Positions 1-43,906 of a stretch of 43,906 bases of DNA are shown piece after piece. Origin of the DNA: Aerococcaceae bacterium (GTDB lineage Bacteria > Bacillota > Bacilli > Lactobacillales > Aerococcaceae); contig JAUNEB010000008.1 of NCBI GenBank assembly GCA_030525795.1, positions 1-43,906 of the forward strand, in the 5' to 3' direction. Within the stretch, counting starts at the first letter, position 1, and each line of letters begins with the position of its first letter. The notes under the pieces are model-generated. The model saw nothing but the letters and a program-made list of their open reading frames with translations. It ran no database searches and was not told the origin of the DNA. The position numbers were made by a program, and so were the translations under genes.

Positions 1-355
1 ACAGGTCATCGCTCATCAAGACCCAAGGATTGGTGTCATCATCAAAGGCAATGCCTTGTCCATCTTGATAGTGATAGAGTCGAGATAAAATCGCAGAGCC
101 ACGCTCCTTAATGAGCTCAACTTTCAGGGTCAACTGATAATCTTCTACTGGTGTCAACATCTTTTCTTCTCCTACAATTTCCACATAAGATACATTAAAT
201 TTTTGACAAATACGGTCAAGCAATTCTGTCGAAATAGAGCTAGTACCATTCTCATAGCGACTTAGGCTATTTCGTGAAATACCAACAATATCCGCAAATT
301 CTGGTTGAGTTAAATTATTTGTCTTTCGTAATGTTTTTAGGTTTTGTCCAATCAT
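1..355 (-). CDS. XRE-family helix-turn-helix regulator, partial (C-terminus outside window)
   Basis: Reading leftward from an ATG at 355, about 118 residues are visible before the window ends. The N-terminus begins MIGQNLKTLRKTNNLTQ and continues through EFADIVGISRNSLSRYENG, the classic Cro/cI helix-turn-helix (residues about 5-60). The region after it (from about residue 65, MLTPVEDYQLTLKVELIKER) is a C-terminal part I do not recognise as an enzyme. The start is supported by a strong AGAGGAG site 6-7 nt upstream. It is probably a DNA-binding repressor acting on its own promoter: a small palindrome lies over the predicted -35. It sits 490 bp downstream of the Abi gene on the same strand but is separated from it by a terminator, so the two are not obviously co-transcribed. 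The targets cannot be told from the sequence. Confidence 0.85.
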   Translation of the reverse strand, partial: MIGQNLKTLRKTNNLTQPEFADIVGISRNSLSRYENGTSSISTELLDRICQKFNVSYVEIVGEEKMLTPVEDYQLTLKVELIKERGSAILSRLYHYQDGQGIAFDDDTNPWVLMSDDL

Positions 356-379
356 ATAAATCTCCTCTTACTTTTCTTT

Positions 380-408
380 ATTATATCATAAAATAGAAAA
401 ACGCACCA
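380..408 (-). promoter_or_regulatory. Promoter of the XRE gene
   Basis: Minus-strand -10 TATAAT (380-385) with an upstream TGA making an extended -10. The 17-nt spaced -35 position (403-408) reads TGGTGC, a poor match, so the extended -10 probably carries the promoter. The -35 position lies inside the palindrome at 404-417. Confidence 0.6.
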
Positions 409-417
409 TTTTTGGTG
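404..417. promoter_or_regulatory. Candidate operator palindrome CACCA-TTTT-TGGTG
   Basis: CACCA (404-408) and TGGTG (413-417) form a perfect inverted repeat over the -35 region of the XRE gene. Placement fits autorepression by the XRE protein. A hairpin role on the plus strand is possible too, since T residues follow it, but no plus-strand gene ends here. Confidence 0.4.
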
Positions 418-750
418 TTTTTTTGAAATGATATTCTGATCTTTTTTGAATTGTTAGACATTCTATTCCGCACTGCATGCAAAAATTAGGTTTCAGGATT
501 GTTATTTTTCCACCGAACTCTATTTTTAGAAAATGACTGCGGCTCGCAAAACAAAAAAACGAATCTCTGATTGATTATCCTTTTCTCATGGACAAACTAT
601 AATGTGAAAATTACTATTCTTTGATTGTCTTTTTTACTATATGTTAAACTTAATTTGTTTTTGACTTTGACAATTATATTGATACTTTTAAACCACAGAA
701 AGACTTCACTTTCATTGAAGGAAGCAAGATAGCTAATCTTTCCGCATTAA
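418..750. other. AT-rich gap without a recognisable gene
   Basis: This stretch separates the XRE gene from the Abi/ncRNA unit. I see no open frame with a ribosome binding site and no convincing promoter. A few short inverted repeats such as CTTCA...TGAAG around 701-720 are present but weak. Confidence 0.5.
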
Positions 751-782
751 ACAAAAAATAGGACCCCGTCGTAACGTGGTCC
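751..782 (-). terminator. Intrinsic terminator (3' hairpin of the putative ncRNA)
   Basis: Minus-strand hairpin 782-774/769-761, 8 of 9 pairs with a 4-nt loop, followed by TATTTTTTG. It would also end read-through from the Abi gene. Confidence 0.8.
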
Positions 783-813
783 CGTCAAAAATTGTCTCCA
801 ATTTTTAGTTGAT
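753..813 (-). ncRNA. Putative small structured RNA next to the Abi gene
   Basis: Transcription from the promoter at 820-848 should start near A813 and stop in six U residues at 753-758, giving an RNA of about 60 nt with no open frame and no ribosome binding site. It folds into two hairpins. The first pairs AAAAATTG (799-806) with CAATTTTT (787-794) around a GAGA tetraloop of the GNRA class. The second pairs GGACCACGT (774-782) with ACGGGGTCC (761-769) with one mismatch around a UACG tetraloop of the UNCG class. It lies directly downstream of the HEPN-type Abi gene on the same strand. I recall published work describing AbiF-type HEPN proteins partnered with an adjacent antitoxin-like RNA; that this is such an RNA is inference. 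The alternative is a composite terminator of the Abi gene with a fortuitous promoter. Confidence 0.6.
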
Positions 814-819
814 GAAATT

Positions 820-848
820 ATTCTACCATTGCTATATCACCTTGTCAA
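820..848 (-). promoter_or_regulatory. Strong promoter for the putative ncRNA
   Basis: Perfect -35 TTGACA (843-848), exactly 17-nt spacer, -10 TAGAAT (820-825, 5 of 6). The TGA stop codon of the Abi gene (845-847) is part of the -35 hexamer, so the promoter begins where the protein ends. Confidence 0.75.
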
Positions 849-1828
849 CTATTTAATTTATCTAGCATTAAAAAATTTACAATCTGCTGAACAAACTTGT
901 ATGTACTATTGATAAGAGCATTTTCTCGAAAGAATCCCGATTTTTCTGTCATCCTTGTATCTATAAATAAATTCAACTCCTGCAATCGATGCTTTCTAAC
1001 TTTTCCAGTTACAATCTTATCATAAACATAAATAAGTGCAACAAATTCTAATACAGCCCGAGAAGATAGTTTTTTCCTTCTGCTAGATTTTGTAATTCCC
1101 TCTATATTTTTTACAAAGTTAATGATGACTTGAGGTGACACAGTTGTATTAGAATTCAAATCAGATAAGATGCAATTGTTGTGAGCTGCTGCATTCCTTA
1201 AGCTGCGAACCAGATTCAAAACTTCCTTTGGAATATGAGAGTTGCCTCGATTATTGTAATAATCTAAGTAAAAGTTGATAATTGAGCCAAAACTCAACAG
1301 TTCCATTAACCCCCATACCGGACAATCATCATAATTTGTTATATGATGGTGACCATTTGGTCTCGTTTCTATCGTAAAATACTTCCAAAGGAGATTTCCT
1401 GTATGTGGAGAAGCAATTGTACTTTGGATTTTTTTAATCTCTTTGGGATACTTAGTGAAAAAGCTATGAACTAAATCATACCCATCAGTAGTAGAATCAT
1501 TTTCAATATCGCGTATAAGCTGAACACACATACTGTGTTCGATGTCAGAACACATCTTTTGAATCAAAAATCTATAGTGCATATCAAGTACACTCATTTC
1601 AACCAAATAAGAAAAATCAAGATTTATGTATTTTCCTTTTTTAAGTCCCATTTGATATTTTTGATAATTTTTACGATATGCAGCCATACGAAGGTAATTA
1701 TTAATATTGGATAAATAGTCAATTGCTATAGCTTTATCCACATAATTAAAAGTGATCCCTCTAACATCTTCCATTTCAGAAACCAATTGCGAAACAAGCT
1801 TCTTTGGTTTAGTAACTTTATTTGCCAT
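845..1828 (-). CDS. Abortive infection protein, Abi_2 (AbiD/AbiF) family, HEPN-type
   Basis: A 327-residue soluble protein. Family features visible are the N-terminal LSNINNYLRMAAYRKNYQKY block (residues 39-58), the central CPVWGLMELLSFGSIINFY block (169-187) and R211-N-A-A-A-H216, an RX4H motif as in HEPN ribonucleases. Members of this family act in phage defence by shutting down infected cells; HEPN proteins usually cut RNA, and AbiF-type proteins have been linked to the ancestry of Cas13. RNase activity here is inferred. The ATG at 1828 has an excellent AAGGAGGAT site 6 nt before it. The gene is a single cistron, followed immediately by the putative ncRNA at 753-813. Its codon use is more AT-rich than that of the flanking housekeeping genes, which fits acquisition by transfer. 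Family assignment is firm; AbiD versus AbiF is not resolved. Confidence 0.85.
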   Translation of the reverse strand: MANKVTKPKKLVSQLVSEMEDVRGITFNYVDKAIAIDYLSNINNYLRMAAYRKNYQKYQMGLKKGKYINLDFSYLVEMSVLDMHYRFLIQKMCSDIEHSMCVQLIRDIENDSTTDGYDLVHSFFTKYPKEIKKIQSTIASPHTGNLLWKYFTIETRPNGHHHITNYDDCPVWGLMELLSFGSIINFYLDYYNNRGNSHIPKEVLNLVRSLRNAAAHNNCILSDLNSNTTVSPQVIINFVKNIEGITKSSRRKKLSSRAVLEFVALIYVYDKIVTGKVRKHRLQELNLFIDTRMTEKSGFFRENALINSTYKFVQQIVNFLMLDKLNS

Positions 1829-1830
1829 TT

Positions 1831-1880
1831 ATCCTCCTTGGATTATTATATCTGTGTAAAATTATACCATAAAGGAGGAT
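1831..1880. repeat. Perfect 9-bp inverted repeat spanning the Abi promoter and RBS
   Basis: Plus-strand ATCCTCCTT (1831-1839) and AAGGAGGAT (1872-1880) are exact inverses. The first is the Abi ribosome binding site, the second lies between the predicted -35 and -10. It could be an operator or, in a longer transcript, a hairpin hiding the ribosome binding site. Chance similarity of a Shine-Dalgarno sequence is the plain alternative. Confidence 0.5.
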
Positions 1881-1890
1881 ATAAACACAA
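1861..1890 (-). promoter_or_regulatory. Promoter of the Abi gene
   Basis: Consensus -10 TATAAT (1861-1866) with TGG in front (extended -10). A weak -35 TTGTGT sits at 1885-1890 with an 18-nt spacer. The mRNA leader would be only about 25-30 nt. Confidence 0.6.
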
Positions 1891-2118
1891 TATTTTCCCA
1901 GTATCGTCACTATAACGTTTTAGCGTTACAATTGATGTAAGAAAAAAGATTGCTGTCGACTTACCAGACAAGAACAATAACCTCGAACTACGAGCCGATA
2001 CGTAAAAAAGTTTTATTTAACACAACTTCATTAGTCTTCGGATATTTTGGATGAATAACAGCCGCAAGTATTACTCGGACTTGTTAGCCAAGCGCAAAGC
2101 GACACATACCGATTAAAC
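1891..2118. other. Gap without a recognisable gene upstream of the Abi promoter
   Basis: Contains a TAACG...CGTTA inverted repeat around 1912-1927 and several short open frames without ribosome binding sites. I cannot identify a gene remnant with confidence. Confidence 0.4.
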
Positions 2119-2155
2119 AACACCGCACTCCCAGGCAAATTGGCAGTGCGGTGTT
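2119..2155 (-). terminator. Terminator hairpin after oppF
   Basis: AACACCGCACT (2119-2129) and AGTGCGGTGTT (2145-2155) form a perfect 11-bp stem. It lies 8 bp beyond the oppF stop. The minus-strand U tract is short; the plus-strand side reads GTGTTTTG, so it may work in both directions. Confidence 0.75.
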
Positions 2156-2162
2156 TTGTCTA

Positions 2163-3062
2163 TTAGTCTTTAGGTTTTAATACCCAGTGGTCTTTTTTGA
2201 CTTCGATAAATTGTTGTTTCACAGTTTGGAAATTTTTTGGGACATTGAATAATATACGCTGACGTTCGCGCTCATAGTCAGGGTCTGGTAATGGAATAGC
2301 TGACAATAAACTTTTTGTATAGTCATGCAGTGGATTGCTATAAAGTTCTTCTGAGTGTGCCAGTTCTACCATTTTGCCGTGATACATCATCCCGATACGA
2401 TCGCTAAAATACTTCACCATGGATAAGTCATGTGCAATGAACAAGTAGGTCAAGCCGCGGTCGCTTTGTAGTTTTTCTAATAAATTGATGACTTGCGCTT
2501 GGATGGATACATCCAATGCCGAAATCGGCTCATCGCACACAATGAATTGCGGTTCGACAGCCAATGCGCGCGCAATGCCGATACGTTGACGTTGTCCGCC
2601 CGAAAATTCATGCGGATAGCGACTGCCGTGCTCTTTATTCAAGCCAACGACTTCCAATAATTCGTGCACACGGTCGTCTCGTTCTTTTGTTGTCGCCGCA
2701 AGTTTATGTACTTCAATGCCTTCAGCAATAATGTCTTTCACTTTCATGCGCGGATTCAAAGAGGCGTACGGATCTTGGAAAATCATTTGCACCTCTTTAT
2801 TGAATGCTAATTTTTGGGCTTTCGTTTGGCGGTCTTTTGATGATTGTCCGTTGAATAAAATATCACCTGAAGTTGGGCGGTATAAATTCACAATCGCACG
2901 TCCAATCGTCGATTTGCCGCTCCCTGATTCTCCGACTAATCCGAATGTTTCTCCTTTATAAATTTGGAAACTTACGTCATCTACTGCTCGCATTTCGCGC
3001 GGGGTGTTCGGATGATAGTATTGTTTTAAGTGCTGAACATCAACTAACACTTCTTTTGTCAT
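2163..3062 (-). CDS. oppF: Oligopeptide/dipeptide ABC importer ATPase OppF
   Basis: A 299-residue ATPase that energises peptide uptake at the inner face of the membrane. Walker A GESGSGKST is at residues 44-52, the Q-loop reads MIFQDPYASLNP, the signature [15 protein letters not shown] and Walker B IVCDEPISALD follow, then the peptide-importer C-terminal extension with NPLHDYTKSLLSAIP. The ATG overlaps the oppD stop by 4 bp (ATGA), so translation is coupled. It is the last gene of the oppBCDF unit, followed by a hairpin. OppF rather than DppF is chosen by general resemblance; substrate cannot be told from sequence. Confidence 0.9.
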   Translation of the reverse strand: MTKEVLVDVQHLKQYYHPNTPREMRAVDDVSFQIYKGETFGLVGESGSGKSTIGRAIVNLYRPTSGDILFNGQSSKDRQTKAQKLAFNKEVQMIFQDPYASLNPRMKVKDIIAEGIEVHKLAATTKERDDRVHELLEVVGLNKEHGSRYPHEFSGGQRQRIGIARALAVEPQFIVCDEPISALDVSIQAQVINLLEKLQSDRGLTYLFIAHDLSMVKYFSDRIGMMYHGKMVELAHSEELYSNPLHDYTKSLLSAIPLPDPDYERERQRILFNVPKNFQTVKQQFIEVKKDHWVLKPKD

Positions 3063-4105
3063 GCAAGTTCCCCTTTCTGCTTGCGCTCATAATGAGCGTA
3101 ACGTTCTTGGATAAGTGGTGGCAAGGTCACTTTGGGCGCGTCTGGGTGCAAAAGCCACGTCGCCGCGTAATGCTGATCATTGACTTGAAACATTGGCGGT
3201 TGCATCTCGAAATCAATCGCTAACGCGTATGCATTGCGTGGCGCGAAGGCGTCACCTTTTGGTGGGTGTAATAAGTTGGGCGGTGTGCCAGGAATTGCGT
3301 ATAATGTACCTTTGGTTTCTAACGTTGGCATCGCACTCAATAATCCCCATGTGTACGGGTGTTGTGGATGATAATACACATCGTCTACTGGCCCAATTTC
3401 GACAAAGCGCCCCGCATACATCACCGCAACACGGTCAGCAACATTGGCGACGACACCTAAGTCATGCGTAATGAAAATAATGGCCATTCCTTTTTGACGT
3501 TGAATGTCTTGCAGTAGCTCAATGATTTGCGCTTGAACCGTCACATCCAATGCGGTCGTTGGTTCATCGGCAATCAATACTTCGGGATCTCCTGCTAAGG
3601 CAATGGCGATAACAATCCGTTGGCGTTGTCCGCCAGAAAATTGATGAGGATAGTCTTTCAAGCGGTCTTCAGGCTGTTTAATGCCAACTAGCGTGAGTAA
3701 TTCAATCGCTTCTTGTAAAGCTTCGTCGCGCTTCATGCCCCGATGTTTTTGTAATACTTCCATGAGTTGGCGTCCGATTGACAAGGTTGGATTTAATGAC
3801 GTCATTGGGTCTTGGAAAATCATCGCAATTTGCGAGCCGCGAATTTGTTGCATGTCTTTTTCGGAAGTCGTTACTAAGTCGCTATCATTGAACAAAATGC
3901 TCCCTTTTTCGATAACGGCATTTTTTCCTAGAAGGCGCATGATTGACCGCGAAGTGACGGTTTTGCCTGAACCGGATTCTCCGACAATCGCCAATGTCTC
4001 GCCCTTGTGCAAATCAAATGACACGCCGCGAATGGCTTGGACCTTACCAGCAAACGACTTGAAAGAGACTTCCAAATCACGCACAGATAAAATTACTTCT
4101 GACAT
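3059..4105 (-). CDS. oppD: Oligopeptide/dipeptide ABC importer ATPase OppD
   Basis: A 348-residue partner ATPase of OppF. Walker A GESGSGKT is at residues 43-50, followed by [11 protein letters not shown] (Q-loop), [18 protein letters not shown] (signature) and [13 protein letters not shown] (Walker B). The C-terminal [13 protein letters not shown] and RNAYA regions belong to the oligopeptide-type extension; that extension usually carries a cysteine cluster for Fe-S binding, and I do not see one here (the usual RC...C pattern reads [17 protein letters not shown]). The start ATG lies 8 bp after the oppC stop. Part of the oppBCDF operon. Confidence 0.9.
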
Positions 4106-4113
4106 CTACTCAC

Positions 4114-5133
4114 CTACTCTTTCATTTTAGGATCAAACGCGTCGCGCAGTCCATCGGCTAATAAATTAAAGGCTAACATCAATAACGAAATGACTCCTGC
4201 TGGATACCACATCAAATGCGGCAAAAAGCGGAAAGTTTTGTAACCGTCGTTAATGAGCGTTCCGAGTGATGCGTCGGGTGCAGGAATCCCAATCCCAATA
4301 AAACTTAAGAACGCTTCAAAGAAAATTGCCGCTGGCAAAGCAAACATAACTTGCACAATAATAATGCCTAACATGTTCGGCAAAATGTGTCGCAACATAA
4401 TATTGAAAGTCGATTGCCCTAGCACTTGAGCGGCCAATACGTATTCTTGTTGCTTAATGCGTAATGTTTGTGCGCGGACGACACGCGACATCGAAATCCA
4501 ACTCGTCAAGGCAATAGTAATGATAATTGAAGTCAGTCCTGGTTTTAAGACTAATAACATTAAGATAACGATGACTAAGTTTGGAATTCCGGATAAAATC
4601 TCCAGTACGCGTTGCATAAAAGTATCCATTTTGCCACCAAACCAGCCAGACGTAATTCCGTATAACACGCCAAAGACTAAGTTAATAGCTGCCGCAACAA
4701 AGGCAATCGTCAATGAAATGCGTGTTCCGTATAAAATACGCGACAGCAAATCGCGCCCCAAGGCGTCTGTACCTAAGTAATAGTAAGTTCCCGCAGGAAC
4801 GTTAGCTTGCGCATAGCGGTCAATCAATTTGCCCGCACGATTGACTGCGGATCCGTTAAACCAACTGAATTGTTCCAATCCTGGAATTTTGGGCGGTAAA
4901 TTGGCGTATTCGGGACGTTGCGCAACAGGCGAATGAGGTGCCAAAACAGGCGCAAACACCGCCAAAGCAATAAACAATAAGACAATCCATAACGCGATAA
5001 TCGCGCCTTTATTTTTTTTCAATCGGCGCCAAGAATCTTGCAAAAAGTTTAACGACGGCGCTGTAATCGCTTCGTTTAAAGCTGACGCTTGACGATTGTC
5101 TAAGCGAAACAGTGATTTATCAATTGTTTGCAT
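4114..5133 (-). CDS. oppC: Peptide ABC importer permease OppC
   Basis: A 339-residue inner-membrane permease. An N-terminal cytoplasmic tail of about 40 residues (SLNFLQDSWRRLKKNKGA, typical OppC_N) leads into the first membrane helix (ALWIVLLFIALAVFAPVLAP). The periplasmic-type loop carries YYLGTDALGRDLLSRILYGTR, and the ABC-coupling EAA loop reads EYVLAAQVLGQSTFNIMLRHILPN. Its ATG follows the oppB TAA with no gap, and its GGAGGGG site lies inside the end of oppB, so the two are translationally coupled. It pairs with OppB to form the channel. Confidence 0.92.
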   Translation of the reverse strand: MQTIDKSLFRLDNRQASALNEAITAPSLNFLQDSWRRLKKNKGAIIALWIVLLFIALAVFAPVLAPHSPVAQRPEYANLPPKIPGLEQFSWFNGSAVNRAGKLIDRYAQANVPAGTYYYLGTDALGRDLLSRILYGTRISLTIAFVAAAINLVFGVLYGITSGWFGGKMDTFMQRVLEILSGIPNLVIVILMLLVLKPGLTSIIITIALTSWISMSRVVRAQTLRIKQQEYVLAAQVLGQSTFNIMLRHILPNMLGIIIVQVMFALPAAIFFEAFLSFIGIGIPAPDASLGTLINDGYKTFRFLPHLMWYPAGVISLLMLAFNLLADGLRDAFDPKMKE

Positions 5134-6075
5134 TTATTCCCCTCCTTCTACAACACGCATTCTCGGATCAATCCATCCGTAAAGCAAATCTACTACTAAA
5201 ATAATGACCACTAAAAAAGTTGAGTACATAATCGTTACACCCATAATCGTCGCGAAGTCATTCACTAAGATTGACTTCGTAAATTGTTCACCAATCCCTG
5301 GAATCGAAAAAATATTTTCGATGACTAAAGAGCCAGTCATCAATGAAGCAGTCATTGGTCCTAAGATGGTTAGCAACGGAATAATCGCGTTGCGCAGCGC
5401 GTGTTTCGTCACAATGTAAAACGCGTCGAAGCCTTTTGCTTTCGCCAGTTCAATGTAGTCGCTATTTAGTACTTCAATCATTTCGGTTCGCACAAAACGT
5501 GCCGCGTCCGCCATTGGCGAAATCGATAATGCAATCGTCGGCAACACGGTCGACAAAAAGCCGTCGCGCCAAAAAGCAATCGGGAACCAACTTAACGTCA
5601 CCGCAAATACGAATTGCAACAACACCGCAAACACAAAGCTTGGCACCGAGCGACCGCTAATCGCCAAAACAGAAGTCAAGCTGTCTAGCCACGTATTTTG
5701 GTTAACAGCTGCAATAATGCCTAGCAACGTTCCTACAACAGTCCCTAACGCCATCGCTTGTAGTCCTAGCTGAATTGATGGGCCTGCTCGCTCAATCAAT
5801 AGTTGCGTCACGGGCGTATTATTGAATTGAAACGAAACGCCCAAGTCTCCTTTTAGCACGTTTTTCAAATAATTGAAATATTGCACATAAACGGGTTGGT
5901 TTAAGCCGTATTTTTCGTTTAACATCTCAAGCTGAACGGCGGTCAACTGATCTTCGTTGGCAAACGGTGTGCCCGGTAATAATTTCATCAAAAAAAACGT
6001 CACTGTCACAATCACAAACAACGTCAGCAACATATATCCTACACGTTTTGCGATATAACGTAAGTAACTACTCAT
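5134..6075 (-). CDS. oppB: Peptide ABC importer permease OppB
   Basis: A 313-residue permease with an N-terminal membrane anchor (YIAKRVGYMLLTLFVIVTVTF), the LLPGTPF block, and the coupling loop SDYIELAKAKGFDAFYIVTKHALRN. First gene of the operon. I place the start at the ATG at 6075: a longer frame opens at 6096, but its codons 3-5 would translate the AGGAGG ribosome binding site itself, which lies 6 nt before the chosen ATG. No substrate-binding protein gene is found upstream or downstream, which is unusual because Opp/Dpp systems need one; it is presumably elsewhere. Confidence 0.92.
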   Translation of the reverse strand: MSSYLRYIAKRVGYMLLTLFVIVTVTFFLMKLLPGTPFANEDQLTAVQLEMLNEKYGLNQPVYVQYFNYLKNVLKGDLGVSFQFNNTPVTQLLIERAGPSIQLGLQAMALGTVVGTLLGIIAAVNQNTWLDSLTSVLAISGRSVPSFVFAVLLQFVFAVTLSWFPIAFWRDGFLSTVLPTIALSISPMADAARFVRTEMIEVLNSDYIELAKAKGFDAFYIVTKHALRNAIIPLLTILGPMTASLMTGSLVIENIFSIPGIGEQFTKSILVNDFATIMGVTIMYSTFLVVIILVVDLLYGWIDPRMRVVEGGE

Positions 6076-6107
6076 ACATAGCCTCCTAATAATCAAATGA
6101 TCTTCCT

Positions 6108-6136
6108 ATTATAGCGAAAAGTTGCGCATATCTCTA
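6108..6136 (-). promoter_or_regulatory. Promoter of the oppBCDF operon
   Basis: -10 TATAAT (6108-6113), 17-nt spacer, -35 TAGAGA (6131-6136, 4 of 6). It lies between the exporter-operon terminator and oppB. Confidence 0.65.
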
Positions 6137-6151
6137 GAAATTTGCTTGAAT

Positions 6152-6180
6152 AAAAAATTGACTAGCTAAGCCAGTCAATT
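6152..6180 (-). terminator. Terminator of the ABC exporter operon
   Basis: AATTGACT (6156-6163) pairs with AGTCAATT (6173-6180), followed on the minus strand by TTTTTT. The stop codon of the second exporter gene is inside the stem. Confidence 0.85.
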
Positions 6181-7921
6181 ACATTTTTTGTTGCATGCGA
6201 TACATATTCGCATAGCGTCCATTTTGTTGTAAGAGTTCCGTATGCGTGCCACGTTCGACGATTTCGCCTTCGTGCAACACCAATATTTGGTCTGCTGATT
6301 GAATCGTTGATAAGCGGTGCGCAATAATGAAGGTGGTACGCCCTTTTTTGACGACGTTCATCGCGTTTTGAATAATTTCTTCTGTTTCGGTATCAATATG
6401 CGACGTCGCTTCGTCAAGTATCAAAATTTTTGGGTCTGCTGCTAATGTTCTCGCAAAGGCAATGAGTTGGCGTTCTCCGCTTGAAAAGCTGTTGCCTTTT
6501 TCGATAACGGGTTCATCAATCCCTTTAGAAAGGCGGTTCAACATATCTGTTGCACCAACTTTTTCTAAAGAATCAAGAATTCTTTCTCGTGAAATGTTTG
6601 GGTTATCCATTGCCACGTTGGAGGCGATGGTCCCTGTGAACAAGTACGGGTCTTGCAATACAATGCCCATGTCGCTCCGCACACTTTCACGATTATAAAG
6701 CGAAATATCTTGTCCATCAATTAGAATTCTGCCTTGTTGCGGGTCATAAAATCGAAATAGCAAGTTCATGATCGAGCTTTTGCCTGAACCAGTATGCCCA
6801 ACTAATGCGACAGTTTCGCCTTTGTTTGCTTGAATTTGAATATTTTTGAGGACAGGCGTGTCTTCTTGATAACCGAAGGAAACATTTTCAAAGGTGACGA
6901 CTCCGTCATTGACGGTTAATTGCAAGTCTGTATCTTGTTCCTGCTGCGCATCAAGTAGCTCCAATAGGCGTCGACCCGTTGTCAAAGTACGCTGCAACCC
7001 TGGCATTAAGCGCACTAACATGCCCAAACTGTTGAATAATCGCTCTGTGTAGTTGATACACGCAAACAACAATCCCGCAGTCACCCCGGTTGCTCCTCCT
7101 AAAAATTGATAGCCTGCTACACTCAAAATCAAGATGAAAAAGAAACGTTTCAAAACTTCTACTAAGTTCCAACTAATGGTGGCGTCAACTTTGACAAAAG
7201 TTTTGTCGGAGTTAAACATTTGTAACGCAACATTTTCAAAACGTTCACTAAATACATCTTCTTGGCCGAATAATTGGATGATAGTGCTGCCGTTCATTGT
7301 TTCGTTGACGAGCGTGTTGACGTTACTTTGCGCTTCGTAATAAACACCCATTTCTTTTTCGGTACGACTAGTATAAATTCTTTGCCAAATCAAAAATACA
7401 GGAATGAGCCCTACCAAAATCAAGCCGAGCCACACATTCAAATAAAAAACAATGAGGTAAATGAACAGTACAGGAAATAAATTCGTCAATATTTGTGACA
7501 CAATATTCCCATAAAATTGGCTGCGTAAAGTTTCGGTATCATTGACAATACGCGCTGAAATTTTGCCTGCAGGTTTGTCATCAAAATAAGAAATCGGTAA
7601 ATTTTGCATAGTGTCGTATGCCAAGTTACGCAAATATTCTGCAATACGGTTGGCACATTTCATCAAAATGCGCACCGCGACGTAACTGATTGCATTAGCG
7701 ACAATCGTCAACCCAAAATATAAAGCAAGCAACATGAGCACCTGTCCCACATTTAACGCTTTTCCTGAAACAATCGGCGCTAGTTCATGGTCAATAACAA
7801 ATTGCAACAATAGCGGCAGTCCTTGTTGAATTGCACTTGTTGTCATTAGCAGTACGATACCAACAATGAACAGTGAACGCACGACTTTAATATACGTGAA
7901 TAATCGTAAGGCTATTTTCAT
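6179..7921 (-). CDS. ABC exporter half-transporter with consensus ATPase site (second of pair)
   Basis: A 580-residue membrane-ATPase fusion: six-helix exporter domain (about residues 1-320), then the nucleotide-binding domain with Walker A GHTGSGKSS, VLQDPYLFTGTI, an altered signature NSFSSGERQLIAFAR, Walker B ILILDEATS with the catalytic Glu, and the switch His in IIAHRLST. It pairs with the gene at 7918-9645, whose Walker B ends in Asp; one consensus plus one degenerate site is the hallmark of heterodimeric exporters such as BmrCD, LmrCD, EfrCD and PatAB. Such pumps export drugs or other amphipathic compounds; the substrate here is unknown. The ATG overlaps the upstream stop by 4 bp. Expression is probably controlled by the leader-peptide attenuator at 9681-9813. 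Confidence 0.9.
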   Translation of the reverse strand: MKIALRLFTYIKVVRSLFIVGIVLLMTTSAIQQGLPLLLQFVIDHELAPIVSGKALNVGQVLMLLALYFGLTIVANAISYVAVRILMKCANRIAEYLRNLAYDTMQNLPISYFDDKPAGKISARIVNDTETLRSQFYGNIVSQILTNLFPVLFIYLIVFYLNVWLGLILVGLIPVFLIWQRIYTSRTEKEMGVYYEAQSNVNTLVNETMNGSTIIQLFGQEDVFSERFENVALQMFNSDKTFVKVDATISWNLVEVLKRFFFILILSVAGYQFLGGATGVTAGLLFACINYTERLFNSLGMLVRLMPGLQRTLTTGRRLLELLDAQQEQDTDLQLTVNDGVVTFENVSFGYQEDTPVLKNIQIQANKGETVALVGHTGSGKSSIMNLLFRFYDPQQGRILIDGQDISLYNRESVRSDMGIVLQDPYLFTGTIASNVAMDNPNISRERILDSLEKVGATDMLNRLSKGIDEPVIEKGNSFSSGERQLIAFARTLAADPKILILDEATSHIDTETEEIIQNAMNVVKKGRTTFIIAHRLSTIQSADQILVLHEGEIVERGTHTELLQQNGRYANMYRMQQKM

Positions 7922-9645
7922 GCGGATTCCTCCTCTAATTGTTGACGTTCATATTGTTCGTAGTACCAACCTTTTTGGGCGAGCAAATCATCAGGTGTTC
8001 CTTCTTCGACGATGCGCCCTTCATCTAACACGATGACCCAATCGGCGTGGCTCACAGCAGAAAGGCGATGCGTCACAATAATATTTGTTTTGCCTTCGCG
8101 AAGCGCTTGAATGTTCTCGATAATAATTCGCTCGGTACGCGCATCGACGGCCGATAACGAATCATCCAATATCAAAATGGCGGGGTCTTTAATAAACGCG
8201 CGCGCAATGGAAATCCGTTGTTTTTGGCCGCCCGAAATGGACACACCTTTCTCGCCGACAAGCGTTTCGTAACCGTCTTTCATACGCAATAAATCTTGCG
8301 AAAAAGCTGCAGCTGCTACGGAATAATCGACTTCTTTTTGGCTAGCATTGGCTTTGCCGACTTCAATATTTGCCTGAACTGTCCGCGAAAATAGCACGTG
8401 TTCTTGTGGAACATAGCCCATTTGTTGTTCGACAGATTGGCGTTGGTAATGCGTAATCGGCTGTCCATTTACCAAAAATTCTCCTGTCCCAGCAGGATAT
8501 TGACGCAATAATTGGCGAACGAGTGTCGTTTTGCCACTACCCGTTTTGCCGACGATGCCGAGCGTTTGTCCTTGTTTAAGCGTGATATTAAGATTTTGCA
8601 AAACAGGCGCCGCACTGCCTTGATAACTGAACGAGTAATCTTTGAAGCGAATTTCTTTAGGAACTTCGAGTATAGCATTGCCATCGGGTTCCATTTCGTC
8701 TGTCGTCGTTAATAATTCGAGCAATTTTCCGAATGCAATTGAACCGGATTGATAAATCAAAATAAAATCTGCCATCATCCACATTGGGTCAATCAATAAT
8801 AGAGAGTAAAGTTGCAACGCCACAACATCGCCGAGCTGAAGGGTTCCTTGTTGCATGAAGTAACCACCTAATCCGATAATTGATATCGTCCCAATGGCGA
8901 TAAACACATTGGATAGACGGCCATACATGGCTTGATAGTACATAATTTTGTCGGCTTTTTGGGCGAGTTGTGCTGTTTTTTGTTGAAAACGCGCTGCGCC
9001 AAGTTCTTTTTTGCCGTAAGCTCTTGTCACGCGAATGCCTTCGACGACTTCCAATACTTCGTTACTTAAATTAGCGACCGCTTCACGGTTCTCTTCAATG
9101 ACAACTTCTTGTAAAGTGCCGATTTTGACGACAAGGCCGCCCATAATAATAAACGGAATAATGGCAACGAGTGTAATTTTCCAAGAAATCGCGAACATTG
9201 TCGGAATCAACACTAAAATGGTCGCAATCGTAAAAAGTAAACTCATCAAGCCGTAGCCTAGCAATTCCGAAACATCATTGATATCGTTTGTAAAGCGTGT
9301 CATCATATCGCCTGAACGAAACTTCTCATAAAATGGAATACGCATTTTAATAATTTTTCGGAATAGGCGCATACGTAATTCGTGCTTGTATTTGGATGAA
9401 GTAGTGTAAAGCAGACGAATCCACGCATATTGCGCCACATAACTAATAATCGTAATCAAGGCAAGTGTGCCTAACAATTGATATAAGCGCGGCAATGTCA
9501 ACTCATTGGCCGAAATCGCGTTGATAGTTTTTTGTACGATTTTGGTTGGAATCATTGCGACGCCGTAATCAATTGCCAAGAACACAAGTGTCAGCAAGTA
9601 AATCTTTTTGTGTTGTTTAATATAGTTCCATAATTCTTGTATCAT
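7918..9645 (-). CDS. ABC exporter half-transporter with degenerate ATPase site (first of pair)
   Basis: A 575-residue protein with an exporter membrane domain (IPFYEKFRSGDMMTRFTNDI is typical), then Walker A GKTGSGKTT, VPQEHVLFSRTV, canonical signature VSISGGQKQRISIARA and Walker B LILDDSLSAVD. The residue after the Walker B Asp is Asp rather than Glu, so this subunit supplies the weak catalytic site of the heterodimer. The frame is open to 9693, but I start at the ATG at 9645: it has an AAGGAGG site 7 nt upstream, and the upstream residues (MSFFSCKKTKGEKED) would translate that site. First structural gene after the leader peptide and its terminator. Confidence 0.9.
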   Translation of the reverse strand: MIQELWNYIKQHKKIYLLTLVFLAIDYGVAMIPTKIVQKTINAISANELTLPRLYQLLGTLALITIISYVAQYAWIRLLYTTSSKYKHELRMRLFRKIIKMRIPFYEKFRSGDMMTRFTNDINDVSELLGYGLMSLLFTIATILVLIPTMFAISWKITLVAIIPFIIMGGLVVKIGTLQEVVIEENREAVANLSNEVLEVVEGIRVTRAYGKKELGAARFQQKTAQLAQKADKIMYYQAMYGRLSNVFIAIGTISIIGLGGYFMQQGTLQLGDVVALQLYSLLLIDPMWMMADFILIYQSGSIAFGKLLELLTTTDEMEPDGNAILEVPKEIRFKDYSFSYQGSAAPVLQNLNITLKQGQTLGIVGKTGSGKTTLVRQLLRQYPAGTGEFLVNGQPITHYQRQSVEQQMGYVPQEHVLFSRTVQANIEVGKANASQKEVDYSVAAAAFSQDLLRMKDGYETLVGEKGVSISGGQKQRISIARAFIKDPAILILDDSLSAVDARTERIIIENIQALREGKTNIIVTHRLSAVSHADWVIVLDEGRIVEEGTPDDLLAQKGWYYEQYERQQLEEESA

Positions 9646-9680
9646 AAAATCCTCCTTTTCCCCTTTTGTTTTTTTGCACG

Positions 9681-9723
9681 AAAAAAAGCTCACAGAAAAT
9701 GACGAGAAGCCATTTCTATGAGC
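9681..9723 (-). terminator. Attenuator terminator between leader peptide and ABC exporter genes
   Basis: Minus-strand stem GCTCATAGAAATG (9711-9723) against CATTTTCTGTGAGC (9688-9701), with one bulge and a 9-nt loop, followed by seven T residues (9681-9687). It lies between leader stop codon and first exporter gene, so it must be read through for expression. The 3' arm (9692-9700) can instead pair over 9 bp, with one G-U, with leader codons 13-15 (9753-9761), giving an antiterminator candidate. Confidence 0.8.
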
Positions 9724-9728
9724 CTAAA

Positions 9729-9797
9729 TTACGCGCATACGAACTGAAAGGGATCTTCTGTCGGTCTATTATTGTAATTGTAACGTACGATTAACAT
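9729..9797 (-). CDS. Leader peptide of the ABC exporter operon (22 aa)
   Basis: A short frame beginning MLIVRYNYNN and ending DPFQFVCA, with a GGGGG ribosome binding site (9805-9809) 7 nt before the ATG at 9797. It sits between the operon promoter and an intrinsic terminator whose 5' arm begins only 6 nt after the stop codon. This is the layout of ribosome-mediated attenuation known for bmrB-bmrCD and several antibiotic-resistance genes: ribosome position on the leader decides whether the terminator forms. Two competing pairings support it: codons 13-15 against the terminator 3' arm, and CCCTTTC of codons 16-18 (9746-9752) against GAAAGGG of its own ribosome binding site (9807-9813). There is no similarity I recognise for the peptide itself, and the inducing signal is unknown. 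Confidence 0.7.
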   Translation of the reverse strand: MLIVRYNYNNRPTEDPFQFVCA

Positions 9798-9830
9798 GAC
9801 ACATCCCCCTTTCTTTCATTGATGTTTCAA

Positions 9831-9839
9831 ATTATAGCA
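9831..9839 (-). promoter_or_regulatory. Promoter of leader peptide and ABC exporter operon
   Basis: Consensus -10 TATAAT (9831-9836) with TGC in front (extended -10). No good -35 at 17 nt. It is divergent from and 35 bp away from the efp -10. Confidence 0.65.
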
Positions 9840-9846
9840 TATTTTT

Positions 9847-9876
9847 TTGCAAAAAACTAGTAAGATATGATACAAT
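9847..9876 (+). promoter_or_regulatory. Promoter of efp
   Basis: -35 TTGCAA (9847-9852), 18-nt spacer, -10 TACAAT (9871-9876) preceded by TGA. Confidence 0.6.
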
Positions 9877-9911
9877 ATACAAGGAAAATTTATTATAAAG
9901 GAGCAATACCT

Positions 9912-10475
9912 ATGATTAGTGTAAGTGATTTGAAAGCTGGTATGACATTTATCCAAGACGGCAAACTATGGAAAGTGTTAGAAATCAGCCACCACAAACC
10001 AGGGAAAGGCAATACGATTATGCGTATGAAAATCCGTGACATTCGTAACAACTCAACCGTTGATACTACAATGCGTCCGGATGACAAAGTAGAACGTGCA
10101 ATCATCGATACGAAAGATGTGCAATATTTGTACAGCCAAGACGGCACCGAAGTGTTCATGGATTTGGAAACATACGAACAATACGAAATTCCACATGACG
10201 CTATCGAAAACGAAATGAAATACTTGTTAGAAAATGCTGAAGTAAAAATTCAATTTTACGGCGCTGAAGTGATTGGCGTTCAATTACCTTCAACCGTTGT
10301 CCTACAAGTAACAGAAACACAACCTTCTATTAAAGGCGCAACAGTTTCTGGTTCTGGCAAGCCTGCAACAATGGAAACTGGCTTAGTCGTGAACGTTCCT
10401 GACTTCGTTGAAACTGGCGAATACTTAATCGTCAACACCGCTGAAGGTACTTATAGCGGCCGCGCGAATAAATAA
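9912..10475 (+). CDS. efp: Translation elongation factor P
   Basis: A 187-residue EF-P, which binds ribosomes stalled on consecutive prolines and speeds peptide-bond formation. The KOW-like N-terminal domain begins [20 protein letters not shown], and the loop HHKPGKGNT carries Lys32, the position that is modified in many bacteria (5-aminopentanol in Bacillus). The C-terminal OB domain ends [24 protein letters not shown]. The frame is open further upstream (9867), but the AAAGGAG site 8 nt before the ATG at 9912 and the family's normal length of about 185 residues fix the start. Single-gene unit with its own promoter and a 15-bp terminator. Confidence 0.97.
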
Positions 10476-10480
10476 TGCTG

Positions 10481-10517
10481 AAACACACTATTCAATCTAG
10501 TTGAATAGTGTGTTTTT
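10481..10517 (+). terminator. Terminator of efp
   Basis: AAACACACTATTCAA (10481-10495) and its exact inverse (10501-10515) with a 5-nt loop, ending in T residues. The A-run on the left means it could also stop minus-strand transcripts from the rsgA-like gene. Confidence 0.9.
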
Positions 10518-10548
10518 ATATTCTGTAAATATATCTGAATAATATTTT

Positions 10549-11544
10549 TTATTTAATATACTTCATCTCTCTTTTCATTTTAGGCTTTTTTTTATGTTGC
10601 CTATCTTGTTCATAGCGATTAAATTTTCTCATTTTTTCTTTATTGTACAGGTATCGCTCAAATTTTTCTTGTGTCAATTCCCCGTTTTGTATCGCTTGTT
10701 GAACAGCACAGTTGGGTTCTGTTTGATGCTGACAATTTGAAAATTTACATCTTTTACTTATTTCTAAAATATCGTCGTATAAAATACCTGAATTTACCTC
10801 AGCTTGTGTATCAATCCCTTTGAATCCTGGTGTATCGATTAAATAATAGTGATACTTTGGTAAATAAATGAAATAACTTGAAGTTGTTGTATGTTTTCCT
10901 TTGCCATCAGTTCTAACTTCTCCAACCTTTTGAACTTCTTCCTGTAATAAAGCATTAATTAAACTAGATTTACCCGCACCTGAGCTCCCAATAAATAAAC
11001 CTATTTTTTCTTTATTGAATATTCTTGATAAAACAGTCAGTGAATTCTCGTCAAATATGCTCACAATGTGTACGCCGATATTGGGATATAATCGAAGAAC
11101 TTCTTGTTTGAAATACTTACAGTTTTCATTCAAATCTCCCTTTGTCAATATGATATGCAACTCAACATTCGGCTGATTAAAAACGAGAATATACCGCTCT
11201 AATTTTGATAATGTTAAGCGCTGATCAGCTGCCATCAAAATAAATACTTGATGCACATTAGTTGCTATTATTTGTTCATCATCTATTTGTTTAAAACTTT
11301 TACTTGTATGATTTACAGATTTTTTTATAACACTCGTTCTTTCAAGACTACGCATAATGTAACGCTTTTGGTCAAAATCTATTAATTCAACTGCATCACC
11401 AACATAATAATCACAGCCATGTGGTATTTTTTCAACAGTAAGAATCTTTCCGTGTTTTGTGGCAACAAGGTAAGTTTCACGATATTCTGTCAAAATTCTT
11501 CCGATATTTTCTCCATCATATTGAGATAATAAATAGTCACTCAT
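10549..11544 (-). CDS. rsgA: RsgA-type (YjeQ/CpgA) circularly permuted ribosomal GTPase
   Basis: A 331-residue GTPase. An N-terminal OB-like domain (1-70) is followed by a permuted G domain: G4 TKGD at 134-137, then G1 GSSGAGKSS (186-194), a KGKHTTTSS switch and G3 DTPG (237-240). The C-terminal zinc motif has C266, C271, H273 and C279. RsgA proteins act late in 30S subunit maturation. The lysine-rich tail KKKPKMKREMKYIK could bind RNA. The ATG at 11544 has an AAAGGAG site. The gene and its flanks are clearly more AT-rich than the neighbouring efp and gat genes, and it is not in the usual place with prpC/prkC or rpe, so it may be a second, transferred copy rather than the housekeeping one; that is inference. 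Confidence 0.85.
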   Translation of the reverse strand: MSDYLLSQYDGENIGRILTEYRETYLVATKHGKILTVEKIPHGCDYYVGDAVELIDFDQKRYIMRSLERTSVIKKSVNHTSKSFKQIDDEQIIATNVHQVFILMAADQRLTLSKLERYILVFNQPNVELHIILTKGDLNENCKYFKQEVLRLYPNIGVHIVSIFDENSLTVLSRIFNKEKIGLFIGSSGAGKSSLINALLQEEVQKVGEVRTDGKGKHTTTSSYFIYLPKYHYYLIDTPGFKGIDTQAEVNSGILYDDILEISKRCKFSNCQHQTEPNCAVQQAIQNGELTQEKFERYLYNKEKMRKFNRYEQDRQHKKKPKMKREMKYIK

Positions 11545-11663
11545 TGCCTTCTCCTTTAATATAAAATAATAAATGTTAAATTTTCAGATATAGTCAAACA
11601 ATAATGTCACTTCTTATTCTAGTTCATAAAGTATAGTTTTGTCCATTGTTTATTATGTATTGT

Positions 11664-11692
11664 ATTATATAGAGATAAATCGTTGAATTCAA
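11664..11692 (-). promoter_or_regulatory. Promoter of the rsgA-type gene
   Basis: -35 TTGAAT (11687-11692), 17-nt spacer, -10 TATAAT (11664-11669). Predicted start near 11657 gives an unusually long leader of about 113 nt before the ATG at 11544. Confidence 0.6.
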
Positions 11693-11817
11693 TATTTTAT
11701 CACTATAATTGCTAACAAATACTCCCCACTATACATTTATAAGATTGTAATTAATAAAAAATTTTATTCATCTTTAGTAATGTAGTTTAGATAATTGATT
11801 TCCAGGTAAAATTCCAT
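11693..11817. other. AT-rich gap between rsgA-type promoter and gat terminator
   Basis: No gene, hairpin or second promoter that I can support. Together with the 5' leader (11545-11663) it makes the 324-bp space between the rsgA-type gene and gatB. Confidence 0.5.
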
Positions 11818-11859
11818 AAAAAACTCCCCGTAAGTTAGATGTTAGTCTAACTTATGGGG
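11818..11859 (-). terminator. Terminator of the ligA-camS-gatCAB operon
   Basis: CCCCGTAAGTTAGA (11826-11839) pairs with TCTAACTTATGGGG (11846-11859), one G-U pair and a 6-nt loop, followed on the minus strand by a GTTTTTT tract. Confidence 0.9.
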
Positions 11860-11868
11860 ATATTTATA

Positions 11869-13299
11869 TTATAAACGCTGCAATGTTTTCATCAATAGTT
11901 CGTTGACGACTTGCGGGTTCGCTTGGCCTTTGGTTGCTTTCATAATTTGTCCGACGAAGAATCCGACTGCGCGGTCTTTTCCGTTTTTGAAATCTTCGAG
12001 CGATTGGGCGTTGTTCGCGATAATTTCGTCAATGATTGGCTGCAATTGTGCTGGGTCGCTCAATTGAACCATGCCACGTTTGACGACGACTTCTTTAGCA
12101 TCGCCACCTTCTGTTGCCAAAATTTTGAATAATTGTTTGGCAATTTTGGATGAAATGGTGCCGTCTTCGATGAGGTTAATCATTTGTGCTAAGTTTTGTG
12201 GGGTCAAGGCGATGTTTGAGAGTGTCGTTTTCTCGCTGTTGAGGTACGCCGAAACGTCGCCCATGAGCCAGTTAGAAGCGAGTTTTGCATCAGCGCCTGC
12301 TTCAACCGTCGCATCGAAAAAGTCTGACATTTCTTTTGACAAAGTCAAGACCATTGCGTCATAAGCTGGCAAACCAAAGCTGTTGATGTAGCGTTGGCGA
12401 CGCGCGTCTGGCATTTCAGGGATGCTTGCTTTAACCGCATCAATCCATTCTTGTGAAATTGTGACGCGTGGTAAATCTGGCTCTGGGAAATAGCGGTAAT
12501 CCGCGGATCCTTCTTTGACGCGCATGAGTAGCGTTTTGCCCGTTGATTCGTCATAGCGGCGTGTTTCTTGCTGAATGATGCCGCCCGAACGCAAGACTTC
12601 TGCTTGACGTTTTTCTTCGAATTCTAAGCCTTTGCGAACAAAATTGAAGCTGTTTAAGTTTTTCAGTTCGGTTTTGGTGCCGAATTTTTCTTGTCCAAAT
12701 GGGCGCAAGGAAATGTTAGCATCGCAACGCATAGAGCCTTCTTCCATTTTAACGTCGGAAACGTCGGTGTACATAATTTTTTCGCGCAAAGCTTCTAAGT
12801 AAGCATATGCTTCTTCTGGCGAACGCATGTCAGCTTCAGACACGATTTCGATGAGCGGCGTGCCTTGACGGTTCAAGTCAACATACGAATAGCCGTCTGT
12901 GCCATGTGTATTTTTACCAGCATCTTCTTCCAAATGCAAGCGTTCAATGCGAATTCGCTTCGTTTCGCCACCGACTTCAATGTCAATCCAACCGTTGTAG
13001 CCAATTGGCTGGTCGAATTGTGAGATTTGGTACGCTTTGGGATTGTCTGGGTAAAAATAATTTTTGCGGTCAAATTTCATGTCGCGCGCAATTTCGCAGT
13101 TTAAAGCAAGCGCCGCACGCATGCCAAATTCAATCGCACGATGATTGACGACAGGCAACACGCCTGGATAGCCCCAGTCAATTTCGTTCGTATTAGTATT
13201 CGGATCTGCTCCAAAATGCGCTGGCGACGGGCTAAACATTTTGGAATCGGTTTTCAATTCAACGTGGACTTCTAATCCAATAATCGTTTCAAAATTCAT
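11869..13299 (-). CDS. gatB: Asp/Glu-tRNA amidotransferase subunit B
   Basis: A 476-residue subunit that binds misacylated Glu-tRNA(Gln)/Asp-tRNA(Asn), phosphorylates the side chain and receives ammonia from GatA. The N-terminus has the family block [16 protein letters not shown], then [18 protein letters not shown], and a Yqey-type helical tail (from about residue 330) that grips the tRNA. Length is normal. Start ATG at 13299 with GGAGGTTAG upstream, 12 bp after gatA. Last gene of the operon; the presence of gatCAB implies the organism makes Gln-tRNA (and possibly Asn-tRNA) by the indirect route. Confidence 0.97.
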
Positions 13300-13311
13300 T
13301 GGTCTAACCTC

Positions 13312-14769
13312 CTAAAAAGTGGGTTTTTGGTTGACGTAATCATGTTGCACTTCAAACGCGTGTGCAGCTTGATAAATCGTTGCTTCGTCGAGCGGTTTAC
13401 CCATGAGCTGTAAGCCGATTGGCAAGCCTTGACGATCAAATCCTGCTGGAATTGAAATCGCAGGAATGCCCACTAAATTCGCCGTAACCGTCAACAAGTC
13501 AGCGACGTACATTTCGATTGGGTCGTTGACACGGCCACCAATTTCGAACGCGGTTGAAGTCGTTGTTGGTCCCATAATTAAATCATAATTTTCGAAGACT
13601 TTTTCAAAATCGCGTTGAATCAATGTACGAACTTGTGCCGCTTTTTTGAAATAAGCGTCGTAATAGCCTGAACTTAAGCTGAAGGTTCCGAGCATAATAC
13701 GGCGTTTGACTTCTTCGCCGAAGCCTTCTGAACGTGACAATACATAGACGTCTTCGAGTGTTTTGGCGGATTGAGAGCGGTAACCATAACGCACCCCATC
13801 AAAACGTTGCAAGTTTGAAGAAGCTTCTGAAGACGCGATAATGTAGTACACGTTGATACCGTATTTTGAATTTGGTAACGACACTTCTTCAACAATTGCG
13901 CCTTGACTGCGGTAAAAATCAGCCGCTTTTTCCATCGCTTGACGAATTTCAAGCGCGATAACGTCATCTTTGTATTCTTTTGGAAAAGCGATTTTCAACC
14001 CGTCAAGTGGTTTGCCGAGTTTAGCTGTGTAATGTGTGTCAAATTCAGGCAAACTCGTTGAGTCACGATGATCATGTCCAGCAATGACTTCCATTAACAA
14101 CGCGTTGTCTTCTACCGTCAAAGTTACAGGCCCGATTTGGTCTAAACTTGAGCCAAATGCAATCAAACCATAGCGCGAAACGGTGCCGTAAGTAGGCTTC
14201 AAGCCAACTGTCCCTGTAAAAGCTGCTGGCTGACGCACACTTCCACCCGTATCACTTCCTAAACTTGCCGGCACTTGGCGCGCGGCTACTGTCGCAGAAG
14301 AACCCGCAGAAGAACCACCTGGTACACGTGTTAAGTCCCAAGGATTGTGCGTTACTTTGAATGCGGAACGCTCTCCAGACGCGCCCATCGCGAATTCATC
14401 TAAGTTGACTTTTCCGACAATAATTGCGCCAGCTTGTTTTAATTTTTCGATGACAGTTGCGTCGTAAGTTGGCACGAAGTCTTCTAATATTTTACTTGCG
14501 GCGGTTGTCGTTAAACCTTCTGTGACAATGTTATCTTTAATCGCAATCGGCACGCCGTTTAATACGGGACTATTTTCGCCATAACCACGCGCGTCCGCTT
14601 CTTGAGCGGCAAGTAATGCCCGTTCTTTGTCCAATGCCAAAAAGGCGCTCACACGTTCATCCGTTGTTTCAATTGCTTGAAACGTGTGCTCTACTAATTG
14701 AACCGCCGTAAAATCGCCAGCTTTCAAACCAGCTTTGATTTCAGTAATTGTTTGTGGAAATTGTGTCAT
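13312..14769 (-). CDS. gatA: Asp/Glu-tRNA amidotransferase subunit A
   Basis: A 485-residue amidase that releases ammonia from glutamine for GatB. The Ser-cisSer-Lys triad is visible: Lys78 in AIKDN, Ser153 in GGSSAGSS and Ser177 in GSDTGGSVRQPA. The glycine/serine-rich signature spans about 150-180. The ATG at 14769 lies 2 bp after the gatC stop with GAGGAAGC in front, indicating coupling with gatC. Confidence 0.97.
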   Translation of the reverse strand: MTQFPQTITEIKAGLKAGDFTAVQLVEHTFQAIETTDERVSAFLALDKERALLAAQEADARGYGENSPVLNGVPIAIKDNIVTEGLTTTAASKILEDFVPTYDATVIEKLKQAGAIIVGKVNLDEFAMGASGERSAFKVTHNPWDLTRVPGGSSAGSSATVAARQVPASLGSDTGGSVRQPAAFTGTVGLKPTYGTVSRYGLIAFGSSLDQIGPVTLTVEDNALLMEVIAGHDHRDSTSLPEFDTHYTAKLGKPLDGLKIAFPKEYKDDVIALEIRQAMEKAADFYRSQGAIVEEVSLPNSKYGINVYYIIASSEASSNLQRFDGVRYGYRSQSAKTLEDVYVLSRSEGFGEEVKRRIMLGTFSLSSGYYDAYFKKAAQVRTLIQRDFEKVFENYDLIMGPTTTSTAFEIGGRVNDPIEMYVADLLTVTANLVGIPAISIPAGFDRQGLPIGLQLMGKPLDEATIYQAAHAFEVQHDYVNQKPTF

Positions 14770-14771
14770 AT

Positions 14772-15068
14772 TTAAGCTTCCTCACTTTCCATAATTGCGG
14801 GTACTTGAATAAATCCGTCTTTAGTCGTTTTGGCGTTGGCTAATAATCTTTCACGTTCGACGCCTACTTGCGCTTTATCTTGACGGAAAACATTGACTAA
14901 TTGATTGCCGTGATACGTTGGTTCAACGCCAGTCGTATCCACTTCTTCCAAATGCTCAACTAATTCCATAATCGCATTAAATTCTTCCGTAAATTGATCC
15001 AATGCATGTTCTTCAAATTTTAGTTTTGCTAATTTAGCAACGTGTTGAATATCATTGCGTGTAATCAT
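14772..15068 (-). CDS. gatC: Asp/Glu-tRNA amidotransferase subunit C
   Basis: A 98-residue small subunit that wraps around GatA and GatB to hold the complex together. The N-terminal pattern ITRNDIQHVAKLAKLKF and central FNAIMELVEHLEEVDTTGVEP are typical. Ribosome binding site AGGAGGAAAA before the ATG at 15068, 11 bp after camS. Confidence 0.95.
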   Translation of the reverse strand: MITRNDIQHVAKLAKLKFEEHALDQFTEEFNAIMELVEHLEEVDTTGVEPTYHGNQLVNVFRQDKAQVGVERERLLANAKTTKDGFIQVPAIMESEEA

Positions 15069-15079
15069 CTTTTTTCCTC

Positions 15080-16297
15080 CTATTCAAAAACATAAGATTG
15101 ATAACTTTCGCTGTTGGCGGCACGTGAAATGACCGCTTCAATACCTAATCCCGATTCGATTTTGATTTCGACAGGGATATTCGCTGGGAATTGATTTTGC
15201 GCGACATCTAACGCGTGCTGTGTCAATGCCGTAATTTCTGTTTGTTGATAAAATTGCGTCACGATTTTGATATTGAGTTTAGACAACGCACCGTCCACAT
15301 AAAAGGCTTCGCCCGTAATTCCATTCAAATTCGGGAAAAAGTTAGATACTTGATTGCGAAACTCGTAAAAATACTGATAGCGATCCGTTGCTTCTGCTGA
15401 ATTGAGTACTGGCAAAGCAATGCGACTTTCGTTGTGTTCAGTCCAATCCGTAATGGCATTGCCTTCACGAGACACACCATCAATCAAGTAAGTGCCTCCT
15501 ACAATGTCATTGCTCGGTGCTTGTCTAAAAATGCCGACAACAATCGGTATATTTCGTAAGGCTTCCGTATTGCGCAAACGACCGACAATGGTTGTGGCGT
15601 ATGCTTTTCCGCGCTCACGCATTTCGCCAATCGAAATTTCTTGTTTAGTCGTTACGCCGTTTGCATCGGTGTACTGATACTCGCTATTCATTGCTAAACC
15701 GATGACAATCCCTGACAATTCATAGCCGTTTGCGGTTTCAATCATCAAGTCTTTTTCCATGATTTGCGCTAAATAAATCGGCGTTGAAGCTCCTTCCAAT
15801 ACAACTTGCGTATTCGTATCTGAACTGGCAGACGAAGATTCTGAAGAGGATTCGCTACTTTCAGAAGAAGCGGATTCGGCAACTGGTTGCTCTTGTACTG
15901 GCAACGCTGGGTTCAGTCCATCTGGATAAAGTTCTGATTCGCGCGAAATCCAACTTGTCAAAGTCGCTGCGTCAATTAATTGTCCTTCACGCAACAAATA
16001 TTGATTCGTCGGAAATACCGATTGACTAATTGCGACCAATCCTTGCTCAAAAGCAGCAGCATTTCCGCTAGAGCTCAAATAATTGTCCGCACTCGCTGCC
16101 GCTGATAATTGGTAGCGGCCATCGGTAATCACTGCTTGATATTCGTGTCCTAGTCGATTGTTAGTCGTTTGTACTACGACTTCATTTGGTCCGATTACGT
16201 CGGCATTCGATACTTCTGTATCTAAGTTATTCAAACATCCTGCCAATAAGACACTTGTCGCCACTAACCCGAATGCTTGCTTTAATTTAATCGTCAT
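15080..16297 (-). CDS. camS: CamS family sex-pheromone-precursor-type lipoprotein
   Basis: A 405-residue lipoprotein: MTIKLKQAFGLVATSVLLAG ends in lipobox Cys21. In Enterococcus and Staphylococcus the cleaved signal peptide of CamS is trimmed to a hydrophobic peptide pheromone (cAM373 type); the corresponding stretch here (about residues 11-20) is of the right kind, but whether it signals is unknown. A Ser/Glu-rich linker at about residues 140-160 precedes the conserved CamS domain (TPIYLAQIMEKDLMIETANG onward). The position between ligA and gatC is the usual one for camS. The ATG at 16297 has AAGGAGACG upstream. The mature protein's role is not known. Confidence 0.92.
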   Translation of the reverse strand: MTIKLKQAFGLVATSVLLAGCLNNLDTEVSNADVIGPNEVVVQTTNNRLGHEYQAVITDGRYQLSAAASADNYLSSSGNAAAFEQGLVAISQSVFPTNQYLLREGQLIDAATLTSWISRESELYPDGLNPALPVQEQPVAESASSESSESSSESSSASSDTNTQVVLEGASTPIYLAQIMEKDLMIETANGYELSGIVIGLAMNSEYQYTDANGVTTKQEISIGEMRERGKAYATTIVGRLRNTEALRNIPIVVGIFRQAPSNDIVGGTYLIDGVSREGNAITDWTEHNESRIALPVLNSAEATDRYQYFYEFRNQVSNFFPNLNGITGEAFYVDGALSKLNIKIVTQFYQQTEITALTQHALDVAQNQFPANIPVEIKIESGLGIEAVISRAANSESYQSYVFE

Positions 16298-16311
16298 GTT
16301 TAACCGTCTCC

Positions 16312-18318
<2,007 letters not shown>

Positions 18319-18332
18319 TTAATATCTTGATT

Positions 18333-18361
18333 ATTATAACAGATTTTCTCCAAAATGTCAT
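18333..18361 (-). promoter_or_regulatory. Promoter of the ligA-camS-gatCAB operon
   Basis: -35 ATGACA (18356-18361, 5 of 6), 17-nt spacer, -10 TATAAT (18333-18338) with TG upstream. The -35 contains the TGA stop of the upstream peptidase gene. Confidence 0.75.
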
Positions 18362-19638
18362 TCTACTTGAAGCGGAAACATTTTGACAATTGTTGATTGA
18401 ACGTCCGTCAAATAATGTTGCGCAAAGGTTTGCATATCAGCAAAAGTCAACTGCTCTAAACATTGGAGTAATTCAAAATGGCAATAGCCATGCAATACGC
18501 CTTCTGTTACGTCCGTCGCAATCGTTTCTAAGTCGTTCAAGCTTCTGATGAAGTCCCCTTTTTTGCCACGAATAATTTGATGGAATTGTGACTCGTTCCA
18601 ATCGGATTGCGTATGCCAATGCGCCCAGACGTTTTGCCAAGCATCCAATAACGACTCCGCGGCATCTGTATGACCTTCCAAATAAATAAAATGCAACGTT
18701 TCGTGCGAAACGGTCGTGATGTAATAATGTTCGTCTATCCATTGTTGATCGTACCAGTACTGATAATTGGCAGACGTCGGCCCAACTAGCATTTCTACCA
18801 AAATATCCACTTGCAATCGGTCGAGCAATGCATGCTTGTTTCCTTGAGGAAGTGGCAAACGCAATCCTAATGCCACCAACGGTTGCGAAATATCATGGTA
18901 AATTGTCCCTTCAGAAATGACAGGCACGGCTGGAATTTCAAGCGGAAAATGATACGCTTCTTGCGACGATTGCGTCTGTGTATCCACCAAAAAAGCCACT
19001 AATCGCTCTACTTCAATATTGCCGACAATAACTAGGCACATATTTTCAGGGAGATACCCGAATTGATGCCACTGGCACAATTGCTGTGCATCCATTTGCT
19101 GAATACTCTCATACGTCCCTAAAATATCTTGTGCGACAGCGTGTTGCGGGTACAATTGCGCCAACGTCGTTTGATACAACTTCGCATACGGATCATCTTG
19201 ATACATTGACCACTCTTGCGTAATAATACTTTTTTCTTTTTCGACCCCTTCTTGTGAAAAATATGGTCGTTGCACGAAATCAAGGAGTGATTGAATATTT
19301 TTTTCGACTTCCATCGTGCAAGAAAGTGTATAACTCGTCTGAAAAAGCGTCGTGAACGCATTAGCGGTTGCGCCATTTTTGAGGAGTTGCATAGAAATAT
19401 CCTCACCATTAGGACCTTCAAACAATTTATGCTCCAAAAAATGCGCCGCCCCTGACGCAATCGGCACAGAACAAGATGGGTTTATCCGGATTGCCGTATG
19501 AAGCCCCCCGAAAGCGACGGTCAACATCGCATAAACACTATGGTAATCAGGTTTTGGAACAATCATGAGCCGTAACCCATTCGGCAACTGACCTTCCCAT
19601 AACGTTTCTTCAAGTGTATCAAATTGTATTTGCTTCAT
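18358..19638 (-). CDS. ymfH: M16 family metallopeptidase, active-type (YmfH-like)
   Basis: A 426-residue protein with the inverted zinc motif H66-F-L-E-H70 (in AAHFLEHKLFEG) and, about 75 residues later, the acidic helix GVEKEKSIITQEWSMYQDDP that supplies the third zinc ligand. It matches the catalytic partner of the YmfF/YmfH pair of Firmicutes, a two-chain M16 peptidase whose physiological substrate is not settled. The start at 19638 lies inside the upstream ymfF gene (20-bp overlap). In Bacillus and streptococci the pair sits beside ymfM/rodZ and pgsA; those genes are absent here. Confidence 0.85.
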   Translation of the reverse strand: MKQIQFDTLEETLWEGQLPNGLRLMIVPKPDYHSVYAMLTVAFGGLHTAIRINPSCSVPIASGAAHFLEHKLFEGPNGEDISMQLLKNGATANAFTTLFQTSYTLSCTMEVEKNIQSLLDFVQRPYFSQEGVEKEKSIITQEWSMYQDDPYAKLYQTTLAQLYPQHAVAQDILGTYESIQQMDAQQLCQWHQFGYLPENMCLVIVGNIEVERLVAFLVDTQTQSSQEAYHFPLEIPAVPVISEGTIYHDISQPLVALGLRLPLPQGNKHALLDRLQVDILVEMLVGPTSANYQYWYDQQWIDEHYYITTVSHETLHFIYLEGHTDAAESLLDAWQNVWAHWHTQSDWNESQFHQIIRGKKGDFIRSLNDLETIATDVTEGVLHGYCHFELLQCLEQLTFADMQTFAQHYLTDVQSTIVKMFPLQVE

Positions 19639-20872
19639 TTGATAAGTCTCCTTTTAGCACGTAGCAACCGACATAAGATAATTGCTGCAAAGTTTCCATG
19701 ACATCGTCCAACGTAATCGTCTCCCAAGCACATTGAAGGTCTTGAATCGTCAAAGATTCTTGCGGCAACATTGCCTGTTGAAAAAGTAGCGACACTTCAT
19801 ACGCTTGATTATCATGCGCTTCAAGTTCTTCACACCAAGACGTGCGTTTAGCATGCTCAAATATCGAATGATTTGCGTGCAAACGCGTAATCAATGATGC
19901 GATCGCTGCTTGAATCGCTTGGATAGTTTGTGCAGATTGTTCGGGATGAACACCAGCTGTCACAATCATCAATTGTCGGGACAAATCTAGCGATGAATGG
20001 ACCGTATAAGCCAAACCTTGTTGCTCACGAATTTCTTGGAATAATTGAGAATGCGTCGAACCGCCAAATAAAGCATTCGCCAACAAAATCGTCAACCGTT
20101 CTTTCAACGTATTAGCTTTTTGAAAAGAAAACGCCAATGCCAAATGCGTTTGGTGCGAGTGCGTTAATTCTTCCCAAATTTGTGGCGTTGTTTTCGCCAA
20201 AGGTAATCGATTTTTTTCATAAGTGTAACGAATATTTGCCCCACCAAAACTGCTCGCAAACTTGGATATTATTTGCTCGTCCAAATCGCCATGAGTGAAA
20301 ATAAGTTGTTGGCTATGCTGACATAACTTATCATACGCCGTTTTAATATCGTATAAGGTTAATTTTTCGAGAATTTTGAGCGTTTGAGTGTCGCTGCCAT
20401 CTAATTGATACAGTAATTGTCGCACTGCCCAGTTCGGTTTGTCTTCTTTTTGGCGTTTGTATTCTTGAATCAGTATTGCCCGTTCGCGCTCAAAACGTTC
20501 CTGCATTGTATGATCAAACACTTGATTGAGCCACAATTCTTTTATTAAATCTAGCCATTCTTGCACCACTTCCTCCGACACGTTCAACAATTGCGGACGA
20601 ATCATTTGAGTCGTCAACGTGAATTCTAAGTATTGCCCTCTTCTTCGTGCAAAAATGCCTAATTCTGTCCCATATAACTGCGCCAAACGTTGTTCTAAGT
20701 CTGTTCGATTCGTAATCTTTTGTGACCCATCTTCCATCATACGCGCCAATACGCGCCAACTTACGGCTAACTGCGCATCATAAGGAACAACAGCCCTTAC
20801 CATCACATAATTCGTCTTATATTTTGTAGAAAGTTCCCTATGCAATTGCACATGCGATAATATTTCGTTCAT
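19619..20872 (-). CDS. ymfF: M16 family peptidase-like partner without zinc motif (YmfF-like)
   Basis: A 417-residue M16 fold protein. The region where HxxEH should be (around WRVLARMMEDGSQKITNRTD) has no such motif, so it is the non-catalytic partner of the following gene. C-terminal M16 features such as NALFGGSTHSQLFQEIREQQGLAY are present. The ATG at 20872 has GTGAGGAG upstream, starting only a few bases after the U tract of the nucleoside-transporter terminator. No separate promoter is obvious, so expression may depend on read-through. Confidence 0.82.
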   Translation of the reverse strand: MNEILSHVQLHRELSTKYKTNYVMVRAVVPYDAQLAVSWRVLARMMEDGSQKITNRTDLEQRLAQLYGTELGIFARRRGQYLEFTLTTQMIRPQLLNVSEEVVQEWLDLIKELWLNQVFDHTMQERFERERAILIQEYKRQKEDKPNWAVRQLLYQLDGSDTQTLKILEKLTLYDIKTAYDKLCQHSQQLIFTHGDLDEQIISKFASSFGGANIRYTYEKNRLPLAKTTPQIWEELTHSHQTHLALAFSFQKANTLKERLTILLANALFGGSTHSQLFQEIREQQGLAYTVHSSLDLSRQLMIVTAGVHPEQSAQTIQAIQAAIASLITRLHANHSIFEHAKRTSWCEELEAHDNQAYEVSLLFQQAMLPQESLTIQDLQCAWETITLDDVMETLQQLSYVGCYVLKGDLSNEANTI

Positions 20873-20886
20873 TATATCTCCTCACT

Positions 20887-20937
20887 AAAAAAACCAAGGG
20901 CTACAAGAAATAGCTTCTTGAAGCACCTTGATTGGTT
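20887..20937 (-). terminator. Terminator after the nucleoside transporter operon
   Basis: An imperfect long hairpin: AACC/GGTT outer, AAGG (20896-20899)/CCTT (20926-20929), and CAAGAA (20904-20909)/TTCTTG (20915-20920) inner, followed on the minus strand by seven T residues (20887-20893). Confidence 0.7.
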
Positions 20938-20953
20938 AGTTTATCTGTCTGTA

Positions 20954-21907
20954 TTATTTTGATTTTACATACGTTGTGCCGACAGCTGCTGGTGCTTTTG
21001 ACTTACCAACAAAGCCAATCAATACAACAATTGTAATAATATACGGCGCAATTTGCAAGTAAACTGGCGGAATATTTTTAATCAAAGGAATTGAGCTACT
21101 AATTGCTGCTAAACTTTGCGCAAATCCGAAGAATAAAGCGGCACACATCGCACCAATCGGATTCCATTTACCAAAAATCATCGCTGCCATCGCAATGAAG
21201 CCTTGTCCCGCAATGGTTGATACTGAGAAGTTCAACGCAATAGACTGCGCCAAAACAGCGCCACCCATACCTCCAAATAATCCTGATAACAAAATACCTG
21301 CATAACGCATACGGTAAACATTGATGCCCAATGTGTCTGCTGCTTGTGGATGTTCGCCAACCGCACGCAAACGTAAACCGAATTTAGTTTTGTAAATCAC
21401 TATCCAAACGACAAACGCTAACGCAATTCCGACATAAGCAGGCAATGATGTCGCCTTGAAGAAAATCGGTCCCAAAAACGGAATATTTTCTAAAAGCGGG
21501 AAGTTGAACTTGCCAAACGCTTTACGAATAATATCTGTTTGACCGTGGCCATCGAACATAACACGCGATAAGAACACGCCTAACGCTGGCGCAACTAAGT
21601 TCAAAACCGTTCCCGAAATAACGTGATCCGCTCTAAAATGAACCGTTGCTACCGCATGAATACTTGAAAACAGCATCCCACAAAATCCGCCAAACAAGAG
21701 CGCTAACCAAGGCGTCCATGCGCCTAAAGACGGTCCGTATTGCAAGTTGAACACGATTGAGCTGAATGCCCCAATAACCATAATCCCTTCCAAGCCAACG
21801 TTGACCGTTCCACTACGCTCAGAAAAAACGCCACCTAACGTCGTAAAAATTAACGGCGCTGAATACAATAATGTTTGATAAACAATTAAAGCGAGTAATT
21901 TTTCCAT
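20954..21907 (-). CDS. nupQ: Nucleoside ABC importer permease (NupQ/YufQ type)
   Basis: A 317-residue permease of the branched-chain/ribose-type family. The N-terminus LIFTTLGGVFSERSGTVNVGLEGIMVIGAF and the loop KFGLRLRAVGEHPQAADTLGINVYRMRY are hallmark sequences of this permease. It forms the channel with the 352-residue partner. Its ATG shares one base with the upstream stop (TAATG). Last gene of the operon. Confidence 0.9.
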   Translation of the reverse strand: MEKLLALIVYQTLLYSAPLIFTTLGGVFSERSGTVNVGLEGIMVIGAFSSIVFNLQYGPSLGAWTPWLALLFGGFCGMLFSSIHAVATVHFRADHVISGTVLNLVAPALGVFLSRVMFDGHGQTDIIRKAFGKFNFPLLENIPFLGPIFFKATSLPAYVGIALAFVVWIVIYKTKFGLRLRAVGEHPQAADTLGINVYRMRYAGILLSGLFGGMGGAVLAQSIALNFSVSTIAGQGFIAMAAMIFGKWNPIGAMCAALFFGFAQSLAAISSSIPLIKNIPPVYLQIAPYIITIVVLIGFVGKSKAPAAVGTTYVKSK

Positions 21908-22965
21908 TATTGTTTGCCTCCTTTTTGACGTTTTTTGAATAGACCGATTAAATATTGAATCATGTAACTAGATCCTACGAAGAAAATAATGGATGCAATC
22001 ACAATGTTGACAATTTCGCCTGGAACTTTGGCTTGAAGTGGCATTAAGTTTCCGCCCGTTTTCAAACCGCCGAATAACAAGCTTGCCAACAAAATTCCGA
22101 TTGGATGGTTCGTTCCTAGTAACGCAACGGCCATTCCATCAAATCCGATCGCAGGTGCAGCTCCGTTCATTAAGAAAATGTTGCGGAACTCCCCTAATCC
22201 GTTCATCACACCACCTAAACCCGCTAGCGCGCCTGACAATAACATTGCCAAAATAATATTGCGTTTCGCATTCATTCCTGCATAACGAGCTGCATGTTTA
22301 TTTAAGCCGACCGCTTTCAATTCAAATCCGAGCGTTGTGCGCGTCATTAAAATATAAATAACAATTACCGCAATGACTGCCAAAAAGAGCCCGGTATGAA
22401 TGGTTGAGCCTTTTGTCAAATCCGTTAACCATTGAACGCGCAAACTTGCATTTTCGCCAACGAAAGCAGAGGCATCTTTGCGATCTGTTAAAACGTTACG
22501 CACTAAATAATCGCTCACATAAATCGCCACGTAGTTCAACATAATCGTTACGATGACTTCACTCGTATCAAAATAAGCTTTCAACACGCCAGCAATGGCT
22601 GCCCATAAAGCGCCTGCTAACATACCGCCGATAATCGCCAACGGTAACACCACAAACGCTGGTGCATCTGGCAACGAGATTCCAATCCACACTGACACAA
22701 GCCAGCCCCATAACGCTTGACCCGCCAATCCAATATTAAAAAATCCTGCTGTATAGGCCACTGCAAAGCCCAATCCCGTAAAAATCAACGGCGTTGCCGC
22801 ACGCAACGTTTGACCAATCGCAAAAGGTGTTCCGAGCGCACCATTAAACAACGCTTGATACCCTGCAATCGCATCATAATTGAACACAAGCATCACTAAC
22901 GCGCCAAACAGCATCCCGATAATAACGGTTAATAAAGGAATTCCAAATGATTGTAATTTTTTCAT
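21907..22965 (-). CDS. nupP: Nucleoside ABC importer permease (NupP/YufP type)
   Basis: A 352-residue permease with about 8-10 membrane helices. PLIFTGLGFAVAYTAGFFNIGLAGQ and the coupling loop TTLGFELKAVGLNKHAARYAGMNAKR identify the family. ATG overlaps the ATPase stop by one base (TAATG), giving tight translational coupling; the gene for the second permease follows in the same way. Confidence 0.9.
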   Translation of the reverse strand: MKKLQSFGIPLLTVIIGMLFGALVMLVFNYDAIAGYQALFNGALGTPFAIGQTLRAATPLIFTGLGFAVAYTAGFFNIGLAGQALWGWLVSVWIGISLPDAPAFVVLPLAIIGGMLAGALWAAIAGVLKAYFDTSEVIVTIMLNYVAIYVSDYLVRNVLTDRKDASAFVGENASLRVQWLTDLTKGSTIHTGLFLAVIAVIVIYILMTRTTLGFELKAVGLNKHAARYAGMNAKRNIILAMLLSGALAGLGGVMNGLGEFRNIFLMNGAAPAIGFDGMAVALLGTNHPIGILLASLLFGGLKTGGNLMPLQAKVPGEIVNIVIASIIFFVGSSYMIQYLIGLFKKRQKGGKQ

Positions 22966-24524
22966 TAGTTTTGTCCTCCTTTGGCACGGATTTGCAATAC
23001 TTCTTCGTACGAAGTACCTGCCATCATTAAACCGATTTCTTGTGCATTCGTTTCTTCAGTTGGCACAATCGCGATGATTTCTCCGTCGTGCATTACGATA
23101 ATTCGATCTGATACGTTCAAAATTTCGTCCAATTCAAAACTCATCAATAAAACCGCACGATTTCTGTCGCGTTCTTCAATCAATGCTTTATGAATAAATT
23201 CAATCGCGCCAACGTCTAAACCGCGCGTAGGATTCGCTGCAATGAGAAAATCTGGTTGCAAATGTAATTCGCGTGCAATAATCGCTTTTTGTTGGTTACC
23301 GCCCGATAAAGCTTTAGCGGGAACTTTTTCGGAAACAGCACGCACGTCGTAATGTTCCATCAATTGCTTTGCGTGGCGCTCAATTTCGGAAAAGTTCAAA
23401 AATCCGTTCGCAGAAAATGGTTTCTTGTAATATTCTTGGAGCACAAAGTTGTCTTCAAGCTTCATTTTGAGGACTAAGCCGTATTTGTGGCGGTCTTCGG
23501 GAATGTGGCCGAAACCTAATTCAGTAATTTCACGAGGACTTTTTCCTAAAATTTCCGTGCCTGATAATTTGATTGAGCCACTTTCAGCTTGCATCAATCC
23601 GGCAATCGCCAAAATCAATTCGGATTGTCCGTTACCGTCGATGCCGGCAATACCAACAACTTCGCCACGGCGAACGTCAAATGACAGATTTTTGACGGCG
23701 GTAACACCACGATCGTCTTTAACAACGAGATTGGTGACTTCTAAGGCAACGTCGGTTGGTGTTGCTTCTTTTTTGTCCGTGCGGAATGAAACGGAACGTC
23801 CTACCATCATATCAGCTAATTCTTTAGAAGTTGTCGTTGCAACATCAACGGTGTCAATAGATTTCCCACGACGAATGACAGTACAGCGATCGGCTACAGC
23901 TTTAATTTCGTCTAATTTGTGTGTAATAATAATGATTGATTTGCCCTCTTTAGCGAGCGAACGCAGTGTTGCAATCAATTCTTCAATTTCTTGTGGCGTT
24001 AAAACGGCTGTCGGCTCGTCAAAAATCAAAATGTCTGCACCGCGATACAAGGTTTTCAAAATTTCAACACGCTGCTGCATCCCAACAGTAATGTTTTCGA
24101 TACGCGCTTCTGGGTCGACTGCCATGCCGTATTGTTGAGATAATTGCACAATTTTTTCGCGCGCAGCTGCTCGGTCAAGTAACGCACCTTTTTCGATTTC
24201 GTTGCCCAAAATAATATTTTCAACAACGGTAAAATCTTCGATCAACATAAAATGTTGGTGAACCATGCCGATACCTAATTCGTTAGCTTTTGTTGGGGAA
24301 GTAATGGCTACTTTTTCGCCACGAATATAGATTTCTCCTTCGGTTGGCTCTAACAAACCTGATAGCAAATTCATCAAAGTTGATTTTCCGGCGCCATTTT
24401 CCCCTAATAGCGCATGAATTTCTCCTTTTCTAAGTTCTAGGTTAATGTTCTTATTTGCCCAAAATGTGCCAAATTGTTTCGAAATGTTGCGCATCTCGAT
24501 GACTGGGGCTTGAACTGTTCCCAT
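22965..24524 (-). CDS. nupO: Nucleoside ABC importer ATPase, two fused domains (NupO/YufO type)
   Basis: A 519-residue protein with two ABC domains. The first has a full Walker A GENGAGKS (41-48), signature-like ITVGMQQRVEILKTLY and Walker B LIFDEPTAVLTP. The second has a degenerate Walker A (GIDGNGQSEL), a good signature LSGGNQQKAIIARE and an altered Walker B (LIAANPTRGLDVG). This asymmetry is normal for sugar/nucleoside importers. The ATG at 24524 has TGGAGGAA upstream. It follows the terminator after the binding-protein gene, so it is probably transcribed by partial read-through. Confidence 0.92.
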   Translation of the reverse strand: MGTVQAPVIEMRNISKQFGTFWANKNINLELRKGEIHALLGENGAGKSTLMNLLSGLLEPTEGEIYIRGEKVAITSPTKANELGIGMVHQHFMLIEDFTVVENIILGNEIEKGALLDRAAAREKIVQLSQQYGMAVDPEARIENITVGMQQRVEILKTLYRGADILIFDEPTAVLTPQEIEELIATLRSLAKEGKSIIIITHKLDEIKAVADRCTVIRRGKSIDTVDVATTTSKELADMMVGRSVSFRTDKKEATPTDVALEVTNLVVKDDRGVTAVKNLSFDVRRGEVVGIAGIDGNGQSELILAIAGLMQAESGSIKLSGTEILGKSPREITELGFGHIPEDRHKYGLVLKMKLEDNFVLQEYYKKPFSANGFLNFSEIERHAKQLMEHYDVRAVSEKVPAKALSGGNQQKAIIARELHLQPDFLIAANPTRGLDVGAIEFIHKALIEERDRNRAVLLMSFELDEILNVSDRIIVMHDGEIIAIVPTEETNAQEIGLMMAGTSYEEVLQIRAKGGQN

Positions 24525-24605
24525 TCTTGTTCCTCCATTTCAAACTTTGTGAACTGATGACAAAGTTGTGCGTATTTTCCGATTTTTATTATACATGAAA
24601 GCCAT

Positions 24606-24641
24606 AAAAAAAAACAGAGCAGACAGCAATTTCTGCTCCGT
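24606..24641 (-). terminator. Intra-operon terminator after the nucleoside-binding protein
   Basis: CGGAGCAGA/TCTGCTCTG stem with one mismatch (24615-24641), followed on the minus strand by nine T residues. It stands between the binding-protein gene and the ATPase gene and would leave the binding protein in excess over the transporter. Confidence 0.85.
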
Positions 24642-24662
24642 TTTTGCGAATTTTTCAAAAAT

Positions 24663-25682
24663 TTATTCTGGCTTTTCTGGCACTTCGATTTCGCCGTTGA
24701 TGATTTTTTCTTTGTATTCTTCAACCGCTTTTTTAGCTTCGTCTGATAATTGACCTTCTGCTAAGCCAACACCTCCGTCTTTCAAGCCGAATACTTTGTT
24801 ACCAGCTTCAAATTTGCCGTCTTTTGCTTGTTGAGCGAATTGTTTAACTGCTTCGCCAACGCCTTTTAATGTTGAAGTAAGTGTCAAGTGACGCTCTTTG
24901 CCGTCGATTTCAACAATTCCTTCTGCATCTTGGTCTAAGTCAACGCCGATAACCCAAATATTTTTTGATGGGTCGTTAGCTACAATGTCTTTTGCTTCAG
25001 AGAATACGCCGTTACCTACTGCACCTGATGCGTGGAAAATAACGTCTACATCATTTGAATACATTGCAGCAGCTAATTGTTTACCTTTTGCTGAGTCTGT
25101 GAAGCTTCCTGCGTATTCAATGACTACTTCGATTGATGGGTCAACCGCTGCAACACCTGCTCTGAATCCTGCTTCAAAACGGTCGATAACGAATCCTTCA
25201 ACGCCGCCGATAAAGCCGACTTTTTTAGTAGTCGTTGTTTTAGCGGCTGCAACACCTGCTAAGAATGAAGATTCATTGTCTTTGAATGTTAATGAAGCTA
25301 CGTTTGGTTGGTCAACCACTGAGTCAACGATTGCAAAGTGCTTATCTGGATGTTGTTGTGCAATGTCATTGATTGCTGCTTCTAATTTGAAGCCGATACC
25401 GAATGTAATGGTTGCACCTGCTGCAACTGCGTTGTTTAAGTTTGTTACGTAGTCAGAATCGCTGTTTGATTGAATGTAGTCAAACCCTTTTCCTTTTTCT
25501 AAGTTGTTTTCTTTACCGAATGCTTGTAAGCCTTCCCAAGCAGATTGGTTGAATGACTTGTCATCAACGCCACCTACGTCAGTAATGATGTATGCGTTGA
25601 AGTCTTGAGCAGTTGCTGCGATTGGTGCTGCAAAGCCTGCTACTAATAATGCTGTTGAAGCTAATCCTACAAATTTTTTCAT
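24663..25682 (-). CDS. BMP-family nucleoside-binding protein, secreted type without lipobox
   Basis: A 339-residue substrate-binding protein. The BMP-family start of the mature chain, TDVGGVDDKSFNQSAWEGL, is clear, and the gene precedes a nucleoside ATPase and two permeases, so purine nucleosides are the likely ligand. The signal peptide MKKFVGLASTALLVAGFAAP lacks any cysteine; ATA-Q at residues 23-26 looks like a signal peptidase I site. Most Gram-positive homologues are lipoproteins with LxGC, so this one would be released or held by other means. The frame is open to 25757, but I start at the ATG at 25682, which has GGAGGG 7 nt upstream and leads straight into the signal peptide. Confidence 0.88.
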   Translation of the reverse strand: MKKFVGLASTALLVAGFAAPIAATAQDFNAYIITDVGGVDDKSFNQSAWEGLQAFGKENNLEKGKGFDYIQSNSDSDYVTNLNNAVAAGATITFGIGFKLEAAINDIAQQHPDKHFAIVDSVVDQPNVASLTFKDNESSFLAGVAAAKTTTTKKVGFIGGVEGFVIDRFEAGFRAGVAAVDPSIEVVIEYAGSFTDSAKGKQLAAAMYSNDVDVIFHASGAVGNGVFSEAKDIVANDPSKNIWVIGVDLDQDAEGIVEIDGKERHLTLTSTLKGVGEAVKQFAQQAKDGKFEAGNKVFGLKDGGVGLAEGQLSDEAKKAVEEYKEKIINGEIEVPEKPE

Positions 25683-25728
25683 TGTTTTCCCTCCAAGAAA
25701 AAGTTTGAATTCGGCTGAATTCGTTACC

Positions 25729-25757
25729 ATTATATAATGAATTACCGAAAAACGCAA
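25729..25757 (-). promoter_or_regulatory. Promoter of the nucleoside transporter operon
   Basis: -35 TTGCGT (25752-25757), 17-nt spacer, -10 TATAAT (25729-25734). Confidence 0.65.
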
Positions 25758-25810
25758 GTTGTAAACGCTAAAAAACGAATGATAATCGCTTTATTTTTCG
25801 AAATTATCTT

Positions 25811-28192
25811 TTAATCATTTTCGCTAATCAAGACTTGGCGTGGGCGGCTTCCGTCTTGGCTGGCGACAATTCCTTGGGCTTCCATATCGTCAATTAGGCG
25901 CGCCGCGCGGTTGTACCCGATACGGAATCGGCGCTGTAATTGTGAAATACTAATCGTTTCAACTGAACGCGCCATTTCGACTGCTTCATCAAAATACTCA
26001 TCGTCTGATTGCCCAGGTTGCTCACTTGCATCATCCAATGCCATCATTGTTTCATCGTAATTGGCTTCGCTTTGCGCCTTAATGAACTCCACAATGCGAT
26101 CAACTTCTGCTTCTGAAAGGTAAGCACCTTGCACACGGACCGGCTTATTTTTGCCCATTGGTTGAAACAGCATGTCGCCTCTTCCTAATAATTTTTCGGC
26201 ACCTGTGCTATCCAAAATTGTGCGTGAATCAATTCCGCTCGACACCGCAAACGCCAAACGCGACGGCACGTTAGCCTTGATAATGCCTGTCAAAACATCA
26301 ACAGACGGACGTTGAGTGGCAATAATCATATGAATGCCGGCCGCGCGCGCCATTTGTGCTAGGCGAATAATCGCCGTTTCGACGTCGTTACTTGCAACCA
26401 TCATTAAGTCTGCCAACTCATCAACAAATACGACAATTTTTGGTAGGCGTTCGTAGCCTGTTCCGTTTTCTTTATTGTAGCGGTCAACTTGCTCGTTGTA
26501 GCCGTCTAAGTTTTTCATGCCAGTAGCCGCAAATAATTCATAACGGCGCTCCATTTCTTGCACGACTTTGTTCAAGGCTTGAGCAGCTTTACGCGGATTG
26601 GTTACAACAGGCGCCAATAAGTGTGGAATATCGTTATAAACGCTCAATTCGACTTTTTTAGGGTCAATCATTAAAAATTTGACTTCTTCGGGCTTCGCTT
26701 TCATCAATAGCGAGATAATAATGCCGTTCATCCCGACCGATTTTCCGCTTCCTGTTGCGCCCGCAATGAGTAAGTGCGGCATTTTGCTCAAGTCGGCTAA
26801 ACAGACCGTTCCTGAAATATCGCGCCCTAATGGCACTTCCAAAATATTCGGGCTTTCTAAGGCTGCATCAATAATTTCCCAAAAAGATACAGGACTTACT
26901 TGATGGTTCGGCACTTCAATACCAATGAGTGATTTGCCTGGAATCGGCGCTTCCATCCGCACATCGCGAGCCGCGAGCGCTAGCGCAATATCATCTGCAA
27001 GCGAAACGATTTTGCTTACTTTGACGCCGACTGCTGGTTGAATTTCGTATTTGGTTACAGAAGGCCCCAAATTGGCTTTGACAACGTTCGCTTTCACGCC
27101 AAAACTGTCAAATGTTTGTTCTAATTTTTTGATGTTTTCGTTGATGCGAGCGTATTCTTCTGATTGGTCTACTGGCGGAATTTTTGTCAGTAATTCTTTG
27201 CCGGGTAGACGGTACGTTTTTGCTGTAGTGCGTGGCTTTTTGATGGCTGGCTGCTCTGTTTCATGCGTTGCAAGCACTTCGTCTAACGCGTCCGTTGTTA
27301 AATCTTGCGTTTGATGCGCATAAGATTGCCAATGATTCGCTGCATGAACAGGCTCGTCTTCTAATTTTGGCGTCACCACTTCAATCGGCACTTCTACTGG
27401 TTGCGGCTCTGCTTCCATCGCTTCAAAATAATCCATATCTAATACGGTTTCTGATGCAGGCACTTCAAAGGCTGGTTCGTATTCGATTGGCAATGCTTCT
27501 TCAAAGAATTCTTCGTCTTCTACTTCGCCATTGAATACATCCAAAATTTTGTCAAAAAATGACGGACCCGCAACCTTTCTTGAACCTTCTTGTTTTGGAA
27601 AAAGATTGTGCCACAAAGAGGCGACTTTTTCTTTTAGCCATACAAAACCTTGCTGTACCGTAGCAGGTTGCACACGCGCTAACAAGCCGACACCTAATGC
27701 CAACAACAAAATCGCTAACAAATACGTGCCCCATTTTCCAAATAAATAACTGAAACTCATGTAAAAAAATGCACCGAGCATACCGCCTCCGAGTGCGTAA
27801 CTCGTTTGGTTCGCCATTAAATCTTTCTGAAAAACTTGGAATGTTTCAGAAAAAATATGACTTGGCAACGGTTCTTGCGGATAAAACGTATTGACATGCC
27901 ACAAAGTCGTCAAAGCGCTCAACACAAGCAACGTCCCGCTTAATAAACGCAAATTCGGATTGTATAGTTGTCCTTTTACCACCATAAAAGCGGCCACGGC
28001 GTATAAGCCGCCGACTAATAAATAATAAGGTTCGCCGACTAATAGACGAAATGAATTTGCAATGAGCATACCGAATGCGCCCCACTTGAATAACGCAAGC
28101 GTTGCGAAAAAGATAATTGCCATTCCAATTAGTAAGTACGTCGGTTGATAAGGTTCAACGATTTGTTTTTGTTTTTGTTTTTTCTTTGCCAC
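25811..28192 (-). CDS. ftsK: DNA translocase FtsK/SpoIIIE
   Basis: A 793-residue motor that pumps chromosomal DNA through the closing septum. Four to five membrane helices lie within residues 18-172; an acidic linker (about 205-320) follows. The alpha/beta motor has Walker A GATGSGKS (478-485) and Walker [14 protein letters not shown]. The C-terminal gamma winged helix ([23 protein letters not shown]) reads KOPS/SRS-type DNA marks. The start is a GTG at 28192 with GAGGTGG upstream. No strong terminator follows; a weak GATAAT/ATTATC hairpin with T residues lies at about 25755-25800. Single-gene unit between a terminator and the nucleoside operon. Confidence 0.95.
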
Positions 28193-28222
28193 GTTCAGAC
28201 CACCTCTTTTGTTCTCTTAATT

Positions 28223-28228
28223 ATTATA
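28223..28228 (-). promoter_or_regulatory. Likely -10 of the ftsK promoter
   Basis: Minus-strand TATAAT 31 bp before the GTG start. No convincing -35 at the right distance. Confidence 0.4.
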
Positions 28229-28241
28229 CACTATTCTCAAT

Positions 28242-28272
28242 AAAAAAAGCCAATCTCTTTAACAAGATTGGC
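28242..28272 (-). terminator. Terminator after the yidC-linked membrane protein gene
   Basis: GCCAATCT (28249-28256) and AGATTGGC (28265-28272), followed on the minus strand by seven T residues (28242-28248). Confidence 0.9.
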
Positions 28273-28279
28273 CCGATAA

Positions 28280-29224
28280 TTAGTCAAAGCGCGTCAATTC
28301 ATATTGCCCTTTGCTTTCTTTGTAAGAACTAGACACTGAGAAAATACCGAATACGAAAACAACCCCTAATCCGATGGCGATGTCTTTTAGGAACTCTGGA
28401 CGAATATCAGGATCATTCCAAAGAATTTCTGGCATATCCATTAATACTGTCATGAAAGTGAGATCAGGATTGGCTTCTTTATAAGCATCGAAGAAGAGCC
28501 ACGCCCACTCGACAATACTTGCACCGAATAATACCGCAATGACAATGATGAACACTAAGGCTGCGCCAACTTTGCTCACTTTGCCACCGAAACGCTTGTA
28601 GCCTTCAAAACCGAGTGCAATCGCAATAAAACCTGCCACCCACGCATAATATCCAAAATGTCCGATGACAACCCATAATGCACCGCCAACAAGCGCGCCT
28701 AGAAGCGCACCAATCATTCCTAACGGGATATTTTCTGTTTTTTGAGCTTGAATGATTTTGTTGTCTTCTAATGCGCCGGCAATTTTTTGGTAAGTTGCTT
28801 GAGAATAGTAGCCCCATTCTTTGTTGTGCACGGTCAACTTAACGGTTCCGTCATCTTCTCCTGTAATAAAGTCGCCTGTTTGGTAACCTTCGCTTGAAAA
28901 ATAACGGTAAAATTTATCCGAAATAGATTCTAAAGCTGCTTCAAACGTTGCAGACATGGTTGGAATTTTGCCTGAAATTTTTAAGGTAAATGGCTCGTAA
29001 ATCGCAGCGGTGACCAATTTTTCTTCTTTCAATTCTTCCAAGAAAGCTGATAGACGATCGCTACTTGCTGATGATGAAGATGCGCCGATCACCACGCGGA
29101 ATAAATGGCTGTCTGGATATAACTCGACTACCGTATTAAAACCGCGCCATTTTCCTGTGTAAATTGAGTTGGCAACTCTTTTTTGTAATCCGAAGTTTGT
29201 TTCTAAAAAATCAAATTTTCCCAT
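28280..29224 (-). CDS. Membrane protein of unknown function
   Basis: A 314-residue protein I do not recognise. The first 160 residues are soluble and begin MGKFDFLETNFGLQKRVANS; a small serine cluster lies at 49-55. Four membrane segments follow at about 166-186, 190-207, 217-243 and 280-299, with a short polar tail. Start ATG at 29224 with TTAGGAGAG upstream, 17 bp after yidC, and a terminator follows, so it is the last gene of the arlRS-yidC unit. A role with membrane or envelope functions is only suggested by that context. Confidence 0.7.
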   Translation of the reverse strand: MGKFDFLETNFGLQKRVANSIYTGKWRGFNTVVELYPDSHLFRVVIGASSSSASSDRLSAFLEELKEEKLVTAAIYEPFTLKISGKIPTMSATFEAALESISDKFYRYFSSEGYQTGDFITGEDDGTVKLTVHNKEWGYYSQATYQKIAGALEDNKIIQAQKTENIPLGMIGALLGALVGGALWVVIGHFGYYAWVAGFIAIALGFEGYKRFGGKVSKVGAALVFIIVIAVLFGASIVEWAWLFFDAYKEANPDLTFMTVLMDMPEILWNDPDIRPEFLKDIAIGLGVVFVFGIFSVSSSYKESKGQYELTRFD

Positions 29225-29241
29225 TGTTGTTCTCTCCTAAA

Positions 29242-30189
29242 TTAGCGTTTTTGTTTACCTTCGTTGCGACGTTTAGAAGTGTCAATTGCTTCTTTCGTTG
29301 GAACGAGGCGTTGTTTTGTTTCTGTTTGCTTTGGTGCTGGTTTTGGCGTTGCTTTACGCTCACGCGGTGCCATTTTGGCAAATTTTTTCTCTTCTTCAGC
29401 AAGTTCAGCTTGAACGCGCGGACGAATGACGTTGTTCACATATAGTTGTTGAATTAGCTGGAACACACCGCCCATTAAGAAATAAACGCCCAATCCTGCA
29501 GCCGATACCCATGAAATCCAACCAAACATAACAGGATTCATGAATAGCATCGTACGATTTGTTTGTTGCGCCACTTCGTTATCGGTAGCCGGCATTTGTT
29601 TTTGCATGAGCCAGCCTTGTAATCCGTAAACTAATACTACAACGACTACAATCGCAACGCTTCGTTGACCTAATGGAATCCCAAAAAAGTGGCTGTTCGC
29701 AATTTTGTCAGAAGTTTGAATCGCCGCATACACCGCTGATAAAATTGGCATTTGCATCAACAGCGGTAAACATCCTGCTAATCCGCCAAACATGTCAATC
29801 CCGTATTTTTTGTAAACGGCTTGCATTTCCGTGTTCAAACGCATTTTTTCTTGAGGGTCAGTTGCTGCTTCCATTTCCGCTTTAATTGCGTCAATTTCAG
29901 GTTGTGCAAACTTCATACGAGTTTGGCTTACCATGCTGCTTTTGGTCATTTTGATTGAAGATGGCAACATGAAAATACGCGTAATAATCGTGACGATAAT
30001 AATCGCAACGCCGTAGCTATTACCGAATAGCCCTGCCAAAAAGTCTAAAAAGCTAATGGTTGGCTTTCCAAAGTAATCATATACCCAACCGACTGGATTC
30101 CCAGAAGCATCGCGCTGAACGCATCCTGTTGCAATCACAATCAAAATGAATAATAAACTCCATAATCGTGCTTTTTTGTGTTGTTTCAT
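29242..30189 (-). CDS. yidC: Membrane protein insertase YidC (lipoprotein type)
   Basis: A 315-residue Oxa1/YidC insertase. The signal peptide ends in lipobox ATGC (Cys23), as in Gram-positive YidC proteins. The conserved hydrophilic-groove arginine is Arg71 in IITRIFMLP. Conserved helices include DMFGGLAGCLPLLMQMPILSAVY and the later FFGIPLGQ and MLFMNPVMFGWIS blocks. The tail is strongly basic (KRRNEGKQKR), as in YidC2-type proteins that can bind ribosomes. The ATG at 30189 has AAGGAGAG upstream and lies 36 bp after the kinase gene with no terminator between, so it is probably co-transcribed with the two-component system. Its usual neighbours rnpA/rpmH are absent. Confidence 0.93.
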   Translation of the reverse strand: MKQHKKARLWSLLFILIVIATGCVQRDASGNPVGWVYDYFGKPTISFLDFLAGLFGNSYGVAIIIVTIITRIFMLPSSIKMTKSSMVSQTRMKFAQPEIDAIKAEMEAATDPQEKMRLNTEMQAVYKKYGIDMFGGLAGCLPLLMQMPILSAVYAAIQTSDKIANSHFFGIPLGQRSVAIVVVVVLVYGLQGWLMQKQMPATDNEVAQQTNRTMLFMNPVMFGWISWVSAAGLGVYFLMGGVFQLIQQLYVNNVIRPRVQAELAEEEKKFAKMAPRERKATPKPAPKQTETKQRLVPTKEAIDTSKRRNEGKQKR

Positions 30190-30225
30190 TTCAACTCTCC
30201 TTTAGTTTTCGTTTATCAGCTCGTG

Positions 30226-31686
30226 TTAGAGCGATTTTTTCAAAGCGATTTGTTGATACTTCGCAATTTCTGCGTGATCCACAATCACTGGAAATTCAAT
30301 GTAAAAAATCGAGCCGTGATTCAAGACACTCTCCACGCGAATCATGCCTTTATAAATTTCGACCAATTGCTTAGCAATGCTCAATCCTAAGCCGTTGCCA
30401 CCTTTTTCACGCGAACGCGCTTTATCCACCCGATAAAAGCGGCCAAAGACGCGAGTTTTGTCTTCTTCGGTCATCCCTTCGCCAAAATCTTGTACGGCAA
30501 TCTCAACTTTCGTAAAATTCGGACTGACAGACAAGTGGATTTCATGGCGATCTTTACTATATTTTACCGCATTATCCAATAAAATAATCAACACTTGCTC
30601 AAAATGTGAACGATACATTTGAATATACAATTCTTTTCCCGAACGTTCGCTATCCAAATGAAAATGGAAGTTCGGATATAACATGACAAAATTGTTGTAC
30701 ACTTGCTGTACGGTTGAGTACACTTCTGTAATTTCGTCTTTGTAGTCGATATTAGCATGATCCGCTCTTGATAAATCAAGCATTTCTTGGACAAGTCCTT
30801 TCATGCGCGTCATTTCTTGTAAGGACGCAGAAATGGACTCTGCTAATACTTCGGGGTCGTCTTTTCCCCAGCGGTTGAGCATTTTGAGATGTCCTTCTAC
30901 AATGGCGACTGGCGTGCGTAATTCGTGCGACACGTCTTCTACGAATTGTTTTTGATTGCGGACATACAAGTCGATTTTGTCGAGCAAACGATTAATATGT
31001 TCGCCCAAATCGCTCCACTCGTCCATTGTGCGCGGTTTACGAACACGAATTTGCGCCAAACTTTCTTCTTCAACAGAGTCTAAGACGTTGTTGAGGTAAT
31101 TTAATGGCCGAAGCTGATAACGTGTCAACGCGAAGGCAATTATCGCGCTCAACACCCACACTACCAAAATCGTGAGCAACATCACGCTGAATTGCTGACG
31201 CCGCATTTCGTTGAATAATTTAGGTGTTTTGATGACTTCGATTTGATTGATTGGATCGTTATTCGCGGCCGACATTAAGGAAATGGTTGCCACAAAAGCA
31301 ATGTCATGATTTAGTCGAACTGTTGATATCGTCGAAGTATAAGGCTGATTTGGTAAAGTCACCGCACGCGTTTCATAAATAAATTGATGTTTTTCGTTAA
31401 ATACGCGAAACGTGACTTCATCGTCCTCAAAAAATTTCAACACATGATTTTCTTGCACAAAAGTTTCCTTTGTTAAAGGTTGCTGCACGTGATCCAAATA
31501 ATGCATCGTACGGTCAACAAACTGCTGTGCTTGTTGTACTTGCAACGACAATTGCGTCGCTTGCGACATTGAAAAATAGCTATACAATCCTAAAGCGCTA
31601 ATCAAGGCAAAAGCCCCCCATAATAAGAGGCTCCATTTCCATTTGAGCGATAAAGGTTGCTTGGTTTGAACGGATTTATTCATCAT
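30226..31686 (-). CDS. arlS: Sensor histidine kinase, ArlS/CovS type
   Basis: A 486-residue membrane kinase. Membrane helices at about 18-38 and 166-187 flank an extracellular sensor region of about 125 residues; HAMP follows (TRYQLRPLNYLNNVLDSVEE). The dimerisation motif FVEDVSHELRTPVAIVEGHL has phospho-acceptor His254, and the adjacent LNRWGKDDPEVLAESI is characteristic of ArlS/CovS. ATPase boxes read LLDNAVKYS, DFGEGM and GGNGLGLSIAK. The first ATG overlaps the regulator's stop (TAATG). It phosphorylates the partner regulator just upstream; its signal is unknown here. The orthologous systems control virulence, autolysis or capsule genes. Confidence 0.9.
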   Translation of the reverse strand: MMNKSVQTKQPLSLKWKWSLLLWGAFALISALGLYSYFSMSQATQLSLQVQQAQQFVDRTMHYLDHVQQPLTKETFVQENHVLKFFEDDEVTFRVFNEKHQFIYETRAVTLPNQPYTSTISTVRLNHDIAFVATISLMSAANNDPINQIEVIKTPKLFNEMRRQQFSVMLLTILVVWVLSAIIAFALTRYQLRPLNYLNNVLDSVEEESLAQIRVRKPRTMDEWSDLGEHINRLLDKIDLYVRNQKQFVEDVSHELRTPVAIVEGHLKMLNRWGKDDPEVLAESISASLQEMTRMKGLVQEMLDLSRADHANIDYKDEITEVYSTVQQVYNNFVMLYPNFHFHLDSERSGKELYIQMYRSHFEQVLIILLDNAVKYSKDRHEIHLSVSPNFTKVEIAVQDFGEGMTEEDKTRVFGRFYRVDKARSREKGGNGLGLSIAKQLVEIYKGMIRVESVLNHGSIFYIEFPVIVDHAEIAKYQQIALKKSL

Positions 31687-32387
31687 TATGTTCTCATGAC
31701 ATAACCCGTTCCACGAACGGTTTGCACATAACTTTCTTGGCCTGGAAGGTCAATTTTATTACGTAAATAACGTACGTAAACATCGACAACGTTCGTTTCG
31801 ACTTCAGAGCGGTAACCCCATACTTTGTCGAGCAATTCTTCCCTTGACATAACTGTATTCAAATTTTCAGCCAAATATAATAACAATTCGTATTCACGTT
31901 TTGTTAAATCAATCATTTCGTCATCGCGACGTACCATGCGGTTGGCTTTTTCGATGGTTAAATTGCGGTATTTGACAATGGCTTGTGAAGTGCTTGCTTG
32001 CTCATCTTCAATGTTCAAACGTCTGAACAACGCACGCAAACGCGCCAACAATTCTTCAATCGCAAAAGGCTTCACAATGTAATCATCTGCTCCTTGGTCT
32101 AAACCAGAAACGCGGTCAATAACGGAATCTCTTGCCGTCATAATAATAATTGGCGTATTTTTGACAGGACGAATGCGGCGGCAAACTTCCAATCCATTCA
32201 ATTCTGGCAACATCAAATCTAATAAAATGACATCCCACTCTTCAGACAACGCCATATCTAAACCGCTGCGTCCATCGTAACAAATCGCCGTTTCGTACCC
32301 TTCATGTTTCAATTCTAGCTCAACAAAACGCGCCAAATTTTTTTCATCTTCAATAATTAATACACGATAACTTGGTTTCGCTCCCAT
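31686..32387 (-). CDS. arlR: OmpR-family response regulator, ArlR/CovR type
   Basis: A 233-residue regulator. The receiver domain (about 7-120) has acidic pair Glu13-Asp14, phospho-acceptor Asp57 (ILLDLMLPE), Thr84 and Lys106. The winged-helix DNA-binding domain (about 135-230) has LTKREYELLLYLAEN and VDVYVRYLRNKID. The ATG at 32387 has AAGGAGGAG upstream. First gene of the arlR-arlS-yidC unit. ArlR and CovR cannot be separated by eye; the symbol means the orthologous group. Confidence 0.9.
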   Translation of the reverse strand: MGAKPSYRVLIIEDEKNLARFVELELKHEGYETAICYDGRSGLDMALSEEWDVILLDLMLPELNGLEVCRRIRPVKNTPIIIMTARDSVIDRVSGLDQGADDYIVKPFAIEELLARLRALFRRLNIEDEQASTSQAIVKYRNLTIEKANRMVRRDDEMIDLTKREYELLLYLAENLNTVMSREELLDKVWGYRSEVETNVVDVYVRYLRNKIDLPGQESYVQTVRGTGYVMRT

Positions 32388-32417
32388 GCCGACTCCTCCT
32401 TATTTACTATCTTCTCT

Positions 32418-32446
32418 ATTCTACACAATTTTTATGAAAATGGCTA
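32418..32446 (-). promoter_or_regulatory. Promoter of the two-component operon
   Basis: -35 TAGCCA (32441-32446, 4 of 6), 17-nt spacer, -10 TAGAAT (32418-32423, 5 of 6). Confidence 0.55.
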
Positions 32447-32468
32447 CCTTTTCTCCTTATTTTCTCAT

Positions 32469-32504
32469 AAAAAAATTGTTGCACTTTAATTGAGTGCAAC
32501 AATT
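32469..32504 (-). terminator. Terminator of the long pyc operon
   Basis: AATTGTTGCACT (32474-32485) and its exact inverse (32493-32504), followed on the minus strand by seven T residues. Confidence 0.92.
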
Positions 32505-32508
32505 CGTA

Positions 32509-33630
32509 TTATTCTTGAGCTTCTTTTGCCTCGACGGCTTCTTTGACTAATTTGTAAATCGTGGCAACAAGCGGTACACCAATGAGCATTCCCGAAATGC
32601 CGAATAGCCCACCGACAATGGTTACTGAAATAATAACCCAAATTCCAGGTAAGCCAATAGAATTACCGACGACACGCGGATACACGACGTTCCCTTCAAA
32701 TTGCTGAATAATTAAAATAAAAATCAAAAAAAATCCTGCTTGCGCTGGTGACACCGCCAAAATCATCAACGTCCCAATCGTCGCTGAAATGTACGCACCC
32801 AATACGGGAATGAGTGCCAAAACGCCTGTCAATACCCCAATCATGCCCGCATAAGGCAAGCCTGTTAATAACATTCCAACCGTTACTAACGTCCCTAAAA
32901 TGGTCGCTTCTGTAACAGCCCCCGTAATAAAATTAGAAAACGACGCATCCATCACTTCCAGTACATGCAACAAATAGCGATGGACTTGATTCGGCAAAAT
33001 CACATTTAATAAGCGATTGAATTGATTGGCTAATTTCTCTTTGGATACTAAAATATACATCGACAACATTAGCGATAGGACAAAATTAATCATGTGCGAC
33101 GCGAAATTCGACACAAATTGCAACATTCCAGCTACAATGCCGCTCACAACATCATTCAAGAAAGTTACGATATTTTGGGTAATTTGTCCCCAATTGATAT
33201 TTAATTGCGACAACAATTCCGAAATTTGTGGAAAATATTGCTGGTTGGCTTGAATGATTGATTGGACATTTTTAATGGAGTTCGGGATTCCTTCCACCAT
33301 TTTGGATAATGCAGACAAAAATTGTGGGAAAATAATACCAACAATAATTACGGCTCCAACAATAATTGTAATCAAAGCAAGTGCAATGCTAATGCCTCTT
33401 TTAGCGCCTTGTAGTTTCGCATTTTTTTCAAAATGCTTTGCCAGCCATGCTTCATAGCGCACCATTAACAAATTCAAAATATACGCAATGATACCGCCAA
33501 AAATAATCGGCATTAAAATATCTTGCACTTTTTGCAAAAACTGAATAATCCAAGTGCCATTGACAACAATTAGCACCAAACTTGCAATTAGTATCAAATA
33601 TTTCATTAACAGTTTATCTAATTTTTCCAA
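32509..33630 (-). CDS. AI-2E family transporter-type membrane protein
   Basis: A 373-residue protein with about eight membrane helices in the 2-3-3 style of this family: an N-terminal pair (LILIASLVLIVVNGTWIIQF and the MPIIFGGIIAYILNLL block), a long amphipathic region, then ATILGTLVTVGMLLTGLPYAGMIGVLTGVLALIPVLG-type helices, and the C-terminal VYPRVVGNSIGLPGIWVI motif. Members include YtvI/PerM-like proteins and sodium/proton antiporters; despite the family name, AI-2 transport is shown for few. The start is TTG at 33630 with AAGGGGG 7 nt upstream, 11 bp after the YitT-type gene. Last gene of the operon. Confidence 0.85.
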   Translation of the reverse strand: MEKLDKLLMKYLILIASLVLIVVNGTWIIQFLQKVQDILMPIIFGGIIAYILNLLMVRYEAWLAKHFEKNAKLQGAKRGISIALALITIIVGAVIIVGIIFPQFLSALSKMVEGIPNSIKNVQSIIQANQQYFPQISELLSQLNINWGQITQNIVTFLNDVVSGIVAGMLQFVSNFASHMINFVLSLMLSMYILVSKEKLANQFNRLLNVILPNQVHRYLLHVLEVMDASFSNFITGAVTEATILGTLVTVGMLLTGLPYAGMIGVLTGVLALIPVLGAYISATIGTLMILAVSPAQAGFFLIFILIIQQFEGNVVYPRVVGNSIGLPGIWVIISVTIVGGLFGISGMLIGVPLVATIYKLVKEAVEAKEAQE

Positions 33631-33641
33631 TGGGCACCCCC

Positions 33642-34559
33642 TTATAATTGCATTTGCTCCTTAAACAACACTTGCTGTTCGCGATTGAGATAACGCCCCG
33701 CTACTTTGAAAGATGGTACAATGTTTACAAACGCATTTTCGTCCGCTTCCGCAACGGCTAATTGAATATCTGACAATTCATAACGATTGACAACTACCAT
33801 GAAGATTTTGCGCGCATCTCCAGAATACGCCCCTTTTCCTTCCAAAATAGTGACACCGCGAATAATTCGGCGATGAATCGCTTCAATCATCGCTTTTTCG
33901 TTGCTTGTGACAATAAATACTGTCAGACGTTGCTCATTCGTGTGAATCGCATCAATCATGCGCGACGACACAAAAATTGCAATCATCGTATATAGCGCAT
34001 ATTCCCATTGATAAATGACACCTGCGCCGACAATAACAATTAAATTCACTAAAAATGACATAAACCCAACGTTCATACCCGTTGCTTTTGAAATGACGAG
34101 TGCAATAATATCAAATCCGCCACTCGACATCCCAAACGTCACCAGTACGCCGACGCCGACGCCACTCACAGCGCCACCAGCAATCGCGTTCAACAGCGGA
34201 TCGTCTGAAACTGTGTATTCCGGGAACAAATTACCCACTAATGTCGAAGCCACAACGACCACAACTGTCATGATTGTAAACTGTTTCCCTAACTTAAAAT
34301 AACTGAGAATCAACAGCGGTACATTGATGAAAAAATACAAATTCAACGGCGTCAAAATATCACGCAACGGCGTTTTATCCGTAAAATGCGTGATCAATTG
34401 AGAAAAACCAGGCACGCCGCTACTATAAATATTTCCAGGCAAGAAGAAAAACTTCATCGAAATCGCAAAGCAAATCGAACCCGTCGCAATAGCAGCCGTC
34501 ATCAATAAATAGTGAACCCATCTATTTTGTTTGAGTAATTGATTCAACCATTCACCCAC
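33642..34559 (-). CDS. YitT family membrane protein
   Basis: A 305-residue protein. Five to six membrane helices occupy the first 190 residues (GSICFAISMKFFFLPGNIYSSG is the family start; SSGGFDIIALVISK is a conserved motif), followed by a cytoplasmic DUF2179-type domain (from about 205; GVTILEGKGAYSGD). Function is unknown in general. The start is probably the GTG at 34559, only 3 bp after the previous stop; no clear ribosome binding site is visible, so translation may depend on coupling. Confidence 0.87.
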   Translation of the reverse strand: MGEWLNQLLKQNRWVHYLLMTAAIATGSICFAISMKFFFLPGNIYSSGVPGFSQLITHFTDKTPLRDILTPLNLYFFINVPLLILSYFKLGKQFTIMTVVVVVASTLVGNLFPEYTVSDDPLLNAIAGGAVSGVGVGVLVTFGMSSGGFDIIALVISKATGMNVGFMSFLVNLIVIVGAGVIYQWEYALYTMIAIFVSSRMIDAIHTNEQRLTVFIVTSNEKAMIEAIHRRIIRGVTILEGKGAYSGDARKIFMVVVNRYELSDIQLAVAEADENAFVNIVPSFKVAGRYLNREQQVLFKEQMQL

Positions 34560-34562
34560 TCT

Positions 34563-35003
34563 CTATTTTTTAGCGGAGGCGCCAAGAGCTGCAACTAAGT
34601 CAGCTTGCAAGCCTTTGGCAATACCAGAGCCGTACACAATCGTTTCATATAGCGGCTGTGGATCCACACCGACGCGCAATAACGTCCGCAAAAACATCTC
34701 GCCGTCACCTGCCAAATAAAGCGCATAATAGCCCGTTTTCATTTCGTTTAAGTCGTTCATCACTTCTAATGCTTTGGCGCGTTTAGCATAATCCGACACC
34801 ATGTGAATTTGGCGATAAACAACTTGTGCATCACAATAAGGCGCATCGGTGTTTTGCAAAATAACTTCTACCATCAACGCTTGTGTTTGGTTTAATCGAA
34901 ATTGAAAACTATATAAATGATGGCCGTCTTCAATTGCCAAATATTGCGCTGGAAGTTCTTTCTTTTTGAGTAACGCATCAAATGCTTCTTTAATTACTGA
35001 CAT
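34563..35003 (-). CDS. Small soluble protein, possibly YbjN-like
   Basis: A 146-residue protein with no signal peptide or membrane segment. The YSFQFRLNQTQALMVEVILQ strand pattern, the helix DYAKRAKALEVMNDLNEMKTGYYALYLAGDGEMFLRTLLRV and overall size resemble the YbjN/type III chaperone-like fold. That assignment is tentative. The ATG at 35003 has AAAAGGAGAA upstream. It lies between capA and the YitT-type gene in the same direction. Confidence 0.6.
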   Translation of the reverse strand: MSVIKEAFDALLKKKELPAQYLAIEDGHHLYSFQFRLNQTQALMVEVILQNTDAPYCDAQVVYRQIHMVSDYAKRAKALEVMNDLNEMKTGYYALYLAGDGEMFLRTLLRVGVDPQPLYETIVYGSGIAKGLQADLVAALGASAKK

Positions 35004-35042
35004 AATGATTCTCCTTTTTAGTCCGTTTTCACGTAAAATGCT

Positions 35043-36176
35043 TTAATCCAAATATGGCACGACTTGTACTTTATTGGTGTAATAGGTCATACGAGCTTCA
35101 ATTTGTTCATACAATGCTTCACCGTTAGGAATGCCATATTTTTCCCAGTCTGCAAGTGGCACGACTAAATATTCCGTTGTTTCAGGTAAGCCAAAATTAT
35201 ACGTCGGCATGAAGCGCATGGAATCGACTTCTACGCCGTTCGCTGTTTTGCGATAAGTCACTTCTGTAATGCCTCCGATTTTGGTTTCCACTTCATATTG
35301 CCCTGTCAAAAAGTTTCCGTGTGAAAAAATCCCTGCTTGCGCTTCGTTATAGTGGATAAATGGCTCCAAAACGTGTGGATGCCCACCCAAAATGAAGTTT
35401 GCGCCTGCATCGCGTGCTACATTGTGTACTTCAAATTGATAATGAAGCGGAAGTGGCTCGTATTCTTCACCATTTTGGATGATGACAACCGATACGTCGA
35501 CTTGTTCATTGAGTGCTTCAATTTCAAGTGGCATCAAATGCGTGTCAATGAGCGTATTCAAATACGTTTGGTCTTCAGGCAAGTAGTTGCCGTTCGTTCC
35601 GTATGCATAAGCCAAAAAGCCTACTTTAATGCCATTTTTTTCGATGATACGCGGCGTATTGTAGTCGTCCCAACTTTCGTAGCTTCCTACGTAAAGCATC
35701 TCACGATTTTTGAGCGCTTGAATCGAGGCGTAAGCTCCTTCGGCGCCTAAATCCATTGTGTGATTCGTCGTGTTATTGACAATATCGACGCCAACGTTTT
35801 TGAGAGTGTCGATAATTTCAGATGGCGCGTTGAAAAGCGGATAACTTGAAAGTGGCAATGTATCGCCTGCGGCAATCGTTTCTAAATTGGCAATGGTAAT
35901 ATCGGCATTTTCGATGTAAGGTTTGACAGGTTCTAACATGCTATCAAACGCAAAGCCATTTTCAGTACGGACCGTTTCGTACACAAAATCATGTAGCAAA
36001 ATGTCGCCAATCGCGCGAATGGTGATGGTACTGCCTGATTTTTGTGCGCTCACTTCGCTATTTTTTGTGACGCTCACAATTGAAGAAGGTTGACTTTCTT
36101 CCCGAACGGGAGTGGTGGCACCGCATGCGCTCAAGCCAATCGCGGTTAAGCACATCAGTATTTTTTTATAGGTCAT
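35043..36176 (-). CDS. CapA/PgsA-type metallophosphatase lipoprotein
   Basis: A 377-residue lipoprotein: MTYKKILMCLTAIGLSAC places the lipobox Cys at residue 18. The mature part is a PGA_cap domain, with metal-site motifs TIRAIGDILLHD, TIANLETIA, DIVNNTTNHTMDLG and LGGHPHVLEPF. Relatives take part in poly-gamma-glutamate capsule synthesis or other surface polymers, but stand-alone copies without capB/capC, as here, are common and of unknown function. The frame is open to 36239, inside pyc; I start at 36176 because the signal peptide begins there and a GGAGG site lies 10 nt upstream. The gene follows pyc by only 5 bp. Confidence 0.87.
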   Translation of the reverse strand: MTYKKILMCLTAIGLSACGATTPVREESQPSSIVSVTKNSEVSAQKSGSTITIRAIGDILLHDFVYETVRTENGFAFDSMLEPVKPYIENADITIANLETIAAGDTLPLSSYPLFNAPSEIIDTLKNVGVDIVNNTTNHTMDLGAEGAYASIQALKNREMLYVGSYESWDDYNTPRIIEKNGIKVGFLAYAYGTNGNYLPEDQTYLNTLIDTHLMPLEIEALNEQVDVSVVIIQNGEEYEPLPLHYQFEVHNVARDAGANFILGGHPHVLEPFIHYNEAQAGIFSHGNFLTGQYEVETKIGGITEVTYRKTANGVEVDSMRFMPTYNFGLPETTEYLVVPLADWEKYGIPNGEALYEQIEARMTYYTNKVQVVPYLD

Positions 36177-36181
36177 GAATG

Positions 36182-39100
36182 TTAGTCCTCCAATTCGATG
36201 AGCAAGTCGCCTGCGGTGACTTGTTTGCCTGCTTGGCAATGGATTTTTTTGATAGTTGCTGATTTCGGTGCTTGAATCGTCGTTTCCATTTTCATTGCTT
36301 CGGTAACGATGAGTAGCTGATTTTTGTCGATGGTTTGTCCTTCGCGTACTTCTACTGAAACGACCGTTCCAGGCATTTGTGCCGCAATATGGTTTGGATT
36401 GTGTTTGTCGGCTTTTTGTTGGCGGATTTGTGCCTGCGGAACGTGCAAATCATCAATTTCAACAGAATGGGACATGCCATTCAGTTCAAAATATACCGTT
36501 CGTTGCCCGGTTTCATTGACGGGACTAATACTGCGCAATTCAATCATCACCGTTTTGCCAGGTTCTAATTCGACGGCTAATACTTCGTTCATTTCCATCC
36601 CATAGAAAAAGGTTGGCGTTTCTAACATATGCAACAATCCATAAATTTCCACAAAATCTAAAAATTCCAAGTACACTTTTGGATATAACGCATGGCTCAA
36701 CAAGGAACTTTGCTCCACTGGATGATAGTGTTTCGCTTGCACGACTTCTTTAGCCGCATCAAAATCATACGCTGCCATCAATTCGCCTGGTCGTACGCTA
36801 TAAGGCTCAATGCCTTTAAGAACGACTTGTTGGAGTGCTTTGTTCATGCCCAATGGCGGCTGACCAATATCTCCTTTGAAAAATTCAATAACTGATTGTG
36901 GAAAATCAAGGATATTACCTTTTTCGATGACGGATTGTTCGTCCAAGTCATTTTGCACCATGAAAAGTGCCATGTCGCCGACAACTTTTGAAGATGGCGT
37001 TACTTTGACAATGTCGCCGAACAATAAATTGACGCGGCGATACATTTCGACGACTTCCCCAAATCGCTCGCCTAAACCAAGCGATTGAGCTTGCATTTCC
37101 AAGTTGCTATATTGTCCGCCTGGCATTTCATAGTCGTAAACTTTTGTCCAGTTAGTTTTCATGTTACTTTCAAAAAGCGCATAATAATCGCGTGTGGTCC
37201 GCCAATAAGTTGCTAAGGCATCATTGGCTTCCAAATTGACATTGATTTGGCGAGTTGTTCCTTGCCTTGCATAAAATAGCGCGTTCGCATTCGGTTGCGA
37301 AATCAAACCAGATAAAGCTTCGTTCGCAGTATCCACAATATCTACACCTGCATCAATGGCACGTGAATAAGTCATCAAAGCGTTACCACTTGTATCGTGC
37401 GTATGCAAATGGATTGGGATGGAGATTACTTTTTTCAAGGCGGTAATGAGTTGATAAGCTGCTTCAGGTTTCAACAATCCTGACATATCTTTAATCGCCA
37501 AGAGATGAATTCCCAATGCTTCGTATTCCTTGGCTAACTGGACATAATAATCAAGCGTATACAGATTTGAACGTTCAGGGTTCAAAATATCGCCCGTATA
37601 ACAAATTGCGCCTTCTACCAGTTTGCCTGTTTTCAAAGCGGCTTGCACGGGAACTTTCATCGCTTCTACCCAGTTCAATGAATCAAAAATACGAAATACA
37701 TCGATGCCTTCTTGAGCGGCTGTTTGAATGAATGATTCCACGACATTATCGGGATAATTTTTGTAGCCGACGGCGTTTCCAGCTCGCAACAACATTTGAA
37801 ACGCCATGTCTGGCATTAAACGTCGCAACGTTCGTAGACGCTCCCAAGGGCTTTCTTTTAAGAAGTTATACGCGACATCGAACGTTGCGCCGCCCCACAT
37901 TTCGATGGAGAAGTAATCGGTCATCGTTTCGTTCATGAACGGAGCGACCGTCGCCATATCGTGCGTTCTCAAGCGTGTTGCCAACAACGACTGATGTCCG
38001 TCGCGCAAGGTTGTGTCGGTTAATAATACATTTTTTTCCGCTAAAATGGCGTTCACAACGGCTTGTGGGCCTTCTTTGTCCAGTAATTGTTTGAAAGTAG
38101 GCTTGATGGAGGTGGCTAATTTGGTTTTATGGTGCGTACGTTTTTTGAAAGAGGAAGGATGAATTGTTTGGCGAAGTCCTTCAACTTGCGGCACTTCACG
38201 CAAAGCAAATTGCGGTTTCGACATTTTGCCAATGCCTGGAAATCCATTCACGGTAACGTTCGCAATGTATTTGAGCAATTTATTGCCACGGTCGCGCGCT
38301 GGAATAAAGGTGAATAGTTCGCTGCGCGTATCAATAAAGCTTGTATCATAATTTCCTACGATAAAATCTGGGTGTTTCATAATATTTTGCAAAAAGCGCA
38401 AATTTGTTTTCAAGCCGTTAATTTTCATTTCGTCTAATGCGCGCTGCATTTTTTCAACGGCGCCTTTTGGCGAAGAAGCATAAGAAGAAATTTTAACGAG
38501 CAACGAATCATAAAACGGCGTCACTTTCGCACCTTTGAATGCGTCGCCTGCGTCCAGACGAATTCCAAAACCGCCTGGAGATTGGTATGCCAAAATGCGA
38601 CCTGAATCTGGTGCAAATTGGTTGAGCGGATCTTCGGTTGTAATGCGGCATTGAATTGCGTAGCCATTGAGTCGAATCGCTTCTTGCGACGGCACTTGCA
38701 TGGCTTCAAATAAGTTTTCACCATCTGCAATCAATAATTGCGCTTTTACGATGTCGATACCGGTCACTATTTCGGTAATCGTATGCTCCACTTGAATACG
38801 TGGATTGACTTCAATAAAGTAAAAATCATCGCCCGACACCAAAAACTCTACCGTTCCCGCATTGAGATAGCCAATGTGTTGCATTAACTGCAAGGAAGCG
38901 TCGGTCAATTTTTGGCGCATGGTTTCGGAAAGTCCAAATGATGGCGCCACTTCTACAACTTTTTGATGGCGGCGTTGAATCGAGCAGTCGCGTTCATAAA
39001 GATGCGCCACATTGCCGTAGCTATCCCCCAAAATTTGTACTTCAATGTGCTTCGGATTTTGGACGTAGCGTTCGGCGTATAAGCGATCATCTCCAAAAGA

Positions 39101-39679
39101 AGTTTGTGCTTCGGATTTGGCACGGTCATAAGCATCACGTAATTCGTCTGCTTGTTTGACAATGCGCATGCCTTTTCCGCCGCCACCACTGACCGCTTTA
39201 ATCATAATAGGATATCCATGTTGCGCCACAAAGGCTTCAATTTCTTCAAAAGATTTTACAGCGCCTTGTGTGCCAGGAATCACAGGCAAACCTGCTGACA
39301 GAGCCGTTTCTCTCGCTTTTGTTTTATTGCCGAACATTTGCAAATGACGAATTGCAGGTCCGACAAAAATAATGCCTTCTTCTTGGCAACGACGCGCAAA
39401 GATTTCATTTTCGCTCAAAAAGCCGTATCCTGGATGAATCGCATCTACTTGTTTCGCTTTCGCAAGCGCAATGATGCCTTCAATGTCTAAGTAGGCTTCG
39501 ATGGGACCTAAGTCTTCGCCAATTAAATACGATTCGTCTGCTTTTTGGCGATGGAGGGTGCCGATATCTTCTTTGGAATAAATGCAAACGGTTTGTATGC
39601 CGAGTTCTTTGCACGCACGCACGATACGAATGGCAATTTCACCGCGATTGGCTACTAATACTTTTTGAATACGCTTCAT
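36182..39679 (-). CDS. pyc: Pyruvate carboxylase
   Basis: A 1165-residue biotin enzyme that carboxylates pyruvate to oxaloacetate, refilling the pool used for aspartate and related products. Order of domains: biotin carboxylase with ATP-grasp (about 1-450; MIKAVSGGGGKGMRIV, EVNPRIQVEHTITE), carboxyltransferase (about 535-805; LLTDTTLRDGHQSLLATR, HLHTHDTSG metal site), PC tetramerisation region, and a C-terminal biotinyl domain with EAMKMET, biotin on Lys1130. Full length, no frameshift. The ATG at 39679 has GGAGGGATATC upstream, 12 bp after the nuclease gene. Confidence 0.98.
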   Translation of the reverse strand: MKRIQKVLVANRGEIAIRIVRACKELGIQTVCIYSKEDIGTLHRQKADESYLIGEDLGPIEAYLDIEGIIALAKAKQVDAIHPGYGFLSENEIFARRCQEEGIIFVGPAIRHLQMFGNKTKARETALSAGLPVIPGTQGAVKSFEEIEAFVAQHGYPIMIKAVSGGGGKGMRIVKQADELRDAYDRAKSEAQTSFGDDRLYAERYVQNPKHIEVQILGDSYGNVAHLYERDCSIQRRHQKVVEVAPSFGLSETMRQKLTDASLQLMQHIGYLNAGTVEFLVSGDDFYFIEVNPRIQVEHTITEIVTGIDIVKAQLLIADGENLFEAMQVPSQEAIRLNGYAIQCRITTEDPLNQFAPDSGRILAYQSPGGFGIRLDAGDAFKGAKVTPFYDSLLVKISSYASSPKGAVEKMQRALDEMKINGLKTNLRFLQNIMKHPDFIVGNYDTSFIDTRSELFTFIPARDRGNKLLKYIANVTVNGFPGIGKMSKPQFALREVPQVEGLRQTIHPSSFKKRTHHKTKLATSIKPTFKQLLDKEGPQAVVNAILAEKNVLLTDTTLRDGHQSLLATRLRTHDMATVAPFMNETMTDYFSIEMWGGATFDVAYNFLKESPWERLRTLRRLMPDMAFQMLLRAGNAVGYKNYPDNVVESFIQTAAQEGIDVFRIFDSLNWVEAMKVPVQAALKTGKLVEGAICYTGDILNPERSNLYTLDYYVQLAKEYEALGIHLLAIKDMSGLLKPEAAYQLITALKKVISIPIHLHTHDTSGNALMTYSRAIDAGVDIVDTANEALSGLISQPNANALFYARQGTTRQINVNLEANDALATYWRTTRDYYALFESNMKTNWTKVYDYEMPGGQYSNLEMQAQSLGLGERFGEVVEMYRRVNLLFGDIVKVTPSSKVVGDMALFMVQNDLDEQSVIEKGNILDFPQSVIEFFKGDIGQPPLGMNKALQQVVLKGIEPYSVRPGELMAAYDFDAAKEVVQAKHYHPVEQSSLLSHALYPKVYLEFLDFVEIYGLLHMLETPTFFYGMEMNEVLAVELEPGKTVMIELRSISPVNETGQRTVYFELNGMSHSVEIDDLHVPQAQIRQQKADKHNPNHIAAQMPGTVVSVEVREGQTIDKNQLLIVTEAMKMETTIQAPKSATIKKIHCQAGKQVTAGDLLIELED

Positions 39680-39691
39680 GATATCCCTCCG

Positions 39692-40312
39692 TTATTGTTG
39701 TGTGAATTTCCCTTTGGAGTTGACATAGCCGTCGATACTCCAAATATTTAGCTTTTGCTTTTTAGCAATGTCTTGCGCTTGGCGAAATTGTGCTTCTAAC
39801 GAATTATTAGGCGGATTCACATAGGAAACAGAGGCCAAGCCTTCTTTCAACAGTTGCTCAGCTACCAAAATATCATCCGCGTAAACGTAAGCCAAGTAAC
39901 GATCGTAGTCATCCGTTCTAGGCCCTTTATCAAATACAACGTACACTTGTTTTGCCGATTGAAGAATTGCCTCATTACGTTTGGCAGATTCTTTCCCAAA
40001 AGGTTGCGGTTGTAAGCCTTCTTTAACCGATTCAGGCGTATCAATCATTAAGTAACGCACACGCACTTCTTGGTTGTTCATCATCACAATAATCGTATCG
40101 CCGTCTACTACACGCTTAAATTCGACCGCTACTTTTTCGTCGGACGTTGTTGAGGATGTCTGCGTTGTCGGCGTAGTGTCCGCTTTGTTTTGATTGGACT
40201 CTTCACCCAAAAAGTTTGGCGCTACCCAGCCAAGCACCGCAACGACTAATAATTGCACCGCTAATTTAATCCAACCTTCTTTTGTTTTTGGCAATTGTGT
40301 ACGTTTTCTCAT
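39692..40312 (-). CDS. Membrane-anchored thermonuclease-like (SNase) protein
   Basis: A 206-residue protein. A basic N-terminus and one membrane helix (about 15-33, IKLAVQLLVVAVLGWVAP) act as signal anchor; a Thr/Ser-rich linker (45-57) leads to a staphylococcal-nuclease fold. The active-site set is conserved: Asp72 in VVDGDT, Arg86, Asp91 and Glu94 in RYLMIDTPE, and Arg138 in RTDDYDR. It probably cuts DNA and RNA outside the cell in a calcium-dependent way, for nutrient recovery or matrix escape. First gene of the long operon with pyc. The ATG at 40312 is preceded by a GGGAGGAA site. Confidence 0.9.
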   Translation of the reverse strand: MRKRTQLPKTKEGWIKLAVQLLVVAVLGWVAPNFLGEESNQNKADTTPTTQTSSTTSDEKVAVEFKRVVDGDTIIVMMNNQEVRVRYLMIDTPESVKEGLQPQPFGKESAKRNEAILQSAKQVYVVFDKGPRTDDYDRYLAYVYADDILVAEQLLKEGLASVSYVNPPNNSLEAQFRQAQDIAKKQKLNIWSIDGYVNSKGKFTQQ

Positions 40313-40342
40313 GCTGATTCCTCCCGTTCAATATACCTTGTC

Positions 40343-40351
40343 ATTATAGCA
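40343..40351 (-). promoter_or_regulatory. Promoter of the nuclease-pyc operon
   Basis: -10 TATAAT (40343-40348) with TGC in front (extended -10); no good -35. No terminator was seen between here and 32504, so it may drive six genes. Confidence 0.6.
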
Positions 40352-40438
40352 TATTTCCACACGTTTTTCACGATAAAGTTACGGATTATTAATTTATCCT
40401 TTTTAAGCTTTTTACTGTTTTTCGTCTTTAATTTTGTG

Positions 40439-40444
40439 TATAAT
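40439..40444 (+). promoter_or_regulatory. Likely -10 of the AraC-type gene
   Basis: TATAAT 31 bp before the start codon at 40475, preceded by GTG; the -35 position (TGTTTT, 40416-40421) is weak. Confidence 0.5.
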
Positions 40445-40474
40445 GAAAGTGAAATTTTTTAAGGAGTGAGCGTC

Positions 40475-41638
40475 ATGTATATTAAAACCACCTCGTTAGC
40501 CCACACTCAATATTTTGATACGATTAATTTTTCGTACAATGTCGATAATAAGCCTGTTAAGCAGCTAATGACGATTAAAGCCAAGCAAAGCGACACGTTT
40601 TTCCGTTTCAAAAAACGCGTGACTGTTACCGCAGAAAAAGGCATTGCGCTCATTATTTTGGCTACGCATCCTGAAAATCCTGAAACTTACAAAGAATTCG
40701 TCTTACAAGGCTCTATTTCGATTCATCCGAATATTTGCTTTAACGTTTTGACAATTACGGATCGTTGTAGCATTTATTTAGAGCCACACAAACACGACGA
40801 GCCTAAAACTGTCTACGCGACTCAAACGCTGCAAGTGAAAGAATTTATGGAAGAAATTCATATTAACAAAGTATACGGTTTTTTCTATCAAGTCAAAACA
40901 GCGCCCTATACTTATTTGAATGACGAACATAATTATTTTGAAATGACGATTGTCGATCAAGGCGAACTCGTTCATCACGTAGACGGCAACGAAATCATCT
41001 CACACAAACATGATTGTGTTCTCTATTTTCCAAATCAACGTCATTCCCAAAAAGTTATTCAAGACGGCGTGACAACTTACTTATCCATTATGTTTGACGC
41101 GACCGGCATCGACCCAAAAATCGCCAACAAATCTTTCCATTTGGGAAATCATCATACGCATTTAATTGAGCGCATGATTGAATTATCAAATCATCCAAGC
41201 GTTGACTATTATAAAGACGAAATGATTTTGCAATTCAAGTCGATCATTATCAATATGTTGCGTGGCAATGCTGATACGACCGAAGAACCGAGCACTTCGA
41301 TGCGTGAAAACTACGAAAATGAGCTTTTCCAAACCATTGTTGATTACTTACACACGCATATCGAACAAGAAAACCAAGTCAATGACTTAGTCAATCATTT
41401 TTCATTATCGCGCTCAACGATCCAAATGCTGTTCAAAAAATATGCCCATACCTCACCTAAAAACTACATCAATCGCCTGCGTCTCAAACGTAGCCGCGTG
41501 CTCATTAAAGAATCCAAATTGAGTTTGTCCGAAATCGCAACAGAACTTGGTTACGGTTCTATTCAATATTTTTCACGTGCCTTCAGCAAAGAATTTGGCA
41601 TTAGCCCTTCAAACTACGCAAAATCATTGATAAAATAA
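40475..41638 (+). CDS. AraC-family transcriptional regulator with cupin domain
   Basis: A 387-residue regulator. An N-terminal part of about 110 residues that I do not recognise precedes a cupin-like ligand domain (about 150-210; FEMTIVDQGELVHHVDGNE, LYFPNQRH). The C-terminal AraC double helix-turn-helix spans about 285-385, with SLSRSTIQMLFKKYAHTSPKNY and LSEIATELGYGSIQYFSRAF. Such proteins usually activate sugar or surface-metabolism genes next to them; no such genes are adjacent, so the target is unknown. A GTG at 40466 is in frame, but AAGGAG would touch it; the ATG at 40475 has the site at the proper 8-nt distance. It is divergent from the nuclease-pyc operon. Confidence 0.9.
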   Translation: MYIKTTSLAHTQYFDTINFSYNVDNKPVKQLMTIKAKQSDTFFRFKKRVTVTAEKGIALIILATHPENPETYKEFVLQGSISIHPNICFNVLTITDRCSIYLEPHKHDEPKTVYATQTLQVKEFMEEIHINKVYGFFYQVKTAPYTYLNDEHNYFEMTIVDQGELVHHVDGNEIISHKHDCVLYFPNQRHSQKVIQDGVTTYLSIMFDATGIDPKIANKSFHLGNHHTHLIERMIELSNHPSVDYYKDEMILQFKSIIINMLRGNADTTEEPSTSMRENYENELFQTIVDYLHTHIEQENQVNDLVNHFSLSRSTIQMLFKKYAHTSPKNYINRLRLKRSRVLIKESKLSLSEIATELGYGSIQYFSRAFSKEFGISPSNYAKSLIK

Positions 41639-41640
41639 CA

Positions 41641-41667
41641 AAAAGTCGGGAAAATCCCGACTTTTTT
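41641..41667. terminator. Bidirectional terminator between the AraC-type gene and csp
   Basis: AAAAGTCGGGA (41641-41651) pairs with TCCCGACTTTT (41655-41665), with T-run on the right and A-run on the left. It serves the two convergent genes. Confidence 0.92.
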
Positions 41668-41678
41668 ATCGTTAATAA

Positions 41679-41879
41679 TTAAGCTTTAACAACGTTTGTT
41701 GCTTGTAAGCCGCGTGCGCCTTCTTCAACTTCAAAAGATACTGCTTGACCTTCTTCTAAAGATTTGAAGCCTTCGCCTTGAATTGCTGAGAAATGTACGA
41801 ATACATCTGAATCGCCTTCGCGCTCGATGAATCCGAAGCCTTTTTCTGCGTTAAACCATTTTACTTTTCCTTGTTCCAT
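41679..41879 (-). CDS. Cold-shock protein (CspA/CspB family)
   Basis: A 66-residue single-domain RNA chaperone. It begins [22 protein letters not shown]1 (KGFGFI, 13-18) and RNP2 (VFVHF, 26-30) form the nucleic-acid surface. It melts structure in mRNA. The ATG has AAAGGAGTTTCATT upstream, and the best promoter lies about 110 bp away, leaving a long 5' leader as in many cold-inducible csp genes. Confidence 0.97.
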
Positions 41880-41985
41880 AATGAAACTCCTTTCGTGCTA
41901 AGCACTTGATAATTATTTTGCTGATGTATAGTACGAAAAGATGTTACATGAAACAAAATTAAGACCTATTACAAAAGACACTCTA

Positions 41986-42014
41986 ATCATACCATGTCCT
42001 TTTGCAAAAAGCAA
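41986..42014 (-). promoter_or_regulatory. Candidate promoter of the csp gene
   Basis: -35 TTGCTT (42009-42014), 17-nt spacer, -10 TATGAT (41986-41991) with TGG in front. A start near 41979 gives a leader of about 100 nt. A weaker alternative (TTGTTT/TACTAT) lies closer to the gene. Confidence 0.5.
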
Positions 42015-42024
42015 TCAAATTCAT

Positions 42025-42053
42025 AAAAAGTATTAAAATATCACTAATTACTT
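42025..42053 (-). terminator. Probable terminator after the DUF4430-type gene
   Basis: Minus-strand AAGTAATTA pairs with TAATACTT (one bulge), followed by T residues. It is weak and AT-rich. Confidence 0.45.
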
Positions 42054-42063
42054 ATCAAATAGC

Positions 42064-42441
42064 CTAATTCCAGTCACTTGTTAAGTCAAAAGTAACTTTG
42101 TCACCTTCTTTAAGCTGGACGTCTGCCGCACCTGTTGTTGCCATTTCATCGTTGACCAGTAGTTTCCACCAACGGCCTACGTTGTCTCCTTTGTCCGATT
42201 CAATGCCTGCGATGCTTTGAATGAGCCCTTTTTCTTCTTTAATGTCGTAGTTGGCTTTCATCGCATCCAAAATATCTTCCTTATCCGCAACGGTAATGGT
42301 TTTGGCTTGTGAATCAACAGCCTTCCCTTGCACCAAAATTTCTACTTTGACATTAATCGTGTTGTTTGTTGTCGGCTGCGATGCTTGACACCCTGCCAAC
42401 ACAACTAAAAAACTTAATAATGCGATTATTTTTTTCATCAT
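42064..42441 (-). CDS. Lipoprotein with DUF4430-like domain
   Basis: A 125-residue lipoprotein. MMKKIIALLSFLVVLAG leads to lipobox Cys18. The mature part looks like DUF4430 (transcobalamin-C-terminal-like): ILDAMKANYDIKEEKG, GRWWKLLVNDEMATTGAADVQLKEGDKVTFDL. Such domains occur beside cobalamin or other ECF-type uptake genes, none of which is in this window. ATGATG double start at 42441, with AAAGGAAA upstream. It lies 47 bp after the wall-protein gene with a hairpin between. Confidence 0.78.
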   Translation of the reverse strand: MMKKIIALLSFLVVLAGCQASQPTTNNTINVKVEILVQGKAVDSQAKTITVADKEDILDAMKANYDIKEEKGLIQSIAGIESDKGDNVGRWWKLLVNDEMATTGAADVQLKEGDKVTFDLTSDWN

Positions 42442-42460
42442 TTATTTCCTTTCAAGAGAA

Positions 42461-42482
42461 ACAGACCACTTGCGTGATCTGT
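42461..42482. terminator. Hairpin between the wall-protein gene and the DUF4430-type gene
   Basis: ACAGACCAC (42461-42469) pairs with GTGATCTGT (42474-42482), one G-U, 4-nt loop. On the minus strand the following T stretch is interrupted (TTTCTCTT), so it may stop the wall-protein transcript only partly; on the plus strand it is followed by TTTTTT. Confidence 0.55.
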
Positions 42483-42488
42483 CATTTT

Positions 42489-43906
42489 TTATCGACTAAA
42501 GGTCCAATAGTTGAGTGCGTCGCGTTTAATATCTGTAGGCGTATGGCCTTTGTAGCTATTATTCCGACGTGAATTCTCATTTGGATCATTTAAAAAGACT
42601 TTGTTATCGTCAAAGCCACGAACAACCATTAAATGTCCAGCGTTGGCAAATTTTCCACCTTTTACTGATACAATTCCAATACTTCCGTTTTGGATCTCTT
42701 TCATGGCAGAATTAAAGTCTGTGCGGTGTTCTTTAACTTTATAGCCATAACTTTTCCCAAAATCAGCGAAGGCTGTCCATGCAGTTCCTTCTCCGTAAAC
42801 GTAATGGCGTAGCCCAGCCCATTCTGCAACAGAAGTTGGATTAGTAATCTCACCTTTGAAATAACTGTCAACCATAGCTAATGATACGATTGCACACCCA
42901 TTTTCCCAAATTGTTCGCGAAACGTCATTCCCATATTCTGAATATGCCCAACGTGGATCGTTTTGTGACAATAATGGGACATCTGATTGTTTGTAATTTT
43001 TCAGTTCTGGTGCTTTTGCTGGCCATAATTTACTATCATTTCGATTTGCAAATGAATTTTGCAAACTCACATCAGGAGATGCAGATACTTTAAATGCTGC
43101 CGTTGATGAAGTGGCTGCTGGTTTTGAAACCACTAAACGATTATTTGGATGGATTAAGTTAGATGATAAATTATTCCATTCTTTTAATTGAGCAACCGTT
43201 ATTCCGTGGCGTGTTGCAATACGTTGCAATGAATCGCCAGCTTGAATTGTATATACTTTAGTTTCTTCAGCTGGTGTTACTGAAGTAGTCGTCGTTGGTG
43301 CAGAAACTGTTGCAGAAGGTTTTGTTGTTACTGTTGAAATAGTTGGTGCTACTTCCTTAGCAGGTGGTGTTGGTACGGCTGCCAACTTGGCAATCGCAAC
43401 GTAACTTCTACCACCCGAATAGTTCACGTAACTTAACCATTGATGTCCGTCTGACTCTAACTTGCGATCGTAACGTACAGTTTCACCTACGTTATAGTAA
43501 TCACGATTGGCTGCTGAAATTTTTGCTTCAGACTTGACACCTGTGCGTTCAGTGAATGTATATGTTCCTGAAGATGGAATCTCTTTTGGAGTTGATGTTG
43601 TAGACGCTGGCGTTGCTGGTTTTGGAGTAGTAGTGACTGCTGGAGTAACAGCTGGTGTCTCCTTAGCAGGTGGTGTCGGTACAGCGGCCAGCTTAGCAAT
43701 CGCAACGTAACTTCTACCACCTGAATAGTTCACATAACTTAACCATTGGTGCCCGTCTGACTCTAACTTGCGGTCGTAGCGTACGGCTTCACCTACGTTA
43801 TAGTAATCACGGTTAGCTGCTGAAATTTTTGCTTCAGATTTGACACCTGTACGTTCAGTGAATGTATATGTTCCTGAAGATGGAATCTCTTTTGGAGTTG
43901 ATGTTG
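42489..43906 (-). CDS. Modular SH3b-LysM-C39-like cell-wall protein, partial (N-terminus outside window)
   Basis: At least 471 residues; the frame is open to the right edge, so the true start is outside. An in-frame GTG near 43733 lies inside a repeat and is not a start. In order: two near-identical SH3b-type units (RTGVKSEAKISAANRDYYNV... YSGGRSYVAIAKLA) joined by Pro/Thr/Ala-rich linkers, one LysM domain (VYTIQAGDSLQRIATRHGIT), then a C39-type papain-like domain (VPLLSQNDPRWAYSEYGND). Candidate catalytic residues are Cys at 42894-42896 (ENGCAIVSLAM), His at 42633-42635 (NAGHLMVVRG) and the Asn/Asp of FLNDPNEN. SH3b and LysM bind peptidoglycan, so this is likely a secreted wall hydrolase or adhesin; substrate unknown. 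Confidence 0.88.
   Translation of the reverse strand, partial: TSTPKEIPSSGTYTFTERTGVKSEAKISAANRDYYNVGEAVRYDRKLESDGHQWLSYVNYSGGRSYVAIAKLAAVPTPPAKETPAVTPAVTTTPKPATPASTTSTPKEIPSSGTYTFTERTGVKSEAKISAANRDYYNVGETVRYDRKLESDGHQWLSYVNYSGGRSYVAIAKLAAVPTPPAKEVAPTISTVTTKPSATVSAPTTTTSVTPAEETKVYTIQAGDSLQRIATRHGITVAQLKEWNNLSSNLIHPNNRLVVSKPAATSSTAAFKVSASPDVSLQNSFANRNDSKLWPAKAPELKNYKQSDVPLLSQNDPRWAYSEYGNDVSRTIWENGCAIVSLAMVDSYFKGEITNPTSVAEWAGLRHYVYGEGTAWTAFADFGKSYGYKVKEHRTDFNSAMKEIQNGSIGIVSVKGGKFANAGHLMVVRGFDDNKVFLNDPNENSRRNNSYKGHTPTDIKRDALNYWTFSR
43354..43600 (-). repeat. SH3b repeat unit, copy 2
   Basis: Near-identical at DNA level, with scattered mostly silent differences, to 43660-43906. The two copies are exactly 306 bp (102 codons) apart. 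Confidence 0.9.
43660..43906 (-). repeat. SH3b repeat unit, copy 1 (continues past the window edge)
   Basis: Upstream copy of the 306-bp unit. Because the similarity reaches the last base, further copies may follow outside the window. Confidence 0.88.

What the first reader, a model, noticed from the sequence alone, without database searches (positions are those of the whole stretch)
753..848. Small structured RNA with its own perfect promoter fused to the end of a HEPN Abi gene
Seen: TTGACA-17 nt-TAGAAT, whose -35 includes the Abi stop codon, then a 60-nt stretch with no open frame, two hairpins capped by a GNRA (GAGA) and a UNCG-class (UACG) tetraloop, and a six-U end. Known: Abi_2-family AbiF-type HEPN proteins have, as I recall, been reported to work with an adjacent antitoxin-like RNA and to be related to the ancestor of Cas13. 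Inferred: this RNA neutralises or guides the Abi protein, forming an RNA-based toxin-antitoxin phage-defence unit.
Basis: partly seen in the sequence, partly recalled or inferred. Interest (0 to 1): 0.88.

Follow-up and report, generated by a model that had tools for sequence, protein, structure and literature searches.

The report
Antitoxin-like RNA behind an Abi gene
Directly behind a bacterial gene for a probable RNA-cutting defence protein sits a tiny gene for a folded RNA, seen at the same place in many related bacteria and phages, that most likely keeps the protein switched off until a virus attacks.

The parts
845..1828 (-). Abi_2 / AbiD-F type HEPN protein (putative RNase toxin), 327 aa
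1181..1198 (-). HEPN active-site motif R211-N-A-A-A-H216
   Evidence: R211, N212 and H216 invariant in the 46-row alignment A3; same spacing as R202/H207 of AbiFCd, needed for toxicity (PMC12373285, section 12 read)
843..848 (-). -35 TTGACA of the RNA promoter, overlapping the Abi stop codon
820..825 (-). -10 TAGAAT (17-nt spacer, TG one base before it)
   Evidence: a promoter of 10/12 or better lies near the Abi stop in 38 of 45 clade loci, 2.3 expected
753..813 (-). predicted small RNA, about 61 nt; start (~813) inferred from the -10, end from the U-run
   Evidence: R1 match 755-815, 58.7 bits; leave-out model R2 45.4 bits, E 2e-6
786..807 (-). hairpin 1 (A/U-rich stem, variable apex)
760..783 (-). 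hairpin 2 with near-invariant apex CGUU(A/G)CGACG; also a probable intrinsic terminator stem
   Evidence: 8 of its 10 pairs show changes on both sides; column counts
753..758 (-). U6 tail (terminator)

Best explanation
A two-component, type-III-like toxin-antitoxin phage-defence unit. The Abi_2 gene makes a HEPN ribonuclease that dimerises to form its active site. The gene directly behind it makes a structured ~61-nt RNA from its own promoter. The RNA folds into two hairpins; the conserved apex of hairpin 2 and the U-G junction are the likely protein contacts. It binds the HEPN dimer and keeps it inactive. When infection stops host transcription or degrades RNA, the short-lived RNA is lost first, the RNase is released, and the cell halts before the phage multiplies. 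Hairpin 2 plus the U-run would also terminate the abi mRNA, so each toxin mRNA would itself end in the antitoxin sequence. Shown here by computation: the gene family, HEPN motif and predicted fold, the promoter- and terminator-like sequences, conservation of RNA structure, and linkage. Inferred: transcription, RNase activity, dimerisation, binding, neutralisation, trigger, outcome.
For: Linkage: 45 of 50 loci with at least 37% identity over 200 aa or more have the RNA 20-165 nt past the end of the Abi homology, one more has it 2.1 kb on. In an even draw of 398 genomes of the phylum the only match besides the own one (G747, 65.7 bits, E up to 1e-4) sits right behind a 39% Abi homolog. Structure under selection: 95.1% of cells paired, 11 of 16 pairs with two-sided changes, covariation score 0.406 against 0.215 in shuffles, 0 of 500 reaching it. 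Independence: leave-out model. Promoter: 38 of 45 clade loci against 2.3 expected. Own transcription unit: in L049 a stop-free stretch of 541 codons lies between Abi and RNA, yet the RNA keeps TTGACA-17-TATACT. Fold: best match is PbAbiF with ncRNA; ten of the next eleven rows are Cas13d (Foldseek E 2.9e-4); PDB profile hit 7.9e-7. Precedent: AbiFCd is toxic and is neutralised by direct binding of RCd22 (PMC12373285); AbiF-AbiFr described as a type III system (PMC12737573, passages).
Against: No expression, binding or toxicity data. 35 of the 50 loci supplied sequences to the model; of the other 15, ten have the hit nearby (four are near copies of training rows: L071, L104, L033, L092), one at 2.1 kb, four none at E 1e-3 (L061, L062, L106, L065). 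The RNA does not match RF03085. Two genomes of the streptococcal group (G356, G059) carry the RNA with no Abi_2 gene beside it, although each has a distant Abi_2 elsewhere. In Streptococcus sp. 121 the Abi gene has an internal stop and in S. merionis it is split over two frames, while the RNA looks intact; a toxin allows this but it proves nothing. The leave-out model kept only the H2 pairs.
Confidence: 0.74

Rival explanations
1. The RNA is a guide or processed cofactor that directs the HEPN RNase to target RNA, Cas13-like.
Confidence: 0.05
2. Ordinary terminator of the abi gene plus a fortuitous promoter; no functional small RNA.
For: H2 plus U6 looks like a good intrinsic terminator, although the scan did not list it; promoter-like sites are common here (13 found, 9.9 expected in 1-2200).
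Against: A terminator needs neither hairpin 1 with compensatory changes, nor a near-invariant apex, nor a promoter in 38 of 45 loci. The RNA with promoter survives 2.1 kb away (L049) and without an adjacent Abi (L129).
Confidence: 0.06
3. Type-I-like antisense or trans-acting sRNA that pairs with the abi mRNA start.
For: Small RNA linked to a putative toxin gene.
Against: Encoded on the same strand and downstream. Duplex energy with its own abi 5' region is no better than with other loci's RNAs: mean -21.7 against -22.1 over 28 loci.
Confidence: 0.05
4. The RNA acts as an activator or sensor: it holds Abi in a complex that a phage factor switches on, rather than being a simple labile antitoxin.
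For: Linkage and fold evidence fit equally; AbiD1 translation is reported to be activated by a phage protein (PMC2661086, title and abstract start in the listing; introduction passage of PMC12373285).
Against: In the studied relative AbiFCd the RNA inhibits (PMC12373285).
Confidence: 0.1

Closest known systems
AbiFCd-RCd22 of Clostridioides difficile (PMC12373285)
   Same: Abi_2/AbiD-F HEPN toxin with RNxxxH motif; linked structured RNA; sigma-A promoter and intrinsic terminator
   Different: RCd22 lies upstream, is co-transcribed with abiF and holds two RF03085 motifs; here the RNA lies downstream, has its own promoter and one H1-H2 unit without RF03085
PbAbiF-AbiFr (PDB 8vz6; original Cell 2025 paper not held, known through PMC12373285 and PMC12737573)
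   Different: 20% identity only; sequence and gene order of AbiFr could not be checked here
Rfam RF03085 (abiF RNA)
   Same: Small RNA linked to Abi_2 genes
   Different: One 37-nt stem with internal loops, found upstream of abiF in L121 and at the start of an Abi_2 gene in L111; no match to the window RNA even at E 10
ToxIN / AbiQ type III systems
   Same: RNA antitoxin against an RNase in phage defence (works like; ToxIN from the PMC5772629 abstract start in the listing, AbiQ from memory)
   Different: Other toxin fold and tandem-repeat RNA (recalled); not compared here beyond the Abi_2 assignment
Cas13d
   Different: One conserved HEPN motif in 327 aa, no repeat array near the gene

Membership tests
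AbiD/F (Abi_2) HEPN proteins | Pfam Abi_2 domain above gathering score | tested here: met
   69.8 bits against 25.6; 46 of 46 aligned members, window included, match at E 0.001
AbiD/F (Abi_2) HEPN proteins | HEPN R-phi-x3-H motif | tested here: met
   R211-NAAA-H216; R, N and H invariant in A3. A second R....H string at residue 156 is not conserved
AbiD/F (Abi_2) HEPN proteins | AbiF fold | tested here: met
abiF RNA RF03085 | Covariance-model match | tested here: not met
   No match at E up to 10 in 650-950, nor in the own genome at E 0.001 or E 10; control phiC2 matches at 37.6 bits
abiF RNA RF03085 | Upstream of the gene, as in RCd22 | tested here: not met
   RNA lies downstream in the window and in 45 of 50 loci within 165 nt
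Type III toxin-antitoxin system | RNase toxin neutralised by direct binding of an RNA | not testable with these tools
   Needs toxicity and binding assays
Type III toxin-antitoxin system | Conserved structured RNA linked to the toxin gene | tested here: met
Cas13 / type VI CRISPR | Two HEPN motifs in one chain | tested here: not met
   One conserved motif in 327 aa
Cas13 / type VI CRISPR | CRISPR array nearby | tested here: not met
   Direct-repeat scan of 1-6000: six two-copy families, no array; one weak 1.9-copy tandem repeat in the whole window, at 40.9 kb

The most novel reading that the evidence does not exclude
A large branch of the AbiD/F family, from which Cas13 is thought to descend, has its own, so far unnamed antitoxin RNA family: encoded 3' of the toxin, driven by its own promoter whose -35 often lies in the last codons or stop of the toxin gene, and unrelated in sequence to the abiF RNA. 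The HEPN toxin would then have recruited RNA antitoxins more than once, or the RNA moved across the gene. Because the RNA also ends the toxin mRNA, each toxin transcript would carry its own antitoxin.
Probability: 0.4. Interest if true: 0.78.

Novelty: new variant of a known kind. Interest (0 to 1): 0.62.

Why it matters
AbiF is the reported ancestor of Cas13, so how RNA partners came to bind these HEPN proteins bears on how RNA-guided CRISPR arose. A second RNA class with the opposite gene order and its own promoter, on the same protein fold, gives a natural comparison: which protein surface is kept when the RNA changes, and whether RNA partners were swapped before guides evolved. It also gives a search model for an RNA for which the Rfam 15 searches made here returned no family.

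Tried and rejected
Rfam on the whole window at gathering score: no match; on 650-950 at E up to 10 nine hits, all far under their cut-offs, taken as chance. Rfam at gathering score on 20 homolog loci: four tRNAs only. RF03085 on 34 Abi-bearing genomes at E up to 10: six matches, none over cut-off, the best (7.2e-4) being L111; on 16 further genomes four matches, one over cut-off (L117, 44 bits), in a genome whose Abi locus L066 has the R1 RNA. phmmer of the single protein against PDB: none; the profile worked. Rfam at gathering score on 18 clade loci: three matches, none at the RNA. Antisense to the abi start: not favoured. A viral solo copy of the RNA: two exact patterns in viral contigs gave 0; they are so strict that this shows little. 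blastn of the L129 RNA in phages and of the window RNA in plasmids: none. A model of the second, GGAA-type RNA behind the 25-33% homologs was not built because the 18 sequences aligned badly. In the order-wide R1 scan (15 of 395 genomes) only the five matches of 48 bits or more were taken as real. The other ten scored 30-37 bits: nine lie at the start of what I read as one conserved ABC-type ORF in one genus, and L140 is unrelated sequence; I take these as chance. R1 on eight loci with RF03085-type matches or other Abi genes: nothing significant, best 14.4 bits, E 0.46.

Full report
What is there. The first 2 kb of the window, read on the minus strand, hold an Abi_2 gene (1828-845), then a promoter and a small structured element (848-753), then about 400 bases, then a pezA-like gene that runs off the contig (355-2). 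The window is the whole contig C11 of a 1.30-Mb draft genome, 77.7% complete. The promoter is TTGACA-17-TAGAAT, 11 of 12, with TG before the -10; the -35 contains the TGA stop. The downstream RNA folds at -18.4 kcal/mol, z -3.4. The terminator scan did not list this hairpin.

Relatives. A genome-contig scan gave 66 loci, a viral-contig scan 9; 39 of 395 genomes of the order, own one included, had a match; phage and plasmid records gave 15 each. Close relatives are in Streptococcus (72-78%), then Lachnospiraceae, Treponema, other Bacillota and phages (37-51%). One phage record carries it between portal and terminase genes.

The RNA is conserved. Taking the stretch behind each Abi gene gave the same two hairpins and U-run in most clade loci. 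The alignment of 37 sequences has 16 predicted pairs, 11 with compensatory changes; 95.1% of cells pair, and the covariation score is reached by 0 of 500 shuffles and by no slid version. These sequences are related, so the shuffle figure is not a probability, but the slid controls, which keep relatedness, fall to 0.06-0.17 against 0.41. Conservation is highest at the apex of hairpin 2, the A-U core of stem 1 and G786; the loop of hairpin 1 is free.

Tests against circularity. A model from 33 sequences without the window and the three other streptococcal-type ones finds the window RNA at 45.4 bits, E 2e-6. Its structure kept only the ten H2 pairs, so hairpin 1 is not tested by it as a paired element. 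With R1, 45 of 50 loci with at least 37% identity over 200 aa or more have the RNA 20-165 nt past the end of the homology. Dropped before that count: duplicate records L001, L003, L004; loci L005-L031, L034 and L035, which are mostly 25-33% relatives; other loci under 37%; and fragments L080, L096, L100, L101. Some of the 50 are near copies of each other. 35 of the 50 supplied training rows. Of the 15 others, ten have it nearby (four are near copies of training rows), L049 has it 2.1 kb on, and L061, L062, L106 and L065 do not reach E 1e-3. In 398 genomes of the phylum the only other match of E 1e-4 or better lies behind an Abi homolog. In 395 genomes of the order 15 matched at E 0.01: three behind Abi, two solo, ten taken as chance.

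Promoter. A promoter of at least 10 of 12 lies within -60 to +90 of the Abi stop in 38 of 45 clade loci (2.3 expected from dinucleotide shuffles, 1.2 from random windows of the same loci) and in 39 of 55 other Abi_2 loci (3.4 and 2.3). 'Clade' there means loci with an R1 match; identical stretches were counted once and short ones dropped. So a promoter at the end of the gene is a property of a wider part of the family. Many of the 25-33% homologs carry there a different, GGAA-initiated two-hairpin element, which I did not model.

Not the published abiF RNA. RF03085 fails on the window region at E 10 and in the own genome. As a control it is found upstream of abiF in phage phiC2 (37.6 bits) and at the start of an Abi_2 gene in L111 (32.3 bits, below cut-off, match 1501-1537; possible starts 1520, 1568, 1583); R1 gives nothing significant there. 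Three other fetched Abi loci on plasmids and one on a phage show neither RNA. On a protein tree of 71 sequences the 29 R1-linked rows lie on one side of a fully supported branch against the two RF03085-linked rows; the smallest supported branch that holds them also holds two rows without an R1 match, L061 and L062. Only six sequences stand for the other side and five of them were picked by similarity to L111, so the tree does not decide which arrangement is older.

Mechanism. AbiFCd is toxic, needs R202 and H207, and is neutralised by RCd22 through direct binding; breaking the RNA stems ends neutralisation, while swapping paired bases with pairing kept does not (PMC12373285: abstract, sections 7, 11, 12 and the first part of 13 read). 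PMC12737573 (passages) reports AbiF as a single-strand RNase held by AbiFr. By that precedent the window RNA most likely inhibits the HEPN dimer. The own promoter fits a steady surplus of antitoxin; in L049 a stop-free stretch of 541 codons separates toxin and RNA, and the RNA still has TTGACA-17-TATACT. Guide function is unlikely, as no sizeable variable single-stranded part is seen and there is no repeat array nearby. Antisense control of abi translation is not favoured: own pairs are no stronger than swapped ones.

Literature reach. Searches of the held library brought up PMC12373285, PMC12737573 and PMC12165695 (the last by passages); in what I read of these, no downstream RNA with its own promoter is described. 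The other listed papers were not opened. The Cell 2025 paper of Zilberzwige-Tal et al. did not come up and was not read; it may describe such RNAs. That caps the novelty claim.

Noticed in passing
L129 1501-1558 and L130 1501-1558 (G356, G059): The same RNA without an Abi_2 gene beside it in two genomes of the streptococcal group; apex changed to CGGUAAGACG, promoter-like TTGATA-16-TATAAT kept in L129. Remnant or stand-alone antitoxin.
   Followed up: partly
L049 4976-7161: A stop-free stretch of 541 codons lies between the Abi stop and the RNA; the RNA keeps its own promoter.
   Followed up: partly
L103 5076-5133 and 5182-5242: Two tandem RNA copies behind one Abi gene in a viral contig; same in L104.
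   Followed up: partly
L058 3818-3866: A second RNA-like copy upstream of the Abi gene, 39.5 bits, besides the downstream one.
   Followed up: partly
L073 4001-4975, L044 1276-2263: Abi gene with an internal stop (L073) or split over two frames (L044), while the RNA and its promoter look intact.
   Followed up: partly
L010, L016, L017 and other 25-33% homologs: A different two-hairpin element starting GGAA, with a promoter overlapping the end of the Abi gene; possibly a further antitoxin RNA class.
   Followed up: partly
L061, L062, L106: Members inside the clade whose downstream RNA has a longer first part and misses the R1 model.
   Followed up: no
window 2-355 (-): PezA-type antitoxin gene cut by the contig end, 232 bits to the PezA model (cut-off 290), next to the Abi unit.
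   Followed up: no
L117 1501-1537: RF03085 match of 44 bits in a Selenomonas genome with no Abi-like ORF among those listed in 3 kb; the same genome has the R1 RNA behind its Abi gene in L066.
   Followed up: no
L125 321-418: A drum RNA (RF02958) upstream of an Abi gene on an Enterococcus plasmid.
   Followed up: no
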